The notes under the pieces are model-generated. The model saw only the letters and a list, made by a program, of their open reading frames with translations. It ran no database searches and was not told the DNA's origin. From NCBI RefSeq assembly GCF_009177095.1, contig NZ_AP021861.1:1-64000 (forward strand): a DNA stretch of 64,000 bases. The letters run 5' to 3'. The position numbers were made by a program, and so were the translations under genes. This DNA comes from Lacipirellula parvula (GTDB lineage Bacteria > Planctomycetota > Planctomycetia > Pirellulales > Lacipirellulaceae). Position 1 is the first letter of the stretch. The number at the start of each line of letters is the position of its first letter. Of this stretch, positions 1-64,000 are shown in pieces.

Positions 1-122
1 GCCTCTGGAGAGAGATCGGACCGGTGTTAGATGAGCAGAACGCTTGTTGTAGCCCTGGACTCTGCCCGGGGGTAGCAGTTCGCGGGGCCTTCGCCGACTG
101 GAATGGCTAGCGACCCCCGTGG

Positions 123-716
123 CTAGGCCTCGATGGCGACGCGGGGGGCGGTGCGTTCGGCGTCGTTTGCTAGCTCGAAGTAGCTACCTCGTTCGACGTT
201 AAACATACTCGCCACGAAATTGCTGGGGAACGTATCGCACAGCTGATTCATTTCGCGGACGTTGGCGTTGAAGAAGCGGCGGGCGGCGGCGAGGCGGTCT
301 TCCGTGATGGCGAGCTCTTGCTGCAGCGCGAGGAACTGCGTGTCGGCCTTCAACTGCGGGTAGTTCTCGACGACCGCGAAGAGTTGCTTCAGGCCGATGG
401 CGAGCGCCGTTTCGTCGACCGCTTGCTCGGCGGCGGCGCCATGGTTGGCGGCGGCCGTATTGCGGAGGCGGACGACCTGCTCGAGGACGCTGCTTTCGTG
501 GGCGGCGTAGCCCTTCACCGCGGCGACGAGGTTGGGGATGAGGTCGTAGCGGCGTTTGAGTTCGACGTCGATGTCGGCCCAGCTTTCGCGCATGTGCTGG
601 CGAGTGCTGACGAGGCGGTTGAACGTGGCGATGAGCCAGATGAGCGCAAGGAGCGCGACCACGCCGACGGCGATCAGGGCGATGAAGGCGGGGCTCATGT
701 CGGTGGATTGGTCCAT
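123..716 (-). CDS. lemA: LemA family membrane-anchored protein
   Basis: A 197-residue protein with one N-terminal membrane segment (about residues 9-30) followed by a long helical, probably cytoplasmic-facing or periplasmic bundle. The stretch SWADIDVELKRRYDLIPNL (about 45-63) is the hallmark of the LemA family, and the C-terminal FFNANVREMN and FP...F blocks also fit. Length is normal for LemA. The biochemical role of LemA proteins is not settled. Downstream of many lemA genes lie TPM or DUF3137-type genes, and here two membrane-anchored paralogs lie just upstream on the same strand, which suggests a functional set. The TAG stop lies in a degraded palindrome (GACCCCCGTGGCTAG) like the CTAG repeat family found elsewhere in the window. 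Confidence 0.93.
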   Translation of the reverse strand: MDQSTDMSPAFIALIAVGVVALLALIWLIATFNRLVSTRQHMRESWADIDVELKRRYDLIPNLVAAVKGYAAHESSVLEQVVRLRNTAAANHGAAAEQAVDETALAIGLKQLFAVVENYPQLKADTQFLALQQELAITEDRLAAARRFFNANVREMNQLCDTFPSNFVASMFNVERGSYFELANDAERTAPRVAIEA

Positions 717-743
717 GGCGGTGGTAAGTGGGATGCGGTGCGT

Positions 744-772
744 GCCCCCGGTTTGAAGAACCGGGGGCTAAT
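744..772. repeat. palindrome, GGTTTGAAGAACC family
   Basis: GCCCCCGGTTTGAAGAACCGGGGGC hairpin followed by TAA; reversed it begins TTAG. It contains the stop codon of the leftward gene ending at 768. Further copies at 1527-1554 and 47692-47766. Confidence 0.85.
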
Positions 773-1484
773 TGGTTGTTTGGCGGCGGGTGGCTAGGTC
801 GGCGATCACGTGGCGGGGCCAGTGTTCGAAGAACTCGGTCGACCATTGGATCGTCGCGGCGAGGTCTTCGACTTCCAGGATACCGCCATGATAGAGGCAG
901 CACTGGCTGCCGCGGAAGTCGACCGTCGGCGGCGTCGTGGCGAGCATGAACTCCATTACCTGCGGCGAGACGACGTCGTACGCGAACCGCTTGTCGCTGC
1001 TCTTCACGTGAAAATCGCGACTGAACTCGACCGATTCGAAGTCGATGTCTTCGAAACCGATGGCGCTTGCGATGCGATCGAAGAATCTCTCTTTGCGAAT
1101 GAAGAGATCGGGGGCCGTCGCGTAAGGGCTGTCGAGAATCACGTAGCTGAGGAGGTGGGTTTGAGTCGTCGTCGTTTTGCCGTTGGAGGAGGTTGTTTGG
1201 TAATGGAAGTCGCCGTACTGGAGAGGCCAGTCGTCGCCGGCGATGACGACGCTGCCACGGGTAGTGTTGTATGCGTAGCGAGAATGACCGTTCGTGAAGA
1301 CCGAGAAGTGGCTGAAACGGGCGTCGTGCGTCGAGTCGTTCGACGGATCGAAAGTCCAGCCATGCTTCGCGGCGAGGCGGAGCAACGCGAGTTGCCGCTC
1401 TTGCTGACGTTTGCGCGAATAGATCACGCTCGCGATGAACAGCGCTGCGACGATGGTGATGATGAGAAAAGTGAAGGGTGGCAT
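768..1484 (-). CDS. membrane-anchored protein, DUF3137-like, copy 1
   Basis: A 238-residue protein with a single N-terminal transmembrane helix (about residues 4-22), a basic RKRQQERQ stretch and then a soluble domain. It is a clear paralog of the next gene: both share RYAYNTTRGSV, PLQYGD.HYQT, SYVILDSPYA, DLFIRKE.FFDRIASAIGF, VKSSDKRFAYDV and QWSTEFFEHWPRHVIADL. The SSDKRFAYDV..P..MEFML segment resembles the DUF3137 family often found beside LemA, but this is a pattern judgement, not a search result. It lies between lemA and the second copy on one strand, so the three may be co-transcribed. The stop codon is provided by the palindrome at 744-772. Function unknown. Confidence 0.82.
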   Translation of the reverse strand: MPPFTFLIITIVAALFIASVIYSRKRQQERQLALLRLAAKHGWTFDPSNDSTHDARFSHFSVFTNGHSRYAYNTTRGSVVIAGDDWPLQYGDFHYQTTSSNGKTTTTQTHLLSYVILDSPYATAPDLFIRKERFFDRIASAIGFEDIDFESVEFSRDFHVKSSDKRFAYDVVSPQVMEFMLATTPPTVDFRGSQCCLYHGGILEVEDLAATIQWSTEFFEHWPRHVIADLATRRQTTN

Positions 1485-1526
1485 CGGCGGCGTATGTGGA
1501 GCAAGCGGGCCGAAGGCTGGCGTTTG

Positions 1527-1554
1527 GCCCCCGGTTTGAAGAACCGGGGGCTAA
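1527..1554. repeat. palindrome, GGTTTGAAGAACC family
   Basis: Near-identical to the copy at 744-772 and in the same position relative to the paralogous gene: it supplies the TAG stop at 1551-1553. Confidence 0.85.
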
Positions 1555-2285
1555 GTTGACGCTTGTTGGCGGGCGGCTAGATCGGCGATGACGTGGCGGG
1601 GCCAGTGTTCGAAGAACTCGGTCGACCACTGGATCGTCGCGGCGAAGTCCTCGGCCTTCAGCACGCTGCCATGATAGAGGCAGCACTTGGCGTCGCGGAA
1701 GTCGACCGTCGGCGGCGTCGTGTCGAGCATGAATTCCATCATCTGCGGCGAGATGACGTCGTAGGCAAAACGCTTGTCACTGCTCTTCACGACGAACTTG
1801 CGGCTGAACTCGACCGACTCGAAGTCGATGTCGGGGAAGCCGATGGCGCTGGCGATGCGATCGAAGAAGCCTTCTTTGCGAATGAAGAGGTCGGGGGTGC
1901 CGGCGTAGGGGCTTTCGAGGATCACGTAGCTGAAGACATGCGTCTGGGTTTCGGTTTTGGTGTTCCCTTCGCTGTCGGTGCTCGTCGTGGTCGTCTGGTA
2001 GTGGTAGTCGCCGTATTGCAGCGGCCACTGGGCGTCGGCGATCGTCACGCTGCCGCGGGTGGTGTTGTAGGCGTAGCGCGACTCGCCGGTGGTGAAGAGC
2101 GAGAATTGAGGGAACCGCTTGTCTTGCGCGTAGTCGTACGACGGATCGAATTGCCAGCCGCGACTCGCAGCGAGTTGTTCGAGCGCGAGCCGCCGCGCCT
2201 TCTGCTGTTTGTAGGAGTAGATGGCGCCGCCAATGATCAACGCCGCGAAGGCGACGAAGATCAGGATCATGAAGACAGGTTCCAT
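1551..2285 (-). CDS. membrane-anchored protein, DUF3137-like, copy 2
   Basis: A 244-residue protein with one N-terminal membrane helix (about residues 4-24), tandem to and clearly paralogous with the gene at 768-1484; the two are collinear over their whole length with only small gaps. The main difference is a slightly longer loop (STDSEGNTKTETQTHV) where copy 1 has SSNGKTTTTQTHL. The DUF3137-like region covers about residues 150-215. First gene of a probable three-gene minus-strand unit ending in lemA. Its TAG stop lies inside a palindrome (1527-1554) that is almost identical to the one ending copy 1, so the duplication may have carried gene and repeat together. Function unknown. Confidence 0.82.
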   Translation of the reverse strand: MEPVFMILIFVAFAALIIGGAIYSYKQQKARRLALEQLAASRGWQFDPSYDYAQDKRFPQFSLFTTGESRYAYNTTRGSVTIADAQWPLQYGDYHYQTTTTSTDSEGNTKTETQTHVFSYVILESPYAGTPDLFIRKEGFFDRIASAIGFPDIDFESVEFSRKFVVKSSDKRFAYDVISPQMMEFMLDTTPPTVDFRDAKCCLYHGSVLKAEDFAATIQWSTEFFEHWPRHVIADLAARQQAST

Positions 2286-2489
2286 CGGCGGCGTTTCGGC
2301 GGTGGGTGAAGTGGCGGGGACTGGGGAATCGTTGAGACTAATTCGCTGGATGGGACAGAATCTTGCCGGGCGGCGGCTTTCCGCGGGTGGTTCGCAATGG
2401 TCGGTGCGGGCGGGATGGCGTATCCTTCAGGGCCCGGTTTCAACGACTCAAATCTACACCGTCTGACGGTGAATTCTAGCTCACGACCC

Positions 2490-3428
2490 ATGGCCCCGCC
2501 CCCCCGAACCAACAGTGTCGATGCCGCCCGGGCAGATGCCGCGGCGAACGCCGTCCGCGGCATGCGGGCGGCCCTCACGGCGATCGTCATCAGCGGGCTG
2601 CTGGGGGCGGTGAAATTCACTGCTGGCGTCTTGGGGCATAGCTACGCGTTGATCGCCGACGGAATCGAATCGCTCGTCGACATCGTCGCGTCGATCGCCG
2701 TGTGGGGCGGGCTGAAGGTCGCCGCGGCCGATCCGAGCCAACGGTTTCCGTATGGCTATGGCAAGGCGGAGCCGCTCGTGGGGCTCGTCATCTCAGCGGG
2801 GCTCGTGTGCGTCGCCGGGGTGCTTGCGGTGCAGAGCATTCACGAAATCCGCGCGCCGCATTTGGGGCCGGAGCCGTTCACGCTGCTGGTGCTCGTGCTG
2901 GTCATGGCGGTGAAGGAGATGCTGTTCCGCTGGCTGGTGAAGACCGGCAAGGAGATCGACAGCAGCGCGATGCAAAGCGACGCGTGGCATCATCGGAGCG
3001 ACGCGCTTACCTCGCTCGCGGCGTTCGTCGGCATCACGATCGCGCTGTGGGGCGGCAAAGGATATGAAGCGGCCGACGATTGGGCGGCGCTGGCGGCGTG
3101 CGGGCTCATTGCGTTCAACGGCGTGCAACTATTTCGTTCAGCGCTGCATGAAATTCTCGACGCGGCGCCGTCGGCGGAGGCGCTACAGAAGATTCGCTCG
3201 ATCGCGACGGCAGTGCCGGGGGTGACGGGGATCGACGATTGCCGCGCGCGGAAGAGCGGGCTGGGGTGGCTTGTCGATATTCATGTGGAAGTCGACGGCG
3301 AGATGCCGGTCCGCGAGGGGCACCGCATTGCGCATGCAGTGAAGGATGCGCTGTTGGCGAGCGATGCGGCGGTGCTCGATGCGCTCGTGCACATCGAGCC
3401 GAGCGGGCATGGGCCTTGTGACGTTTGA
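2490..3428 (+). CDS. cation diffusion facilitator family transporter
   Basis: Proton-coupled exporter of divalent metals (Zn, Fe, Co or Mn class) in the cytoplasmic membrane. The sequence shows the CDF fold: a first helix around ALTAIVISGLLGAVKFTAGV, the metal-site motif HSYALIADGIESLVD in TM2 (DxxxD), and the second site WHHRSDALTSLAAF in TM5 (HxxxD), followed by a cytoplasmic C-terminal domain with VHVEVD-like strand (DIHVEVDGEMPVREGH). The ATG at 2490 gives a 312-residue protein of usual CDF length; an earlier in-frame GTG/ATG near 2397-2415 would add about 30 residues with no family similarity. No Shine-Dalgarno is evident. The substrate metal cannot be told from sequence. Divergent from the lemA group. 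Confidence 0.93.
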   Translation: MAPPPRTNSVDAARADAAANAVRGMRAALTAIVISGLLGAVKFTAGVLGHSYALIADGIESLVDIVASIAVWGGLKVAAADPSQRFPYGYGKAEPLVGLVISAGLVCVAGVLAVQSIHEIRAPHLGPEPFTLLVLVLVMAVKEMLFRWLVKTGKEIDSSAMQSDAWHHRSDALTSLAAFVGITIALWGGKGYEAADDWAALAACGLIAFNGVQLFRSALHEILDAAPSAEALQKIRSIATAVPGVTGIDDCRARKSGLGWLVDIHVEVDGEMPVREGHRIAHAVKDALLASDAAVLDALVHIEPSGHGPCDV

Positions 3429-3457
3429 CGCTGGGGGCACGCGACGGCGTGGATACC

Positions 3458-3483
3458 GACCCCCGGGCGGAGCCCGGGGCTAG
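3458..3483. repeat. palindrome, CTAG-CCCCGGG family
   Basis: GACCCCCGGGCGGAGCCCGGGGCTAG type hairpin with a terminal CTAG, between the convergent CDF and recQ genes. Several copies in the window. Confidence 0.85.
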
Positions 3484-3493
3484 AGTGACGCGC

Positions 3494-5698
3494 TCAGCCT
3501 TCACGATTTGCGACGCAGGTGGCGACGATGCGGATCGGTTCGTAGGGAACTTCGCCGCCGAGGTGGTCGAAGATCGGCTTGAGGCCGACGAGGCCGACTT
3601 CGGCGATCGCGAGTTCGATCCGTTTCACCAGATCGTCCTCGACCCAGGGACTGGGATCTTGCACCTGCTCGTGCCGCAGGTACTCGCTGAGGTAGCCGGC
3701 AACCGTGGAGCGGGCGCGGCCCATTGCTTCCATCGTTTCTTCGATCGACGCGCCGCGGCGAAAGTGGGTGAACGCGGCGATTGACGAGGCGTTCGGGCCT
3801 TCGGCGCGCGTGCGCGGCGAGGCGACCGGCGTTGACGCGACTTCAGCAACGTCGACGGGGACGCCGCCTGTGGAGCAGTAGTCGACGATCGCGGTGATAA
3901 ACGCGTCGCCGTAGTCGTCGCGTTTGCGTTCGCCGACGCCGCGAACTTCGAGAAACGCGTCGAGCGTGCTCGGCCGGCGGCGGGCCATGTCGCGGAGGGC
4001 GGCGTCGCCGAACACCACGTACGGCGGAACGCCATGCTCGTTAGCGAGCGTCGTGCGCAGCTTGCGGAGCTCTTCGAACAGACCGCGATCAACCCCTTCC
4101 CAGTTATCGCTCGACGAACCGCTGCGCGAACGGCGTTCCTTCGCGGCTGGCGCCGGCTTGGTGAGTTGCGGACTCCCCTCCCCTTTGAGCACCGCGCGGC
4201 CCGCTTCGGTGAGTTCGAGCGTGCCGTACTCGCCCGCTTTGCGGAGGAACGATTGGCCGACAAGCTGCTCGACCCATTCGCGGATCGCCGAGTTGCGATG
4301 CTCGCTGAGCAGGCCGTAGGTGCTGAGGCGATCGTGGCCGAGTTCGCGGATGCGAGCTTCGTTCGAGCCGGCGAGAACCTTCGAGGTGTAGTCCGCGCCA
4401 AAGCGTTGGTCGAGCCGCAAGACGCACGAGAGAATCTTCTGGGCGAGCACGACCGGCTCTTCGACGAGGTTGAGCTCGCCGAGGCAGACGTCGCAGGCGC
4501 CGCAGTTGTCGTTTTCGAGCTCTTGGCCGAAGTAGTTGACGATTGCCTTGTGCCGGCAGGTAACGCCGCCGCAGAATCGTTCCATCGCGGCGAGCGATTC
4601 GAGAGCCCCGGCGTCGGCGCCATTCTCGCCCTTCTCGATGAGCTGCCGCCAGACGATCGCGTCGCGGCCGCTGTAGAGGAGCAGGCAATCGGCTTCGAGG
4701 CCGTCGCGACCGGCGCGACCGCTTTCTTGCACGTAGTGCTCGAGCGACTTCGGCATGCCGGCGTGGATGACGTAGCGGACGTTCGACTTGTCGATGCCCA
4801 TGCCGAAGGCGACCGTGGCAACGACGACGTCGGCCTCTTCGTCGAGGAAGGCGTCTTGATTGCGGTGGCGCTGGTCGTCGCTCAGGCCGGCGTGGTACGG
4901 CAACGCCCGGTAGCCGAGCGAGCGGAGGGCATCGGCCGTTTTGTCGACTTCCTTACGGCTGATGCAGTAGACGATGCCTGCCTCGCCCTTGCGTTGTTCG
5001 ACGAGTTGGCAGACCTCGGCGAACCGGTTCGCGGGACGGCGGATGCGGAAGTTGAGGTTCGGCCGATCGAACGAACCGATCAGCATCTGCGGATCGGCGA
5101 GGCCGAGCTGGTCGGCAATGTCGCGCTGGACGGCGTCGGAGGCGGTGGCCGTGAAGGCGTGGACGCTCGCCTTCGGGAAGACTTCCTTGAGGATTCGCAG
5201 GCCGCGGTACTCGGGGCGGAAGTCGTGTCCCCACTGGCTGATGCAGTGGGCCTCGTCGATGGCGATGAGCGAGAGGGGCGTTTGCTTGAAGAACTCAAGC
5301 GTCCGCTCGGCTAGCAAGCGCTCGGGGGCGACGTAAACGAGCTTTAACTTGCCGCGGCGGATTTGCTCGGCGACTTCGCGGCGTTCGCCGGCAGTGAGGG
5401 TGCTGTTGATCGCCGCTGCGGGGACGCCGCACGCGCGGAGGGCGTCGACCTGGTCCTTCATCAGCGAGATGAGGGGCGAGATGACGAGCGCGAGGCCGTC
5501 GCGGCAGACGGCGGGGGCCTGATAGCACAAGCTTTTGCCGCCGCCGGTAGGCAGGACGACGACCGAATCTTGCCCCGCCATGCCGGCGGACATCGCCTGT
5601 TCTTGCAGCGGCAGGAATGAGTCGTAACCCCAATAGCGGCGGAGCGCTTCGAGGAGTTGCGTGCGAACTGGCGGGGAGGATGCTAACTGGCTCGGCAT
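3494..5698 (-). CDS. recQ: ATP-dependent DNA helicase RecQ
   Basis: 3'-5' superfamily 2 DNA helicase of recombination and fork repair. The 734-residue protein has motif 0 (LPLQEQ), Walker A PTGGGKS (50-56), DEAH at about 148-151 followed by the RecQ loop HCISQWGHDFRPEY, and helicase motif VI QESGRAGRDG. A zinc-binding subdomain with CRHKAIVNYF...CGACDVC lies near 380-410. The winged-helix RQC region follows, then an HRDC domain (about 540-620, with HGVPPYVVFGDAALRDMA and FLEVRGVGERK). The last 90 residues (FRRGASIEETMEAMGRARST...) form a helix-turn-helix tail of the helicase C-terminal (HTH_40-like) type seen in longer RecQ proteins. Longer than E. coli RecQ because of this tail. It stands alone, convergent with the CDF gene. 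Confidence 0.96.
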   Translation of the reverse strand: MPSQLASSPPVRTQLLEALRRYWGYDSFLPLQEQAMSAGMAGQDSVVVLPTGGGKSLCYQAPAVCRDGLALVISPLISLMKDQVDALRACGVPAAAINSTLTAGERREVAEQIRRGKLKLVYVAPERLLAERTLEFFKQTPLSLIAIDEAHCISQWGHDFRPEYRGLRILKEVFPKASVHAFTATASDAVQRDIADQLGLADPQMLIGSFDRPNLNFRIRRPANRFAEVCQLVEQRKGEAGIVYCISRKEVDKTADALRSLGYRALPYHAGLSDDQRHRNQDAFLDEEADVVVATVAFGMGIDKSNVRYVIHAGMPKSLEHYVQESGRAGRDGLEADCLLLYSGRDAIVWRQLIEKGENGADAGALESLAAMERFCGGVTCRHKAIVNYFGQELENDNCGACDVCLGELNLVEEPVVLAQKILSCVLRLDQRFGADYTSKVLAGSNEARIRELGHDRLSTYGLLSEHRNSAIREWVEQLVGQSFLRKAGEYGTLELTEAGRAVLKGEGSPQLTKPAPAAKERRSRSGSSSDNWEGVDRGLFEELRKLRTTLANEHGVPPYVVFGDAALRDMARRRPSTLDAFLEVRGVGERKRDDYGDAFITAIVDYCSTGGVPVDVAEVASTPVASPRTRAEGPNASSIAAFTHFRRGASIEETMEAMGRARSTVAGYLSEYLRHEQVQDPSPWVEDDLVKRIELAIAEVGLVGLKPIFDHLGGEVPYEPIRIVATCVANREG

Positions 5699-6056
5699 GG
5701 GAGGGAATTTTAGCCGCGGCGGGCGATGGCGGGGAAGGAATTTTCTTGGGGAGTGGCGGGGGGCGAGATTGGGAAAGTGCTGTTTAGGCTAAAGCCGGGT
5801 TGTGGGAGGCGTCTCCGACGCCGATGCCGGTCACTACTCCAGGCGGTTTTCGGTAGCTCAACGCCGCTTCGGGGTCGGAGACCCCTCCCACAGGTTTTCT
5901 CAAGTCCCTCCCGCAGATTTACTGGCAACGCGGCCGGGTGTGACGGTTTTGTCGGCAGTTGGCCGGTGGTTTTCGGGCTGCAAAACTGTCGCTAACCTGC
6001 GGCCGAGCGGACATAATGGAAGGACTCGACCGAACTCCTCAGGAGCCGCACCGACG
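5699..6056. other. intergenic region between recQ and the metallopeptidase gene
   Basis: About 360 bases with no supported coding region. It holds an inverted pair of GGAG-type palindromes (5801-5893). The stretch 5990-6056 must contain the promoter and leader of the rightward metallopeptidase gene, but no convincing -35/-10 pair could be chosen. Confidence 0.6.
5801..5893. repeat. inverted pair of GGAG-type palindromes
   Basis: TGTGGGAGGCGTCTCCGACG on the left and the reverse-complement form ending CCTCCCACAG on the right, about 45 bases apart (BIME-like). Each arm is itself a small hairpin after GGAG. Confidence 0.85.
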
Positions 6057-7118
6057 ATGCGTCGACTTCTCTTTGCCGCCCTCGTGGCCATTGTAGCGCT
6101 CAGCTCGCACTCTGCGCGGGTGCTAGCGTTCGATTTGCAATTCACCATCCCGAACGATGGCGGGCAGTTCGATGCGAATGAGATGAACATCCTCAACGCG
6201 GCGCTAGTGCGCGTCGAGCGGATGTGGGAGATGGTGATCACTGGCTATCAGCCGGGGATCAATGTCGCGAGCGTGCCGATCACGATCTATCCGACGACGA
6301 GCGGACTCGCGGCGGCGAATTTTTCGAGCTTAGCATCTCCAGCCGATTCTCCGGTTTTTGCGGTCGCCACGAGCGGGTTTGTGAACGTCAACGTGAACGA
6401 GATTGAGAACTTCGCCAATTGGCAAGGCGTTGGCGCCAATGGGCGGAACTACATCGACGAGTTGCTGGCCCACGAAGTGGGGCATGTCCTGGGCATCGGC
6501 ACGCTGTGGACGGCGAACAACGTTTACGCGAACAACACATTCCACTACACCGGCGCTTACGGGTTGGCGGCGTATCAGGCAGAGTTCAACCAAGCGGTCG
6601 CCTATGTGCCGGTCGAGAACGCTGGCAACCCCGGCACGCCGAACTCGCATTGGGATCAACTGATGCGGAGCAGTCCGCAAGAGGGGAACCCGAGCGATCC
6701 CTTCTCGCTCGACCCGCGCGTCGGCGTCGTCGACCAGTATGGCCGCGACCGCGGGCTGGAGTTGATGACGGGCGCCATCGACCCCGATTATGGCGAGCCG
6801 TTCTTGTCGCGGTTCACGGTCGAGTCGATGCGCGACCTCGGTTACACCGTCGCGAAGTTTGAAGACTTCAACGGCGACGGCGTCGTGAATTTGGCCGACC
6901 GCGCGATTCTGATGGCGAACATGGGCGCCACCGGTTTGGAGATCGACAGCATTGCATTCGGCGATGCGAATCGCGACCGCGTCGTGAACGCGGCGGACCT
7001 GGCGCTGTGGCAAGCGGCGGCCGGCGTGCCGGAGCCGAGCGCGTGGGTGCTGGCGCTCGGCGCGGCGGCGGTGATTCGCCTGCGGCGGAAGATCGCGATG
7101 CGGCGTGAAGCCCCATAG
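6057..7118 (+). CDS. leishmanolysin-like metallopeptidase with dockerin-like repeats and PEP-CTERM signal
   Basis: A secreted, probably surface-sorted zinc peptidase of 353 residues. It starts with a signal peptide (MRRLLFAALVAIVALSSHSA, cleavage near VLA-FD), which is why the ATG at 6057 is preferred over upstream in-frame starts. The catalytic motif HEVGHVLGIGTLW (HExxHxxG) lies near residue 138 and a later SHWDQ gives a plausible third His ligand, as in M8 peptidases. Two calcium-loop units follow (DFNGDGVVNLADRAILM and DANRDRVVNAADLALWQ), a type I dockerin-like pair. The C-terminus is VPEPSAWVLALGAAAVIRLRRK, a PEP-CTERM sorting signal (VPEP, hydrophobic helix, basic tail) for EpsH/XrtA-type exosortase. 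The substrate is unknown and no exosortase gene is in the window. Confidence 0.88.
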   Translation: MRRLLFAALVAIVALSSHSARVLAFDLQFTIPNDGGQFDANEMNILNAALVRVERMWEMVITGYQPGINVASVPITIYPTTSGLAAANFSSLASPADSPVFAVATSGFVNVNVNEIENFANWQGVGANGRNYIDELLAHEVGHVLGIGTLWTANNVYANNTFHYTGAYGLAAYQAEFNQAVAYVPVENAGNPGTPNSHWDQLMRSSPQEGNPSDPFSLDPRVGVVDQYGRDRGLELMTGAIDPDYGEPFLSRFTVESMRDLGYTVAKFEDFNGDGVVNLADRAILMANMGATGLEIDSIAFGDANRDRVVNAADLALWQAAAGVPEPSAWVLALGAAAVIRLRRKIAMRREAP

Positions 7119-7317
7119 GGGCGGCATCATGTAGCCAGGGGCGTGAGCCCCTGGTAAACTTTGCATTGCTCTAAAGCCCTGAAAGGGCGCTGAAAGGGCG
7201 AAAGAGTTCCTGCCGCACCGCAGGAGTTATGTCGCCCCTCCGGGGCTCGCTTGCCTCAGATCGACGCAGACCAGGGGCTTGCGCCCCTGGCTACATTATT
7301 CCGCCCCTCTGGGGCTA
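7109..7317. repeat. inverted pair of GTAG-type palindromes
   Basis: GTAGCCAGGGGCGTGAGCCCCTGG at 7131-7154 and its near reverse complement (CCAGGGGCTTGCGCCCCTGG then CTAC) at 7271-7294; flanking GCCCCATAGGGGC and GCCCCTCTGGGGC hairpins extend the symmetry. It fills the space between the metallopeptidase and putA stops. Confidence 0.85.
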
Positions 7318-7330
7318 TCGCGCTTCTGTG

Positions 7331-10300
7331 CTAACTGACCTCTGCTCGCGGTTCGTCCGCCCGGCGGCCGAGGTTGCCGTAGCGGTGGTAGACGTGCGAC
7401 AGGCTTTGTTCCTGTTGGTACCAGAGCAATTCCACGCGGCCGTGGGCGAGGACGGGGGCGTCGGCGATGTAAACGTAGGCCTCGGTCGCGGCGATGCGGA
7501 TGGCGTCGGGGACGCGCGAGCGGTCGGCGTAGCGGAGCCGCCCGACCCCGCCGGCTTGGATCGCAGCGACGAGTTGCTCGTCGCTCTCCGTGATGAACTC
7601 AATGGCGCCGGCCCAGTTGTCGGTCGCCCCGTCGAGTAGTGCGACCGCTTGTCGCAGCGACTCGGGCAGCGCCGGCGACGAGCTGACGACGACGCGGCAA
7701 CCGGCGGCGCGGGCGGCCGCGGCGCGTGCGAAGACGTCCCATGGCGCATCGCCGTCGGCGACGCGCAACCGTACGTTCGCCACGGCGCGATAGCGCCGCA
7801 GGTTATCTTCACCGACGAGCAGGAAATGATCGTGGGCCGGTTCGAACTCGTCGAGCGTCCAGGCGAGGTAGCTGTCGATCGCGTGGTCGAGGCGGGCCAG
7901 ATCGGCGGCGGTGAGGAGGAGGCGAGCCGACTGGCCGAGCGCGGCGAGCGTGTGGCGGAGCGAGTGGAGGTGCGTTTGGCGTTCCGCGACCGATTCGTGG
8001 GGGAGGATGAGGGAGTCGGGGGGGAAGACGATGTCGAGCTCTTCGGCGCGTGAGGATTGGGCCGCGGGGACCGGGGGGATGAACCCCCCGGCTCGCTGTT
8101 GGTTTGCCGGTGACTCCTTATCTTCAAACGCCATGAGCGGGGCGACGTAGTTCGGGCCGCCGGCTTTGATGCCGGGGCCGAAGGCGCTTTTGCCCAGGCC
8201 GCCGAATGGTTGCCGCAGGACGATGGCGCCGGTCGTCGGGCGATTGATATAGAGGTTGCCCGCGCGGATCCCTTCCTGCCAAATGCGATGCTCGCGATCG
8301 TCGAGGCTTTCAAGACCCGAGGTGAGGCCGTAGCCAGTGGCGTTCACGAGGTCGATCGCCGCGTGCAGGTTCTTCGCGCTCATCACGCCGAGGAGCGGGC
8401 CGAAGAATTCCGTGAGGTGAGTGATGCTGCCAGGCTGAACGCCCCACTTCACGCCTGGGCTCACCAGCGAGGCGTTGCCATCGACGTGCAGCCGCGGCAT
8501 CACGGCCCACGATTCGCCCCCTTCGAGTTCCTTCAATGCGCGTTCGAGGTCGCCGCTCGGCGGGCGGATGAGGGGGCCCATTTTTGAATGGAGTTCCCAG
8601 GCGGAGCCGACGCGGAGGCTTTCGACGGCGTCGCACAGCGTCGCGCGGAACTTGGCGTCTTCGTACACTTCCTCTTCGAGAATCAACAGCGACGTTGCCG
8701 AGCACTTTTGTCCGCTGTGGCTGAACGCTGAGTGGAGGACGTTCTTGATCGCGAGGTCGCGATCGGAGAGCGCGGTGACGATTGTGGCGTTCTTGCCGCC
8801 GGTTTCGGCCAGCAGGTTGATCGACGGCTTGCGGTGCAGCATGTCGAGCGCCGTCTCGGTACCGCCGGTGAGGATCACGGCATCGACGGCGTGATGGCTG
8901 ATGAGTTGTTGGCCGACGGTGGCGCCGCTGCAGGGGACGAACTGCAGCGCGGTGCGCGGCACGCCGGCGGCCCAGAAGCATTCGCAGAGGGCGTGGGCGA
9001 TGAGGACCGTGTCGGAGGCGGGCTTGAGGATGACCGTGTTCCCCGCCGCGAGGGCGGCCGCGACGCCGCCGCACGGGATGGCGAGCGGGAAGTTCCACGG
9101 CGAGACGACTATAACCACCCCTCTGCCGCGCGCGGCGAGTCCCGGCAGCTCGTAGAAGTCTTGCGCGGTCTCGGCGTAGAAGCAGCAGAAGTCGATTGCT
9201 TCGGAGATTTCGGGATCACTCTCGGTGAGGAGCTTGCCCCCTTCGGCGAGCATGGCGCCCATGAGATCGCCGCGGCGGCGGGCGAGTTCGTCGGCAACGC
9301 GGTGGAGCGTGGCGGTGCGCTCGCGCGGCGGCAGGCGGCGCCAGCCGTCGGGGTCGGCGGCGGCGCACTGCACGGCGTGGGCGGCGTCGTTCGCGGTTGC
9401 TTGGCGGTACTTCGCAACGACTGTCTTGGGACGTGACGGGTCGGTTGAGGGGCGGACTTCACGGTCGTCGAAGAGTTGTTCGCCAGCGATCACCAGCGGG
9501 ACTTGCGTGGCGTTGTCGCCGTGGCGGGGTTGCCAGCGGGCGAGGATGTCGGCGCCCCAGTCGCTGTTGGCGGGTAGCGACCAGTCGGTGTCGGGGGCGT
9601 TGGTGAAGTCGGTGGCGGGGTGCGTGGGGGAGATGAGTGGAGCGGGGGGCGGGGGGACCGCGGGGATGAACCCCGCGGCTCGCGAGTCGTTGGTTGTTGA
9701 TTCTTGGGTTCGATCTTGAACTCGGCGCGGTTCGTCAGTGAGCGTCTGCATCGCATCGAAGCTGGCGACGAAGTTTTGCTCCAGGCGGTTCCAAGTGGCT
9801 CCGCCGACTTCGAGGTTGAAGGCATAGCGCAAGAAGTTGTCGGGGCCGGTGTTTTCGTCGAGGCGGCGGACGAGGTAGCCGATCGCGTTGATGAAATCTT
9901 CTTGCCGGCAGGCGGGGGCGTAGAGGAGCAGGTTCTCGGCGAGTTCGAACAGCGCGCGGCGTTGGTGGTTCGCCATCCCTTCGAGCATCTCGAACTGGAC
10001 GTGATCGAGTTGCCCCGACTGCGCGGCAAGCACCAGGCCGTAAGCGATCGAGAAGAGATTGTGCGAAGCGACGCCGAGCCGGACCGCGGCGAGGTTCTCC
10101 GGCTGCATGCCATACTGCAGCATGCGGTGGTAGTTGGCGTCGGTGTGAAGCTTGTCGCTAAACGTCGCGAGCGGCCAGCCGCGGAGGCTCGCTTCGACGC
10201 GTTCCATTTCCATGTTGGCGCCTTTCACGACGCGGATCGTCGCGGGGGCGCCCCCCTGCTCTACTCGGCGGCGGGCCCACTCGGTGATGCGGCGCTGCGT

Positions 10301-11188
10301 GGCGAACGAATCGGGAATGTACGCCTGCAGCGCGATGCCGGCGTGGAGCTGTTCGAATCCAGGCCGATCGAGCGTTCGCATGAAGACTTTGGAGGTGATC
10401 TCCTTATCGCGGTACTCTTCCATGTCGAGGTAGACGAACTTCGACACGAGTTGGCCGTCGTGACGGCGGAACTTGTTCTTCGCGGCGGCGCGGTAGAGGA
10501 GTTCGAGCCGATCGCACAGCACCTCGATCGTATGCTCGCGGGCGAGGCCGGAGATTTGCGAATAGATTGTCGAGATCTTCACCGACATCACTTCGATGAA
10601 CGGCTCCTGCAGCGCCTGGAGGTACGACTTGAGGCGAGCCTGGGCGTCTTCCTCCCCCAGCAGCGATTCGCCGAGGTAGTTAACGTTCATCCGCAGCCCT
10701 TCGTGGCGGCGGTCTTCGAGATGTTGCCGCAGCAGGTCTTCCTCGGCCGGCAGCACGACGTTGGCCGTCTCTTGCTGCATCTTTTCCTTCACGAGCGGCA
10801 TCGCGACGCCGGGGAGGTAGGCGCCGAACGATTGGAAGCCTTTCAGCAGCGTGCGGTCGAGCGGGCCGAAGAATCGCGGCACGCCCTGGACGTCGAGGAT
10901 GTGAATCAGCTGGTCGGCGGCGCGGGGCGAGAGCTGGGCGCGGAACGCCTGGTCGGTGATCTCGACCATCGTCGCCTTGTCGGCGGGCGATTGAATCATG
11001 CGGTCGAGTTCGGCCTGTTGACGCCGCTCGGCCGAGGTTTGCATCTCGCGGGCGGTTCCCTGCAGCTTGCGCGCGATGAGGAGGGCGCGTTCGACGTCGC
11101 TGGCGGGCGACCCCGCGGCGACGGCGGGCGTTTCGGCCAGGAGTTTTGCAAGGCGGTGGGTGAGATTGTCGTTCGCTGCCGGCGCCAC
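7331..11188 (-). CDS. putA: bifunctional proline dehydrogenase / L-glutamate-gamma-semialdehyde dehydrogenase PutA
   Basis: Oxidises proline to glutamate in two steps. The 1285-residue protein has an FAD-dependent PRODH barrel (about 130-480, with IRVVKGANMEME and FSDKLHTDANYHRML) and an NAD-dependent aldehyde dehydrogenase domain (about 590-1020). The latter has SPWNFPLAIP, the catalytic Glu in ETGGKN (about 795) and the nucleophile in SGQKCSATS (Cys about 829). A C-terminal domain of about 240 residues follows; no N-terminal ribbon-helix-helix is present, so it is not a trifunctional repressor. Two short low-complexity stretches, RAAGFIPAV (about 503) and RAGGFIPPV (about 1035), are translations of the dispersed palindrome found elsewhere in the window. 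Both lie at domain borders where an insertion would be tolerated. Monocistronic by position. Confidence 0.96.
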   Translation of the reverse strand: MAPAANDNLTHRLAKLLAETPAVAAGSPASDVERALLIARKLQGTAREMQTSAERRQQAELDRMIQSPADKATMVEITDQAFRAQLSPRAADQLIHILDVQGVPRFFGPLDRTLLKGFQSFGAYLPGVAMPLVKEKMQQETANVVLPAEEDLLRQHLEDRRHEGLRMNVNYLGESLLGEEDAQARLKSYLQALQEPFIEVMSVKISTIYSQISGLAREHTIEVLCDRLELLYRAAAKNKFRRHDGQLVSKFVYLDMEEYRDKEITSKVFMRTLDRPGFEQLHAGIALQAYIPDSFATQRRITEWARRRVEQGGAPATIRVVKGANMEMERVEASLRGWPLATFSDKLHTDANYHRMLQYGMQPENLAAVRLGVASHNLFSIAYGLVLAAQSGQLDHVQFEMLEGMANHQRRALFELAENLLLYAPACRQEDFINAIGYLVRRLDENTGPDNFLRYAFNLEVGGATWNRLEQNFVASFDAMQTLTDEPRRVQDRTQESTTNDSRAAGFIPAVPPPPAPLISPTHPATDFTNAPDTDWSLPANSDWGADILARWQPRHGDNATQVPLVIAGEQLFDDREVRPSTDPSRPKTVVAKYRQATANDAAHAVQCAAADPDGWRRLPPRERTATLHRVADELARRRGDLMGAMLAEGGKLLTESDPEISEAIDFCCFYAETAQDFYELPGLAARGRGVVIVVSPWNFPLAIPCGGVAAALAAGNTVILKPASDTVLIAHALCECFWAAGVPRTALQFVPCSGATVGQQLISHHAVDAVILTGGTETALDMLHRKPSINLLAETGGKNATIVTALSDRDLAIKNVLHSAFSHSGQKCSATSLLILEEEVYEDAKFRATLCDAVESLRVGSAWELHSKMGPLIRPPSGDLERALKELEGGESWAVMPRLHVDGNASLVSPGVKWGVQPGSITHLTEFFGPLLGVMSAKNLHAAIDLVNATGYGLTSGLESLDDREHRIWQEGIRAGNLYINRPTTGAIVLRQPFGGLGKSAFGPGIKAGGPNYVAPLMAFEDKESPANQQRAGGFIPPVPAAQSSRAEELDIVFPPDSLILPHESVAERQTHLHSLRHTLAALGQSARLLLTAADLARLDHAIDSYLAWTLDEFEPAHDHFLLVGEDNLRRYRAVANVRLRVADGDAPWDVFARAAAARAAGCRVVVSSSPALPESLRQAVALLDGATDNWAGAIEFITESDEQLVAAIQAGGVGRLRYADRSRVPDAIRIAATEAYVYIADAPVLAHGRVELLWYQQEQSLSHVYHRYGNLGRRADEPRAEVS
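8069..8097 (-). repeat. palindrome inside putA, GGCTCGCT family
   Basis: GACCGGGGGGATGAACCCCC then CGGCTCGCT; read in frame in putA as RAGGFIPPV (about residue 1035). Same family as 9657-9684, 15796-15823, 16803-16830, 26560-26587, 29599-29627, 30639-30668 and 37956-37984. Confidence 0.85.
9657..9684 (-). repeat. palindrome inside putA, GGCTCGCT family
   Basis: ACCGCGGGGATGAACCCCGC then GGCTCGCG; read in frame as RAAGFIPAV (about residue 503) between the proline dehydrogenase and aldehyde dehydrogenase domains. Confidence 0.85.
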
Positions 11189-11312
11189 GGTGTTGCTCCT
11201 TCACGGCGGGTGGGATTGCCGTAAGGAATTGTAGAGGCGCGGGCGGCGAATCATAGCGGAGCACGGTGCGCAATGGCGGGGTGAATTTGGCGCGCCGAAC
11301 CTGGCCAGTTTG

Positions 11313-11834
11313 CTAGCCGACCGGAGATTGTTCGGTGAGATACGCCAGGATGCCGCGGATGGAGATCACGCCGACGAGGCGGGAGTTGTCGTCGATGATT
11401 GGCACGTGGCGGAAGCCGCCGACGTTCATGCGATGGAGGGCGAACGCGATTTTGTCGCGGGCGCGGAGCGTCGTCGGGTTGCTGGTCATCACCGAAGAGA
11501 CTGGCTTGTGGCGGAGGCGGTCGACGTCCACGTTAAGCCGCAGCAGTGCGTCGCGTTCGGTGAAGATGCCGAGGAGGCGTTGCTGGTCGTCGACGATCGC
11601 GGCGCAGCCGACGCGCTCGGCGATCATGCGGCGGAGGACTTCGCCAATCGGCGATTCGGGCGGGAAGCAGACGGGCGGGCGGGGTTTGAGGATCTCGATG
11701 CGGTCGTGGAGCAATGCCCGCTCGACTGGCGTCGTCGCTTGGGGGAGCGACAGCTCCGTGAGGGGAGCTTGGCACTGCTCGCAGGCGTCGGCGCCTTCGA
11801 GGTTTTCACAGCCGCAGGCGGGGCAGATGAGCAT
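11313..11834 (-). CDS. CBS-domain pair protein with N-terminal zinc ribbon
   Basis: A 173-residue cytoplasmic regulator-like protein. The ATG at 11834 puts a four-cysteine zinc ribbon (CPACGCENLEGADACEQC, Cys 4, 7, 18 and 21) at the N-terminus, followed by two CBS motifs: PPESPIGEVLRRMIAERVGC...GIFTERDALLRL and SVMTSNPTTLRARDKIAFAL...FRHVPIIDD..RLVGVISIRGIL. CBS pairs usually bind adenine nucleotides and tune a partner. It lies 140 bases beyond korB on the same strand, and a second CBS-pair protein precedes korA, so regulation of the oxidoreductase is a reasonable inference. A longer in-frame start (11942) runs through a repetitive segment and was rejected. Confidence 0.86.
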   Translation of the reverse strand: MLICPACGCENLEGADACEQCQAPLTELSLPQATTPVERALLHDRIEILKPRPPVCFPPESPIGEVLRRMIAERVGCAAIVDDQQRLLGIFTERDALLRLNVDVDRLRHKPVSSVMTSNPTTLRARDKIAFALHRMNVGGFRHVPIIDDNSRLVGVISIRGILAYLTEQSPVG

Positions 11835-11837
11835 GGG

Positions 11838-11985
11838 GAGTTGCGGGGTTCGAGTTTCGAGTTGCGAGCGAGGAGTTGCGCGACGGGAAGCGCAGTTCGC
11901 GAACCGCGCGCAGCATGATGCAAGTTGCAGGCTTCCCTGCATTTAACTCGCAACTCGCTACTCGCGGCTCGTAACTACTCCACCG
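11838..11985. repeat. low-complexity inverted repeat of GAGTTGCGAG words
   Basis: Left part rich in GAGTTGCG/CGAGTTTCGAGTTGCGAG words, right part rich in the complements (CTCGCAACTCGCTACTCGCG). It lies between korB and the zinc-ribbon CBS gene. Confidence 0.65.
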
Positions 11986-13000
11986 TCCAAGTGTCGCCCG
12001 AGTTGAACAGCGCTTCCAAGTCTCCCTGTCCTCGTTTCTGCGTCGCTTCTTCAATCTGGCCGTTGATGAGGGCGTCGTACCGCGGCGCGTCGACGCAGCG
12101 GAAGACGCCGATGGGTTCCGGGAAGCCGTCTTCGTACCGCATCCGACTGAGGAGGTACGCGAGGCTTGGCTCGGGGCTGCGCTCGTCGTGGAACAGCAGA
12201 TCGTCTTCGGTGATTCCTTTGCCGAGTTCGACCACCTCGGGGTTCATGCCGTTGAGGCGGATCCCCTTCTCGCGGAGTTTGCCGAACAGCAGCGGCTTGC
12301 CATGTTGCAGTTCGAGCGTCGTGTCGAGCTTCGTGTCGCGGTCCTTCGCGTAGTCCCAGGCGCCGTCGTTGAAGACGTTGCAGTTTTGGTAGACCTCGAC
12401 GAATGAGGCGCCGGGATGTTCGGCGGCCCGTTTAAGCGTTTCGCCGAGGTGGTTGATGTTCGTGTCGATCGAGCGGGCGACGAAGGTCGCTTCGCAGCCG
12501 ATGGCGATTGAGAGCGGGTGGAGTGGATTGTCGATCGCCCCCATCGGCGTGCTTTTGGTCTTCTGGCCTAGCGGCGACGTGGGGGAATACTGCCCCTTGG
12601 TGAGGCCGTAGATGCGGTTGTTGAACAGGACGATGTTGATGTCGAGGTTGCGGCGGATGGCGTGCATGAGATGGTTGCCGCCGATCGAGAGACCGTCGCC
12701 GTCGCCGGTGATGACCCACACCTGCAGGTCGGGGCGGACGCATTTCAGGCCGGTCGCCACTGCCGGCGCGCGGCCATGGATCGAGTGAACGCCGTAGGTG
12801 TTCATGTAGTACGGAAAGCGGCTGCTGCAGCCGATGCCGCTGATGAAGACGGTTTTCTCGCGCGGCACGCCGAGCGTCGGCAGCACCTTCTTCATCTGGG
12901 CGAGAATCGAATAGTCGCCGCAACCGGGACACCAGCGGACGTCTTGGTCGCTGGCGAAGTCGGTGGGTTTGAGGACTGGGAGGGGTGTTTCGATGCTCAT
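11975..13000 (-). CDS. korB: 2-oxoacid:ferredoxin oxidoreductase, beta subunit
   Basis: Thiamine-diphosphate subunit of a two-subunit 2-oxoacid (probably 2-oxoglutarate) ferredoxin oxidoreductase, which decarboxylates a 2-oxoacid to acyl-CoA and reduces ferredoxin through an Fe-S cluster. Visible motifs are WCPGCGDY (Cys 24 and 27, cluster ligands), GIGCSSRFPYYMNTYGVH, the TPP/Mg motif GDGD (99-102), and NNRIYGLTKGQYSPTS (127-142), all typical of KorB. The length of 341 is normal. It follows korA by 117 bases on the same strand; the gap is filled by an inverted repeat. The subunit layout (gamma-alpha fusion plus beta, no separate ferredoxin subunit) matches the KorAB type. Confidence 0.95.
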   Translation of the reverse strand: MSIETPLPVLKPTDFASDQDVRWCPGCGDYSILAQMKKVLPTLGVPREKTVFISGIGCSSRFPYYMNTYGVHSIHGRAPAVATGLKCVRPDLQVWVITGDGDGLSIGGNHLMHAIRRNLDINIVLFNNRIYGLTKGQYSPTSPLGQKTKSTPMGAIDNPLHPLSIAIGCEATFVARSIDTNINHLGETLKRAAEHPGASFVEVYQNCNVFNDGAWDYAKDRDTKLDTTLELQHGKPLLFGKLREKGIRLNGMNPEVVELGKGITEDDLLFHDERSPEPSLAYLLSRMRYEDGFPEPIGVFRCVDAPRYDALINGQIEEATQKRGQGDLEALFNSGDTWTVE

Positions 13001-13025
13001 CTTATTGGTGCTTCATAAGAAGATG

Positions 13026-13092
13026 TCTCACGCAAAGGCGCAAAGGAAATGCGGGGGATTTCTTCTTTGCGTCTTCGCGCCTTTGCGTGAGA
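13026..13092. repeat. inverted repeat between korA and korB
   Basis: TCTCACGCAAAGGCGC (13026-13041) and its reverse complement GCGCCTTTGCGTGAGA (13077-13092), loop about 35 bases. A dispersed repeat of this kind rather than a terminator, since there is no T-run. Confidence 0.8.
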
Positions 13093-13117
13093 TTTTTCTT
13101 CTGCGTGATTGAATGAT

Positions 13118-14971
13118 TTAAGTGCTCAGTAAGTGTTCGATCTTCTCCACCAACTCGCCGACACTGAAGGGTTTGCCTTGCACTTTGTTGTGCCCGATCG
13201 CGTCAACGAGGTACGTGGCCCGTAGCAGCATGCGGAGTTGGCCGAGGTTGAGTTCTGGGACGAGGATTTGTTTGTAGTTGCCCAGGATCTCGCCGAGGTT
13301 TTTGGGGAGCGGGTTGAGGTAGCGGAGGTGGCAGTGGGCGACGCTGCCGCCGTGGTGTTGCACTTTGTGAACCGCCGTGGCGCAGGCGCCGTAGGTGCCG
13401 CCCCAGCTGACGACGAGCAGGTCGCCGCTGGCGGGGCCGTCGACGGTTTGCATCGGGATGTCGTCGGCGACGAGCGCGACTTTCCGGGCGCGGGTGTCGA
13501 CCATGTGCTGGTGGTTGAGCGGGTCGTAGCTCACGTTGCCGGTGACGTCTTGCTTCTCGAGCCCGCCGATGCGGTGCATGAGGCCGGGCGTGCCGGGGAC
13601 GGCCCAGGGGCGGGCGAGGCGTTCGTTGCGCAGGTAGGGAAGGAACGCGTCGCCGTTGTCGGTCGGTGCCGGGTGAGTGATCTCGGTCGGCCGGAGTTCG
13701 CTGAGCTGCGGGATCCGCCACGGCTCCGAGCCGTTCGCGATGTAGCCGTCGGTGAGCAAGATGACAGGCGTCATGAATCGCGCGGCGATCCGCCACGCTT
13801 CTTGGGCAGCGTGGAAGCAATCGGCCGGGCCGCTGGCGGCAATCACGGGGAGGGGGCACTCGCCGTTGCGGCCATAGAGGGCCTGCATGAGGTCGGCTTG
13901 CTCGGTTTTTGTTGGGAGGCCCGTCGATGGGCCGCCGCGCTGGACGCTGATGATTAAGAGGGGCAACTCGGTCATCACGGCGAGGCCCATCCCTTCGGCC
14001 TTCAGAGCGATGCCAGGGCCGCTCGAAGCAGTGACGGCCATTTCGCCGGCGAACGAGGCGCCGATGGCGCTGGTGATCGCCGCGATCTCATCCTCAGCCT
14101 GGAACGTGAGGACGTCGAAGTTCTTGTGATTGGCGAGCTCGTGGAGGATGTCGCTCGCCGGGGTGATCGGATAAGCGCCGAGGAAGAGCCGTTTGCCCGA
14201 CAGCTTCGCCGCGGCGAGCAGGCCGTAGGCGAGGGCCGTGTTCCCCATGATGTTGCGGTACTTGCCGGGCGGCAGCTTCGCGGCGGCGACGTGGTACTGC
14301 GTATTGATCGCTTCGACCGTCTCGCCGTAGTGGTAGCCGGCGCGGAGACTGGCGGTGTTCGCTTCGGCGACTTCGGGCCGCTTGCCGAACTTTTGCGCGA
14401 TGAAGCGAAGCGTCGGTTCGAGCGAGCGATCGTAGAGCCAGAAGACGAGCCCCATCGCGAAGAAGTTGCGACAGAGGTCGGCTTCCTTCTGGGTGAGGCC
14501 GAAGCCTTCAACGGCGAGACGGTTGAGCTTGGTCATCTCGACCGGGTGCATGCTGTAGTGGCTGAGGCTGCCGTCTTCGAGCGGGTTCGATTTGTAGCCG
14601 GCTTGTTCGAGCCCTTTCTTATCGAACGAATCTTTGTTGATGATCAGCACGCCGCCGTCGCGGAGGTCTTCGAGATTCGTGACGAGCGCCGCCGGGTTCA
14701 TCGCCACGAGGGCGTCGACCGTGTCGCCGGGAGTGTAGATGTCGTTGCTGGAGAAGTGGACTTGGAAGCCAGAGACGCCGGCCTTCGTGCCGCGGGGAGC
14801 GCGGATCTCGGCGGGGAAGTCGGGGAACGTGGCGACGTCGTTGCCGGCCAGCGCCGAGGTGTTGGTGAACTGCGTTCCGGCGAGCTGCATGCCGTCGCCC
14901 GAGTCGCCGCAGAAGCGGACGGTGGCGTCATCGAGCGGGGCGATGGGTTTGTGAGGGGCGAGGGTGTCCAT
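13118..14971 (-). CDS. korA: 2-oxoacid:acceptor oxidoreductase, fused gamma-alpha subunit
   Basis: Partner of KorB. The 617-residue protein joins an N-terminal gamma domain (about 15-200, with [17 protein letters not shown] and [20 protein letters not shown]) to the alpha domain (from about 235, with [33 protein letters not shown] and [17 protein letters not shown]). The PITPAS motif and the [18 protein letters not shown] segment are typical of the 2-oxoglutarate/2-oxoacid enzymes. The reaction gives low-potential reduced ferredoxin; in aerobes this type can replace or supplement 2-oxoglutarate dehydrogenase. Second gene of the minus-strand run CBS, korA, korB, CBS. Substrate preference (2-oxoglutarate or pyruvate) cannot be read with certainty. 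Confidence 0.95.
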
Positions 14972-15050
14972 GGTGCGTTCGTTTGAAGACTGGACAAGAT
15001 CACAGGATGAGGTGATTGGCTCGTGCTACCGTCGGACTGGTACGTCTGAC

Positions 15051-15524
15051 CTACGCTCCTTCGCGTTGCTCGTAATGCTTCCCTGGTTCGGGGGGGAGCG
15101 TGTAGATCGTTTGGGGGAAGTGTTCGACGAGGTACTGCACGATGCCGCCGACGGCGACGACGCCTTGTGGCGTGCCTTGCTCGTCGACGATCGGCAAGTG
15201 GCGGAAGCCGCGCTGGGCCATCAGTTGAATGCCGGCTTCAACGCTTGCGGTTGCGGGAAGCGTCGCGGGAGTGCGCGTCATTGCGAGGCGGATGTTGACG
15301 CCGGTTTCGCCGCCGGCGGCCATCCAGCGGAGGGCGTCGCGTTCGGTGAAAATTCCTTCGAGCTGGCAGCCGTCGGCGTCGTCGCCGCAGATGAGGACGC
15401 AGCTTCCCCGTTGGGCCCGCATGAGTTCCAGGACCTCGCCCACCGTCGCGTCGGTCGACACGGGGAGCGATTCGTCTGGATAGGCCTGCGTGATGAGATC
15501 GGTGCTGAGGCTGAGATAACTCAC
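15051..15524 (-). CDS. CBS-domain pair protein
   Basis: A 157-residue cytoplasmic protein made almost only of two CBS motifs: DATVGEVLELMRAQRGSCVL...EGIFTERDALRWM and RTPATLPATASVEAGIQLMAQRGFRHLPIVDE..PQGVVAVGGIVQYLVEH. It lacks the zinc ribbon of the other CBS protein at 11313-11834, but the two share the order and the GIFTERDAL and GFRHLP/GFRHVP blocks. First gene of the korAB neighbourhood, 80 bases before korA on the same strand. A nucleotide-sensing role acting on KorAB is inferred from position only; CBS pairs elsewhere bind AMP, ATP or S-adenosylmethionine. Confidence 0.87.
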   Translation of the reverse strand: MSYLSLSTDLITQAYPDESLPVSTDATVGEVLELMRAQRGSCVLICGDDADGCQLEGIFTERDALRWMAAGGETGVNIRLAMTRTPATLPATASVEAGIQLMAQRGFRHLPIVDEQGTPQGVVAVGGIVQYLVEHFPQTIYTLPPEPGKHYEQREGA

Positions 15525-15836
15525 TGCCTAGCCGAGTGCCGTCGGTCGGAATAACCTCCGCAGCGGGCGCCGCACACCTGCTGTGGTTCGCGAGGCGAGA
15601 GCCGTCTCGAGAAACCTGCCGTCGTCTATCTGCTGTTAATCTAACACCGCGCCGGCGCCGATTGAACTGGAAAATGAGGGCTAATTTTTGTGAGATCGCG
15701 CGTCGGTTTTACGTTGCGTTGGCGACGCTTGGCGTTCGGTGGGAGCGCGATGGGCGGTTGCTTACGGGAATGTCAGGATGATGAGCGCCGCCAAGACCGC
15801 GGGGATGAACCCCGCGGCTCGCTATGGGGATGACGG
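15525..15836. other. intergenic region upstream of the CBS-korAB run
   Basis: About 310 bases with no supported gene. It should carry the leftward promoter of the CBS-korAB run near its left end and holds one palindrome (15796-15823) near the end of the next leftward gene. Nothing else recognised. Confidence 0.5.
15796..15823. repeat. palindrome, GGCTCGCT family
   Basis: ACCGCGGGGATGAACCCCGC then GGCTCGCT, beyond the stop of the hypothetical gene ending at 15837. Confidence 0.85.
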
Positions 15837-16796
15837 CTACTCGTTGCGGTTGGGGGCGTCGAAGTCGGTCGGTTTGTAGAAGCGGTTGAGGTCGATGCCG
15901 CCGCGTTGTTCTTCTTCGACGAGTTTTAAACGCGATTCGAGTTGCTCGACCCGTCGGGCGAGGACAGGCAGCAAACGCTCTTCGGGGTTCTCGGCTTCGG
16001 GCCGCGGCGCTTCGGGGTAGCCGAGTTGACGATGGAGTGCGCCGAAGAGCAGCAGCGGGTCTTTCTTGCGGTTCGCCCAGGCGATGCGGCCTTCCTGTCG
16101 GCCGAAGAGGGGCGGGAAGCCTGCGGCAGTGGCCTCGGCGATTAGCTCCGCGGCGAGCGACGGGTTGCCTTGCTCGGCGGCTTTGCGTTCGTGATAGAAC
16201 TCGCTCCGCACGAACAGCAGGTCGGCCGTGTCGACGATGCCGATCTGGCGGCGGACGGTGAAGATCCAATTCCGCCAGTTTTCGTCGAATGCGGGATCCT
16301 TGGCGATCGCATCGAGGCCGCTGTCGTAGCCCATGCGGTTGCGGCAGAGGACTTCGAGCTGATAGAGGAACAGTCCCTGACGCGAGGCGCCCTCGGCGCG
16401 GTACGCGGCTTCGCGGCGCAAGATTTCGAGCGCGACGCGGATGTCGAACCGCTGCCGATCGTTCTCCGCCTCAGCCATGACGAACGACTGAAACGGCGTG
16501 AAGTAATGCGGCAGCCGTTCCATCGCCGTGGCGAACGCGCCGAGGTGGCGAAGTTCGGCGAGCATGAAGTCGACCGCCATCGGCAGTTTGGTCGTGGCGA
16601 GGATCTCTTCGCGGACGCTTTCGAGAATCTCTTGCGCGGGCATGTTCTCGCGCATGCGGGCGGCGAGGACTTCGAAGAGGTGGGCTTGTTCGACGTATTC
16701 TTCGCGCGGCAGCGGCGAGACGTCGTCGTGCGACGCGTCGTTAAGCGAGCCGGGGCGTCTCGCCCCCGGCGTGTTCGCGTTTGGGTGTCTGGTCAA
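15837..16796 (-). CDS. conserved hypothetical protein, helical
   Basis: A protein of about 319 residues with no family I recognise. The central part (about 30-200) looks all-helical, with many charged heptads (EEYVEQAHLFEVLAARMREN, FDIRVALEILRREAAYRAEG). The C-terminal third has GRIAWANRKKDPLLLFGALH and a coiled coil (RRVEQLESRLKLVEEE), ending FYKPTDFDAPNRNE. No signal peptide or membrane segment. The start is uncertain: the only in-frame start is the TTG at 16796, and residues 9-18 (TPGARRPGSL) are a translation of a palindrome of the RAYT-flanking family, with a second palindrome just before the start. The insertion may have replaced the original 5' end. Confidence 0.68.
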   Translation of the reverse strand: MTRHPNANTPGARRPGSLNDASHDDVSPLPREEYVEQAHLFEVLAARMRENMPAQEILESVREEILATTKLPMAVDFMLAELRHLGAFATAMERLPHYFTPFQSFVMAEAENDRQRFDIRVALEILRREAAYRAEGASRQGLFLYQLEVLCRNRMGYDSGLDAIAKDPAFDENWRNWIFTVRRQIGIVDTADLLFVRSEFYHERKAAEQGNPSLAAELIAEATAAGFPPLFGRQEGRIAWANRKKDPLLLFGALHRQLGYPEAPRPEAENPEERLLPVLARRVEQLESRLKLVEEEQRGGIDLNRFYKPTDFDAPNRNE

Positions 16797-16830
16797 TGGG
16801 GGACCGGGGGGATGAACCCCCCGGCTCGCT
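16743..16830. repeat. two palindromes at the 5' end of a hypothetical gene
   Basis: AAGCGAGCCGGGGCGTCTCG... at 16743-16773 (RAYT-flanking family, inside the coding 5' end) and ACCGGGGGGATGAACC...GGCTCGCT at 16803-16830 just upstream of the TTG start, in opposite orientations. Confidence 0.8.
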
Positions 16831-16845
16831 GCTTGGAGGTGAGGG

Positions 16846-17712
16846 TTACTTTGTTTTGGGTTTGAGGTGTTCTTCTAGGAACGCGATCGAGCGTTCGATC
16901 GCTTTGCGGTCGACGGCGGCGGCGGTGTGGCCGAGGTAGGGAACGACGTAGAGATCGCTCGCGATGCCGGCGGCCTTCAGCGCGACTTGCATATTCTCGG
17001 GGCTGGCGATCGGCACGAGCTGGTCATCCTCGCCGTGATAGAAAAACATTGGCGGGTCGTCGGGGGTGACGAACGCCGCGGGCGAGGCGAGGCGGTACTG
17101 CTCGGGGCACTGGGCCCGCGAGCCGCCGAGGAAAAACGCGAGGCCTTCGACGTCGGCCGGCAGCGGACGCAAGTCGCAAGGTGCTCCGCCGCAGGCGACG
17201 CATTGGATGCGCGTGCTGGGAACGCTCTTGGGATCGGTGACCCCTTCAAGGCCGTCTTTGTCGTCGGTCGTCCCGAGGAGCGACACGAGGTGGGCACCGG
17301 CCGAGTAGCCGAAGCCGCCGATGTGGTCGGGATCAATTTTCAGTTGCTTGGCGTTGGTACGCATCCAACGGATCGCTTCTTTGCAATCGAGAATCTGCGC
17401 GGGGAATTTGTGAGCGGGCGCCAGGCGGTAGCTGATCGCGATCGCGGTGAAGCCATGCTGAGCGAGCATTTGGGCGGCGCCAGAAATATCGCCGCGGGCG
17501 CCCATCCGCCACGCCCCGCCGTGGACCACCAGCACGCCCGGGAATGGCCCTTCGCCTTCGGGAATGTACAGGTCGGCCTTCAACGGGCCCGATTCGCGCT
17601 CGGCGTAGATTTCGCCGTACTTCGCTTTGAATTCGCCGGAAAACGCCTGCTGTCCAGCGGCCAGCAGGCTGGCGGCCGCGAGTGCGAGGCCCAGTATTCG
17701 TCGTCCCGTCAC
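16846..17712 (-). CDS. secreted alpha/beta hydrolase (carboxylesterase type)
   Basis: An esterase-like alpha/beta hydrolase, probably exported. A GTG at 17712 starts a good signal peptide (VTGRRILGLALAAASLLAAGQQAFSG); longer in-frame starts run into the leader of the divergent ribBA and were rejected. The hydrolase core shows VLVVHGGAWRMG (oxyanion HGG), the nucleophile elbow GGFGYSAGAHL (GxSxG), FFYHGEDDQLVPI with the acid Asp, and the catalytic His in YLGHTAAAV. This arrangement matches the BD-FAE/hormone-sensitive-lipase-like esterases common in planctomycetes for sugar-ester cleavage. Length is about 288 residues. Substrate unknown. Divergent from ribBA, separated by about 160 bases. Confidence 0.87.
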   Translation of the reverse strand: MTGRRILGLALAAASLLAAGQQAFSGEFKAKYGEIYAERESGPLKADLYIPEGEGPFPGVLVVHGGAWRMGARGDISGAAQMLAQHGFTAIAISYRLAPAHKFPAQILDCKEAIRWMRTNAKQLKIDPDHIGGFGYSAGAHLVSLLGTTDDKDGLEGVTDPKSVPSTRIQCVACGGAPCDLRPLPADVEGLAFFLGGSRAQCPEQYRLASPAAFVTPDDPPMFFYHGEDDQLVPIASPENMQVALKAAGIASDLYVVPYLGHTAAAVDRKAIERSIAFLEEHLKPKTK

Positions 17713-17872
17713 GCCCAAGGCTCCTGTCGAATGGAGGTCGAGTTCTGTAGCCTCTATAATATCCCCTGAACCGCAGAAAAGCGGCAATGGCAGAAGGCTG
17801 ATAGCTGAGGGCCGACAGCCCTGCCCGCTCGCCTGCCGACAAACGCTCGCCTTCCAGCCCCAGGCCCCCACC

Positions 17873-19078
17873 TTGAGTCATCAATTTTCCAGCATTGAGT
17901 CCGCCGTCGAAGCGATCCGCCAGGGACGCGTCATTATCGTTGCCGACGATGAAGACCGCGAAAACGAGGGCGACTTCGTTTGCGCCGCCGAGAAGGTGAC
18001 GCCCGAAATCGTCAACTTCATGATTACCTACGGCCGCGGGCAGCTCTGCATGCCGATTTTGCCCGACGTAAGCGAGCGGCTGGAACTTGGCGCCATGGTC
18101 GAGTCGAACAACAGCCCCCTCGGGACGAACTACACGGTGCCGGTGGATCACCGCACGAGCAAGACGGGGATTACCGCCGGCGAGCGGTCGACGACAATTC
18201 GTGCGTTGTGCGATCCGACGAGCGTGCCGGCCGACTTCATTCGGCCAGGACACTTGTTTCCGCTCGTCGCGAAAGAGGGGGGCGTGCTACGTCGCGCGGG
18301 GCACACTGAAGCGGCCGTCGACCTGACCCGCATGGCGGGCCTTACCCCCGCGGGCGTGCTGTGCGAGATTCTCGACGACGACGGCGACCGGGCCACGCGG
18401 CCGAAGTTGCAAGAGCTGGCGAAGAAGTTCGACCTGCCGGTGATTTCAATCGAGCAGTTGATCGCCCACCGCCGACTGAGCGAGAAGCTGGTCTACCGCA
18501 CGGCCGAGGCGAAGCTGCCGACGAAGTACGGCAACGGCAAGATTATCTCCTACGGCGTGAAGTATGAGTCACAGGAACCGGTGGTCTACGTGATCGGCGA
18601 CCCGTCGTCGGTCGCGGCGCCGCTCGTGCGGCTGCATTCGTCATGCTTCACGGGCGACTTGCTGGAGTCGCTCCGCTGCGACTGCGGCGATCAACTCCAC
18701 ATGGCGCTCGACATGATCGGACGCGAAGGCGCCGGCGTGCTCGTCTACCTGCCGCAAGAAGGCCGCGGCATCGGGCTGGTGGAAAAGATCAAAGCCTACG
18801 CGCTGCAAGACCAAGGAATGGACACGGTCGAGGCGAACATCGCCCTCGGCTACATGGCCGACCCGCGCGATTACGGTGTGGGGATTCAGCTGCTGAAGGA
18901 CCTCGGGCTGCGGAAGGTGCGGCTGCTGACGAACAACCCGAAGAAGACCGACGCGTTTATTTACGGTGGGTTCGATTTGGAGGTGATCGATCAGGTGCCG
19001 ATCGTGGGGCCGATTCACGAACACAACGCGGCGTACATGGCGACGAAGCGGGAGAAGATGGGGCACAAGTTGCCATAG
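17873..19078 (+). CDS. ribBA: bifunctional 3,4-dihydroxy-2-butanone-4-phosphate synthase / GTP cyclohydrolase II
   Basis: Makes both early precursors of riboflavin. The N-terminal RibB domain (about 1-200) has [18 protein letters not shown] (metal and substrate acidic residues), [22 protein letters not shown] and [27 protein letters not shown]. The C-terminal RibA domain (from about 210) has [19 protein letters not shown] (zinc cysteines), [15 protein letters not shown] and [10 protein letters not shown]. The TTG at 17873 gives 401 residues, the usual RibBA length, and begins [14 protein letters not shown]; the longer in-frame start at 17627 lies within the divergent hydrolase gene and was rejected. 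No FMN riboswitch was recognised in the short leader, and no other rib genes are nearby. Confidence 0.96.
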
Positions 19079-19092
19079 GGTAGTTCGGAAAG

Positions 19093-19170
19093 ACCGGGGG
19101 CGAGGACGCCCCGGCTCACTGGAGGGAGTCGATCCTTTACTAGCGAGCCGGGTCGTCTCGACCCCGGCGT
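19093..19170. repeat. REP pair left of the RAYT gene
   Basis: Two hairpins in opposite orientation: ACCGGGGGCGAGGACGCCCC then GGCTCACT (19093-19120), and AGCGAGCCGGGTCGTCTCGA then CCCCGGCGT (19142-19170). The pair ends 22 bases before the transposase start. Confidence 0.88.
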
Positions 19171-19191
19171 GCGTCTCCGAAGGCGATCGCC

Positions 19192-19707
19192 ATGTCACTC
19201 CCTCGACAGGCCCTCGATCCTTCGCGTACGCCGTGGCACATCACTTGGGGCACCTACGGAACTCGCCTCCACGGCAGCGTACGGCCAACAGTCGAACGCG
19301 AGCACAACAAACGGGGGGAAGCGTTTGTTCCCGCCAATGCTCAGCGCGAACAAGCGATTCGCAAGATTCTCAACTTTCCGCCGGTCGTTTTTACTGGTGT
19401 GCAGCGAGAGTTTATCGAGGCTGCTTTACCGGCCGTTTGTGAACGCGGCGGTTGGACCTATCGCATCGCGGCTGCGGCGGGTGACCATGTTCACATCTTG
19501 TGCGATATAGTTCCCGCGATTCACGGCGAGAAGGTGCGACGGTTATTGAAGCGGTGGCTAGGCGAGGCGCTTTCAACGGAGTGGCCGTTGCCCGCAAAGG
19601 CGACTTGGTGGGCGGAGGAGGGATCGAATCTTGCGGTGAAGGATGAGGCGTATTTGAATAATGTTTATCGTTACATTGCTAAGCAGCGGGCGACGGTTGT
19701 GAAGTAA
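19192..19707 (+). CDS. REP-associated tyrosine transposase (RAYT), IS200-like
   Basis: A 171-residue single-domain Y1 transposase of the IS200/IS605-like HUH superfamily. It begins with the typical PWHITWGTYGTRL strand. The HUH metal motif GDHVHIL lies at 98-103 (His 99 and 101) and the likely nucleophile tyrosine in NNVYRYIAKQ (Tyr 161, with Tyr 159 adjacent). There is no TnpB and there are no IS ends; instead, paired palindromes of one family flank it on both sides (19093-19170 and 19717-19790). This is the arrangement described for RAYTs, which act on REP sequences and are kept as single-copy chromosomal genes. The ORF is intact. Its DNA target would be the flanking family; that is inference. 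Confidence 0.93.
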   Translation: MSLPRQALDPSRTPWHITWGTYGTRLHGSVRPTVEREHNKRGEAFVPANAQREQAIRKILNFPPVVFTGVQREFIEAALPAVCERGGWTYRIAAAAGDHVHILCDIVPAIHGEKVRRLLKRWLGEALSTEWPLPAKATWWAEEGSNLAVKDEAYLNNVYRYIAKQRATVVK

Positions 19708-19716
19708 GTTGACGCG

Positions 19717-19790
19717 CGGCGGGGTCGGGACGACCCGGCTCGCTTGAAGAGATAGAACACCTAGCGAGCCGGGGCGTCCCCGCCCCCGGC
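19717..19790. repeat. REP pair right of the RAYT gene
   Basis: CGGCGGGGTCGGGACGACCC then GGCTCGCTT (19717-19745), and AGCGAGCCGGGGCGTCCCCG then CCCCCGGC (19763-19790). Same order and orientation as the left pair, so the two-REP unit is directly repeated around the transposase gene. Confidence 0.88.
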
Positions 19791-19806
19791 GCAACCTCAG
19801 ATAAAC

Positions 19807-20241
19807 ATGCCTTACCGTTTCCACGCGAATATCTTCGCTCTGCCATTACACGCCGTCGCAGGCGAGCGGTTTGCGTTGCGTGGAGTCGACGTGCAGTCGT
19901 TGCGCGCGAGTGCGTTCGACGCCTTTCTGCCAATGACGTTTGAAGAAGCGTACGCTGCCCTCGCGAAGTTGCCGCGGGTTGATATCGAGCCCGATGGGTT
20001 CTTCGTCATTTCGGGGGAAGTGAACGGGCAGCGCTGGCAGCTCAACGGGCATCTGTTCGACTTCGGCGATCGCTTGCACCGCGTTGAGCTGCATGGCGAC
20101 TGCCCCGCTGAGTCGCTTGATGCGATTCTGACTTGCATCGGCTGGCCGGCGACGCCGCTCGTGTTTGAGCTGGTGCGCGAGGGGGTGGCGCTCGACGAAG
20201 CGAACTTTCGCTGGTTCGCCGCGGCGGCGGCTACCAGCTGA
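19807..20241 (+). CDS. hypothetical protein
   Basis: A 144-residue protein with no family I recognise. It has no signal peptide or membrane helix; the sequence alternates strands and helices (FANIFALPLH-like start, SGEVNGQRWQLNGHLFDFGDRLHRVELHG, then DAILTCIGWPATPLVFELVREG). ATG at 19807 is the only sensible start; it sits just after the right-hand palindromes of the RAYT locus. The 3' end overlaps the convergent gene at 20231 by 11 bases. Codon use looks like that of neighbours, so a real gene is likely. Confidence 0.65.
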   Translation: MPYRFHANIFALPLHAVAGERFALRGVDVQSLRASAFDAFLPMTFEEAYAALAKLPRVDIEPDGFFVISGEVNGQRWQLNGHLFDFGDRLHRVELHGDCPAESLDAILTCIGWPATPLVFELVREGVALDEANFRWFAAAAATS

Positions 20242-21352
20242 TGCCGACGCTCGGCGTGACGCCGGCGAGGCTCACTCGTTGGATTTGCGGGACGTCCCAC
20301 GTTTGGATTTCGAACGCGCACCGTACGAACAGGTCGGCGCGGGGGAGCTTGCGGCGGTACTCAAGGCCGACTGCCGCTTCGCCGACGGTGAAGCTGGCGT
20401 CGCGCCCTGTGCGCCAGTAGGAGGCATCGGCTTGCTGTTCGCCGACGAGATAGGCGAAGCGACCAGATCCAAACACCGACCACTGGTGAGTCGGAGAATT
20501 GTTGATGCGGTGCGATCCTTCCAGCAATAGTCCCAAACCCCCGCCGCGCGTGCGAATCTTGTCCGCATCTTCTACGGTGACCACGTTCTGAGTGTAGGTG
20601 GGGTTGTAGTAAGAGTAGCCCGTGTAGTCGTCGATAATATAGTTGTAATTGTAACTGTATGTTGTGTACTGGTAGGCGTACTCGTTGCGGACGGTGAGTT
20701 GAGCGGCCGTCAGACTAGCTCCGACTCGCAAGTACCCTCCCTCGAATTCCATGTGCTTGTAGAAGTCGAGATCAAACTTTCCGCCGCGAAAAATGAGTTT
20801 GTTCTCTGTGAGGTTGGTGGGGTAATAGTAGTACGAGAAGTTCTGCGTCATGAGCGGCGAGCCTTCGACGTCGACGGCGTTGTCGAAACCCCAGCCGCGC
20901 GCTTGAACGCCGAGTCCGTTGGCGTTTTGCCAAGCAAGCGAGAGTCGCGGTCCGAACACCGGGTTCTCTTTGGGCGTCGTCACGACGCGCGAGTCGAGAT
21001 ATGGCAGCAGGATGGGGAAATCGACGAGCACCGCCCAGCGACGGCATTGGAGGCGATTGGGTTCGATGAGCGCTGCTAGGCCGATTTCGTCGCCGCAGTC
21101 GACGGCGTCGGTGCATTCGAGCGCAGGGTCGGCGTTTGAGTCGTCGCTGAATTCTTCGTTGGCGGGAACTTCTTCGGCCCACTGCGCTGCTTGCAGGAAC
21201 GGATCGACCGTTTTCGATTCTTCGGCCGCCGCGGGGAGCGCGCAGCAGAGCATCAGCCAGCAAATGGCGGCGACAAAGCGAGCGAGGTGCGTCGAGACAT
21301 GCTGCATGGGGACGATCGCGACGACTGGGCGGCGAATGTCAAAAGTGGCCAT
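20231..21352 (-). CDS. secreted, outer-membrane-like beta protein
   Basis: A protein of about 373 residues. It carries an N-terminal signal peptide (LARFVAAICWLMLCCALPAAAEES); the ATG at 21307 is an equally good start that gives a shorter n-region. After an acidic linker (about 45-90), the body consists of alternating, aromatic-rich strands (SYYYYPTNL, YAYQYTTYSYNYNYIIDDYTGYSYY, GEAAVGLEYRRKLPRADLFVRCAFEIQ) and ends PSVGISW, so an outer-membrane beta-barrel or surface protein is plausible. It resembles planctomycete proteins of unknown role with this build; no enzyme motif is visible. The frame stays open upstream into the antisense of the mutase gene, which is a shadow and not part of this gene. 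Confidence 0.75.
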   Translation of the reverse strand: MATFDIRRPVVAIVPMQHVSTHLARFVAAICWLMLCCALPAAAEESKTVDPFLQAAQWAEEVPANEEFSDDSNADPALECTDAVDCGDEIGLAALIEPNRLQCRRWAVLVDFPILLPYLDSRVVTTPKENPVFGPRLSLAWQNANGLGVQARGWGFDNAVDVEGSPLMTQNFSYYYYPTNLTENKLIFRGGKFDLDFYKHMEFEGGYLRVGASLTAAQLTVRNEYAYQYTTYSYNYNYIIDDYTGYSYYNPTYTQNVVTVEDADKIRTRGGGLGLLLEGSHRINNSPTHQWSVFGSGRFAYLVGEQQADASYWRTGRDASFTVGEAAVGLEYRRKLPRADLFVRCAFEIQTWDVPQIQRVSLAGVTPSVGISW

Positions 21353-21430
21353 CGAAGTCACTTTTGTAAGCGATCGGCGATTTGCCGCAAACCCCAATGC
21401 GCGCAGCGGCTTGCTAGCACTCAAGTCGAT

Positions 21431-21523
21431 CTGTGGGAGGCGTCTCCGACGCCGATGAAGCGTAGAGGGAGAGCCGACATGGAAGTGGTGAGCGGAATCG
21501 GCGTCGGAGACGCCTCCCATAAA
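21431..21523. repeat. inverted pair of GGAG-type palindromes
   Basis: CTGTGGGAGGCGTCTCCGAC and, inverted, GTCGGAGACGCCTCCCATAA, about 45 bases apart, between glf and the outer-membrane-like gene. Confidence 0.85.
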
Positions 21524-21524
21524 C

Positions 21525-22652
21525 CTACGCTGCCTTAGCGATCGGCAGCGATCGCCCCAATTCCCGCTCAGCGGCGGCGAGGGCCTGGATGATCGTTTGA
21601 TCCATATCGAAGTATCGATAAGAGCCGAGCCGACCGCCGATGATGGTCGAGGTTTCGTCTGCCAAGCGACGATAGCGCTGGTAGATTTGCACGCTCCGCC
21701 AATCGCGGACGGGGTACGACGCCTCGCGCCCCTGCTGGTAGGCCTGCGGATACTCGTAGGTGACGACGGTCCGCTCGCTCTCGCGCATCGCGAAATGCTT
21801 GTGCTCGATGACGCGAGTATAGGGGATGTTGACGTCGGCGTAGTTGACGACCGCGGCGCCTTGGAAGTCCCCGGTCGCGCGGGTCGTTTGGAAACGCAGC
21901 GAGCGGTATTCGAGTTCGCCGAAGCGATAGTCGAAAAACTCGTCGATCTTGCCGGTGAAGACGACGGACGTTGCGGCAGCTTCGAGTTCTTGACGATTGC
22001 CGAAGAAGTCGACGTTCGTTTGGACCTTGATATTCGGGTGGTCGAGCATGTTCTCGAACAGCCGGGCGTAACCGTCGACGGGGATGCCTTGGTACTCGTC
22101 TTCGAAGAAGCTGTCGTCCCAAGTGAGGCGGACGAGCGGCCGTTTGATTGCCGAGGCGGGAAGTTCGCTCGGATCGCGGCCCCATAGCTTGGTCGTGTAA
22201 CCTTGGAAGAAGCGCTCGTACAGTTCGCGGCCGACTTCGCCGACGATCCAGGTTTCAAAACTGTCGTGCGAGCCAGATTGTTGGACGGTTTCGAGCCGGC
22301 GGCGGGCTTCAAGCGGAGTGGTGACGCCCCAGACTTGCTGCAGCGTCGCGAGATTGATGGGGAACGAGTAGAGCTGGTTCCCTTGCCGAACGACGCCGCG
22401 ATGGCGGTAGCGGTTGAACTCGGCGAAGCGATTGACGAAGTCCCAAACCTGCGCGTCGCGGGTGTGGAAAATGTGGGGGCCGTAGCGGTGGACTTCGACG
22501 CCGTCGACCGGTTCGCTGAAGCAGTTGCCGGCGATGTGGGGGCGGCGGTCGACGACCAAGGCGCGGCGACCCGCTTCGGCGACGGTGCGGGCAAAGACGC
22601 TGCCGTACATGCCGGCGCCGACGATTAAGTAATCAAAACCAGCCTTCATCAC
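21525..22652 (-). CDS. glf: UDP-galactopyranose mutase
   Basis: FAD-dependent interconversion of UDP-galactopyranose and UDP-galactofuranose for cell-surface glycans. The 375-residue protein has the N-terminal dinucleotide-binding motif YLIVGAGMYGSVFA, then HIAGNCFSEPVDGVEVHRYG and the conserved GPHIFHT, SFPINLATL, FFQGYTTKLWG, RLTWDDSFFEDEYQGIPVDGY and IIGGRLGSYRYFDMDQTI blocks of bacterial Glf. Length is normal. Either of two adjacent ATGs (22652 or 22649) may be the start. A glycosyltransferase gene lies divergently 600 bases away, which fits a polysaccharide role, though no larger cluster is present. Between this gene and the next leftward one lies an inverted palindrome pair. Confidence 0.96.
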   Translation of the reverse strand: MMKAGFDYLIVGAGMYGSVFARTVAEAGRRALVVDRRPHIAGNCFSEPVDGVEVHRYGPHIFHTRDAQVWDFVNRFAEFNRYRHRGVVRQGNQLYSFPINLATLQQVWGVTTPLEARRRLETVQQSGSHDSFETWIVGEVGRELYERFFQGYTTKLWGRDPSELPASAIKRPLVRLTWDDSFFEDEYQGIPVDGYARLFENMLDHPNIKVQTNVDFFGNRQELEAAATSVVFTGKIDEFFDYRFGELEYRSLRFQTTRATGDFQGAAVVNYADVNIPYTRVIEHKHFAMRESERTVVTYEYPQAYQQGREASYPVRDWRSVQIYQRYRRLADETSTIIGGRLGSYRYFDMDQTIIQALAAAERELGRSLPIAKAA

Positions 22653-23244
22653 TGCACTTCACGCGGTCGCGGGGCTCGCAGATTGCGGCCGGCAGAGTCA
22701 GGCCGGCACGAGGGGGCGGAACTTATAGCAACGGGCCACGATTCGGAGAAGTCGATTCGGCGAGTGCTAGCGAGACAAGTGCGGGGTTGGGACGGCCTAA
22801 GAGTTTGTCGCGAAACGAGTGGCACACGCTCTGCCTAATGAATGGTTTGTGGGAGGCGTCTCCGACGCCGATTCCGGTCACAACCACAAGCTGTTGTGGT
22901 CACGCAAAGCTGCTTCGGGGTCAGAGACCCCTCCCACAAAGTATTTAGATAAAGTTGCTAGCACTTCGTCCACCGGCGGAGCCGGTGGCTTTTATGGGGC
23001 GATAGCGCGGGATTGTCGATGAAAGGGCCCGTTTGTCCGAGGCGTTTTTGGCGTTGCTCGCATTGTTTCCGGACTGTTACTATCCTGCCGCCTGCTCGGG
23101 TTGCCACATGGAAGGGGCGGTCGAGCTTACCAAAATGTCACCGAACTGGGAGCGATGCGTGCCGACGACAATGTCTGCGCCCTCGCTTCCAACCACAGCG
23201 GCGATCCTTTCGTCGTCCTCGCGTTCCGGCTAAGGAAGGCCACG
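22653..23244. other. intergenic region between glf and the glycosyltransferase gene
   Basis: About 590 bases with no supported gene. It holds an inverted palindrome pair (22847-22939) and a separate short hairpin (CCACCGGCGGAGCCGGTGG, near 22977-22995). Short ORFs here lack coding character. Promoters of both divergent genes should lie here. Confidence 0.55.
22847..22939. repeat. inverted pair of GGAG-type palindromes
   Basis: TTTGTGGGAGGCGTCTCCGA and, inverted, GGGTCAGAGACCCCTCCCAC; like the pair at 5801-5893 the right member has a variant stem. Confidence 0.85.
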
Positions 23245-24411
23245 ATGCGGATCGGATTTTATTCAACGATGAGCGGCATGCCGTGGGGCGGGAGCGAAGA
23301 GCTCTGGAGCCGCGCCGCTCACCACTTGCTGCGACAAGGCCACGACGTTTGCGTCAACTACAAGCGGCGACGTAAGCAAGTCGTTAAGCAGTTGACGGCG
23401 CTGGAGGAGGCGGGCGCCGCGGTTCATCTGCGCAGCAGCGTCCGCGTCGGCCGCGCGGTGCGAAAGGTGATGAAGGCGTTGCACCTGGGGCAGTCGCCGG
23501 GGAAGGATTGGCTTAAGCAATCGCGCCCTGACTTCGTGCTGATTTCGGTTGGCTTCCACACGGATGAAACGGCGATCACGCCGACGCTGCGAGAGTTGGG
23601 AATTCCGTACGGCATCTTGGTGCAGTCGGCCAGCCCCTATCACTGGATCGAAGGGCAGCGGGTAACAGTGGAGCGCGAAGCGTATGCTGGGGCCGATCGT
23701 TGCTACTTCGTCTCGCAGCAGAATCAGGCGATCGTTGAAACGAACCTGGCGGTTGATTTGCCGGAGTCGGAGATCGTGGACAATCCATTCCAGGTGTCGC
23801 TCGACGCGGCGCCGGCGTGGCCAAGCTGCGACAAGTCGTGGAAGCTGGCCTGCGTGGCGCGGGTGCACTTTCAGTCAAAGGCCCAAGACCTGCTATTGCG
23901 GGTGATGCGGCAACCGAAGTGGCGGAGCCGACCCGTCGAAGTTCACCTCTGGGGGAGCGACGGCGGCAGCGCCCAACAAGCGAAGGAGCTGATTTCGCTT
24001 CACGGGCAGCAGAAGCAGTTCTTCGTCCATGGATTTACTGAAGGGATCGAGAAGATTTGGCGCGATCACCACGCCCTCGTGCTGCCGTCGCGGTTCGAAG
24101 GGAACGCGCTGGCGATGATCGAGGCGATGCTGTGCGGGCGGATGCCGATCGTCACCGACGTTGGCCGCGTGTCGCAGTTGGTGGACGACGGCGAGTGCGG
24201 ATTCGTGGCTCCGGCGGCGACGTTCGAGTTGATTGACGATGCGCTCGAGCGGGCGTGGCAGCGTCGGCACGAATGGCAATCGCTGGGCGCCCGAGCGGCG
24301 ACGACAATTCGTCAGCGGCACAGTTTGCAGCCGTCGGAAGACTTTGCGGAGTTGCTGCTGAGCGCCTGCTCCGGGCAGCGGAACGCGAAGCGTCGCGTGG
24401 CGGCTGCGTAG
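23245..24411 (+). CDS. glycosyltransferase, GT4-like
   Basis: A 388-residue GT-B glycosyltransferase. The ATG at 23245 is chosen because AGGAAGG lies 7-12 bases upstream and MRIGFYSTMSGMPWGGSEEL is a typical GT4 start (glycine-rich GGSE loop); an upstream in-frame ATG adds 48 unlikely residues. The C-terminal nucleotide-sugar domain has ACVARVHFQSKAQDLLL, FVHGFTEGIEKIWRDHHALV and the EX7E-type motif PSRFEGNALAMIEAMLCG. Cytoplasmic or membrane-associated; donor and acceptor are unknown. Its neighbour glf would supply UDP-Galf, so a galactan-type surface polymer is possible but not shown. Confidence 0.9.
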   Translation: MRIGFYSTMSGMPWGGSEELWSRAAHHLLRQGHDVCVNYKRRRKQVVKQLTALEEAGAAVHLRSSVRVGRAVRKVMKALHLGQSPGKDWLKQSRPDFVLISVGFHTDETAITPTLRELGIPYGILVQSASPYHWIEGQRVTVEREAYAGADRCYFVSQQNQAIVETNLAVDLPESEIVDNPFQVSLDAAPAWPSCDKSWKLACVARVHFQSKAQDLLLRVMRQPKWRSRPVEVHLWGSDGGSAQQAKELISLHGQQKQFFVHGFTEGIEKIWRDHHALVLPSRFEGNALAMIEAMLCGRMPIVTDVGRVSQLVDDGECGFVAPAATFELIDDALERAWQRRHEWQSLGARAATTIRQRHSLQPSEDFAELLLSACSGQRNAKRRVAAA

Positions 24412-24415
24412 CGGT

Positions 24416-25336
24416 TTAGTTCTCCACTTTCCACGCGAAGCCGCTGAGCTGTGCGAGCGTCAGGATGAGCGATTGCGTGCCGTCGCGGGAGTGCCCCTGC
24501 CCGGCGGCGGCGCGGTAGAGCTGCTCCGCCAGCGCGACGCCGGGGAGCGCCAGGTTCATGCGGCGCGATTCTTCGAGGACGATCGCCAGGTCTTTGAGAA
24601 AATGCTCGACGAAGAAGCCGGGGGCGAAGTCGCCGCGGATGATCCGCGGGCCGAGGTTCGAGAGGGCCCAACTGCCGGCGGCGCCGGAGGCGACTGATTC
24701 GAGGGCACGGTTCAAGTCGAGTCCCGCGCGGTGAGCGTAGAGCAACGCTTCGCAGATGCTCATCATGCCGCCGGCGACGAGCGTTTGGTTCATCATCTTC
24801 GTGTGCTGACCGGCGCCGGGGCCGCCTTGCAAGATCCACGTCTTGCCCATCGCTTGCCAGCAAGGTTCGAGCGCGTCGACCGCTTCCTTGTCGCCGCCGA
24901 TCATGATCGAGAGCGTGCCGTTGCGGGCGCCGACGTCGCCGCCGGAGACGGGGGCGTCGATCGACGTGACGCCGCGCTCGCTGGCCACGGCGGCAATCCG
25001 CTCGGCAAGTGACGGTTTGCTGGTGGTCATGTCGACCAGGATGGCGCCTTCTCGGCAACCGGCGAGCACGCCCTCCGGCCCGAGGATCACCTCGTGAACG
25101 TCGTGCGGATGGCCGACCATCGTGAAAATAACGCCGGCGTCGGCGGCCGCCTCTCGCGGGGTGGCGGCGAACTTGGCTCCGCGAGCGACGAGGGCGTCGG
25201 TCTTGGCGCGGCTGCGGTTTTGCACCGTCGCCGCGAAGCCAGCGTCCATCAGCCGGCCGCACATGCTGGAGCCCATGACGCCGGTGCCGATCCAGGCGAT
25301 GCGAGTCGAGGCGGGATCGATGGCGGGGCGCGGCAT
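24416..25336 (-). CDS. NAD(P)-dependent beta-hydroxyacid dehydrogenase (3-hydroxyisobutyrate dehydrogenase family)
   Basis: A 306-residue oxidoreductase of the 3-hydroxyisobutyrate / tartronate-semialdehyde reductase family. It shows the Rossmann motif [17 protein letters not shown] (GxGxMG at about 17-22), the substrate motif [19 protein letters not shown] near 120, and the catalytic Lys in [19 protein letters not shown] (Lys about 174). The C-terminal helical domain is complete. The family reduces or oxidises 3-hydroxy acids; the specific substrate (3-hydroxyisobutyrate, tartronate semialdehyde, other) cannot be fixed by eye. It is convergent with the glycosyltransferase gene, with only a few bases between stops. 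Confidence 0.9.
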
Positions 25337-25421
25337 GGCGAGGTCTCCTGAGTGGGTGAAGCTCAGGTGACCTTACCATGGCGGGGGGAGCGCTGCCACG
25401 CACGCGTCGACTCACGTATTC

Positions 25422-25448
25422 CTAGCCCCGGGCGGAGCCCGGGGCTAG
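25422..25448. repeat. palindrome, CTAG-CCCCGGG family
   Basis: CTAGCCCCGGGCGGAGCCCG then GGGCTAG; CTAG at both ends. Its right end supplies the TAG stop of the response regulator (25445-25447). Confidence 0.85.
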
Positions 25449-26128
25449 CCAGCCGTGCAGAGCAGCGCTTGCGGCATAAGTTCGCCCATCGAGATCGCTT
25501 CGTTCAACGGCGGGCGTTGTTCGTCGGTTGTCGTTTGCATGACGATCGTCACGAGTTCCGCCACCGAGCGAATGCCAAGCTTCGCGAAGATGCTGCGGCG
25601 GCGGTTCTCGATCGTGCGGACGCTGACGCCGAGCCGGCGGGCGGTGATCTTATTCGGCGAGCCGTCGACGATTTGCCACATCACTTCGCGTTCTTGCGGC
25701 GTGAGGCTGCCGATCCGTTCTTGCATGCTGGCGTGCCGGCCGCGGCGGTAGCGGCGTTCGGCGTCGAGTGCGAGGGCGGCTTCGACGGCTTTCCACAATG
25801 CTTCGCCGGTGCAAGGTTTGTCGAGCACCGCGATGGCGCCGTTGCGCATCGCCGTGACGATCAACTCGGTTTGGGGAGTCGCGGTCATCAAGATCAGCGG
25901 CAGCGAGATCTCGCGGCGTTGCAGTTCGAGCTGCAGGTCCAGCCCGCGCATGTCGACGAGGGCGTCGCCCGCGATGATGCAGCCGGCGCGATCGACGCAA
26001 GCGGCGAGCAGCGCTTCGGCCGAGGCGTGGACGCGGCATTCCAAGCGGAGCGAGCGGAGGTGGGCGGCGAGCGAGTCGATGTTCGTGGCGTCGTCGTCCA
26101 CGACATGGATCAGGGGAGATTCGTTCAT
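25445..26128 (-). CDS. FixJ/NarL-type response regulator with altered phospho-site
   Basis: A 227-residue two-domain regulator. The receiver (1-120) has the acidic pair VVDDD (9-13), Thr82 in LILMTATP and Lys104 in VLDKP, but an ungapped alignment to FixJ puts Gly54 where the phospho-accepting Asp belongs, with an Asp at 55 (IIAGDALVDMRGLDLQ). The C-terminal LuxR-type helix-turn-helix is intact (SLTPQEREVMWQIVDG, NKITARRLGVSVRTIENRRRSIFAKLGIRS). The ATG at 26128 has AAGGA just upstream; the longer start at 26239 was rejected. No histidine kinase is adjacent. The TAG stop is part of the CTAG palindrome at 25422-25448. It may work without phosphorylation or use Asp55. Confidence 0.87.
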   Translation of the reverse strand: MNESPLIHVVDDDATNIDSLAAHLRSLRLECRVHASAEALLAACVDRAGCIIAGDALVDMRGLDLQLELQRREISLPLILMTATPQTELIVTAMRNGAIAVLDKPCTGEALWKAVEAALALDAERRYRRGRHASMQERIGSLTPQEREVMWQIVDGSPNKITARRLGVSVRTIENRRRSIFAKLGIRSVAELVTIVMQTTTDEQRPPLNEAISMGELMPQALLCTAG

Positions 26129-26596
26129 GGGGAATCCTTCGGCGGGAGTTTGACCGTGGCGATCAAACCGTGGCGGGCGGTAGGCGGAAAGTTGTCGGGC
26201 GGCGTCGATTCGTGCGACGCCAAAATCGGATCCGAGCAACTCTAACCCCTTGCTGTCGCGCCGTTGGCAGAATTTCGCTGACCGCTAGAGACTTCGCTCT
26301 ACGCAGAGTCAGCGGATGTGCCGTGTATGCCGGGATGGGCCCCCAAAGGGGGCACATTGATCCGTAAACCCTGTGATGCGAACACCCCCGGCCCTGGAAT
26401 GCGCGGAAACACCGGCTTTCTAGGCGTTGTTGACGAGCGTGCGCGGCGGTTGGGGTGAATGCGTCACGGGCGCGTGCAGCGGGGGGCTTTTGCCGTTGTG
26501 GGCTGGGGTGAAGCCTTTGAGGCGCGGGATGAGGCTGTGACCGCGGGATGAATCCGAAGACCGCAGGGATGAACCCTGCGGCTCGCTTGGATGCCA
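26129..26596. other. intergenic region upstream of the response regulator
   Basis: About 470 bases without a supported gene. It holds a partial palindrome (26540-26555) and a full one (26560-26587) close to the end of the next leftward gene. The promoter of the response regulator should lie near its left end. Nothing else was recognised. Confidence 0.5.
26560..26587. repeat. palindrome, GGCTCGCT family
   Basis: ACCGCAGGGATGAACCCTGC then GGCTCGCT; compensating changes in the stem keep the pairing. A partial copy precedes it at 26540-26555. Confidence 0.82.
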
Positions 26597-26857
26597 CTAC
26601 TTCGTCGTGCGTTCGTCGGCGTCGAAGACGTAGTGGTCGATGCAGGCGAGGATGCCCATGGCGACGATCGAGAGGACGAAGGCCGAAGCGCTCATCAGCG
26701 AGAGCATCAAGTAGTCAGCCGAGTCTTCGCCGCCGTCGATCTTCCAGAGGCGAATGCCGTGCACCAGGTAGTAGACGGCGCCCGTCAGAAAGACGAGGCC
26801 CAGCACCAGGGCGACCCAGGCAGCCAACTCGATCGCCCGCTCGAAAAGCCAAGCCAT
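26597..26857 (-). CDS. small two-helix membrane protein
   Basis: An 86-residue protein starting at the ATG at 26857 (MAWLFERAIELAAWVALVLG). Two hydrophobic segments (about 8-30 and 47-68) are separated by a short polar loop (VHGIRLWKIDGGEDSADYL). The C-terminus is polar and acidic (DHYVFDADERTTK). It resembles uncharacterised small membrane proteins; no function can be assigned. The longer in-frame start at 26947 adds residues without similarity to anything and was rejected. It stands alone between the response regulator and the sulfite reductase genes, bounded on the left by a palindrome and on the right by an inverted CTAG palindrome pair. Confidence 0.7.
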   Translation of the reverse strand: MAWLFERAIELAAWVALVLGLVFLTGAVYYLVHGIRLWKIDGGEDSADYLMLSLMSASAFVLSIVAMGILACIDHYVFDADERTTK

Positions 26858-26956
26858 GTCCGTCGCCTCGCAGCTAGAGGAGTGTGTTAACGGACACAGT
26901 TTAGACCGGCGCAGCGCGGATCGCCACTGGGACGCGGCGAGCGGCATGGTCGCGTT

Positions 26957-27046
26957 CTAGCCCCGGGCTCCGCCCGGGGGTCGGCGTGAACTAGAGACGA
27001 CGCTCCATCGGCATAGTGCGCGACCCCCGGGCGGAGCCCGGGGCTA
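26957..27046. repeat. inverted pair, CTAG-CCCCGGG family
   Basis: CTAGCCCCGGGCTCCGCCCG at 26957 and the reverse form ending GGAGCCCGGGGCTAG at 27046, between the small membrane protein and sulfite reductase genes. Confidence 0.85.
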
Positions 27047-27049
27047 GGT

Positions 27050-28771
27050 TTACGCCGCTTCGACGGGGAGTTCGCAGTGGGCGAGGAGGTCGTCCTTCCC
27101 CATGCGATGGCAGAAGTCGCCGAGCGCTTCGCCGGGAGTCCGGGCGTCGCGGAAGTAGCGGAAGACGTTCGCCAGCCGCGTCGGCACTTCCTCGGCCGGG
27201 ACCATGTCCTGGTAGATGAAGCTGAGTCGATCGCCCTGTTTGCGGCCGCCGAGGAAGATCGTGTACTTCCCCTTCGCTTTGCCGACGAGGCCGATGTCGC
27301 TGTTGTAGGGGCGAGCGCAACCGTTGGGGCAGCCCGTCATGCGGGTGGTGAAGACTTCGCCCGCCAGGCCGAGCTCGGCGAGGCTGTGCTCCATTTGGTC
27401 GATCATGCCGGGGAGCGCGCGTTCGCTCTCGGTGATCGACAGGCCGCACGTCGGCAGCGCGGGGCACGCCATCGACCAGCGGCGGATCGTGCTGGTTTCT
27501 TCAGTGGTCGGGACGCCGTTGCGATGGAAGATTTCCATCAGGCGGCCATGGTCCGACTCCTTAAGGTCGCAGAAGATGATGCCTTGGTGCGGGGTGAGCC
27601 GCAGCGGCGGGGCGATCGTCCGGCAGACTTCGCGGAGGGCGGTCTTCAGCTTGAACGAGCCTTCATCCTTGATGCGGCCGTTCTCGACGTTGAGGCCGTA
27701 GAACCACTTGCCGTCGCCCTGGGCGTGCCAGCCCATGCCGTCGTTTTGGTCGGTGACGATCACCGGCTTCGGCGGAGCGAGCGGACCGCCGTAGTATTCT
27801 TCGACCTTCTCCTTGAAGCGTTCGATGCCCCAGTTGTGGATCAGGTACTTCAGGCGGGCGACCTTGCGGTCGGAGCGGTTGCCGAAGTCGCGTTGGACCT
27901 TGATGACCGCCTTGGTGACTTCGATCGCGTGCGCCAGCGGGATGTAGCAGAGGGGTTGGGCTAGCGCGGGGAAGGTTTTCGCCGCGCTAGGGGTGACGCC
28001 AAAGCCGCCGCCGACCAGGACGTTGAAGCCAGAGACGTGCCAATTCTCGGCGATCGCCATCAGGCCGAGATCTTGGGAGTAAAGATCAACGATGTTGTCG
28101 GCCGGCAGACCAATGCCGATCTTGAACTTGCGCGGCAAATAGGTGGGGCCGTAGAGGGGTTCGACTTCGTCCCCCTCAATCTTGCCGCCGCCGACGAGTT
28201 GCCGTTCGCGGGTCTCTTCGTCGATCAGCCACAGCTCATGGTACGCGCGGGTGCGCGGACGCATGTGGGTGACGAGTTCGTCGGTGAACGCCTGTAGTTG
28301 GTTGTAGACGGCGTCGCCATGGTAAGGGCATGGCGAGCACATGATGTTGCGCACGACGTCGCCGCACGCGGCCAGCGTCGTGAGCTGGATCTCGTTGATC
28401 CGGTTGATCGTCCGCTGCAGGTCCGACTTGAGAATGCCGTGGTGCTGCAGGCCCTGGCGGGTGGTGATGCGGAGCGTGGTGTTGCCGACCTCGTCGCAAA
28501 GATCGATCTCGGCCAGCATCTGATTGCTGGTCAGCTTGCCGCCCGGAATGGCGGAGCGGACCATGAAGCTATAGGTCTTGCCGTTGCCGCGGTCGTCGCG
28601 GTTGTCTTGCTGGTAGGTGCCGTGGTGCTTGAGGAGCTGGATACTCTCCTTGCCGAAGAAGTCGTTTTCATCGACGAGTTCGGTCGGGATCGGGCCCCGC
28701 AGGTAATCGCTTTCGATCTTGAACCCTTCGACGGGGCTCAACTTCTCTTCTTTGGTGGGGGCGTCGCTCAT
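27050..28771 (-). CDS. cysI: assimilatory sulfite reductase hemoprotein subunit
   Basis: Six-electron reduction of sulfite to sulfide by coupled siroheme and [4Fe-4S] centres. The 573-residue protein has the two homologous halves of the family (MVRSAIPGGKLTSNQMLAE, TTRQGLQHHGI near the N-terminus, LRLTPHQGIIF later). The cluster/siroheme ligands are ACPALPTCG (C-x5-C, about 433-440) and GCPNGCARPY (C-x3-C, about 478-484). Other conserved blocks are NIMCSPCPYH and VGGGFGVTPSA. Length fits CysI/ferredoxin-type SiR. No cysJ flavoprotein or other cys genes are adjacent, so the electron donor (NADPH through CysJ, or ferredoxin) is not decided; reduced ferredoxin from KorAB is possible. Confidence 0.94.
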   Translation of the reverse strand: MSDAPTKEEKLSPVEGFKIESDYLRGPIPTELVDENDFFGKESIQLLKHHGTYQQDNRDDRGNGKTYSFMVRSAIPGGKLTSNQMLAEIDLCDEVGNTTLRITTRQGLQHHGILKSDLQRTINRINEIQLTTLAACGDVVRNIMCSPCPYHGDAVYNQLQAFTDELVTHMRPRTRAYHELWLIDEETRERQLVGGGKIEGDEVEPLYGPTYLPRKFKIGIGLPADNIVDLYSQDLGLMAIAENWHVSGFNVLVGGGFGVTPSAAKTFPALAQPLCYIPLAHAIEVTKAVIKVQRDFGNRSDRKVARLKYLIHNWGIERFKEKVEEYYGGPLAPPKPVIVTDQNDGMGWHAQGDGKWFYGLNVENGRIKDEGSFKLKTALREVCRTIAPPLRLTPHQGIIFCDLKESDHGRLMEIFHRNGVPTTEETSTIRRWSMACPALPTCGLSITESERALPGMIDQMEHSLAELGLAGEVFTTRMTGCPNGCARPYNSDIGLVGKAKGKYTIFLGGRKQGDRLSFIYQDMVPAEEVPTRLANVFRYFRDARTPGEALGDFCHRMGKDDLLAHCELPVEAA

Positions 28772-29020
28772 GATCCCGTGTGCTTACGGCCTGCCAGGTG
28801 GGAGGGCGGCCTGCGTAGATTGCCTAGGTAGGTAGATTTGACTCGAACACTCATCATACCTGTCGACGGAATGGCGGGCCATATCGTTCGGGGGGATCGG
28901 CCGAAGGCGTCGGAGGCCTTTCGTCGCTGGAAACCTGCCTCTGCCGCAGGAATCGCGAGTGGCGAAAGGCCCCCGACACCGTTGGCCGCCGCTTGTCGCC
29001 CCGGCCTGCTTCGCCGTACG

Positions 29021-29563
29021 ATGCGAGCCATGCAAGCAGATGACACGCACGATGAGCCCACAGGTTCGCTCGGAGAGCGGCTGGCGGTTTGGCTAGCCAC
29101 AGGACTAGGGCTGGGGCTCGTGACCCCCGCCCCGGGGACAATTGCGGGGCTCTGGGGGCTGGGCGTGGGGGCCGCGGTCGCCCAAATCAGCGATCTGGGC
29201 GCCCAGATCGGCGTCATTGTCATGCTGCTGATCGCCGCCGTCTGGATCTGCGGCGTCGCGGCTCGGGCCCTCGGCGGCGGCAGCGATCCGGGAGCCATTG
29301 TTCTCGATGAGATCGTCGTCCTGCCGATCGTGTACCTCGTCGCCCCGGAAATGAACTGGGCGATTTTGTTGACCGGCTACGTGCTGTTCCGGATCTGCGA
29401 TATCTGGAAGCCGGGGCTCGTGCGGGTGGCGGAGCGGCTGCCGGGCGGATTTGGGATCGTCGCCGACGATGCTGTAGCCGCCGTGTTGGCGGCGCTACTG
29501 CTCCAGATTCTGCTGTGGATCGAGCAGGCGGCTGGGGTGAAATGGCTGGTGGCGAGCGCCTGA
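29021..29563 (+). CDS. pgpA: phosphatidylglycerophosphatase A
   Basis: Membrane phosphatase that removes phosphate from phosphatidylglycerophosphate to give phosphatidylglycerol. The family signatures are present: LVTPAPGTIAGLWG near residue 35, DPGAIVLDEIVVLP in the middle, FRICDIWKPGL, and the C-terminal GGFGIVADDAVAAV. There are about four hydrophobic segments. The ATG at 29021 (MRAMQADDTHDEPTGSLGERL) or the one nine bases later gives about 180 residues, the usual length; the upstream in-frame ATG at 28838 adds 61 residues of non-family sequence. It reads toward folD with a 118-base gap that holds a palindrome, so co-transcription is possible. Confidence 0.92.
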   Translation: MRAMQADDTHDEPTGSLGERLAVWLATGLGLGLVTPAPGTIAGLWGLGVGAAVAQISDLGAQIGVIVMLLIAAVWICGVAARALGGGSDPGAIVLDEIVVLPIVYLVAPEMNWAILLTGYVLFRICDIWKPGLVRVAERLPGGFGIVADDAVAAVLAALLLQILLWIEQAAGVKWLVASA

Positions 29564-29598
29564 CGCTTGCGTGGGGTGAGGGGTACAATCGGCGGAAG

Positions 29599-29627
29599 GT
29601 CCGAGGGGATAAACCCCTCGGCTCGCT
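29599..29627. repeat. palindrome, GGCTCGCT family
   Basis: GTCCGAGGGGATAAACCCCT then CGGCTCGCT, between pgpA and folD; stem bases differ from other copies but stay paired. Confidence 0.82.
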
Positions 29628-29681
29628 GGCGAATGCGACGCATTTGCTGAACCCTGACACCTGAACCCCGACGCCTCGCCG

Positions 29682-30545
29682 ATGCCTGCCCAACTGCTTG
29701 ATGGCAATGCTCTCGCCCGCCAGATTCGTCGTGAGCTGACTGCCGAGGTCGCCGACTTCATCGAGAACAATGGCGTCGTGCCGGCGCTGGCGGCGGTGCT
29801 CGTCGGCGAGGACGCGGCCAGTCAGGTCTATGTGCGGAACAAGCGCCGCGACTGCGAAGAGGTGGGGATCCAAAGCTCGCTTCACCGGCTCGGCGCCGAC
29901 GCGACGCAGGAAGAGCTGCTGAATCTCATCGCGAAGCTCAATCGCGACGAGACCGTCCACGGAATTCTCGTGCAACTGCCGCTGCCGCCGCAGATCGACA
30001 CCCGCGTGATCCTCGAAGCGGTCAGTGCGAACAAAGACGTCGACGCCTTTCACCCCGAGAACGTCGGGCTCGTCGTGCAGGGACAGCCGCGGTTTTTGCC
30101 GTGCACTCCTTCGGCGGTGCAACAGATTCTGGTTCGCAACAACGTGCCGATCGCCGGCAAGCATGTGGTGGTCGTGGGGCGGAGCGACATTGTCGGCAAG
30201 CCGCTGGCGATCATGCTCGGGCAGCGCGGCGAAGGCGCCGACGCGACGGTGACGCTCTGCCACAGCCGTACCCCCGATTTGGGGGCGTTCACCCGGCAAG
30301 CCGACATTCTGGTGGCGGCGATCGGCAAGCCGAAGTTCATCACCGCCGACATGATTCGCCCCGGGGCGACGGTGATCGACGTCGGCATCAACCGGACCGA
30401 CGCGGGGTTGGTGGGCGACGTTGATTTCGAGGCGGCATTGCCGGTGGCGGGGCGTATCACGCCAGTGCCGGGCGGCATTGGTCCGCTCACTCGCGTGATG
30501 CTGTTGGTGAACACGCTGACGGCGGCCCGGCAGTTGGAAATGTAG
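29682..30545 (+). CDS. folD: bifunctional methylenetetrahydrofolate dehydrogenase / methenyltetrahydrofolate cyclohydrolase
   Basis: Interconverts 5,10-methylene-, methenyl- and 10-formyl-tetrahydrofolate. The 287-residue protein shows the catalytic YVRNKRRDCEEVGI (Tyr and Lys of the cyclohydrolase site), GILVQLPLPPQID, DVDAFHPENVGL, FLPCTPSAVQQIL, the NADP-binding VVVGRSDIVGKPLAIML and the C-terminal PGGIGPLTRVMLLVNT. Length is normal and all key residues are present. It starts at an ATG without a clear Shine-Dalgarno. Rightward, between pgpA and a phosphonate-type binding protein gene. Confidence 0.97.
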   Translation: MPAQLLDGNALARQIRRELTAEVADFIENNGVVPALAAVLVGEDAASQVYVRNKRRDCEEVGIQSSLHRLGADATQEELLNLIAKLNRDETVHGILVQLPLPPQIDTRVILEAVSANKDVDAFHPENVGLVVQGQPRFLPCTPSAVQQILVRNNVPIAGKHVVVVGRSDIVGKPLAIMLGQRGEGADATVTLCHSRTPDLGAFTRQADILVAAIGKPKFITADMIRPGATVIDVGINRTDAGLVGDVDFEAALPVAGRITPVPGGIGPLTRVMLLVNTLTAARQLEM

Positions 30546-30638
30546 GGCTGACTTCACGGCCTTCGCGGCATCTTCACGCCGCAGGCATTTTTGTTGAATT
30601 CACCCGCGCGAGTGGTATGCTGACCCAAACCAGCAACC

Positions 30639-30668
30639 GGCGAGCCGGAGGGCTCACCCCTCCGGTCC
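30639..30668. repeat. palindrome, GGCTCGCT family, reverse orientation
   Basis: GGCGAGCCGGAGGGCTCACC then CCTCCGGTC, between folD and the PhnD-like gene. Confidence 0.75.
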
Positions 30669-30717
30669 CCTAATTTCCCGCGCCGTGCACCCTCCCCGCC
30701 TTCCCGCAGGTTCTCCC

Positions 30718-31794
30718 ATGTCCGACGCATCCGCTGACGGTTCCTTCTCCTTCGGTCGCGTGCTGCTGCTCGTCGTGCCGTTGGCCCTCATCGGTTGGGC
30801 CGCCCGCATGTACAGCGGCAACCTCGAGAACAGCGCTCAGGCTCACCTTGAGCGGACGATGGCGTCGCGGCTACTGTCGGACGTTGCCGCGTCGGAAAAG
30901 CTGAACGCGAAGTACGCCGACGCTGACAACGATCTCGTCGCCGATCCGCCGAAGGATGAAAAGGAACTCCTCGATCCTGAGACAATTAACTTCTCGTACG
31001 TCGCCTCCAGCGATACCGAGGATGAAGCGACGACTTGGAAAGAATTCATCGCCGCATTGTCGGAGAAGCTTGGCAAGCCGGTGAAGCTTGTCACCTACGC
31101 CGACGTCAACGAACAAATGCGGGCCCTGCAGAATGGTGAACTGCAAGTGACGGCGTTTGCCACCGGCGAAACGCCTGAGGCGGTCAATGAGGCGGGCTTC
31201 GTCCCCGCCGCGTGCTTTGCCGACGCCGACGGCAACTTTAGCTACACGATGAAGATCATCGTCCCCGCCGACAGCGACATCGCGAAGCCGGAAGATTTGG
31301 AAGGGAAGCGGATGACGTTCGTGCGGCCCCGTTCGAACAGCGGTTGCACGGCCGCCCTGGTGATGCTGATGAACGAACACGACCTGCAGCCGGAGCGCGA
31401 CTACAGCTGGGGTTTCTCGTACGGGCACGAGAATTCGATCAAGGGCATCGCCGAGAAGAAGTTCGCCGCCGCTGCGGTGGCGAGCGACATTCTCGCTCGC
31501 ATGATCGCCAACGGCGACATCGCCGAGAGCGACGTGAAGGTGATTTACGAATCAAAGCCCTACCCGCCGGGCGTCCTCGGCTATGCGTACAACTTGAAGC
31601 CGGAGCTGCGCGACGGCATCGTCGAAACGTTTAAGACGTTCGACTGGAAGGGAACCGGTCTTGAAGCGGGCCCAGGCAAGTCGGGGAGCGTGAAGTTCGC
31701 GCCGGTGGAGTACAAAAAGGATTGGGAGCCGGTTCGCGAGATCAATAAGACGGGCGGCGAGCTGTTCACGAAGCTCGCGAGCACAGCGGCGTAG
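30718..31794 (+). CDS. phosphate/phosphonate-type ABC transporter substrate-binding protein (PhnD-like)
   Basis: A 358-residue PhnD-like periplasmic binding protein. An N-terminal membrane helix (VLLLVVPLALIGWAARMY, about 14-31) without an evident signal-peptidase site suggests that it is membrane-anchored. The binding domain follows: NFSYVASSDTEDEATTWKEF, PVKLVTYADVNEQMRALQNG, a DLEGKRMTFVRPRSNSGCTA block (the SxSG-type ligand loop) and HENSIKGIAEKKFAAAAVAS. The ATG at 30718 is preferred over the GTG at 30685. No PhnC or PhnE genes flank it, so it may serve a transporter encoded elsewhere or have a sensing role. Ligand unknown. Confidence 0.88.
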   Translation: MSDASADGSFSFGRVLLLVVPLALIGWAARMYSGNLENSAQAHLERTMASRLLSDVAASEKLNAKYADADNDLVADPPKDEKELLDPETINFSYVASSDTEDEATTWKEFIAALSEKLGKPVKLVTYADVNEQMRALQNGELQVTAFATGETPEAVNEAGFVPAACFADADGNFSYTMKIIVPADSDIAKPEDLEGKRMTFVRPRSNSGCTAALVMLMNEHDLQPERDYSWGFSYGHENSIKGIAEKKFAAAAVASDILARMIANGDIAESDVKVIYESKPYPPGVLGYAYNLKPELRDGIVETFKTFDWKGTGLEAGPGKSGSVKFAPVEYKKDWEPVREINKTGGELFTKLASTAA

Positions 31795-31819
31795 TTGCGA
31801 TTGCCGTTGAATGTTTCAT

Positions 31820-31843
31820 TAGCCCCCGGTCAGTGACCGGGGG
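31820..31843. repeat. palindrome, TTAG-CCCCCGGT type
   Basis: TTAGCCCCCGGTCAGTGACC then GGGGG. It supplies the TGA stop and last codons of the leftward trmH gene. Confidence 0.8.
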
Positions 31844-32651
31844 GAAACCCGCGCTGCCGTTGCGCTTCGTAGAACAGCACGACGGCCGTCGCCGACACAT
31901 TCAGGCTGTCGGCAATCCCGCGCATCGGCAGCCCAATCGCCGTCACCGCATCGCCGCTCCAGGCGTCGGTGAGCCCTTCGGCCTCGCTTCCCAGCACGAT
32001 CGCCGCGCCGCCGCGGTAATCGACGTCCGTGTAAAGCTGCGTCGCATCGGGCCGCGCGGCGAAGGCAGGAATTTGCAAGCCGCGCAGCCAAGCTTGGGTC
32101 TCCGCACTCGTCGCTGTGCAGACGTTCGGATCGAAGATCGTCCCGAGGCTCGCGCGGATCGCGTTCGGGTTGAAGAGATCGGTCCGCGGATCGGCGATCA
32201 CCACGGCGTCGACCCCTGCCCCGTCGGCGCTGCGGAGGATGGCGCCGACGTTGCCCGGCTTCTCGACCCCTTCGATGATCGCGACAAGCGGCGTGGCCGG
32301 CAGCTTGAGCGCGGCCAGTGTTCGCACCGGCGTGCGGGCGATGGCGAGCACCCCGCCGGTGCGCTCCCCGAAGCAGAGCTTTTCAAAGACTTCTTCCGTG
32401 ACCGTCGCCACGGCGGCGGGCGAGTTGCTGACGGCTTCCGCAGCTTGCTGCGTCTCGGCGTCGCGGCAGCGGGATTCGGAAATAAAGGCTTCGACGATCT
32501 CGATGCCGGAGCTGATCGCTCGCAGCAGTTCGCGCGAGCCGTCGATGACGAACCGCCCTTGCTGTTGCCGTTGCCGCGCGAGGCGCAGCTTGGCGGCTTC
32601 TTTCACGCGGGCGTTTTGGCGGCTGGTGATGTGTTGCGGAGGCATGCTCAA
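31830..32651 (-). CDS. TrmH/SpoU family RNA methyltransferase
   Basis: S-adenosylmethionine-dependent 2'-O-methyltransferase of the SPOUT class, acting on tRNA or 23S rRNA. The 273-residue protein has an N-terminal substrate-binding domain (RQNARVKEAAKLRLARQRQQ, RFVIDGSRELLRAI) and the SPOUT knot motifs: PGNVGAILRSADGAGVDAVV, LFNPNAIRASLGTIF, IVLGSEAEGLTDAW and IGLPMRGIADSLNVSATAVV. Target nucleotide unknown. The last codons (PPGH) and the TGA stop come from a palindrome (31820-31843). Its start overlaps the stop of the small upstream AbrB-like gene by 4 bases, so translation of the two is probably coupled. The start could also be the ATG at 32645. Confidence 0.92.
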   Translation of the reverse strand: MSMPPQHITSRQNARVKEAAKLRLARQRQQQGRFVIDGSRELLRAISSGIEIVEAFISESRCRDAETQQAAEAVSNSPAAVATVTEEVFEKLCFGERTGGVLAIARTPVRTLAALKLPATPLVAIIEGVEKPGNVGAILRSADGAGVDAVVIADPRTDLFNPNAIRASLGTIFDPNVCTATSAETQAWLRGLQIPAFAARPDATQLYTDVDYRGGAAIVLGSEAEGLTDAWSGDAVTAIGLPMRGIADSLNVSATAVVLFYEAQRQRGFPPGH

Positions 32652-32893
32652 GAATCAGCCAATCGTTTCAGCACTTCGTGGTTGTCGACCATGACTTGAT
32701 GAGCAATTGCCAGCTGATTCTGCAGCTCTTCATCGGTTCGGACGATCTGCAGGGCTTGGTCAACTACCTCAATAGTGACGTACTCGCCTTCGTGGACTTG
32801 AAGATACCTCATCACTTCGATTGGAAGCGAGATATCCAGCCCATTGCTCGGTGAGACTCGGAGAATATGGCTTGGGTGACTGTGTGATTTCAT
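32648..32893 (-). CDS. AbrB/MazE-like small DNA-binding protein (antitoxin-like)
   Basis: An 81-residue protein beginning MKSHSHPSHILRVSPSNGLD. The N-terminal half (SNGLDISLPIEVMRYLQVHE then GEYVTIEVVDQALQIV) matches the swapped-hairpin AbrB/SpoVT/MazE fold. The C-terminal tail (LAIAHQVMVDNHEVLKRLAD) resembles the toxin-binding tails of antitoxins paired with Doc/Fic-type toxins. No toxin gene is adjacent: the next gene downstream overlaps it by 4 bases and is a TrmH methyltransferase. It may be an orphan antitoxin or a small regulator of trmH. ATG at 32893 is the natural start; a much longer open frame upstream is antisense to nothing useful and was rejected. Confidence 0.72.
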   Translation of the reverse strand: MKSHSHPSHILRVSPSNGLDISLPIEVMRYLQVHEGEYVTIEVVDQALQIVRTDEELQNQLAIAHQVMVDNHEVLKRLADS

Positions 32894-32925
32894 ACTGCAG
32901 CAGACAGTTGCAGGATCGGTTAAGT

Positions 32926-33801
32926 TCACCCCGGCCAGCGGGCGGCGATGCCGCTGGGGAGGCGGCGGTTGTCGGCGGTTTGGAGCGAGAGTTCGAGCGT
33001 GCGGGGCGGTTGGCCGCAGGCGCCGAAGATCCCTTCGCTCAGGTACGCGGAGAGTTCTGCTCGACCGATGCCGGGCGAGTGGCAGGTGAGGAGCAAGAAT
33101 TTCGGTCGACGGTCGGTCAGCTCGCCGCAAAGTTCCAAGAGCGGCAGTAGGTCGCGTTTGACGTTCCACTCCTCGCCTTTGGGGCCGTGGCCGTAGGTCG
33201 GCGGGTCGAGGATGATCGCGTCGTAGCGGTTGCCTCGTTTCACTTCGCGGCGGCAGAATTTCACGGCGTCTTCGACGATCCAGCGGATGGGATGTTCGGC
33301 GAGTCCCGAGGCCGCGGCATTTTCCCTTGCACGGGCGACGACGCTCTTGGCGGCGTCGACGTGCACGACGTTCGCGCCGGCTGCCGCGGCCGCCAGCGAA
33401 CTGCCGCCGGTGTAGGCAAACAGGTTGAGCACGTTGAGCGGCGCTGCTGCGGCCGCCGCTCGCAACGCGATCCACGCCCAATTGTCGAACTGTTCGGGAA
33501 AGACGCCAATCTGCCCCGACGGCAGCGGTTCAAGCAGCATGCGGAATGAACGCTCGGCCCCGAGCGGCACGTCGAGCGTCGCTTCGCGTTGCGGCCACTT
33601 GGCTGCAGATGGCGACCACTCGCCGTCGGCGGCGCGATCGCCTTCGAAGCGTGCGATCGCGCCGCGCCAGGCCTGCGGCTTCGCATTAGCGAGGCCAACC
33701 GCCGTCGGACAAGGGCGATCGAGCGTCCACTCGCCAAACCGCTCCAGCTTGCGACCGTCGCCGAAGTCGAGCAGTTCGTAATCTGGCCAAGCGACGGTCA
33801 T
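32926..33801 (-). CDS. class I SAM-dependent RNA methyltransferase (RlmI-like)
   Basis: A 291-residue methyltransferase related to the rRNA (cytosine-C5) family of RlmI/RlmK type, without their PUA domain. The Rossmann motif I is LNLFAYTGGSSLAAAAAGA, motif II VVHVDAAKSVVARARENAA, motif IV is DPPTYGHG with GEEWNVKRDL nearby, and LLTCHSPGI occupies the usual late motif. An N-terminal beta-rich part (YELLDFGDGRKLERFGEWTL) precedes the catalytic domain. The target RNA is inferred. It lies 32 bases upstream of the AbrB-like gene on the same strand, so the three minus-strand genes may form a unit of RNA-modification character. Confidence 0.87.
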   Translation of the reverse strand: MTVAWPDYELLDFGDGRKLERFGEWTLDRPCPTAVGLANAKPQAWRGAIARFEGDRAADGEWSPSAAKWPQREATLDVPLGAERSFRMLLEPLPSGQIGVFPEQFDNWAWIALRAAAAAAPLNVLNLFAYTGGSSLAAAAAGANVVHVDAAKSVVARARENAAASGLAEHPIRWIVEDAVKFCRREVKRGNRYDAIILDPPTYGHGPKGEEWNVKRDLLPLLELCGELTDRRPKFLLLTCHSPGIGRAELSAYLSEGIFGACGQPPRTLELSLQTADNRRLPSGIAARWPG

Positions 33802-33826
33802 AGCAGTGGGACGCGATTGTTGAAAG

Positions 33827-33932
33827 AAATGACGAAACCAGAATGGCGAATGACGAATGAAAGACCGTAAGGCGTGGACGCGCGGCGTTTCAATTCGTCA
33901 TTCGTCATTCGTATTTCGTCATTCGTCATTTC
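33827..33932. repeat. inverted repeat of GAATGACGAA words
   Basis: Left arm with GAAATGACGAA and GAATGGCGAATGACGAATGA, right arm with TCGTCATTCGTCATTCG words, about 30 bases apart, between the SGNH hydrolase and methyltransferase genes. Confidence 0.75.
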
Positions 33933-34618
33933 TTCTCCACCAGCGGCGTCACCAATTCCGTCCAGACTTCGTAGCCCTTCTCGTTCATGTGCAGCCCGTC
34001 GTCGGCGAACAACTCTTTCCGTGGTTCGCCCTTCTCGTCGAGCATCCCCGGCCAGACGTCGACGTAGGTGATGTTGCCGAGTTCTTCGAGGTCGTCCTTG
34101 ATGAGTTGGTTCGCTTCTTTGATCTTGTCGGCCAGTTTCCAGCGGGCGATGCTCGGTTTGATCGCGAGGAAAATAATCGGCAAGTCGGGCTGCGGGCCGC
34201 GGACCTTTTCAACAAAGTCGTGGAAGTCGTTGCGGACCTGCTCGGGGCTCTTACCGCCGGCGATGTCGTTGTCGCCGGCGTAGAAAACGACGACCCGCGG
34301 TTCGTGGATGTTGACGATTCGATCGGCGTAGTGGGTCGAGTCGCAAATTTGCGAACCGCCGAAACCGCGGTTCACCGTGAGCATGTCGGGAAATGATTTC
34401 TTCACGTCCCACAGCCGGATGCTGCTGGAGCCGAGAAACAAAACGCCCTGCTTGGGGGGCGGCATCTTCTTATCCTCCTCTTCGAACTTAGCGATCGCGT
34501 CGGCCCAGACTTCTGGTTTGCAGGGCTTCGGCTCCTTGGCGCGGGCGGGGGCGGCGATGCTGGCGCCGAGAGCGAGACACATCAGGCCGAGCAGCGGCGT
34601 GCGGGAAATCGTAGGCAT
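33926..34618 (-). CDS. secreted SGNH/GDSL-type hydrolase
   Basis: A 230-residue secreted esterase-like hydrolase. The ATG at 34618 starts a signal peptide (MPTISRTPLLGLMCLALGAS..APARA). SGNH blocks are clear: block I LFLGSSSIRLWD (Ser nucleophile), block II VNRGFGGSQ (Gly), block III YAGDNDIAGG (Asn), and block V DDGLHMNEKGY (Asp-His). Family members often act on acetylated or other esterified sugars. Substrate unknown. The frame remains open upstream across the divergent uvrA leader; that extension is a shadow. An inverted repeat built of GAATGACGAA-type units lies beyond its 3' end. Confidence 0.9.
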   Translation of the reverse strand: MPTISRTPLLGLMCLALGASIAAPARAKEPKPCKPEVWADAIAKFEEEDKKMPPPKQGVLFLGSSSIRLWDVKKSFPDMLTVNRGFGGSQICDSTHYADRIVNIHEPRVVVFYAGDNDIAGGKSPEQVRNDFHDFVEKVRGPQPDLPIIFLAIKPSIARWKLADKIKEANQLIKDDLEELGNITYVDVWPGMLDEKGEPRKELFADDGLHMNEKGYEVWTELVTPLVEKK

Positions 34619-34822
34619 CGGGAGTCGGCTCCGTGCGGAGTGGTGGGCGTTGGCGGCGGCCTGAAAACTGTGCCGTTGGATTCTTGCTGGACGGGCGTAC
34701 AATACGGGATTCGATTTGCTTGCAAAAATTGACAACACGAAGCTCAGCCTCGACCAAGCTTGGTCGGGGCTAACGCAGGACGCACCTCTTGGCGATCTGC
34801 AGCCTCCAGCCGAACTCCCCGC

Positions 34823-37800
34823 ATGCCTGCCTCCGACATCATTATCAAAGGCGCTCGCGAGCACAACTTGCGGAGCGTCGACGTCACCCTCCCCCGCAAC
34901 CAGCTGATCTGCCTCACCGGCGTCTCGGGGAGCGGTAAAAGCTCGTTGGCGTTCGACACCCTCTTCGCCGAGGGGCAGCGGCGGTACGTCGAAAGCCTGT
35001 CGACGTTTGCCCGCCAATTCCTGGGCCAAATGCCCAAGCCCGACGTCGACCACATCAGCGGCCTGAGCCCCTCGATCTCGATTTCGCAGAAGTCCTCCGG
35101 CAACAATCCCCGCTCGACCGTCGGCACGATCACCGAGATTTACGACTTTTTGCGGGTGCTGTACGCCCGCGTCGGCCAGGGGCACTGCCCCCAGTGCGGC
35201 AAAGTAATCACTGCCCAAAGCCGCGAGGCGATCATCGGGCGGATCGAGCAATTGCCGGCGAAGACGAAGTTCATGGTCCTCGCCCCGGTGGTCCGCCGGC
35301 AGAAGGGCGAGTTCAAAGACCTGTTCGAAGATCTGCAGAAGCAGGGCTACGTCCGCGCGCGGGTCGACGGCCGGGTGGTGCTGCTGAACGAATCGCAATC
35401 GCTCGATCGGCAGATGCGGCACGATATCGAGGTGGTGATCGACCGCCTCGTCGCGGGTCCGACGATTCGGACGCGGCTGGCCGAGGCGGTGGAACTCGCG
35501 CTCAAGCTGGGCGACGGCAACCTCATCGTGACGCCCGAAGTCGATGCGGCTCAACCATCGCTCGAACTCGATGACGAAGATCGCGCTGAACTCGCGGCTG
35601 GCGATGACGAGGACGAGCCCAAGGCGCCAAAGGCGCGCGGCCGTAAGAAGGCGGCGCCTGCCGCTGAGGAAGAGGGGGACGAAGAAGAAGCTCCCGAAGC
35701 CGCCGCTCCCGCCGTTCGTGGGCGTCACAAAGGACACGGCCAGCCGGGCGACATCACCCTCAGCGCCGACTACGCCTGCAACTCGTGCGGCATCAGCTTC
35801 CAACCGCCGACGCCGCAGCTCTTCAGCTTCAACAGTCCGCAGGGGATGTGTCTCTCGTGCGACGGGTTGGGCGAGATGTTCAGCTTCGATCCCGAGAAGC
35901 TCGTTCCCGATCCTTCGCTGTCGTTTGGCGGCGGAGCGATCGAGCTGATCGGCTCATGGAAAGATCTCGGCCGCTGGAAGCGGCACATCTACGCCGGCGT
36001 CGCCGACACGATGGATCGCAAGCTCTCGCTCGGCGACAACTATCTGCTCGAAACTTCTTGGAATGACTTGAGCGACGAAGAACGCCGCATTTGGCTGTGG
36101 GGGACCGGCAGCGAGCACATCACCTACACGTGGCGCAACGGCAAGGCGTCGCAGAAGTACGGCGGTACGTTCGACGGCGTCATCCCTGAACTGCTCGAAA
36201 AGTACCGCACGGCGAAGAGCAAGTCGCTGATCGCGAAGCTTGAACAGTTCATGAACGTCATCCGCTGCCCCGATTGCCATGGCAAGCGGCTCAACGCCCA
36301 GGCGTGCGCGGTGCGGATCACGACGGCGGACGAAGCGTTCGCCGATGCGCCGACGCTGACGCTCCCTGACCTCTGCCACATGCCGATTTCGGAAGTCGAG
36401 AAGTTCTTCAGCGGTCTGATTCTCGACAACACGCAGCAGCAAATTGCCGAGGAGGCGCTCAAGGAGATCCGCGGTCGGCTCGGGTTCCTCACGAACGTCG
36501 GCCTCGAGTACCTCAGCCTCGACCGCACGGCGCCGACGCTTTCAGGCGGTGAATCGCAGCGGATTCGGCTCGCCGGGCAAGTCGGCTGCGGGCTTGTTGG
36601 CGTGCTGTATATCCTCGACGAGCCGTCGATCGGCCTCCACCCGCGCGATAACGATCGCCTGCTGGCGACACTCGAACGGCTGCGTGATCTCGGCAATACG
36701 GTGGTCGTCGTCGAACATGACGAAGATACGATGCGGGCGGCCGACCACATTATCGACTTCGGCCCCGGCCCCGGCGTGCGCGGCGGTAAGGTCGTCGGCA
36801 TTGGCAAGGCGAAGGACGTCGAGAAGTCGAAGGAGAGCGTCACCGGCGCGTATCTCAGTGGCGCGCGGAAGATTGAAGTCCCCAAGGAACGCCGCGTCAC
36901 GCCGTTCCGACCGACGACGCCGACGCGCTTCCGCGGCCCGGTTCCCGCAGCGCCGGAGTTGGAGCCGAACGAGTTCCCGACGATCCGCATCGTCGGCGCC
37001 CGCCACAACAATCTGAAAAACGTCGATGTCGAGATTCCGCTCGGCAAGTTCGTTTGCGTCACCGGCGTCAGCGGCAGCGGCAAGAGCTCGCTGGTGAACG
37101 ACATCGTCAGCGAGTCGCTGCTCCGCGATCTTATGGGAGGCAAAGGAACGCCTGGCGAGCATGATCGGATCGAAGGCATCGAACAGCTCGACAAGCTGAT
37201 CGCGATCGACCAGACGCCAATCGGCCGGACGCCGCGCTCGAACCCGGCGACCTACATCAAGGTGTTCGACGAGATCCGCGATCTCTACGCGCAGCTCTCC
37301 GAGTCGAAACGACGCGGTTACAAGCCGGGGCGGTTCAGCTTCAACGTCGTCGGCGGTCGCTGCGAAGCGTGCAGCGGCAACGGCTCGAACAAGCTCGAGA
37401 TGGATTTCCTCGCCGACGTCTGGATCACTTGCCAGGTCTGCCAGGGGCATCGGTTCAACCACGAAACGCTGCAGGTGCTGTTCAAAGGGAAGTCGATCGC
37501 CGAAGTGTTGGAGATGGACATCCAGCAGGCGATGGAGCACTTCGAAAACGTGCCGGCGGTGTACGATCGGCTCGCAACGCTTCACGCGGTCGGCCTCGAT
37601 TACATGAAGCTGGGGCAGCCCTCCCCTACCCTGTCTGGCGGCGAGGCGCAGCGTATCAAGCTCGCCCGTGAGTTGGTGAAAAAGTCGACCGGCCGGACGA
37701 TGTACCTGCTCGACGAGCCGACCACCGGCCTCCACTTCGCCGACATCGAACTGCTGCTAAAAGTGCTGCACGACTTCGTCGACGTCGGCAACACGGTGCT

Positions 37801-40800
37801 CGTGGTCGAGCACAATCTCGACGTCATTAAGACCGCCGACTGGGTGATCGAGATCGGCCCCGAGGGTGGCAAGGCAGGCGGCCGCGTCGTCATGGCGGGG
37901 ACGCCCGAGCAAATGGTCGACCACGCCATCAAAGCCGAGCAGCAGAATCCTTCCAAGCGAGCCGAGGGGTTAACCCCCTCGATTCCATCGGCCGACGCGC
38001 TCCTTCCTTCGCACACCGGCCTCTCGCTTGCCCCGTACCTCGGCGTGAAGACGCCTAAATCAATCGCCGCCCAACAGGCTGCGAACTCAAAACGCGTCCC
38101 CGTCCCGCAAGCGACGCACATCACCGTCCGTGGCGCTCGGCAGCACAACCTCCGTAACGTCGACGTCTCCGTGCCGCGCGATGAAATGACCGTCTGCTGC
38201 GGCCCGAGCGGCAGCGGCAAGACCTCGCTGGCGATGGACACGATCTATGCCGAAGGGCAGCGTCGTTACGTCGAGAGTTTGTCGAGCTACGCCCGGCAGT
38301 TCATCGGCCAACTGCAGAAGCCAGCCGTCGAACATATTGAAGGTCTCTCGCCGGCGATCGCGATCGAGCAGCGCACCACTGGCCACACGCCGCGGTCGAC
38401 AGTCGGCACGGTCACCGAGATCTACGACTACTTCCGTATTCTGTTGTCGCGCTTGGGCCAGATGCACTGCCCCGACTGCGACATTCCGATCGGCACACAG
38501 TCGCCCGACGAAATCATCACCGCCGTGCTCAGCGAGCCCGAGGGAACCAAGGCCTACTTGATGGCCCCCCTCACGCTCGCACAGGGCGAGCAGTACGAGC
38601 AACTGTGGGCGAAGCTCAAGGGTGACGGCTACCTGCGCGTCCGCGTTGACGGCCAAACCTTCGAACTCGACGCCATGCCGGCCGTCGATCGCCGCCGCAA
38701 GCACGACGTCGAGGTGATCGTCGACCGCATCACGATCCGTAAGGAAGGCCGCGGACGGCTGGCCGACAGTATTGAGAGCGCCCTCTCGCTCGGCCGCGGC
38801 GTGCTGCACCTCGCGATCGTCGACGACAAGCAGACCGAGACGCGCTGGCCGGTGAAGGTTCACAGCCAGCACCTCGTCTGCACGCAGTGCAATCGGAGCT
38901 TCGAGGCGCTGTCGCCGCATCACTTCTCGTTCAATAGCTCGCTCGGCTGGTGCGGGGCGTGCGAAGGACTCGGCACCGAAGTCGGCGCCAACCCGGCGTC
39001 GCTCTTCCGCAGCATGTCGATGAGTCTCGCCGAAGGGGCGATCCTCGTCTGGCCGAACGTGAAGCAGCCGCTGTTCGCCGCGATGCTCGGCGCGCTGCGC
39101 GACCGGTTTGGCATTCCGATCGACGTGCCGTTTGACAAGTTGTCGCCGCGCAATCGCCGGTTGGTGATGTACGGCACCGGGGAGGAGTGGATTGAGGTCG
39201 TTCCCCAAAACGCCGTTCAAAAAGCCGCGACCGGTGGTCGCGGTTCCGCCGTCTCCGAAGACCGCGACCACCGGTCGCGGCTTTCTGCATTTCGTTTCCA
39301 ATACAAAGGGTTGTACCCGGCGCTTGAGGAAGCGTCGCGTTTGTCGCCGCGCCTGCGCGGCCGCCTCGAACATCTGGTCGACGAAATCGAATGCAGCCAG
39401 TGCGGCGGCAGCCGCTTGCGCGACGATTCGGCGGCGGTGCGTTTTCAAACGCGCACGATCGACGAATATTGCCGCCTGCCGCTCGGCGAGTTGCTGCCGA
39501 CGGTCGACAAGTGGAAGCTCCCCGCTCCGCAGAAGAAAATCGCCGGCGAGTTGGTGCGCGAGATTCGCAACCGGCTGACGTTCCTCTGCGACGTCGGGCT
39601 CGAGTACCTCACCATCGGCCGCTCGGCGCCGACGCTCTCGGGCGGCGAGTCGCAGCGGATTCGCTTGGCGAGCCAAGTCGGCAGCGGTCTCTGCGGCGTG
39701 CTCTACGTGCTCGACGAACCGACGATCGGTCTCCATCCGCGCGACAACACGCGATTGGTCGGAGCGCTGCACAAACTCCGCGATCTCGGCAACACGCTGC
39801 TCGTGGTCGAGCATGATCGCGACGTGATCGCCGGCGCCGACGGGCTGCTCGACTTCGGGCCCGCGGCAGGGAAACTGGGCGGCGACATCGTCGCCCGCGG
39901 CACGCCGGAAGAGGTGAGCAAGAAACGGGGCAGCGTCACCGGCCCGTACCTCAGCGGTAAGAAGGCGATCCCGGTGATCAAGAACCGGCGCGTCCTCAGC
40001 GAAGATCCTGCCGCTGATGGCAAGAAGTCGAAGCCCGCGGCCAAGTCGAAGGCGAAGGCCTCCGCACTGCCGCCGTCGACGTTCCCATCGTCGTCGCTGC
40101 GGATCATCAACGCCCGCCACAACAACTTGAAGGGTGTCAACGTCACGATCCCGCTCGGCACGCTCACCGCGGTGACGGGCGTTTCGGGGAGCGGCAAGAG
40201 CTCGTTGGTCGAAGACGTGCTCTACAACCAGCTCGCTCGCCAGCTTCACCGTGCGAAGACGGTTCCGGGCAACCACGACGGCATCGCCGGCGTCGAGCAG
40301 ATCGACAAGGTAATCCGCGTCGATCAACGGCCGCTTGGCAACACGCCGTCGTCGAACCCTGCCACGTACACCGGCGTGTTCGACCTCATTCGCGAGTTGT
40401 TCGCGCAGCTCCCCGAGGCGAAGGTCCGCGGCTACGCGGCGCGGCGGTTTAGTTTCAACGTCCCCGGCGGTCGCTGCGACGACTGCGAGGGCGCCGGCCA
40501 GAAGTGCATCGAGATGCACTTCCTACCCGACGTGTGGGTCGACTGCGATACGTGCCAGGGGCATCGCTATAACCGTGAAACGCTCGACGTGAAGTATCGC
40601 GGCCGCTCGATCGCCGACGTGCTAGAAATGTCGTGCGGCGAAGCTCGCGAACTGTTCGAGAACATTCCGAAGGTTCGCAAAATCCTGCAAACGCTCTGCG
40701 ACGTCGGTCTCGATTACGTCGCGCTCGGCCAGAGCGCCGCGACGCTGTCGGGCGGCGAGGCGCAGCGCGTGAAGCTGGCTGCCGAACTCGCGCGGCCTGA

Positions 40801-42250
40801 TACGGGACGCACGCTCTACATTCTCGACGAACCGACGACCGGTCTTCACTTCGACGATATCGCGAAGCTGCTCGACGTGCTTCATCGGCTCGTCGACCTC
40901 GGCAACACGGTGCTGGTGATCGAGCACAACCTCGACGTCATCAAGCAGTGCGATTGGCTGATCGACATTGGCCCCGAAGCGGGCGCCGGTGGCGGCAGCG
41001 TCGTTGGCCAGGGGACGCCGGAGCAGTTGGTCGAGCAGATGCAGGCGGCTGAAGGCGGAACGTCGAAGGCGAAGAAGAAACCCGCAGCGAAGGGACCGGG
41101 CCTCAGCAATCCGCCGGCCGGATTCCCGTCGCACACGGCGTTTGCACTGGTTCCCGTCCTCGCCGAAGGGCCGCATGTCGAACGCAAGCCGTACGACTTT
41201 GCCGCGGCGGAAGCGAAGCGGCACGGCGACCTCGATATCAACGACCTCGGCAAGGAAGTAAAAATGCCGTGGGAGCTCGATGGCCGGAAGTGGCACGTCG
41301 AGGACCGCGTGTCGCGCAGCGGCGATCCGGTGCGGTGGGACGGGCGGATTCTCGCCGCGATCGACGAGCGGGTGCACCAGCTGAGCGAATCGTTCCTGCC
41401 GACAGATTGGTCGCATCGCACGATCGTCGAGATCAACGGCCAAAAGAAGTCGGACGGTTGGTTCTTCCACGCGATCACTGGCGAGCCGTGGGTGCTCAAG
41501 CTGAAGTTCCGCACCGCGAAGCGGACGTTCAACGCCGAGCGACTCACGGCGGAGCTCAACCTGCCGCCGTTCAACGATCTCGCCGAGATCGAAACCTACG
41601 GCAACGGCCCGCGGGTAAAGTGCAAGAACCTCCGCGGTCCGTTCCAAGAGGTGCAGGTCTTCGCCCACGGGTGGGACGAGCTCAACACGCCGGCGTTTTG
41701 GTCGATGGTGGAACTCGCCGTCGAAGGATTCAAGAAGTTCACCGAGCGCGTCGGGAAGAATCCCGAAGACGTGATGCCGTGGAAGGTGCTCGGCAAGAAG
41801 TGGCACCTCGCGCGCAAGGGCTTCCCGCCGGGGAAGAAGGTGGCTTGGCCGCAGGAGACGCTCGAGGAGCTGCTTGAGCTGTTGGAGTCGACCGCCGCCG
41901 CAGGACTGGCCGCTGAAGCGACCAGTCCGAATGGCGATGCGAAGGCGGGGCCGCAGTTCTTGTGGAACAATCAGCAGGTGGTGCACCTGATGATTCCAGG
42001 GCAGCGGATTCCGTGGGCGACGGTGCAAACCAAGCGGACGGTCGGCGTGGACGTGTCGCTGCACGGCCCCGCGGGGGCGTTTGCGACGGGCCGCGTGGCG
42101 GAGATCGGCGTGAAGCAACTCATTCAACCGGGGAGCGAGGGGTATGACGCGGTGAAGCTGCGGTTCATCACGCCGGAAGACCTCACGCGCGGCGGACTGC
42201 AGAAGTTTCTGGCGGAACACCTCGAAGCAGTGCGGGCTGTAGCGAAGTAG
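34823..42250 (+). CDS. uvrA: fused tandem UvrA (excinuclease ABC subunit A dimer) with C-terminal extension
   Basis: DNA-damage sensor of nucleotide excision repair, here two complete UvrA copies in one 2475-residue chain. Copy 1 (1-1040) has Walker A GVSGSGKSSL (about 33), zinc modules with CPQCG (about 122) and CPDCHGKRL (482), signatures TLSGGESQRI (571) and TLSGGEAQRI (936), and a second Walker A near 746. Copy 2 (1090-2085) has CGPSGSGKTSL (1125), signatures near 1603 and 1973, and a fourth Walker A near 1786. An acidic/lysine linker lies at about 250-310. After 2110 a 360-residue extension carries two MPWxxxGxKWH units (2148 and 2318). Dispersed palindromes are translated in frame near 1045 and 1467-1490. 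ATG 34823 is chosen; upstream in-frame start has no similarity. All four ATPase sites look intact. The stop lies in a palindrome. Confidence 0.95.
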   Translation: MPASDIIIKGAREHNLRSVDVTLPRNQLICLTGVSGSGKSSLAFDTLFAEGQRRYVESLSTFARQFLGQMPKPDVDHISGLSPSISISQKSSGNNPRSTVGTITEIYDFLRVLYARVGQGHCPQCGKVITAQSREAIIGRIEQLPAKTKFMVLAPVVRRQKGEFKDLFEDLQKQGYVRARVDGRVVLLNESQSLDRQMRHDIEVVIDRLVAGPTIRTRLAEAVELALKLGDGNLIVTPEVDAAQPSLELDDEDRAELAAGDDEDEPKAPKARGRKKAAPAAEEEGDEEEAPEAAAPAVRGRHKGHGQPGDITLSADYACNSCGISFQPPTPQLFSFNSPQGMCLSCDGLGEMFSFDPEKLVPDPSLSFGGGAIELIGSWKDLGRWKRHIYAGVADTMDRKLSLGDNYLLETSWNDLSDEERRIWLWGTGSEHITYTWRNGKASQKYGGTFDGVIPELLEKYRTAKSKSLIAKLEQFMNVIRCPDCHGKRLNAQACAVRITTADEAFADAPTLTLPDLCHMPISEVEKFFSGLILDNTQQQIAEEALKEIRGRLGFLTNVGLEYLSLDRTAPTLSGGESQRIRLAGQVGCGLVGVLYILDEPSIGLHPRDNDRLLATLERLRDLGNTVVVVEHDEDTMRAADHIIDFGPGPGVRGGKVVGIGKAKDVEKSKESVTGAYLSGARKIEVPKERRVTPFRPTTPTRFRGPVPAAPELEPNEFPTIRIVGARHNNLKNVDVEIPLGKFVCVTGVSGSGKSSLVNDIVSESLLRDLMGGKGTPGEHDRIEGIEQLDKLIAIDQTPIGRTPRSNPATYIKVFDEIRDLYAQLSESKRRGYKPGRFSFNVVGGRCEACSGNGSNKLEMDFLADVWITCQVCQGHRFNHETLQVLFKGKSIAEVLEMDIQQAMEHFENVPAVYDRLATLHAVGLDYMKLGQPSPTLSGGEAQRIKLARELVKKSTGRTMYLLDEPTTGLHFADIELLLKVLHDFVDVGNTVLVVEHNLDVIKTADWVIEIGPEGGKAGGRVVMAGTPEQMVDHAIKAEQQNPSKRAEGLTPSIPSADALLPSHTGLSLAPYLGVKTPKSIAAQQAANSKRVPVPQATHITVRGARQHNLRNVDVSVPRDEMTVCCGPSGSGKTSLAMDTIYAEGQRRYVESLSSYARQFIGQLQKPAVEHIEGLSPAIAIEQRTTGHTPRSTVGTVTEIYDYFRILLSRLGQMHCPDCDIPIGTQSPDEIITAVLSEPEGTKAYLMAPLTLAQGEQYEQLWAKLKGDGYLRVRVDGQTFELDAMPAVDRRRKHDVEVIVDRITIRKEGRGRLADSIESALSLGRGVLHLAIVDDKQTETRWPVKVHSQHLVCTQCNRSFEALSPHHFSFNSSLGWCGACEGLGTEVGANPASLFRSMSMSLAEGAILVWPNVKQPLFAAMLGALRDRFGIPIDVPFDKLSPRNRRLVMYGTGEEWIEVVPQNAVQKAATGGRGSAVSEDRDHRSRLSAFRFQYKGLYPALEEASRLSPRLRGRLEHLVDEIECSQCGGSRLRDDSAAVRFQTRTIDEYCRLPLGELLPTVDKWKLPAPQKKIAGELVREIRNRLTFLCDVGLEYLTIGRSAPTLSGGESQRIRLASQVGSGLCGVLYVLDEPTIGLHPRDNTRLVGALHKLRDLGNTLLVVEHDRDVIAGADGLLDFGPAAGKLGGDIVARGTPEEVSKKRGSVTGPYLSGKKAIPVIKNRRVLSEDPAADGKKSKPAAKSKAKASALPPSTFPSSSLRIINARHNNLKGVNVTIPLGTLTAVTGVSGSGKSSLVEDVLYNQLARQLHRAKTVPGNHDGIAGVEQIDKVIRVDQRPLGNTPSSNPATYTGVFDLIRELFAQLPEAKVRGYAARRFSFNVPGGRCDDCEGAGQKCIEMHFLPDVWVDCDTCQGHRYNRETLDVKYRGRSIADVLEMSCGEARELFENIPKVRKILQTLCDVGLDYVALGQSAATLSGGEAQRVKLAAELARPDTGRTLYILDEPTTGLHFDDIAKLLDVLHRLVDLGNTVLVIEHNLDVIKQCDWLIDIGPEAGAGGGSVVGQGTPEQLVEQMQAAEGGTSKAKKKPAAKGPGLSNPPAGFPSHTAFALVPVLAEGPHVERKPYDFAAAEAKRHGDLDINDLGKEVKMPWELDGRKWHVEDRVSRSGDPVRWDGRILAAIDERVHQLSESFLPTDWSHRTIVEINGQKKSDGWFFHAITGEPWVLKLKFRTAKRTFNAERLTAELNLPPFNDLAEIETYGNGPRVKCKNLRGPFQEVQVFAHGWDELNTPAFWSMVELAVEGFKKFTERVGKNPEDVMPWKVLGKKWHLARKGFPPGKKVAWPQETLEELLELLESTAAAGLAAEATSPNGDAKAGPQFLWNNQQVVHLMIPGQRIPWATVQTKRTVGVDVSLHGPAGAFATGRVAEIGVKQLIQPGSEGYDAVKLRFITPEDLTRGGLQKFLAEHLEAVRAVAK
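37956..37984 (+). repeat. palindrome inside uvrA, GGCTCGCT family (reverse)
   Basis: AGCGAGCCGAGGGGTTAACC then CCCTCGATT; read in frame as RAEGLTPSI at the junction between the two UvrA copies (about residue 1047). Confidence 0.85.
39221..39284 (+). repeat. perfect 23-bp inverted repeat inside uvrA
   Basis: AAAGCCGCGACCGGTGGTCG+CGG (39221-39243) and its exact reverse complement at 39262-39284, 18-base loop. It is translated in frame (KAATGGRGSAVSEDRDHRSR) in the second UvrA copy. Confidence 0.88.
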
Positions 42251-42276
42251 CCGCGGGTCAACGACCCGCCGGAGCG
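42247..42276. repeat. GTAG-type palindrome at the uvrA stop
   Basis: GTAGCCGCGGGTCAACGACC then CGCCGGAGCG; the TAG of GTAG is the uvrA stop codon. Second copy at 44271-44300. Confidence 0.85.
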
Positions 42277-42738
42277 GCACGCGTTGGGCGTCCAATCGCG
42301 GTAGCGATAACGGTGTGCAGACCGCAGCCTGTGGCAGGGCTTCTACCCCCTCCCTAGCCCCGGGCTCCGCCCGGGGATGATGGCGCGTAGGGCGACGTCC
42401 ACTGGAATGGCGGCCGACCCCCGGGCGGAGCCCGGGGCTAGAACGCGCGGCGGTGCGAGCGATGTTGCCGTTTCGCCACAGCGCGTCCCAACCGAAATAA
42501 CCGGCCAAACTTTCGGCTCGCTGCAGCCGAAATCGCCCCAGGCCGCGCCGCGCAAAGGCCATTCTCTGAGATAGCTTTTCAAGGTCTGCCGCTCCTCGAC
42601 CTGCCTCTTCCCAAGCTGCCTCTTCCCGCCTGCGGCCTCGCTCCCTCCGCAGTGGCTCGTCTGCGATCGACTCGCTCGCGAAAACCTTCCGGTTCTCGCT
42701 CCACCCTTCTCTTCGAGTTACTTCCAGGAAGCCGCGCT
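42251..42738. other. intergenic region between uvrA and the protease gene
   Basis: About 490 bases. It holds a GTAG-type palindrome at its left edge (42247-42276) and an inverted pair of CTAG-type palindromes (42354-42441). The remainder (42450-42738) should contain the promoter and leader of the protease gene; no clear promoter was picked. Confidence 0.5.
42354..42441. repeat. inverted pair, CTAG-CCCCGGG family
   Basis: CTAGCCCCGGGCTCCGCCCG at 42354 and the reverse form ending GAGCCCGGGGCTAG at 42441, about 40 bases apart. Confidence 0.85.
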
Positions 42739-44259
42739 GTGAAAACTTCGCCTGCAGCCCGTCCGCGCTCGTTACAGTTTGAACCGCTCGAACGCCGCGA
42801 AGTGATGGCCGCCGCCATTACGGCCGGCTTCAACGCCGGCGTGCTCACCGTCACCGGCACGGCGGGCAACGATACGATCAACTTCCGGCAGACGGGCGGT
42901 CGCATCTCGGTGGCGAACGTCAGCGGCAGTTGGGCCGCGGCCGACGTGAAGTCGATCGTCGTCAACAGTCTGGGCGGCAGCGACGTCGTTTCTCTCAACA
43001 GCATTGCAAACGGCGGCGCTCAGGCGATGGTCGAGGACGTGACCGTCAACGGCGGCGTCGGATCGGATCGCGTCAAGCTGACCGATGGCCGCGACGTGCT
43101 GTTTAGCAATCAACAGTTTCGCGTCACGGTCGCGGGCGTCGCCACGGTCGCGGGCAAGGCGGTGCCGACGGCCGCCCCGCCGAAACCGGCCAATTGGTTT
43201 GAAGCCAACATTCGCGACGCCGCGCTTCGTACGCTCGGCGCTTCGCTCTACCAAGATGGCGTGATCGATCGCAAAGACGCCCTCGCGCTGTTGCGGAACG
43301 TGGAGGACGGCAACATCGTCGATGCGTCTGAACTCGCCGACCTGCGCGACATCGTCGCCAACACGAAGCTGTTTGGCACGCTTGAGTACGTCGGCAAGCT
43401 CACCAGTTACATCGTCTCGGCCAATCCGGCCAATGCGAAATACCTCGGCGGCGCGCTCGGCAACCTCACGGTCAATTCCAGCTCCGCCCAGTTGGAGAAG
43501 TTGATTGGCAAGTGGTTCCTCGGCAACGATCGTCCGCTCGCGTCTGGGACGTACAAACAGGCGGGCGGACAGCTGTTCGTGAACGGCGCTAGCTACGAGG
43601 ACATCAAGCAAGGTTCCGTCGGCGATTGCTACTTCATGGCGTCGCTCGCCGAGGTGGCGCTGAAGAATCCCGCCGCAGTGACGAACATGTTCATCGTCAA
43701 CGGCGACGGCACCTACACGCTGCGGTTCTACAACGGCGGGCAGACGGCGTACGTGACGGTCGACTCGAACCTGCCGACCGACGGCGCGGGGCGATTCATC
43801 TACGCCGGCATGGGCCAGCTGGCGGCGAGCGCGGGGAACGAGCTCTGGACGATGCTGGCCGAGAAGGGCTATGTGCAGCTTAACGAAATGGGCTGGCAGC
43901 GGGCGGGCCTCACGGGCTCGGGACAGAACTCGTACGCCGCGATCGCCGGCGGCTATTGCTACGCCGCGCTCGGCCACATCACAGGCCAGGCGACGGTCGC
44001 CTTCGCGCAGACGAGTTCGGCGGCGAACTTCAACGTCTTCGTGACGGCGTTCAACCAAGGGAAGATGATCGAGTTCGCGTCGAAGAGCACGCCTGCGTCG
44101 AACGCCGTCGTCGGCGGGCACGCGTACGCGGTGGTGGGGTACAACGCGCAGACGCAGACGATCACGCTCTTCAATCCGTGGGGCGCCAACTACGCGCGGG
44201 TGACGATGACGTGGTCGCAGGTCCAAGGCAGCTTTGCTTACTTTGATCGCACGGCGTGA
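42739..44259 (+). CDS. secreted calpain-like (C2 family) cysteine protease
   Basis: A 506-residue extracellular protease. The GTG at 42739 has AGGAAG at a good distance (42726-42731); a further in-frame GTG at 42652 adds 29 basic residues. The N-terminus has LQFEPLERREVMAA, the short EPLE(R)R motif that starts many planctomycete surface proteins. A hemolysin-type beta segment follows (TGTAGNDTINFRQTG). The protease domain shows the C2 triad: QGSVGDCYFMASL (Cys297), GGHAYAVVGYN (His461) and FNPWG (Asn479). No calcium-binding penta-EF domain of animal calpains is present. Substrate unknown; an extracellular role is inferred from the N-terminal motif. Confidence 0.88.
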   Translation: MKTSPAARPRSLQFEPLERREVMAAAITAGFNAGVLTVTGTAGNDTINFRQTGGRISVANVSGSWAAADVKSIVVNSLGGSDVVSLNSIANGGAQAMVEDVTVNGGVGSDRVKLTDGRDVLFSNQQFRVTVAGVATVAGKAVPTAAPPKPANWFEANIRDAALRTLGASLYQDGVIDRKDALALLRNVEDGNIVDASELADLRDIVANTKLFGTLEYVGKLTSYIVSANPANAKYLGGALGNLTVNSSSAQLEKLIGKWFLGNDRPLASGTYKQAGGQLFVNGASYEDIKQGSVGDCYFMASLAEVALKNPAAVTNMFIVNGDGTYTLRFYNGGQTAYVTVDSNLPTDGAGRFIYAGMGQLAASAGNELWTMLAEKGYVQLNEMGWQRAGLTGSGQNSYAAIAGGYCYAALGHITGQATVAFAQTSSAANFNVFVTAFNQGKMIEFASKSTPASNAVVGGHAYAVVGYNAQTQTITLFNPWGANYARVTMTWSQVQGSFAYFDRTA

Positions 44260-44270
44260 GCGCAGCGCCA

Positions 44271-44300
44271 GTAGCCGCGGGTCAACGACCCGCCGGAGCG
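44271..44300. repeat. GTAG-type palindrome between convergent genes
   Basis: Identical to the copy at 42247-42276. It supplies the TGA stop and the last seven codons of the leftward gene ending at 44282. Confidence 0.85.
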
Positions 44301-45658
44301 AGACGAAGATAAGCAGTTCTTGTTCGCCAGCCGCCATTTAGTCCTTCAATCGCCCGCGCGACGCTGGCGGTGCAATCAATCGCCGATTGGCGAGCAGCGT
44401 GCGGCGACACCGTGCGTTGAGCGATCACTTTCCCCACGGGATTGTGGATCGCGCGGAGTCGCTGGGCATAGCGCTTCACGCGCTTGTTGGTCAGCGGTCG
44501 CATGCTGCGTGCGATCCGCCAGCGCGTCAGGCCGGTCAATCCGCTGGAGACCCAATCTCGTTGCTGCTGCGCCAACGGGTCGTCGCCGAACATCTCCAAC
44601 GGGAAGTGGGGGCCCAGCATCTCGGGCCAAGCGTAAGCGAGGCGTTGCGCGGCGTCGGGAGCGAACCATGCGTAGAGCTCTCGCGCCTGCTGGGAAAACC
44701 AAGTTGAGCTAGGCGCCGCGGGGGACGTTAGCTCACGTAGAAACTCGGCGGTCTGCTCGCCCATGAGCCGCGCGGTCGCCGGCTTGTCGAACGGACGAGG
44801 GTGGCCGGCGAGCAATCGCTGGAGTTGTCGGCGTCGGAGTTCAAGCCGCTGCGCTGCGAGTTCGCGGTCCAGCAGCGGTTCGTCGCACAGCTCCAACGTC
44901 ACATCGAGAGTTTTCAGCTGATAGAAATAGTATTCGAGCAGCGCGTCGACGAGTTGAGGCGAGTCGCCGTCGTCGGGGAGGCGATTCAAGTCGACTAGCC
45001 GTTCTATGCAGAGGTCGACTCGCATCCCAACCTGCATGCACTGGTCGAATGCCGGCAGTCCGCGCAACGCGTCGATGAGATCGCGTCGCGTCGCCGCCGG
45101 CAGATCGAATTGCATGACCAAGCGACGGAGGGCGTCGACCGTTTGGCGAATCGTGACCATGACGATGACGCATTCGGCCCAGCCCCCTTCGCCGCGGACA
45201 ATGAGCCCCAAAAATTGGAGTGTTTTCCGGAGCTCGTCGGCGGCGAGTTGCGAGGCTCCGTCGTCTGCCGCGAGCTGAGCGCGGGCCCAACGCAGCTGGG
45301 CGAGTTGCCGCAGCTGGAGGCCTGGCGATAGCACATCGGCGCGCTCGCTCCAATGCTCGGTAAAGATCGGCCAGTGAAACTTCGCTCGCGAAGCCCCCTC
45401 GTCGCACAGATCGATCGCTTGTTGGTTCGATTCGACCCAGGCCCGCATCGTTTCGCGTTCGGCAGGTTCGAGCGGCGTCGGCCAGTCTTCGTCGGGGTTA
45501 CGCTCTAGCTGGTCGAACCAGAGCGGCGGAAAGGTTGGCTCGCGATACGCGGCAATGCCTTGCGCCCAACATTCGTAGGCGTTGTCGCCGTCGGCGAGCG
45601 GGACGCGCTCGTAGCGGAGTTCTATTGGCAGGAGCGCCAGGAGTTCTTGCTGCAACAT
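44282..45658 (-). CDS. conserved hypothetical protein, helical
   Basis: A 458-residue protein with no membrane segment or signal peptide, rich in Leu, Ala, Arg and Gln and probably all-helical. I do not recognise a named family. Its pattern (LRQLAQLRWARAQLAADDG, then LGLIVRGEGGWAECVIVMVT, LRGLPAF...RVDLCIERLVDL) resembles the protein encoded at 57331-58968, including a conserved W..N/E...ID start and a late Arg-rich region, so the two may be distant paralogs of a planctomycete family. The last seven residues (RLAPAGR) and the TGA stop are a translation of the palindrome at 44271-44300. Convergent with the protease gene, 22 bases between stops. Confidence 0.72.
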   Translation of the reverse strand: MLQQELLALLPIELRYERVPLADGDNAYECWAQGIAAYREPTFPPLWFDQLERNPDEDWPTPLEPAERETMRAWVESNQQAIDLCDEGASRAKFHWPIFTEHWSERADVLSPGLQLRQLAQLRWARAQLAADDGASQLAADELRKTLQFLGLIVRGEGGWAECVIVMVTIRQTVDALRRLVMQFDLPAATRRDLIDALRGLPAFDQCMQVGMRVDLCIERLVDLNRLPDDGDSPQLVDALLEYYFYQLKTLDVTLELCDEPLLDRELAAQRLELRRRQLQRLLAGHPRPFDKPATARLMGEQTAEFLRELTSPAAPSSTWFSQQARELYAWFAPDAAQRLAYAWPEMLGPHFPLEMFGDDPLAQQQRDWVSSGLTGLTRWRIARSMRPLTNKRVKRYAQRLRAIHNPVGKVIAQRTVSPHAARQSAIDCTASVARAIEGLNGGWRTRTAYLRLAPAGR

Positions 45659-45767
45659 CGGTCGCTCCGAATTGCTGATCGAACGGATCGCGGCGGAATC
45701 GCGTGGAGGTTATTTTACTAGATGACTCTTTAATTGGCGCGTTGATTTGAGTTGTCTGTATGCTGCA

Positions 45768-45880
45768 ACCCTTTCAGGGTTGGGGATGGTGTGCGGGGGT
45801 GTTTCCCGGGGTAGATCGCTGCTGCGATCAACCCCGGGCTGGATGATGGAACGCCGTTGGCGTTCGATTTGATTCCAGCG
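45768..45880. repeat. compound dispersed repeat
   Basis: AACCCTTTCAGGGTTGGGG hairpin, a CCCGGGGTAGATCGCTGCTG...CAACCCCGGG hairpin and GGAACGCCGTTGGCGTTC in series. Only one copy in the window; the composition resembles intergenic repeats I know from planctomycete genomes. Confidence 0.6.
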
Positions 45881-46134
45881 ATTCCGATCATGCTCCGACG
45901 GCGAATTTTGCGTTCGTGTCGTGTCGCTTTGGGCTTAATTGCAAAAAGCGATTTTAGGCGACACTAAGCATTGGCGGTAACTTGTTGCGGTGATTGGGAT
46001 TGCGATGTCGTGTCGTGTTTTAGTGTCGCATTGGACGCGACATGAAGGGGTAACGGGCGGGCGAAACGCTGAGCCGCAAGCGGCTGCTGCGGCACGGTTC
46101 GGCCGCGCATTAGCGATGTGAAGCGGCGGCCGTC

Positions 46135-46160
46135 ATCGGCGTCGGAGACGCCTCCCACAG
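46135..46160. repeat. single GGAG-type palindrome
   Basis: ATCGGCGTCGGAGACGCCTC then CCACAG, the reverse form of the GGAG family, unpaired here. Confidence 0.82.
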
Positions 46161-46445
46161 CTGCGGCGGCGCCAGCGGTTCGTCGTTTCACCGGCCATCT
46201 TTTGCGAGGTCTGGTTCTCGTTTGAGATGGCTTGTGAACGTCTGTTTAGTGTGGCGCTATGCGCGGCCGAAAGCAACGTGTTATTTTCTGCCACGTCAAT
46301 GGCGGATCGCGGCTTTCCGAAGTTACGGGGCGTTGGCGCCGTCGCGGCGAACCACTCGCATAGTCGGACGGTCCTGCTTGCCGTAAGATTGAAGCTCCTG
46401 CCGGCGATGACTTTCGTCTCGCCCCAATGCACTTCGAGCCCACCG

Positions 46446-47681
46446 ATGAGCAGTCCCGCCGCGTCCGCCCTTTCCAGCGAGTTGCCCCCGTCGACGCCGG
46501 TCGTCGAGAAGACGGCGCTGAAGGTGCTGCTGGCGATTAGCGTGGCTCACATGCTCAACGACATTATTCAGTCGTTGATTCCGGCGACCTATGTGTTGCT
46601 GCAGGGCTCGCTGAAGCTCGATTACTTCGACATCGGCCTCATTACGTTCGCGTTCCAACTCACCGCGTCGCTGTTGCAGCCGGTGGTGGGGTTGTATACC
46701 GACCGCCGGCCAAAGCCGTATTCGTTGGCGATTGGGATGGGGCTGACGCTCGTGGGGCTGCTTTGTTTTTCCCAAGCGCGGTCGCTGGTAACGCTGATGG
46801 CGTCGGCGGCGCTCGTGGGAACGGGGTCGAGCATCTTCCATCCTGAAGCGTCGCGAATGGCCCACATGGCCGCGGGCGGGCGGCATGGGTTTGCGCAGTC
46901 GTTGTTTCAGGTCGGCGGCAACTTCGGGACGTCGCTGGGGCCGTTGCTCGCTTCGGCGCTCGTGATTCCGTACGGCCAGGGGAACATCGCCTGGTTCTCG
47001 TTGATCGCGCTGGCGGGCATTATCGTGCTGACTCGCATTGGCGCGTGGTATCACGCGAAATTGGCGACGCGGGCGGCGAAGGGAATCGTCTCGAAGCCGC
47101 AGCGGCACGCCTATCTCTCGCGGCGGCAGGTGGCGAGCGCCATCGGCGTGTTGGTGGCGCTCGTGCTGTCGAAGTACGTTTACCTCGTGAGCTTCACGAG
47201 CTACTACCCGATGTACATGAAAACCAAGTTCGGGTTGAGCGATCAGCAGGCGTTGCAGGCGTCGTTCGCGTTCTTGTTCGCGGTGGCGGCGGGGACGTTT
47301 GCGGGCGGGCCGCTCGGCGATCGGTTTGGCCGCAAGGTCGTCATTTGGTTTTCAATCCTCGGCGTGGCGCCATTCGCGCTGGCCTTGCCCCATGCCGGGA
47401 TGGTGGGGACGATCGTCCTCACGGTGTTCATCGGGGCGATCTTGGCGTCGGCGTTCTCGGCGATCTTGGTGTTCGCTCAAGAACTGTTGCCGGGACGAGT
47501 CGGCGCCGTGGCGGGGCTGTTCTTTGGCTTCGCGTTCGGGATTAGTGCGATCGCGGCGGCGGTGCTCGGGTACTGGGCCGATCGGACCAGTTTGGAGCAG
47601 GTGTTTCAGTTTTGCGCTTACTTGCCGCTGATGGGGATCATTGCGGCGTTCTTGCCGAAGCTGGAACAGCGTAAGGTTTGA
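46446..47681 (+). CDS. MFS transporter, fosmidomycin-resistance (Fsr) type
   Basis: A 411-residue twelve-helix drug:proton exporter of the major facilitator superfamily, closest in pattern to Fsr. Typical are VAHMLNDIIQSLIPATYVLL in TM1, ITFAFQLTASLLQPVVGLYTDRRPKPYSL (motif A between TM2 and TM3), and GTGSSIFHPEASRMAHMAAGGRHGFAQSLFQVGGNFG spanning TM4-TM5, all of which are characteristic of this group. The second half repeats motif A as GPLGDRFGRKV. The ATG at 46446 is preferred; the open frame extends 73 residues upstream through sequence that lacks coding character. Substrate unknown. Confidence 0.9.
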   Translation: MSSPAASALSSELPPSTPVVEKTALKVLLAISVAHMLNDIIQSLIPATYVLLQGSLKLDYFDIGLITFAFQLTASLLQPVVGLYTDRRPKPYSLAIGMGLTLVGLLCFSQARSLVTLMASAALVGTGSSIFHPEASRMAHMAAGGRHGFAQSLFQVGGNFGTSLGPLLASALVIPYGQGNIAWFSLIALAGIIVLTRIGAWYHAKLATRAAKGIVSKPQRHAYLSRRQVASAIGVLVALVLSKYVYLVSFTSYYPMYMKTKFGLSDQQALQASFAFLFAVAAGTFAGGPLGDRFGRKVVIWFSILGVAPFALALPHAGMVGTIVLTVFIGAILASAFSAILVFAQELLPGRVGAVAGLFFGFAFGISAIAAAVLGYWADRTSLEQVFQFCAYLPLMGIIAAFLPKLEQRKV

Positions 47682-47691
47682 TGAGTGCGCT

Positions 47692-47766
47692 TTAGCCCCC
47701 GGTTCTTTAAACCGGGGGGTGAGTGGACGCCGCAGTGGGCCCCCGGTTTGAAGAACCGGGGGCTAA
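47692..47766. repeat. inverted pair, GGTTTGAAGAACC family
   Basis: TTAGCCCCCGGTTCTTTAAA then CCGGGGG at 47692 and GCCCCCGGTTTGAAGAACCG then GGGGCTAA to 47766, between the convergent MFS and desaturase genes. Confidence 0.85.
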
Positions 47767-47789
47767 TAAGGGATCAAACGCGCGGCGGG

Positions 47790-48971
47790 TTACGCGCTGC
47801 GGCGGGTGATTGATTGCGGATCTTCCGCGGGCGCTTGCTCGTTCGCGCGGGCGCGTTTCCAGAGACGGATGATCTCCATCGTCAGCGAGCGGGCCTCGGT
47901 CTGGCGATAGGGCGAGTCGGCGGGCAGCTCGGCCATCAACCGGCGATGGGCCTTCGCCATCGCGTGGTACGGCATCGTCGGGAAGATGTGATGCAGCGCG
48001 TGGAACCGCAGGCCGATCGGCGCCCAGAGCCCGCCGATGAGCGGGGCGTGAGGGTAATTGATCGAGTCGAGCATTTGCTCGACGAAGTTCATTTCGGTGC
48101 CGTGGCTCGTCCAGCGGTGGGCGCCGAGCGTGCGGAGCGAGTTCATCGCGACGATAAACACGCCGGTGAGGTAAATCTGCAGCAGCATCGAAGGCGGCAA
48201 CGGTTCGTTGAACAGTAGCCCGTAGCTCATCGTCATCCGCACGCCGACGAAGCAGATGAAGAGGAAGCAGCAGACTTCCTGCATGCGAATGATCCGCAGC
48301 GCCTTCTTCGTCGGCAGCGGGCGGATATATTTGGGATCCATGATCATCGACGACATGTGTTGGTGGACCCAGTTCCGCAAGCGCGGGCTGAACCAAGTCA
48401 TCGGCGTCAGGATTCCCCACCGCACGACGCCGAGGATCGGCAGCACGAGGATCTGCGATAGGTAGATCAGGATCGCGCGAGCCGGCATGTTCGACAGCGA
48501 GATGTATTCGCCGTCTTCGTGCGTGCCGTAGTGTTTGCGGCGGTGATGGTCGAGATGCGTGTAGTAGACGAACGACGGGATCAGGAAGGGAATCCCGCAG
48601 AGCATGTTCCAGACAAATCGGAACGTTTTGAATTCGTCGGCGCGGATGTGGACGAGCTCGTGAATGAACAGCGAGCAGCGGTAGTAGAGCAGCGACGACA
48701 CGAAGAACATCGCCACCGTGGCTGGCCAGTGCCAGTCGGTGCGGGCGGCGAGGTCGGCGTTGTGCCAGAGGGCGTTCGACGCCAGAAGTTGCGGATGGGT
48801 GACCCCGGCGAAGGCGGCGACGCCGATCGACCAACTCGTGAGGAAGTCGGTCCAGTAGATCCAGGGATTGGGGCGGAACGATCCGCCAACGATCGTACGA
48901 GCCTGCGACAACGAGAACCCGCCCAGCGGGCCGGCCCCGCGGGTCGGCTCGGAAATCGAGATCTGCGACAC
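47790..48971 (-). CDS. membrane fatty acid desaturase
   Basis: Di-iron membrane desaturase that puts a double bond into an acyl chain. The three His boxes are present: HELVH (HxxxH), HLDHHRRKHYG (HxxHH) and FHALHH (HxxHH), with hydrophobic pairs between them. The C-terminus has AHRRLMAELP and is cytoplasmic. The chosen GTG at 48971 gives about 393 residues (SQISISEPTRGAGPLGG...); the frame is open to an ATG at 49157, but the extra 62 residues look like leader sequence. It is divergent from a ketoacyl-synthase-like gene 317 bases away, which suggests a joint role in membrane or specialised lipid synthesis. Regiospecificity unknown. Confidence 0.9.
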   Translation of the reverse strand: MSQISISEPTRGAGPLGGFSLSQARTIVGGSFRPNPWIYWTDFLTSWSIGVAAFAGVTHPQLLASNALWHNADLAARTDWHWPATVAMFFVSSLLYYRCSLFIHELVHIRADEFKTFRFVWNMLCGIPFLIPSFVYYTHLDHHRRKHYGTHEDGEYISLSNMPARAILIYLSQILVLPILGVVRWGILTPMTWFSPRLRNWVHQHMSSMIMDPKYIRPLPTKKALRIIRMQEVCCFLFICFVGVRMTMSYGLLFNEPLPPSMLLQIYLTGVFIVAMNSLRTLGAHRWTSHGTEMNFVEQMLDSINYPHAPLIGGLWAPIGLRFHALHHIFPTMPYHAMAKAHRRLMAELPADSPYRQTEARSLTMEIIRLWKRARANEQAPAEDPQSITRRSA

Positions 48972-49288
48972 GTTCAAGCCCCGCACGCTCAGTCGTTCGG
49001 TGCGTTGCCCCGCGGCGGTGCACCAACCAAAAGTCTGGATCGGACGGCGGAGGGCGAACTCTTCGATCAAGGCTGCTCGGATGGCAAGGTCAGCGGAACC
49101 CCACCGTGCGGACAGCCCCCCAAATGGTACAACTGCCCAATTCTCGGGCGGGGTCATGCCCTGGCCCGGGGGCGGCCGACGTGCTGCTTGTTGCCCCCTA
49201 GACCCGTAGTTAGACTGGCAAGATTCTGGCCCCCGGGTTTTCGGGCGAGTTTTCCAGGCCTACCGCACGTCCCCCCCGCGATCTCACT
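48972..49288. other. divergent intergenic region, desaturase / ketoacyl-synthase-like genes
   Basis: About 320 bases between divergent genes (shorter if the desaturase starts at 49157). Both promoters should lie here. No palindrome of the dispersed families and no clear operator was seen. Confidence 0.4.
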
Positions 49289-50545
49289 GTGCCTGAAGTC
49301 GTCGTCACCGGCCTGGGGATCGTCTGTCCGATTGGCGTCGGCGCCGATGCCGTATGGGCGTCGATTGAGCGGGGACAGAGCGGCGTGCGGGCCGTGCCCG
49401 AACTGCTGCAGGCGGAGCTGCCGATTCCGATCGCCGGCGACGTGGCCGATTTCGACCCAAAGGAGTTCGTCAAACCGCGGAAATCACTCAAGGTGATGTC
49501 GCGGGAGACGCAGCTCGGCTTTACCGCGTCGGAAATGGCGTGGGCTGCGGCGGGGCTCGACGGGGCAAATATCGACCCCGACCGGCTGGGCGTGACGAGC
49601 GGGTCGAACATGTTCTGCCCCGAAATGCCGGAACTGGCCGCGGCGTGTCATGCGAGCGATTCGGGGGACGGGATCTTCGATTTCAACCGCTGGGGAAATA
49701 CCGGCCTGCGGGAAGTCTTTCCGCTGTGGCTGCTGAAGTACCTGCCGAACATGGCGCCGGCCCATGTGAGTATCGCCCACGACGCCCGCGGGCCGAGCAA
49801 TTCGATTGTGGCGGGCGATGTGTCGGGGCTGCTCGCGCTCATTGAGGCGGCGGACGTGGTGGCCCGGGGGCACGCCGACGTGATGCTGGCCGGCGGGGCG
49901 AGCTCGAGCATTGGCTGGATGGATCTCATCTGGCACGCGGGCGCCCGGCTGTCGCAGCGGGTTGATGAGCCAGAGCGGGCTTGCCGGCCGTTCGACGCCG
50001 ATCGCGACGGGATGGTCGGCGGCGAAGGGGCGGCGATGTTCGTCCTGGAGACGCGGGAACATGCCCTGGCGCGGGGGGCCAAGCCGCTGGCCAGGATTGC
50101 TGGCTACGGGCGGCGGTACGAGGCGGCGACGGCGTCTTACCAGCCAACGGGGCAAGCGATTGGGCAGGCGATCGAGGCGGCGCTCGCCTCGGCCGGTGTG
50201 AAGCCGGGCGACGTCGGACATGTGAGCGCCCATGGGCTGAGCACCGAAATTGACGACCGAATCGAGGCGGCGGCGATTCGCCGGACGCTGGGGGATGTGC
50301 CGGTGACGGCGCTGAAGAGCTACATCGGCAACGTCGGCGCCGCGTGCGGAGCGGTGGAACTGGCGATGACGCTGCTCGGGCTGCAACGCGGGCTGGTGGC
50401 GCCGACGCTGAATTACGAAACGCCCGATCCGAAATGCCCGGTGAATGTGGCGACGGAACTGGCGAATGCGGCGTCGCCGTTGGCGTTGTTGTTGAATCAC
50501 CGGACGACGGGGCAGGCGGTTTCGCTGCTCGTTGAGGCGGAGTAA
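49289..50545 (+). CDS. beta-ketoacyl-ACP synthase-like protein lacking catalytic residues
   Basis: A 418-residue thiolase-fold protein of the FabF type. It keeps VVVTGLGIVCPIG at the N-terminus, GPSNSI, ADVMLAGGAS, FDADRDGMVGGEGAAM (235-250) and VSAHGLSTEIDD with the first His (315). In an ungapped alignment to E. coli FabF the nucleophile Cys is Asp177 (SIVAGDVSG for SIATACTSG) and the second active-site His is Asn348 (KSYIGNVGAACGAVE for KSMTGHLLGAAGAVE). The C-terminal GFGGTN gating loop is replaced by HRTTGQAVSLLV. It therefore cannot condense by the usual mechanism and recalls chain-length-factor subunits, which have lost Cys as well. Its divergent neighbour is a desaturase. No ACP or partner synthase gene is adjacent. 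Confidence 0.87.
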   Translation: MPEVVVTGLGIVCPIGVGADAVWASIERGQSGVRAVPELLQAELPIPIAGDVADFDPKEFVKPRKSLKVMSRETQLGFTASEMAWAAAGLDGANIDPDRLGVTSGSNMFCPEMPELAAACHASDSGDGIFDFNRWGNTGLREVFPLWLLKYLPNMAPAHVSIAHDARGPSNSIVAGDVSGLLALIEAADVVARGHADVMLAGGASSSIGWMDLIWHAGARLSQRVDEPERACRPFDADRDGMVGGEGAAMFVLETREHALARGAKPLARIAGYGRRYEAATASYQPTGQAIGQAIEAALASAGVKPGDVGHVSAHGLSTEIDDRIEAAAIRRTLGDVPVTALKSYIGNVGAACGAVELAMTLLGLQRGLVAPTLNYETPDPKCPVNVATELANAASPLALLLNHRTTGQAVSLLVEAE

Positions 50546-50592
50546 CGCGCTCAGCTGCATCTCTCCGACCTCAAAGAAAACTAAACTTTGAG

Positions 50593-50692
50593 GTCCCCTC
50601 CCCTTGAGGGGGAGGGTTAGGGAGGGGTGATTGAAGCTGGTACCAACGTTCCACCCCCTCCCCAGCCCTCCCCTCAAGGGGGAAGGGGGCCA
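50593..50692. repeat. ~100-base C/G-rich dispersed repeat
   Basis: Starts GTCCCCTCCCCTTGAGGGGG, continues AGGGTTAGGGAGGGGTGA, then a GGTACCA core and a mirror part CCCCCTCCCCAGCCCTCCCC. Further copies at 54376-54473 and 62102-62202. Confidence 0.85.
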
Positions 50693-50728
50693 CAACACTA
50701 GTAGGTTGGGTCGTGCGGAATGGTGAGC

Positions 50729-50754
50729 GACCCCCGGGCAGAGCCCGGGGCTAG
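50729..50754. repeat. palindrome, CTAG-CCCCGGG family
   Basis: GACCCCCGGGCAGAGCCCGG then GGCTAG, directly beyond the smpB stop. Confidence 0.82.
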
Positions 50755-50773
50755 GGCGCGTGTCACTCAGCAG

Positions 50774-51268
50774 TTACCGGCCGCGGCGCATGGCGCGGTC
50801 GATGTCGCGTTGCATGTCGCCCTTCTTGATCGACTCGCGTTTGTCGTAGTTCTTCTTACCGCGGCAGATGCCGAGCAGGACTTTGGCTCGGCCTTCTTTG
50901 AAGTACAGCTTTAGCGGAACGAGCGTGAAGTTTTTCTCGTAGGCGAAGCCGGCGAACTTGTCGATCTCGCGGCGGTGGAGGAGGAGCTTGCGGCGGCGCT
51001 TGGGCTCGTGGTTCCAGGCGTTCGCGTTTTTGTATTCCTGGATGTCGGCGGCGACGAGCCAGACCTCCCGCTTTTCCATCCGCGCGTAGGCTTCTTCGAT
51101 CGAGACGAGCCCCGCGCGCAGCGATTTGACCTCGCTGCCGACGAGCATGATGCCGCACTCGAGCGTGTCGACGACTTCGTAGTTATGGCGAGCCTTGCGG
51201 TTGTGGGCGATGACCTTTTCGTTGGGGTCGTCGCCTTTGGCCGCCTTGCTGGCAGGTTTCTTAGCCGT
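50774..51268 (-). CDS. smpB: SsrA-binding protein SmpB, with probable ACG start
   Basis: Partner of tmRNA in rescue of stalled ribosomes. The OB-fold core is complete: KVIAHNRKARHNYEVVDTLE, GIMLVGSEVKSLRAGLVSIEE, NHEPKRRRKLLLHRREID, YFKEGRAKVLLGICRGKKNYDKRE and a basic tail ending RAMRRGR. The first in-frame ATG (51148) would delete the first core strand (about 40 residues). Between that ATG and the upstream stop there is no ATG, GTG or TTG in frame, only two CTG codons. The codon run ACG GCT AAG AAA at 51268 reads TAKKPASK, matching the MAKK-type N-terminus common in SmpB, so ACG is taken as the start (164 residues). Sequencing error or strain mutation of an ATG is the alternative. Confidence 0.85.
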   Translation of the reverse strand, partial: TAKKPASKAAKGDDPNEKVIAHNRKARHNYEVVDTLECGIMLVGSEVKSLRAGLVSIEEAYARMEKREVWLVAADIQEYKNANAWNHEPKRRRKLLLHRREIDKFAGFAYEKNFTLVPLKLYFKEGRAKVLLGICRGKKNYDKRESIKKGDMQRDIDRAMRRGR

Positions 51269-51467
51269 GGGAGGGACTTTCGAAAGGGGAAGTGGGAAAA
51301 GCGACAGGGGCCAAGCAAGGACCGCTTCGCGGGGACGGGGTTCGCGGTCGCGGCGGAAGGTGCGCGACAGTCCCGCAGAATAGCTGGCGGGGGCGGGGAA
51401 GGAAACGGGCAGATCGTGCCCGACCGCGGCCGAAAAAGGCAGCTAAGCCGCCGAGCGGCGAGAAAAA

Positions 51468-51523
51468 CGCAATCTGGGGCCCCGGGAGGGAGGCGTGGGA
51501 AACGTTGCAGGCCCCAGATTGCG
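51468..51523. repeat. inverted repeat upstream of smpB
   Basis: CGCAATCTGGGGCC (from 51468) pairs with GGCCCCAGATTGCG (51510-51523) across a loop of about 28 bases. Confidence 0.75.
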
Positions 51524-51549
51524 ACGGGGTGCAGTCGTGACTTGCGTGG

Positions 51550-51597
51550 TTAGCCGGCGCCGCTGTTGGCCCTGTTGGGCGCGGCGCCGCCGGCTAA
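51550..51597. repeat. TTAG-type GC-rich inverted repeat
   Basis: TTAGCCGGCGCCGC on the left and GCGGCGCCGCCGGCTAA on the right; stem with a small offset. Same TTAG/CTAA end style as other families. Confidence 0.72.
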
Positions 51598-51629
51598 CTC
51601 ACAGTTTCCAGTGTTTCGTTGGCTGGCGA

Positions 51630-51941
51630 TTATTGAATCACTGTCGGAAAGCCAGGCAGACCTGCCAACCCGGGCAAGGCGTTGGCGACGACCGGCGTTC
51701 CGCCGCGTTGCTTCTCATTCAGCGCTTTCTGGCCGAAGTATTCCTGCAGGTCGACGTGAAGTTGCACGCAGTCGACGTAGCGCGAACGCACGGTCGAGTT
51801 CTCTTCGAGCAGTGATACCAAGCGGGCGAAATCGGCTTCGTCCAACTCGTCGTCGAGTAGGTCCCAAATCAACGCTTCGGATTCCTCTATCTGGCCTTCG
51901 AAGTCGCTTGACTGCGAACGGTTTTCAAATCGGTTGTTCAT
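51630..51941 (-). CDS. small protein like the N-terminal segment of planctomycete FecR/anti-sigma proteins
   Basis: A 103-residue acidic protein; the ATG at 51941 has GGAG eight bases upstream. Residues 15-65 (IEESEALIWDLLDDELDEAD, FARLVSLLEENSTVRSRYVD, CVQLHVDLQEYFGQ) match the short cytoplasmic anti-sigma-like helical segment that begins many planctomycete FecR or LamG surface proteins. Here no transmembrane helix or FecR domain follows, and the chain ends in a low-complexity tail (GLAGLPGFPTVIQ). It may be a truncated remnant or a free-standing anti-sigma fragment. The expected partner ECF sigma gene is not visible just upstream. Confidence 0.68.
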   Translation of the reverse strand: MNNRFENRSQSSDFEGQIEESEALIWDLLDDELDEADFARLVSLLEENSTVRSRYVDCVQLHVDLQEYFGQKALNEKQRGGTPVVANALPGLAGLPGFPTVIQ

Positions 51942-52312
51942 CGTAACTCTCCGCCTTGACGAGTCTCGGGCCGCAGTTTGTGGAAGCCGTGGGCTTCGCG
52001 AAACCAGCGGCGCAACTGCGCCAAGAAGATTCGTGGGCAACATCCTTGTCGTGAAGCAGCCGCCGTTTGCTCGCGCACCGTGCGGCCACTACCACAATCT
52101 TCGGTCGAAATAGGGAAGCAAACGGCATGCCCGCCTATAAAAAGAACGAAAATCCGGGCCGTTTGGTTCGCTAGCATGCGAGAAATAGCGGTGTTTTCGC
52201 TGTTATGGCCCAGTGCCGGCCCTGTCGCGGCAGGCGGTGCCAGCGGCCGCGGGAGTGCCCAATGCTGAAGCAGCGGCGGCGGAAGGTTGCCGCTGACGGG
52301 GGCACGCGACGG
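51942..52312. other. intergenic region, no gene recognised
   Basis: About 370 bases between the FecR-like fragment and the phosphoesterase gene. Short open frames on the minus strand (for example 51938-52177) have no recognisable domain; a decayed sigma-factor gene was considered but no sigma region 2 or 4 motif could be read. Confidence 0.45.
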
Positions 52313-52795
52313 CTACAGCGGGATGATCGTTGCCTCGAGCGTCGGCAGGTCGACGATTGCTAGCGAATGAGGATTCGCTCGGTAGAGGGCGCCCGGATTG
52401 AGGACGAGCGTCTCGCCGATCCGCTCGATCGCCGCGACGTGGGTGTGGCCGTAGCAGACGAGGTCGTAATCGCCAGAGCGGATCGCTTCCTGGAAGCGGC
52501 GGCGGTCGTCGCTGTGAATGAGCGCGATGCGGCGGTCGCCGATTGCGAGGTCGCCGAAGGCGCCGTGGCAGGTCTGCCCTGCTCGTTCGATCGCGGTGGC
52601 GAATTCGGCGTGGTCGTAGTCGCAGTTGCCGAAGACGAAATCGGTCGGCCACTGGGCGAACAGCTCGACGACCGCGATCGAACCGATGTCGCCGCAGTGG
52701 ACGACGCGATCGACCTGCAGGCTTTCCAGCATGCGGATCGCGGGGCGGGTGACCTCGACGTGGCCGTGCGAATCGCTGACGACTCCGAGTCGCAT
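52313..52795 (-). CDS. YfcE/MJ0936-type metallophosphoesterase
   Basis: A 160-residue single-domain calcineurin-like phosphoesterase with two metal sites. Motifs in order are GVVSDSHGH (D-x-H), VVHCGDIG (GD), FGNCDYD (GNCD), LIHSDD (in place of the usual HG.), CYGHTHV (GH-x-H) and LNPGALYR. Proteins of this size hydrolyse phosphodiesters or nucleotides in vitro; physiological substrate unknown. It lies 3 bases beyond the ATP-grasp gene on the same strand, as the last gene of a probable three-gene unit. Confidence 0.92.
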   Translation of the reverse strand: MRLGVVSDSHGHVEVTRPAIRMLESLQVDRVVHCGDIGSIAVVELFAQWPTDFVFGNCDYDHAEFATAIERAGQTCHGAFGDLAIGDRRIALIHSDDRRRFQEAIRSGDYDLVCYGHTHVAAIERIGETLVLNPGALYRANPHSLAIVDLPTLEATIIPL

Positions 52796-52798
52796 GGC

Positions 52799-53983
52799 TT
52801 ACTCCTCGGGATAGAGTCGGGATTCGACTTGGGCGAGCAGCCGCTTCATCTCGCTATCGTACTTTGCGGCAGGGGCGGCGGCGAACGCGGTGAGGATTGG
52901 CTGCCCGAGGACGATGCCTTCGCCGGCGGCGGGGATGTCGGCAAGTTGGCACGCCGCGGAGTCGAGCGACGAGTGGCTCATCGCCCAGGCGTGGAACTCG
53001 TCGCTTACCAAGGCCTCGCGTTTAGCGTAGAGGATTGTCTTGCCGTGGATGAGCGGTTCGTCGTCTGTTTTCGAACTGGTCTTGCTGGAACGTTGCGAGG
53101 GCACGGGCTCTGCCAGTTCACCTTGGCAGGCGTTGACGTGCGCCTCGACGGCGTTGACGCCGGTCATCCGTTCGACAATTTCAGCGGAGGATGAGTAGCG
53201 CGGGTTGATTTCGATGATCCAGGCCTTCTCGCCATGGATCACGAGGTCGACGCCGACGAGGCCGAGGAGTTTGAAGCGCTCGCTCAGGAGTTCGCCGAGC
53301 CGCGCGAGTTGCACGGCGACGGCGTCGCTTACTTGCAGCGGGCCGACGGAGCCGGAGTAGTGCCAAGGCTTCGCTCGCGCCGCGGCGTCGCCGACGAGTT
53401 GGTGCGTGACGCCGAGCAACTGCGAGCCATTGCGCGAGCAGACGAACACCGCGGCCGCGGAGGCGCCGCCGATGAAGCGTTGGAAGTAGGCTTCCGCGTC
53501 GAGCGCCCGTTGGCGAGACTCGGCGCCGTCGAGGAGCCAGACGCCGGAGCCGTTGGCGCTGCGGTAGGTTTTGCAAAGCCACGAGCGATCGAGCGGCAGC
53601 TTGTCGGGCGTTTCGACGGTCTCAGGAAACCAGAGACCGGCGGCGTGAATGACCGGCTGCAGCAAGAGCGGATTGCGAGTGGCGCGGATCGCCCCGCCGC
53701 TGCAGCCGATGAGGGGCCGCACTTTCGCGAGCGAGGTGATCAGCTCGTGATGGTTTTCCATCGCGCCGGTGAAGAGCCAACCGTCGCATTCCGTGTGCGA
53801 CAGCCAGTCGGCGATCGATTCGGGGTAGCCCGATTCAATCCGCGTGACGTCGCAGTGCGCCCGCAAGTCCGCGTCGGCGAAGAGGTCGGCGGCGACGACT
53901 TCGTAGCCGGCCCGCAGCGCGGAGAAAGCCGCCGCGCGAACGCTGGCGCCGACGATCGCGAGTTTCTTGATTGGCTCAGCCAT
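52799..53983 (-). CDS. ATP-grasp domain protein (predicted carboxylate-amine ligase type)
   Basis: A 394-residue cytosolic protein with an N-terminal Rossmann-like pre-ATP-grasp domain (KLAIVGASVRAAAFSALRAGYEVVAADLFADADL) and an ATP-grasp fold. KTYRSANGSGVWLL is the lysine/glycine loop, and GLVGVDLVIHGEKAWIIEINPRYSSSAEI holds the metal-binding Glu-Asn-Arg. The pattern resembles COG2232-type predicted ligases, which in planctomycetes and methylotrophs can be linked to methanopterin-type C1 chemistry; that link is weak here because no such genes are nearby. The start overlaps the MazG-like gene by 8 bases, so translation is probably coupled. Substrates unknown. Confidence 0.87.
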   Translation of the reverse strand: MAEPIKKLAIVGASVRAAAFSALRAGYEVVAADLFADADLRAHCDVTRIESGYPESIADWLSHTECDGWLFTGAMENHHELITSLAKVRPLIGCSGGAIRATRNPLLLQPVIHAAGLWFPETVETPDKLPLDRSWLCKTYRSANGSGVWLLDGAESRQRALDAEAYFQRFIGGASAAAVFVCSRNGSQLLGVTHQLVGDAAARAKPWHYSGSVGPLQVSDAVAVQLARLGELLSERFKLLGLVGVDLVIHGEKAWIIEINPRYSSSAEIVERMTGVNAVEAHVNACQGELAEPVPSQRSSKTSSKTDDEPLIHGKTILYAKREALVSDEFHAWAMSHSSLDSAACQLADIPAAGEGIVLGQPILTAFAAAPAAKYDSEMKRLLAQVESRLYPEE

Positions 53984-54335
53984 CGCGGCGATACCGGCCG
54001 CGGAATTCCTCGGCGGGGTATTTGAGGCGGTTCTTCACCATCTTGTTGCGGATGGCGTCGGAGACGTCGATGCCGAGCTCGTTGGCGAGCGCAAACGAGT
54101 AGCCGATGACGTCGGCGAGTTCTTCGCCAATGGCGGCTAGCTTCTCAGCGTCTTCAGGCAGCTTCCGCGAGGCGTCGACGTCGAGCCACTGGAAGTGTTC
54201 CATCAGTTCCGCGGCTTCGACGGCGAGGGCCATCGAGACGTTTTTCGGAGCGTGGAACTGGCGCCAATCGCGTTCTTCGACGAACTGGCGAATGATTTGG
54301 CGGAGCTCTTCGACGGTGGTGGTGGCGTCGCTCAT
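53976..54335 (-). CDS. MazG-like nucleotide pyrophosphohydrolase
   Basis: A 119-residue all-alpha NTP pyrophosphohydrolase of the dCTPase/MazG-like type, probably a house-cleaning enzyme for non-canonical or excess dNTPs. The metal-binding acidic residues are visible in SMALAVEAAELMEHFQW (ExxE) and GEELADVIGYSFALANELGID (ExxD), with KNRLKYP near the C-terminus. Length matches the short family. It is first in the minus-strand unit with the ATP-grasp and phosphoesterase genes, overlapping the former by 8 bases. A ~100-base dispersed repeat lies just upstream. Confidence 0.92.
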   Translation of the reverse strand: MSDATTTVEELRQIIRQFVEERDWRQFHAPKNVSMALAVEAAELMEHFQWLDVDASRKLPEDAEKLAAIGEELADVIGYSFALANELGIDVSDAIRNKMVKNRLKYPAEEFRGRYRRDG

Positions 54336-54375
54336 GGGCGTTTCTGTAGTGAAGAGCCTAATAAATGATCTTGTG

Positions 54376-54473
54376 GTCCCCTCCCCTTGATGGGGAGGGT
54401 TAGGGAGGGGTGACTGCAGCTGGTACCAGCGATCTACCCCCTCCCCAGCCCTCCCCTCAAGGGGGAGGGAGCC
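54376..54473. repeat. ~100-base C/G-rich dispersed repeat
   Basis: Copy of the repeat at 50593-50692, with TGATGGGGAGGG in place of TGAGGGGGAGGG; lies between the pseudo-receiver and MazG-like genes. Confidence 0.85.
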
Positions 54474-54490
54474 GAAGGGTTTTTTATAAA

Positions 54491-55507
54491 CTATGCCGCC
54501 CGTTCAAACCCCGGCAGCAGCTGCTGGCGGGCCGGGTGGCGGCGCTCATGATAGCGCTGCCGGTAGCCGTCTGCCAAGTGGCTCATCACCTCCAGGGCGA
54601 GCAGGTCGGCCCGGTTCATCACGTGCCGGGCGCTCCGATTGCCGAGCCCCTGCACCAGCTCTTCGAGGACTTGCAGGTGGAGCTGCAGTGCTCGCTGGGC
54701 TGAGACGTTCGCCTCGGCCAGCAGCGTCGCGAGGTCGGACATTTCGCGGGCGAGGTTGCCGGCGCCCATGATCACGTAGGCTCGCAGCAGTTCGCGATAG
54801 TGAGCGACGAGTTCCGGCGGCAGCGGGTGCGGCTCGCGCGGCGCCATTGCGAGGAGGTCGATCCCAATGCAGGGCGCGTCGTCGGCTAATAAGCCGTCGG
54901 CGTCGGCGATGAGCGATAACGTGACTGGCGGCGGCTGGCGGCCTGCACTTAGTTCTTCCAAGTCTGCGATTAGCGCCCGCTGTTGCTCAAGCAGGCGTTC
55001 TGCTTCTTGGCGCTCTTGCTGCAGGCGGTGGCGTTCGGCTTGGATTAGCCGGCGGTTCTCGCGACTGAGCGCGGCACGCTCGATCGCCCGCGAGAACTTC
55101 CAAAGCAGACCGCGAACGGTGGTCTCGGCGAGGCAGCAATAATCGTCGGCGCCCGCTTCGTAGCACAGGGCGTCGAGCGTTGCCGGCGGTTCGTGGCCGA
55201 GCAGCAGAATCGGGGCGTCGTGCCCGCCGGTGCGGAGGGCCGTGGCGAGTTCCAGGCCGTCGAACACTAGCGGCTCGTGGCCGATGAGGATCGCGTCGAA
55301 CGCTTCGTGGCGGAGGCGAGCGAGGCCGGATGCTTCGCCGATCGCTTCCTCGACGGTGATTTGCGCGGCCCCATCGACGGCGAAGGCGTTGGCGAGCCAC
55401 GTGGCGGCGCCGCGACTAGCGGCGATGAACAGGAGCTTCAGCCGGGCGGGGAGCGGCGCCGCGGCGACGCCGGCGTGATGCTCAGCAGCGGTGAAGGCAA
55501 CGGCCAT
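54491..55507 (-). CDS. pseudo-receiver / coiled-coil protein
   Basis: A 338-residue soluble protein. Residues 20-150 follow the CheY-like pattern (RLKLLFIAASRGAATWLANAF, FDAILIGHEPLVFDGLELAT, APILLLGHEPPATLDALCYEAGADDY), but the acceptor Asp is replaced (LIGHEP), the Thr/Ser is Gly (LLLGHE) and the Lys is missing, so phosphorylation is unlikely. A coiled coil follows (ENRRLIQAERHRLQQERQEAERLLEQQRAL, about 160-195). The C-terminal 120 residues are helical (LREMSDLATLLAEANVSAQ... LGNRSARHVMNRADLLALEV) and unknown. No output DNA-binding domain is visible. Possibly a scaffold or sensor; function not assigned. Confidence 0.75.
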   Translation of the reverse strand: MAVAFTAAEHHAGVAAAPLPARLKLLFIAASRGAATWLANAFAVDGAAQITVEEAIGEASGLARLRHEAFDAILIGHEPLVFDGLELATALRTGGHDAPILLLGHEPPATLDALCYEAGADDYCCLAETTVRGLLWKFSRAIERAALSRENRRLIQAERHRLQQERQEAERLLEQQRALIADLEELSAGRQPPPVTLSLIADADGLLADDAPCIGIDLLAMAPREPHPLPPELVAHYRELLRAYVIMGAGNLAREMSDLATLLAEANVSAQRALQLHLQVLEELVQGLGNRSARHVMNRADLLALEVMSHLADGYRQRYHERRHPARQQLLPGFERAA

Positions 55508-55848
55508 GGCGCGTCCTGTGTCGAGTGGGCGGTTTGTTGAGAGAGGCGACGGAGGGTAGTCGATTCGTCTTTTTTCCTCAACGGCGGCGGGCTACTGGCG
55601 GAGAATGATGGTTGTGGGAGGCGTCTCCGACGCCGAAGCCGCGGTCCATACTAACGCGGCATGGAGAATCAAATCGGCGTCGGAGACGCCTCCCACAGGA
55701 TCGAGTTCAGGCTCCGGCGCGGGGCGTGGCATGATTTCCGGCCTCGCGTAGCTTTCCTACAATGACGGCCGGCCCTGCGACGATACTACAACGTGAACTT
55801 TGAACCGCTGGCGCCAGCATTGCTGGCAGGCGGATGGAATGACGAACG
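55508..55848. other. divergent intergenic region upstream of larC
   Basis: About 340 bases between divergent genes. It holds an inverted pair of GGAG-type palindromes (55612-55699). Promoters for both genes are expected; none picked with confidence. Confidence 0.5.
55612..55699. repeat. inverted pair of GGAG-type palindromes
   Basis: TTGTGGGAGGCGTCTCCGAC and the reverse form GTCGGAGACGCCTCCCACAG, about 40 bases apart, in the divergent region upstream of larC. Confidence 0.85.
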
Positions 55849-57021
55849 ATGCGAATTGCTTACCTCGATTGCGCTAGCGGCATTAGCGGCGACATGACGC
55901 TCGGCGCCCTCGTCGACGCGGGCGTCGATCTGGCCGCGGTGCAGGCGGGGATTGATTCGCTCGGCCTGCCGAGTTGCCGGCTCGTCGTCCAAGAGACGAA
56001 GAAGTGTGGATTCCGCGCGACGCAGCTCACGGTGGAGCATGAGCCGGAGCACAAGCATCGCCATTTGCATCACATCGAAGCGATGATCGCCGGCAGCGTG
56101 TTGACTGCGCGGCAGCGGGAACTCGCGCTGCGGATCTTTGGCAAGCTCGCCGAGGCCGAGGCGAAGGTCCACGGCACGACGATTCAGAAGGTTCACTTCC
56201 ACGAGGTGGGCGCCGTCGATTCGATTGCCGACATCGTCGGCAGCGCGATCGCGTGGGACCTGCTTGGCGTCGAGCGGATCGTTTGTTCGCCGGTGCCGAC
56301 GGGGACGGGGTTTGTGCAGATCGCTCACGGGCGGTGTTCGATTCCGGCGCCAGCGACCGGCGAGCTGCTGCGCGGCATTCCGCTGGCCGACTTTGCTGCA
56401 GAGGGCGAGCTGACGACGCCGACGGGGGCGGCGATTGTGGCGGCGCTGGTCGGTGAGTTCGGCCCGTTGCCGGCGATGACCGTCGAAACGATTGGCTACG
56501 GCGCCGGGCAGAAAGATTTTACGCATCCAAATTTGCTGCGATTGCTGGTGGGCGAATCGTCTGCCAAGGCCACGCCCTCGATGAGCGACACGATTGTCTT
56601 GCTCGAAACCAACCTCGACGACGTTACCGGCGAGGCGATTGGGTTCGCGAGCGAACGGCTGCGGCAAGCTGGCGCCCTCGATGTGTCGACGACTCCGCTG
56701 GCGATGAAGAAGAGCCGGCCGGGCGTGCTGCTGGCTGTGCAGTGCCGGCCGGCGGATGCGGAGGCGCTCGCTGCAGTGATCTTCCGCGAGACGACGGCGC
56801 TCGGCGTGCGACGTTCGACGGTCGAACGCATCGTCTTGCCGCGGCGAACGACGACGGTGTCGACGGCTCATGGTGAAGTGGGTGGCATCGTCGCGACGCT
56901 GCCTGACGGGAGCGAACGGTTCTCGCCGGAGTACGACGCGTGTGCGAAGCTCGCGGCAGAGCGTTTGTTGCCGTTGGAACAAATTCAATCTGCCGCGCGA
57001 GCGGCGTTTACAACTGGCTGA
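55849..57021 (+). CDS. larC: nickel-pincer cofactor nickel insertase LarC
   Basis: CTP-dependent nickel insertion into the pyridinium bisthiocarboxylate mononucleotide that makes the nickel-pincer cofactor of lactate racemase-like enzymes. The 390-residue protein begins MRIAYLDCASGISGDMTLGAL and contains the His-rich HEPEHKHRHLHHIEAMI, KVHFHEVGAVDSIADIVGSA, PTGTGFVQIAHGRCSIPAPAT, ELTTPTGAAIV, LETNLDDVTGEAIGFASE and TTPLAMKKSRPGVLL. The frame is continuous, unlike the L. plantarum gene that needs a ribosomal frameshift. LarA, LarB and LarE genes are not in the window, so the cofactor may be finished and used through genes elsewhere. Confidence 0.94.
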   Translation: MRIAYLDCASGISGDMTLGALVDAGVDLAAVQAGIDSLGLPSCRLVVQETKKCGFRATQLTVEHEPEHKHRHLHHIEAMIAGSVLTARQRELALRIFGKLAEAEAKVHGTTIQKVHFHEVGAVDSIADIVGSAIAWDLLGVERIVCSPVPTGTGFVQIAHGRCSIPAPATGELLRGIPLADFAAEGELTTPTGAAIVAALVGEFGPLPAMTVETIGYGAGQKDFTHPNLLRLLVGESSAKATPSMSDTIVLLETNLDDVTGEAIGFASERLRQAGALDVSTTPLAMKKSRPGVLLAVQCRPADAEALAAVIFRETTALGVRRSTVERIVLPRRTTTVSTAHGEVGGIVATLPDGSERFSPEYDACAKLAAERLLPLEQIQSAARAAFTTG

Positions 57022-57069
57022 GCGAACGCTCGCCGATTGGTTACACTCCGCATTCAACAAGGAAGTTCG

Positions 57070-57252
57070 ATGGCCGGGATTCACGAGATCGTCCGCGAGA
57101 CGCCGAAAGTCAAACGCCCTCCCCTGCAGCCGAGCGAACTGCTGCCGGAACTGCGGCGCCGCGTCGGCCGGTTCGAGGAATTCGCGTCGCTGAATCGGGA
57201 GCTGACGAATCTGGTGGAGGCTCGGCTGCAGGAACTGGCGGCGTCGGCGTAA
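57070..57252 (+). CDS. small coiled-coil protein
   Basis: A 60-residue protein starting at the ATG at 57070 with AAGGAAG four to eleven bases upstream, a strong Shine-Dalgarno for this genome. The sequence MAGIHEIVRETPKVKRPPLQ is followed by an amphipathic helix (PSELLPELRRRVGRFEEFAS, NRELTNLVEARLQELAAS), a likely coiled coil. No recognised domain. It lies 48 bases after larC on the same strand, so the two are probably co-transcribed, but a role in nickel cofactor synthesis is not implied by sequence. Confidence 0.68.
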   Translation: MAGIHEIVRETPKVKRPPLQPSELLPELRRRVGRFEEFASLNRELTNLVEARLQELAASA

Positions 57253-57330
57253 GCGGGCGAGGCTATCAAGGTCCGCGATCGCTGAATCGACCCGAGGCGC
57301 CGGGCCCAAAGCACGCGGACTGGAAGCGGC

Positions 57331-58968
57331 TCACGGCTCTGTATCATCGGAAGTGGCTTCAACCGGCAGTTGAAACGGCGGCAACGGCAGGCGGATGGCG
57401 AGGTCGCAGTCGTCGTGTTCACGGCGTTCGACTTCATCTGATTCGACCCATGCGCCGTCTCTGATTTCCCCGGTGAAGTCGGAGCCGTTGTCGTTGTCCT
57501 TGTCTTCGAAGAGGCTGTAAAGGAGATACCCGTCACGTGTTCGCCGGTAGATAAGGCGTTCGTCGGAGTACGGGTCGCCGAGGAGCGTCGCGTCGTCGAG
57601 AGCGAGTTCGTCGAGCGACGTTGGATAGCCGTTGTGCTCGGCGCGGTAGACGGCGAGCTCAACAGCGACGCGCAGTAGCCGCAGTCGAGTCTCGTCGCGA
57701 CTCTTGGCTTTGAATCCCGAGGCTACTGCGTCGAGAAGGTAGTATGCGAGCGCATCTCCAACTGCTCGCGACCGTTGATCGCGGTTGAGCGATTCCGTCA
57801 CGAGGGGGACTGATTCCGCTAGTTCGGCGAATAGCTGCTTTTGAACTCTCACGCGGCGGCGAGACTGTGGCTCACGTGCGGCGCGTGCGACGCGGTCATG
57901 CCAGTCATTGACGATGAGAAGCACCTGCGATTCGTCGAAATCGATCGTTCGGAGTCTAGTCAAGGAGTCGGCGTCTTCGACATTTAGTCCGCCAAGTCGG
58001 CCACGGAATAGTCGCAGACAGATGTCCATCGCCACGCAACGTTCGCCGAAGTCAATAATCGGCGCGAGATCGGTCGACTGCTCCAAGGTCGAGAGGTCAT
58101 TCCGTATCTGATGGAGCAACTTCGTAGAAACTTCAGGCGACTGAAGTATTGCAAGCGTTACTCGACCCGCACGTTCGCGTAGCGAAACGCAGACTAGTGA
58201 GTTGATCACCGTCCATCCCTGATTCGCTTGATTGCTCTGCTGCCACATGGCCCATGCGTCCTGCCAGGCTTCTGCGCACTGTTTCTTGGAAAGGCGCCAA
58301 TTGGCGCGAAGTGCAAGAGCACAGGCGGCGCTGCGAAGTTGTTCAGCATCGGGCAGAGTAACGAGGGCCAGTTCGCTGGACTGATCTTGCAAGAGGTTCG
58401 GAGGGGGGCTGTAGAATCGAGGCCGTGCAGCGCTGGCGATGAGTTGATCGAGCCGCTGTTCATTTGCTTTCAACCATGAGGTCGCGGGCGGTACGCTTGA
58501 GGCGAGTAGCCTTCCATCTGTGACGGCGTTGATCACTTGCTGGGACAGTTCGGCAGCGCTCGCCGTATTGAGGGTAGGATCTTGCGATTGGAGCCACTCG
58601 ACGAGCCTCTGCTCAAAAAGCTCTGTGCGCGGGCCGTCGAAGCGTGGCTGGCAAGTCTGCGGATCAATTCTTAAGGCACCGCAGATACGTTGAAAGTCGT
58701 CATCGCTAACCCCACTCGGCCCCATCGCTTGCCAAAAGATGATTGCTCCATTGTTATCCTCGGTCACGCCCTTCGCTTGGCGATCTATGATCGCTTGGGC
58801 GTAGTTTGGCAAGTCATCCTCAGCGAGCGGGTTGGTGATGAAAGTCGTCTCTCTGTCGAGTTTGATTGCCGGCTCCGCTGCGGCGATCAAACTAGAGCCC
58901 GCGCCAGTCGCGGTTAGGGCGACGAACAGCGTGGCGAGCCAAGTTCGACTAGAGTCGTGGTGACGCAT
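57331..58968 (-). CDS. secreted conserved hypothetical protein
   Basis: A 545-residue protein with a plausible signal peptide (TWLATLFVALTATGAGSSLIAAAEP). The mature part is helical and without a recognised domain. A segment GVTEDNNGAIIFWQAMGPSG near residue 70 and the C-terminal LRLLRVAVELAVYRAEHNGYPTSLDEL (split here only by its length) resemble planctomycete proteins of unknown role; the latter recalls the YRAEHGRYP..LDEL motif at the ends of type II-secretion pseudopilin-like and related planctomycete secreted proteins. It appears distantly related to the protein at 44282-45658. Lower G+C and more varied codons than neighbours around 57900-58900, which could point to a different history. 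Convergent with the larC pair. Confidence 0.72.
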   Translation of the reverse strand: MRHHDSSRTWLATLFVALTATGAGSSLIAAAEPAIKLDRETTFITNPLAEDDLPNYAQAIIDRQAKGVTEDNNGAIIFWQAMGPSGVSDDDFQRICGALRIDPQTCQPRFDGPRTELFEQRLVEWLQSQDPTLNTASAAELSQQVINAVTDGRLLASSVPPATSWLKANEQRLDQLIASAARPRFYSPPPNLLQDQSSELALVTLPDAEQLRSAACALALRANWRLSKKQCAEAWQDAWAMWQQSNQANQGWTVINSLVCVSLRERAGRVTLAILQSPEVSTKLLHQIRNDLSTLEQSTDLAPIIDFGERCVAMDICLRLFRGRLGGLNVEDADSLTRLRTIDFDESQVLLIVNDWHDRVARAAREPQSRRRVRVQKQLFAELAESVPLVTESLNRDQRSRAVGDALAYYLLDAVASGFKAKSRDETRLRLLRVAVELAVYRAEHNGYPTSLDELALDDATLLGDPYSDERLIYRRTRDGYLLYSLFEDKDNDNGSDFTGEIRDGAWVESDEVERREHDDCDLAIRLPLPPFQLPVEATSDDTEP

Positions 58969-59047
58969 AGCACTTTGCTTGACGAGAGCGGGAATCTCGA
59001 GATCCCTGCATTCTACGTGGCGATTTAGCGAGACGCTAATCGTCGGG

Positions 59048-59082
59048 CGGCATGCTCTCGCCCCTCAGGCGTGAGCATGCCG
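59048..59082. repeat. hairpin between gyrA and the hypothetical gene
   Basis: CGGCATGCTC pairs with GAGCATGCCG across 15 bases, downstream of the gyrA stop. It could act as a terminator but has no T-run. Confidence 0.55.
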
Positions 59083-59153
59083 AGCCCTCGCAGGCGCTCC
59101 AACGCGGTTCTACATGTCGACGCTCCGCGACGACATGCCACCCGTTTGCGGGA

Positions 59154-61895
<2,742 letters not shown>

Positions 61896-62239
61896 GCGGG
61901 GATCCTTCTGCGGTGATTCGGGCGGCCTGTTCCGCCCGGGGCGGGCAGGCTGCGAGGACCCGGCATTTTAGCAAATTCTGGGGTGGATTTATAGCTCCTT
62001 GGGCGAGGCGTGGAGGGGGGCTGAGAGACGAAGTTGAAGCCTGTTTTAGCCCTGCTTATTCGCAGCTATTCGCTGAAGGATCCAATCAAACGAAACCCTC
62101 TGGTCCCCTCCCCTTGAGGGGGAGGGTTAGGGAGGGGTGACGGCGGCGGGTACCAGCGTTCCACCCCCCTCCCCAGCCCTCCCCTCCGGGGGGAGGGAGC
62201 CACAAAATTCAGAAGGAGGCAATAAACTACTCGCTTGTG
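61896..62239. other. intergenic region upstream of gyrA
   Basis: About 340 bases. The gyrA promoter should lie near 61900-62000. The rest is occupied by a ~100-base dispersed repeat (62102-62202). No gene recognised. Confidence 0.5.
62102..62202. repeat. ~100-base C/G-rich dispersed repeat
   Basis: Third copy of the repeat at 50593-50692, upstream of gyrA; the right part has CCTCCGGGGGGAGG in place of CCTCAAGGGGGAGG. Confidence 0.85.
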
Positions 62240-64000
62240 TTAGCGTCTTAGACGAGGCGATCCATTCGTGGAATGGAAGCCGCCCCCCGGGCGGAGCCCG
62301 GGGCTGAGGGCGAGGCAGGCGGCGAGCAAGAGGCAGGCCGTGGCGGGCTCGGGGACGGCGGCGATGGCGGGCGTGGCGTTGCCGAATTGCTGCTTCCAAA
62401 CGTTGAGGTCGAGCTCGTTCACCGCGCCGTCGCTGTTGGCGTCGCCTTGGGCGCGAGTGGCTCCGGCGGCGATGCCTGTTCCGCGTTGCCAGGCTAGGAA
62501 GTCGGCGCCATCGACGACGCCGTTCGAGTTGAAGTCGGCGTTTGAGATGACGCCGACGTACGACTCCAGCACGGGGAGCGTGGACCCGTCCGCGCGAACG
62601 ATCGTCATCTTCAGGTCTTCCAGAGCACTCGGCGTCCAGGCGCCGACGCCCAGCGAGACCGATTGGCCCACGGCGAGCGTCGCGCCGTTGCCGGCGTCGA
62701 TGAGGTTTGCCTCGCTCAGGTCGCTGTGGCTGGCTGGGGCCGAGAGCTTCAGCCAGGAGTCGTCGGGGTCGACTTGGTTGGGGCCGGCGAGGTCGGCGTC
62801 GTAGTGGTCGGCGATCGAGGTCCAGGCCGCTTGGTTGAGTTTGTTGCCGGGCGACTGGATGCTGTAGCCGAGCATCGTTAGCGGGCCGTTGGTCGTGTTG
62901 ACCAGCGTGAGCGCGCCGGTCGCGCGATCGACGTTGAGCGTAGGGACCGGATTGCCCGTGAGCCCGAGGACGGTTTCGAGATCGATGGCGTTGTCGTAGA
63001 TGCGAAGGTCGTCGAGGTCGCCGTCGAGATGCCGAGTGGGCGTGCCGCGGGAGTTGAGCGCGCCGATCATCATCGAGTATTGGTACGAGCTATAGACGGC
63101 TCCGGGAGAGACCGCCTGGGCGCTGCTGACCGGAACTCCGTCGAAGTAGACGGCGTTGTTCGTCACGATGGAGTTGCTCCAAGTCGCCGCGATGTGGTGC
63201 CACTCGCCGTCGTTCCAGCCGGTGAGCGGATTCTCGGTGTTGGGGCCAGCGACGGCGCCCCCTTGGGCTCGGACATAGACGCGGAAGTCGTCGACGGAAC
63301 TCTCGCCGAAATCGACGGAGAAGGCGGTGTTCGTGCCGCTGTTGACCTCGCCCATGATGGCTTGCTGCTGGGTCTCGCTGGACGAGCGGACCCAGAAGGC
63401 GATCGATCCGGAGGCCATCGCGACCGTGCTTCGGGGCATGGCCAAGGTGGTGGCGTTGAGGTAGTTGGTGGCGCCGTCGAACCGAACGGCTTGGCCGATG
63501 GCGCCGTCGGCAATGTTGATCGGCAACGTGGAACTGCTCGATTGCCCGGTCGCTTGCAGGGCTCCTGGCACAAGGTTGGCGTAGATTTGGCCGTTGCGCG
63601 TCGAGGCGTCGAAGGAGAAGTGCGAGACGAGTTTCGCGTTGGCTCGCGTGGCGACGAACGTAGCCGCTAAGCCGCAAGCGATTGAGAGGAGAGCGAATGG
63701 GGAATGAGGAATGGGGAATGGGGAGCGAGTGGAAGGTTGGTTGGGTTGGGGCGCGGTATTTTCCCCATTCCCCATTCCGCCTTCCCCATTCCTTCTGCGT
63801 TGAGCGGCGAGTAACGCGAAGGCAGGAAGCACGATCAGCAGCGAACTCGGTTCAGGAACACCCCGCAGCATCGCCTGCAGATTGATCGCGGCGTTGCCCG
63901 CGGCGAGCCATGCTTTGTGGAACAGGTAGACATCCGAGAGGTTGGTGGCGCCGTCGAAATTCATGTCGCCGCTGAGGTACTTGCCGTGCGTGTCGAGGAT
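62240..64000 (-). CDS. LamG-domain PEP-CTERM protein fused in frame behind the end of another PEP-CTERM protein (5' partial)
   Basis: The frame is open to the right window edge, so the 5' end is missing. The first 60 residues are the end of a PEP-CTERM protein: a dockerin-like unit (GDMNFDGATNLSDVYLFHKA) and a complete sorting signal (VPEPSSLLIVLPAFALLAAQ then RRR). Without a stop, the frame runs through an inverted repeat (63693-63792) into what looks like a new signal peptide (PFALLSIACGLAATFVATRA), a LamG/concanavalin-like domain (GWNDGEWHHIAATWSN, YFDGVPVSSA, LDGDLDDLRIYDNAI), two dockerin-like units (DFNSNGVVDGADFLAWQ, DANSDGAVNELDLNVWK) and a second PEP-CTERM signal (VPEPATACLLLAACLAL). 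The normal basic tail is replaced by a palindrome translation (SPGLRPGGG). Either two genes merged by loss of a stop, or the second gene starts inside (Met near 63775). Confidence 0.8.
   Translation of the reverse strand: MLDTHGKYLSGDMNFDGATNLSDVYLFHKAWLAAGNAAINLQAMLRGVPEPSSLLIVLPAFALLAAQRRRNGEGGMGNGENTAPQPNQPSTRSPFPIPHSPFALLSIACGLAATFVATRANAKLVSHFSFDASTRNGQIYANLVPGALQATGQSSSSTLPINIADGAIGQAVRFDGATNYLNATTLAMPRSTVAMASGSIAFWVRSSSETQQQAIMGEVNSGTNTAFSVDFGESSVDDFRVYVRAQGGAVAGPNTENPLTGWNDGEWHHIAATWSNSIVTNNAVYFDGVPVSSAQAVSPGAVYSSYQYSMMIGALNSRGTPTRHLDGDLDDLRIYDNAIDLETVLGLTGNPVPTLNVDRATGALTLVNTTNGPLTMLGYSIQSPGNKLNQAAWTSIADHYDADLAGPNQVDPDDSWLKLSAPASHSDLSEANLIDAGNGATLAVGQSVSLGVGAWTPSALEDLKMTIVRADGSTLPVLESYVGVISNADFNSNGVVDGADFLAWQRGTGIAAGATRAQGDANSDGAVNELDLNVWKQQFGNATPAIAAVPEPATACLLLAACLALSPGLRPGGGFHSTNGSPRLRR
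62283..62305 (-). repeat. palindrome inside the 3' end of the PEP-CTERM gene
   Basis: CCCCCCGGGCGGAGCCCGGG then GCT, the CTAG-CCCCGGG family with its CTAG changed to CTGA. Read in frame as SPGLRPGGG, replacing the basic tail of the sorting signal. Confidence 0.8.
63693..63792 (-). repeat. inverted repeat of GAATGGGGAAT words inside an open frame
   Basis: Left arm GAATGGGGAATGAGGAATGG..., right arm with CCCCATTCCCCATTCC words, about 35 bases apart. It bridges the end of one PEP-CTERM protein and the signal peptide of the next in one open frame. Confidence 0.78.

Follow-up and report, generated by a model that had tools for sequence, protein, structure and literature searches.

Palindromes read in frame within PutA of Lacipirellula parvula belong to a multicopy hairpin family of probable REP type

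Introduction

The putA gene of Lacipirellula parvula (11188..7331, - strand), which encodes a proline dehydrogenase / P5C dehydrogenase of 1285 aa, hosts two short palindromes that are translated as part of the protein, and the question is where such segments come from and why they persist. The original prediction regarded them as palindromic insertions, with the Rickettsia RPE elements as the nearest known case. Here the palindromes, designated F1, were followed through the window (the first 64 kb of the 6.92-Mb single contig of L. parvula, genome G000), through the rest of that genome and through other genomes of the genus and family. The case is of interest because it connects in-frame protein insertions with a candidate single-strand transposase, and does so in a genus beyond the groups described before; here mobile non-coding repeats supply sequence to enzymes, some of them usually essential (tRNA synthetases, Fmt, GyrB). 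Related Lacipirellula species allow filled and empty sites to be compared, and F1 makes it possible to test whether selection acts at the DNA level on hairpins in coding sequence.

Results and Discussion

Two palindromes in the linkers of PutA

The two elements, each of 30 nt with a perfect 8-bp stem and a TTCAT loop, are:

9655..9684, - strand: F1 palindrome 1 (CGCGAGCCGCGGGGTTCATCCCCGCGGTCC; 52.2 bits), giving RAAGFIPAV at aa 503-511, in linker 1
8068..8097, - strand: F1 palindrome 2 (AGCGAGCCGGGGGGTTCATCCCCCCGGTCC; 54.4 bits), giving RAGGFIPPV at aa 1032-1040, in linker 2

Both peptides are thus in-frame translations of palindromes, as had been predicted, and Pfam confirms their placement between the two catalytic domains and before the C-terminal part: Pro_dh covers aa 155-454 and Aldedh aa 579-1013, with palindrome 1 between them and palindrome 2 just past Aldedh. 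In a minor correction to the family sequence first proposed, the copy at 9655 ends in GGCTCGCG and not in GGCTCGCT; the latter 8-mer occurs 15 times in the window versus 5.5 expected from shuffles, which makes it a poor marker of F1 on its own. In an AlphaFold2 model of aa 440-1285 (34 sequences, mean pLDDT 78.7, 155 of the 846 residues below 50), both copies fall within stretches of pLDDT<50 (model residues 63-72 in 62-87, and 592-601 in 588-624), and the model thus suggests that both sit in flexible linkers.

PutA was compared with that of 80 named relatives (80 loci kept of 359 found), the nearest being Lacipirellula limnantheis I41 with 83%. Neither RAAGFIPAV nor RAGGFIPPV was found in PutA of these 80 relatives, and the F1 model gave no match below E 0.38 in them or in four further loci of the genus. 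The expectation that the segments would be missing from related proteins was borne out, and the conservation in distant species that would have spoken against insertion was not seen.

A multicopy hairpin family nearly restricted to Lacipirellula

The F1 consensus is a 30-nt palindrome, AGCGAGCCGNRGGG-TTCAT-CCCYNCGGTC. With a covariance model built from eight copies, 88 matches were obtained in G000 at E<=10, 76 at E<=0.01 and 66 at E<=0.001. Among the congeners, at E<=0.01, G003 holds 54 copies and G001 holds 20, while three more fragmented Lacipirellula genomes hold 4, 3 and 1; outside the genus, 2 of 34 family genomes gave one match each (E<=0.001), so the family is nearly restricted to Lacipirellula. 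The PutA segments therefore belong to a multicopy family of mobile appearance that is missing from PutA of the relatives, in agreement with their description as palindromic insertions. Besides the PutA pair, the window contains:

15794..15823, - strand: F1 copy, intergenic
16801..16830, - strand: F1 copy, intergenic
26558..26587, - strand: F1 copy, intergenic
29598..29627, - strand: F1 copy with TTTAT loop, intergenic
30639..30668, + strand: weaker F1 copy (36.2 bits), intergenic
37956..37985, + strand: degenerate F1 copy (29.9 bits, E 0.0073), translated as RAEGLTPSI within uvrA (34823..42250)

The head GCGAGCC hardly varies over 74 copies, and within the foot GCGAG the G, G, A and G are present in 74/74 copies and the C in 73/74. 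The stem covaries, its variable pair 10-24 being CG in 42 copies, GC in 18, AT in 10, TA in 3 and TG in 1, and the loops TTCAT (35) and TTTAT (20) make up the majority. Close neighbours (<400 nt) are oppositely oriented in six of seven cases. Folded as DNA, three single copies gave modest z-scores of -1.8 to -2.8, and no Rfam family matched the window's F1 copies at the gathering threshold.

Single-stranded DNA transposition of the IS200/IS605 type might leave an orientation bias between chromosome halves. Counts of the 10-mer GGTTCATCCC gave such a bias by replication strand (25/11 vs 2/12), which is absent in the 76 model-confirmed copies (25-/21+ vs 15-/15+, p 0.82).

Copies inside genes

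Genes were called with a home-made codon-usage model, distinct from an annotation pipeline, and 85 of the 88 matches were classified, leaving aside one 19-nt partial match and two matches above E 7. Of these, 58 are intergenic; the other 27 affect 25 genes, with 25 copies in the gene interior and 2 at an edge. Genic copies are rarer than chance: 27/85 overlap predicted genes, whereas coding sequence makes up 0.81 of the fetched regions (binomial p 2e-23).

The 25 genic copies occur in both orientations and use all six frames. In the sense orientation, nine are read in the RAxGFIPxV frame, three in the SEPRGSSPRS frame and one in the third; in antisense, five are read as TAGMNPAAR, five as DRGDEPRGS and two in the remaining frame. 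The consensus is free of stops in five frames. In the sixth, this last antisense frame, 70 of the 85 copies have a stop, and both genic copies that use it have altered loops and no stop. A preference for the RAAGFIPAV frame was considered and rejected: although it accounts for nine of the 25 genic copies, usage is not clearly unequal over the five consensus-open frames (counts 9, 3, 1, 5 and 5 for 23 copies; p 0.11). As both orientations and six frames occur in genes, RAAGFIPAV does not appear to be a selected peptide. The copy in uvrA does share the sense orientation and the frame of the PutA copies, as originally noted, if with a weak score, but this agreement does not extend to a rule for genic copies.

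At a cut-off of 0.001, 22 of the 25 host genes match a Pfam family and three have no match. The G000 hosts include methionyl-tRNA formyltransferase (Fmt), valyl-tRNA synthetase (ValRS), UvrA, Lnt, a MiaB-like radical SAM enzyme, XdhC, YjeF and, with a copy at its edge, NuoJ; a gene for RNase HII, whose Pfam match spans only the first 25 profile positions, holds two copies. The 54 copies of G003 include 17 within genes and 4 at gene edges, with GyrB and a ribonucleotide reductase among the hosts, and in G001 six of the 17 copies listed are inside genes, including one for threonyl-tRNA synthetase. Since at least six genic copies fall within Pfam domain stretches (Fmt, ValRS, M20, HTTM, YjeF and M56), genic F1 is not confined to linkers.

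Filled and empty sites, and other palindromes at the same places

Orthologues free of the insert were found for the DUF1015 and alpha/beta hydrolase genes (in G001 and G003) and for the M20 peptidase and Fmt genes (in G001), so the insert is not required at these four sites. Filled and empty sites differ in length by 15, 21, 48 and 54 nt. Because neighbouring codons differ as well, these comparisons give neither exact insertion ends nor a target rule.

The linkers of PutA hold other palindromes in sister species. By inspection, linker 1 contains three other palindromes across four other Lacipirellula genomes: GCGAGCCGGGGCGTCCCCGCCCCCGGC in L. limnantheis, which also has CCCCGGGCTCCGCCCGGGG in linker 2; GCGAGCCGGGGCGTCCCCGCCCCCGGC again in G002, read as QRAGASPPPA and the source of the model match at E 0.38; a CTCTCCCC/GGGGAGAG palindrome in G005 (identical in sequence to locus L014); and a 7-bp hairpin with a GCGAGCC head in G004. 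Likewise, the UvrA linker of G001 carries an ATTCCCC-type repeat, and one site in an ABC-2 permease gene is occupied by F1 in antisense in G000, by a GAGCCGGGGCGTC type in G001 and by a weak sense F1 in G003. Hairpins with perfect stems of at least 8 bp numbered 5 in 9,192 nt of PutA linkers versus 33 in 263,751 nt elsewhere (81 genes); as a sign that PutA linkers are hairpin hotspots beyond the genus this is weak, the count being 3 vs 33 once the window's own two are removed, so turnover in the linkers is claimed for the genus, from inspection.

A candidate transposase

At 844754-845296 of G000 an ORF encodes a small HUH/Y1 transposase of 181 aa, with an HUH motif (SNHVHVVV) and a C-terminal Tyr, in NYGAQQ, that aligns with the Tyr of its relatives. 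Five F1 copies flank this ORF, at 844655 and 844702 on one side and at 845334, 845394 and 845450 on the other. The protein lies below the curated cut-offs of known profiles, scoring 25 against NCBIfam REP_Tyr_transpos (E 1.5e-5; cut-off 80) and 15.9 against Pfam Y1_Tnp (cut-off 23); PF01797 alone misses it at 0.001, with a value of 0.015. Of 40 family genomes, 23 hold a match to it at E<=1e-5. At this threshold none was found in G003, which holds 54 F1 copies and is 86% complete, nor in G004 and G005, which hold few.

Thirty loci of this clade, of 42 matches listed, were read. Hairpins with a GAGCC head lie within 400 nt of the gene at 8 of the 30 (the F1 transposase included) versus none of 33 other Y1 loci, one of which, L012, itself weakly matches the F1 transposase; background sequence of 126,000 nt holds 6. 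The other 22 clade loci, several of them cut by contig ends, have no GAGCC-headed hairpin in that distance. The feet of the clade hairpins are nGAG, with CTGA in L199 only. A YGTWLPGDPRGS-type block is common to the F1 transposase and its relatives, several of which have YVLHKQ or a similar Y----Q motif where the F1 protein reads YGAQQA. Judged from its sequence and surroundings, the 181-aa protein is likely to be the mobiliser of F1, and it is perhaps a RAYT of the rare class 3.

Origin and persistence of the genic copies

With a multicopy hairpin family, sites filled in one species and empty in another, and a transposase ORF flanked by copies, the PutA segments are very probably copies of a REP-type mobile palindrome, likely moved by the linked transposase and persisting where they are tolerated. 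The transposase would recognise the hairpin through its GCGAG foot and move single-stranded copies. A copy arriving in coding DNA would survive only if the frame is kept, no stop is added and the site is tolerant, and the survivors would persist as protein segments of roughly 10 residues. As most consensus frames are open, survival inside genes should be easy, and the two same-frame copies in PutA need no special cause beyond the survival of tolerated insertions.

Genic copies shared between species are better conserved than their surroundings. In the eight that G000 and G003 have in common, 71/73 third codon positions agree inside the element versus 737/1144 outside it (about 75 residues on either side; p 4e-11), and a whole-gene control that counted only unchanged residues with GC-ending codons, G001 pairs included, gave 64/66 versus 2019/2911; sites whose orthologue was different or unclear (ABC-2 permease, PutA site 2, UvrA, YjeF, Lnt and alginate export) are outside these counts. 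In Fmt, a compensatory double change of the stem between G000 and G003 alters two residues. Both observations would fit genic elements that are kept for a hairpin function in mRNA or DNA, or by conversion, and not by mere tolerance. We nevertheless consider this explanation rather unlikely: the G000 copies were found by their likeness to the consensus, which biases towards intact ones, the elements rank only in the best 0.6-23% of 9-codon windows of their own genes, orthologues are insert-free at four sites, and separate re-insertion events may have hit one and the same site, so that consensus-based recognition or re-insertion may have caused the identity. The stem variant is, by inspection, the same in both species for 7 of the 8 shared copies, which favours their common descent. 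A broader proposal can be offered, if only tentatively: REP hairpins within genes may continue to belong to the REP population, with hairpin selection at the DNA or RNA level, or REP-to-REP conversion, keeping their palindromes near-exact; protein linkers would then be standing docking sites, and the REP in a given linker would change from species to species by replacement.

That the peptides form a selected motif with a function in the protein is very improbable. RAxGFIPxV is indeed the most frequent genic frame, yet the peptides are missing from PutA of the 80 relatives, other proteins read the same DNA as SEPRGSSPRS, TAGMNPAAR or DRGDEPRGS, and the PutA sites are of low model confidence (pLDDT<50); third codon positions are conserved too, and the expected conservation of peptide but not DNA across species is not seen. 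Elements of the Rickettsia type share with F1 the in-frame translation of palindromes within ORFs, but as described they differ in size, host and apparent mobiliser: RPE-1 is about 100-150 nt long, whereas F1, in another phylum, has 30 nt and is linked to an HUH transposase ORF. An RPE origin is accordingly extremely improbable, and in place of RPEs as nearest kin the RAYT-like transposase beside F1 copies points to biology of the REP/RAYT type. Chance palindromes in GC-rich DNA, for which the high GC and the modest folding z-scores might speak, are next to impossible and are refuted by copy number, 76 copies of one consensus (E<=0.01) set against single matches in 2 of 34 non-genus genomes (E<=0.001).

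Relation to known REP systems

The REP/RAYT systems of the GTAG and CGTC super-families, as presented in excerpts of PMC3733652, resemble F1 in being short multicopy hairpins with a conserved foot that are mostly intergenic, in forming inverted pairs, in having a Y1 transposase beside them and in occurring in frame within genes, uvrA included. F1 falls within the 20-65 nt range of multicopy REP hairpins (8-bp stem, 5-nt loop), is mostly intergenic, forms inverted doublets and flanks an HUH/Y1 transposase gene, albeit one whose protein is below the curated cut-offs. It differs in its foot, GCGAG instead of the canonical GTAG/GGAG or CGTC, which places it outside both super-families, and in that 27/85 copies overlap genes. 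The class 3 TnpAY1 proteins described in excerpts of PMC6006769 resemble the F1 transposase clade in their presence in Planctomycetes, the HUH motif with catalytic Tyr, and atypical multicopy hairpins alongside. The YGTWLPGDPRGS-type block may correspond to their conserved N-terminal region, and their Y----Q motif recurs in several relatives of the F1 transposase, though not in that protein itself; the likeness is one of description, not of profile score, and the published foot is CnGA, not nGAG as here.

In-frame palindromes are thus a kind already known: from the same excerpts, PMC3733652 reports in-frame intragenic REPs in many species, including uvrA genes of O. terrae (Verrucomicrobia), and PMC6006769 reports them within tnpAREP genes. 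The earlier statement that no description existed for this group is true in the narrow sense, but not of the phenomenon. No description of the F1 family, its head or its linker turnover was found in titles and abstract openings of mainly non-subscription literature. New here are the GCGAG-headed family, the PutA linker that holds other palindromes in sister species, and the near-frozen third positions of the eight shared genic copies.

Other palindrome families

Genic shares of other palindrome families were counted in the fetched G000 regions, which were chosen around F1 copies:

CCCCGGGC type: 3/27 genic
GGGAGG(C/G)GTC type: 2/32 genic
GTAGCCAGGGGC type: 0/5 genic
GCGAGCCGGGNCGTC type: 4/9 genic
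CCGCGACC type: 4/7 genic, with inverted pairs in UvrA and ValRS

A TGTGGGAGGCGTCTCCGACGCCGAT palindrome family flanks the L011 Y1 transposase. The fetched regions hold 32 copies of it, 30 of them intergenic; in the window it occurs at 5797-5893, 21425-21528, 22844-22939, 46119-46160 and 55609-55698. The CCGCGACCGGTGGTCGCGG-type family flanks the L012 Y1 transposase gene and forms an inverted pair within uvrA:

39208..39297, + strand: inverted pair of the CCGCGACCGGTGGTCGCGG-type palindrome family, inside the uvrA ORF 34823..42250

The same family forms an inverted pair in the valyl-tRNA synthetase ORF (L128, 2144-2216), and both ORFs hold an F1 copy besides.

RF01687 (the Acido-Lenti-1 'sRNA') matches an inverted pair in the window, at 7109-7154 (-) and 7271-7316 (+). 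Like F1, it is a palindrome family of G000 beside Y1 transposase genes; unlike F1, it has another sequence and a GTAG foot, and the transposases beside it are of a different lineage (L009 type). It lies near the gene in 9 of the 16 Y1 transposase loci tested (L009, L155, L158-L160, L163, L166, L168 and L170), so Acido-Lenti-1, listed as a small RNA, may instead be a RAYT transposon's REP or terminal repeat. The window's UvrA is a tandem double protein of 2475 aa, in which the UvrA interaction domain and the DNA-binding domain each occur twice.
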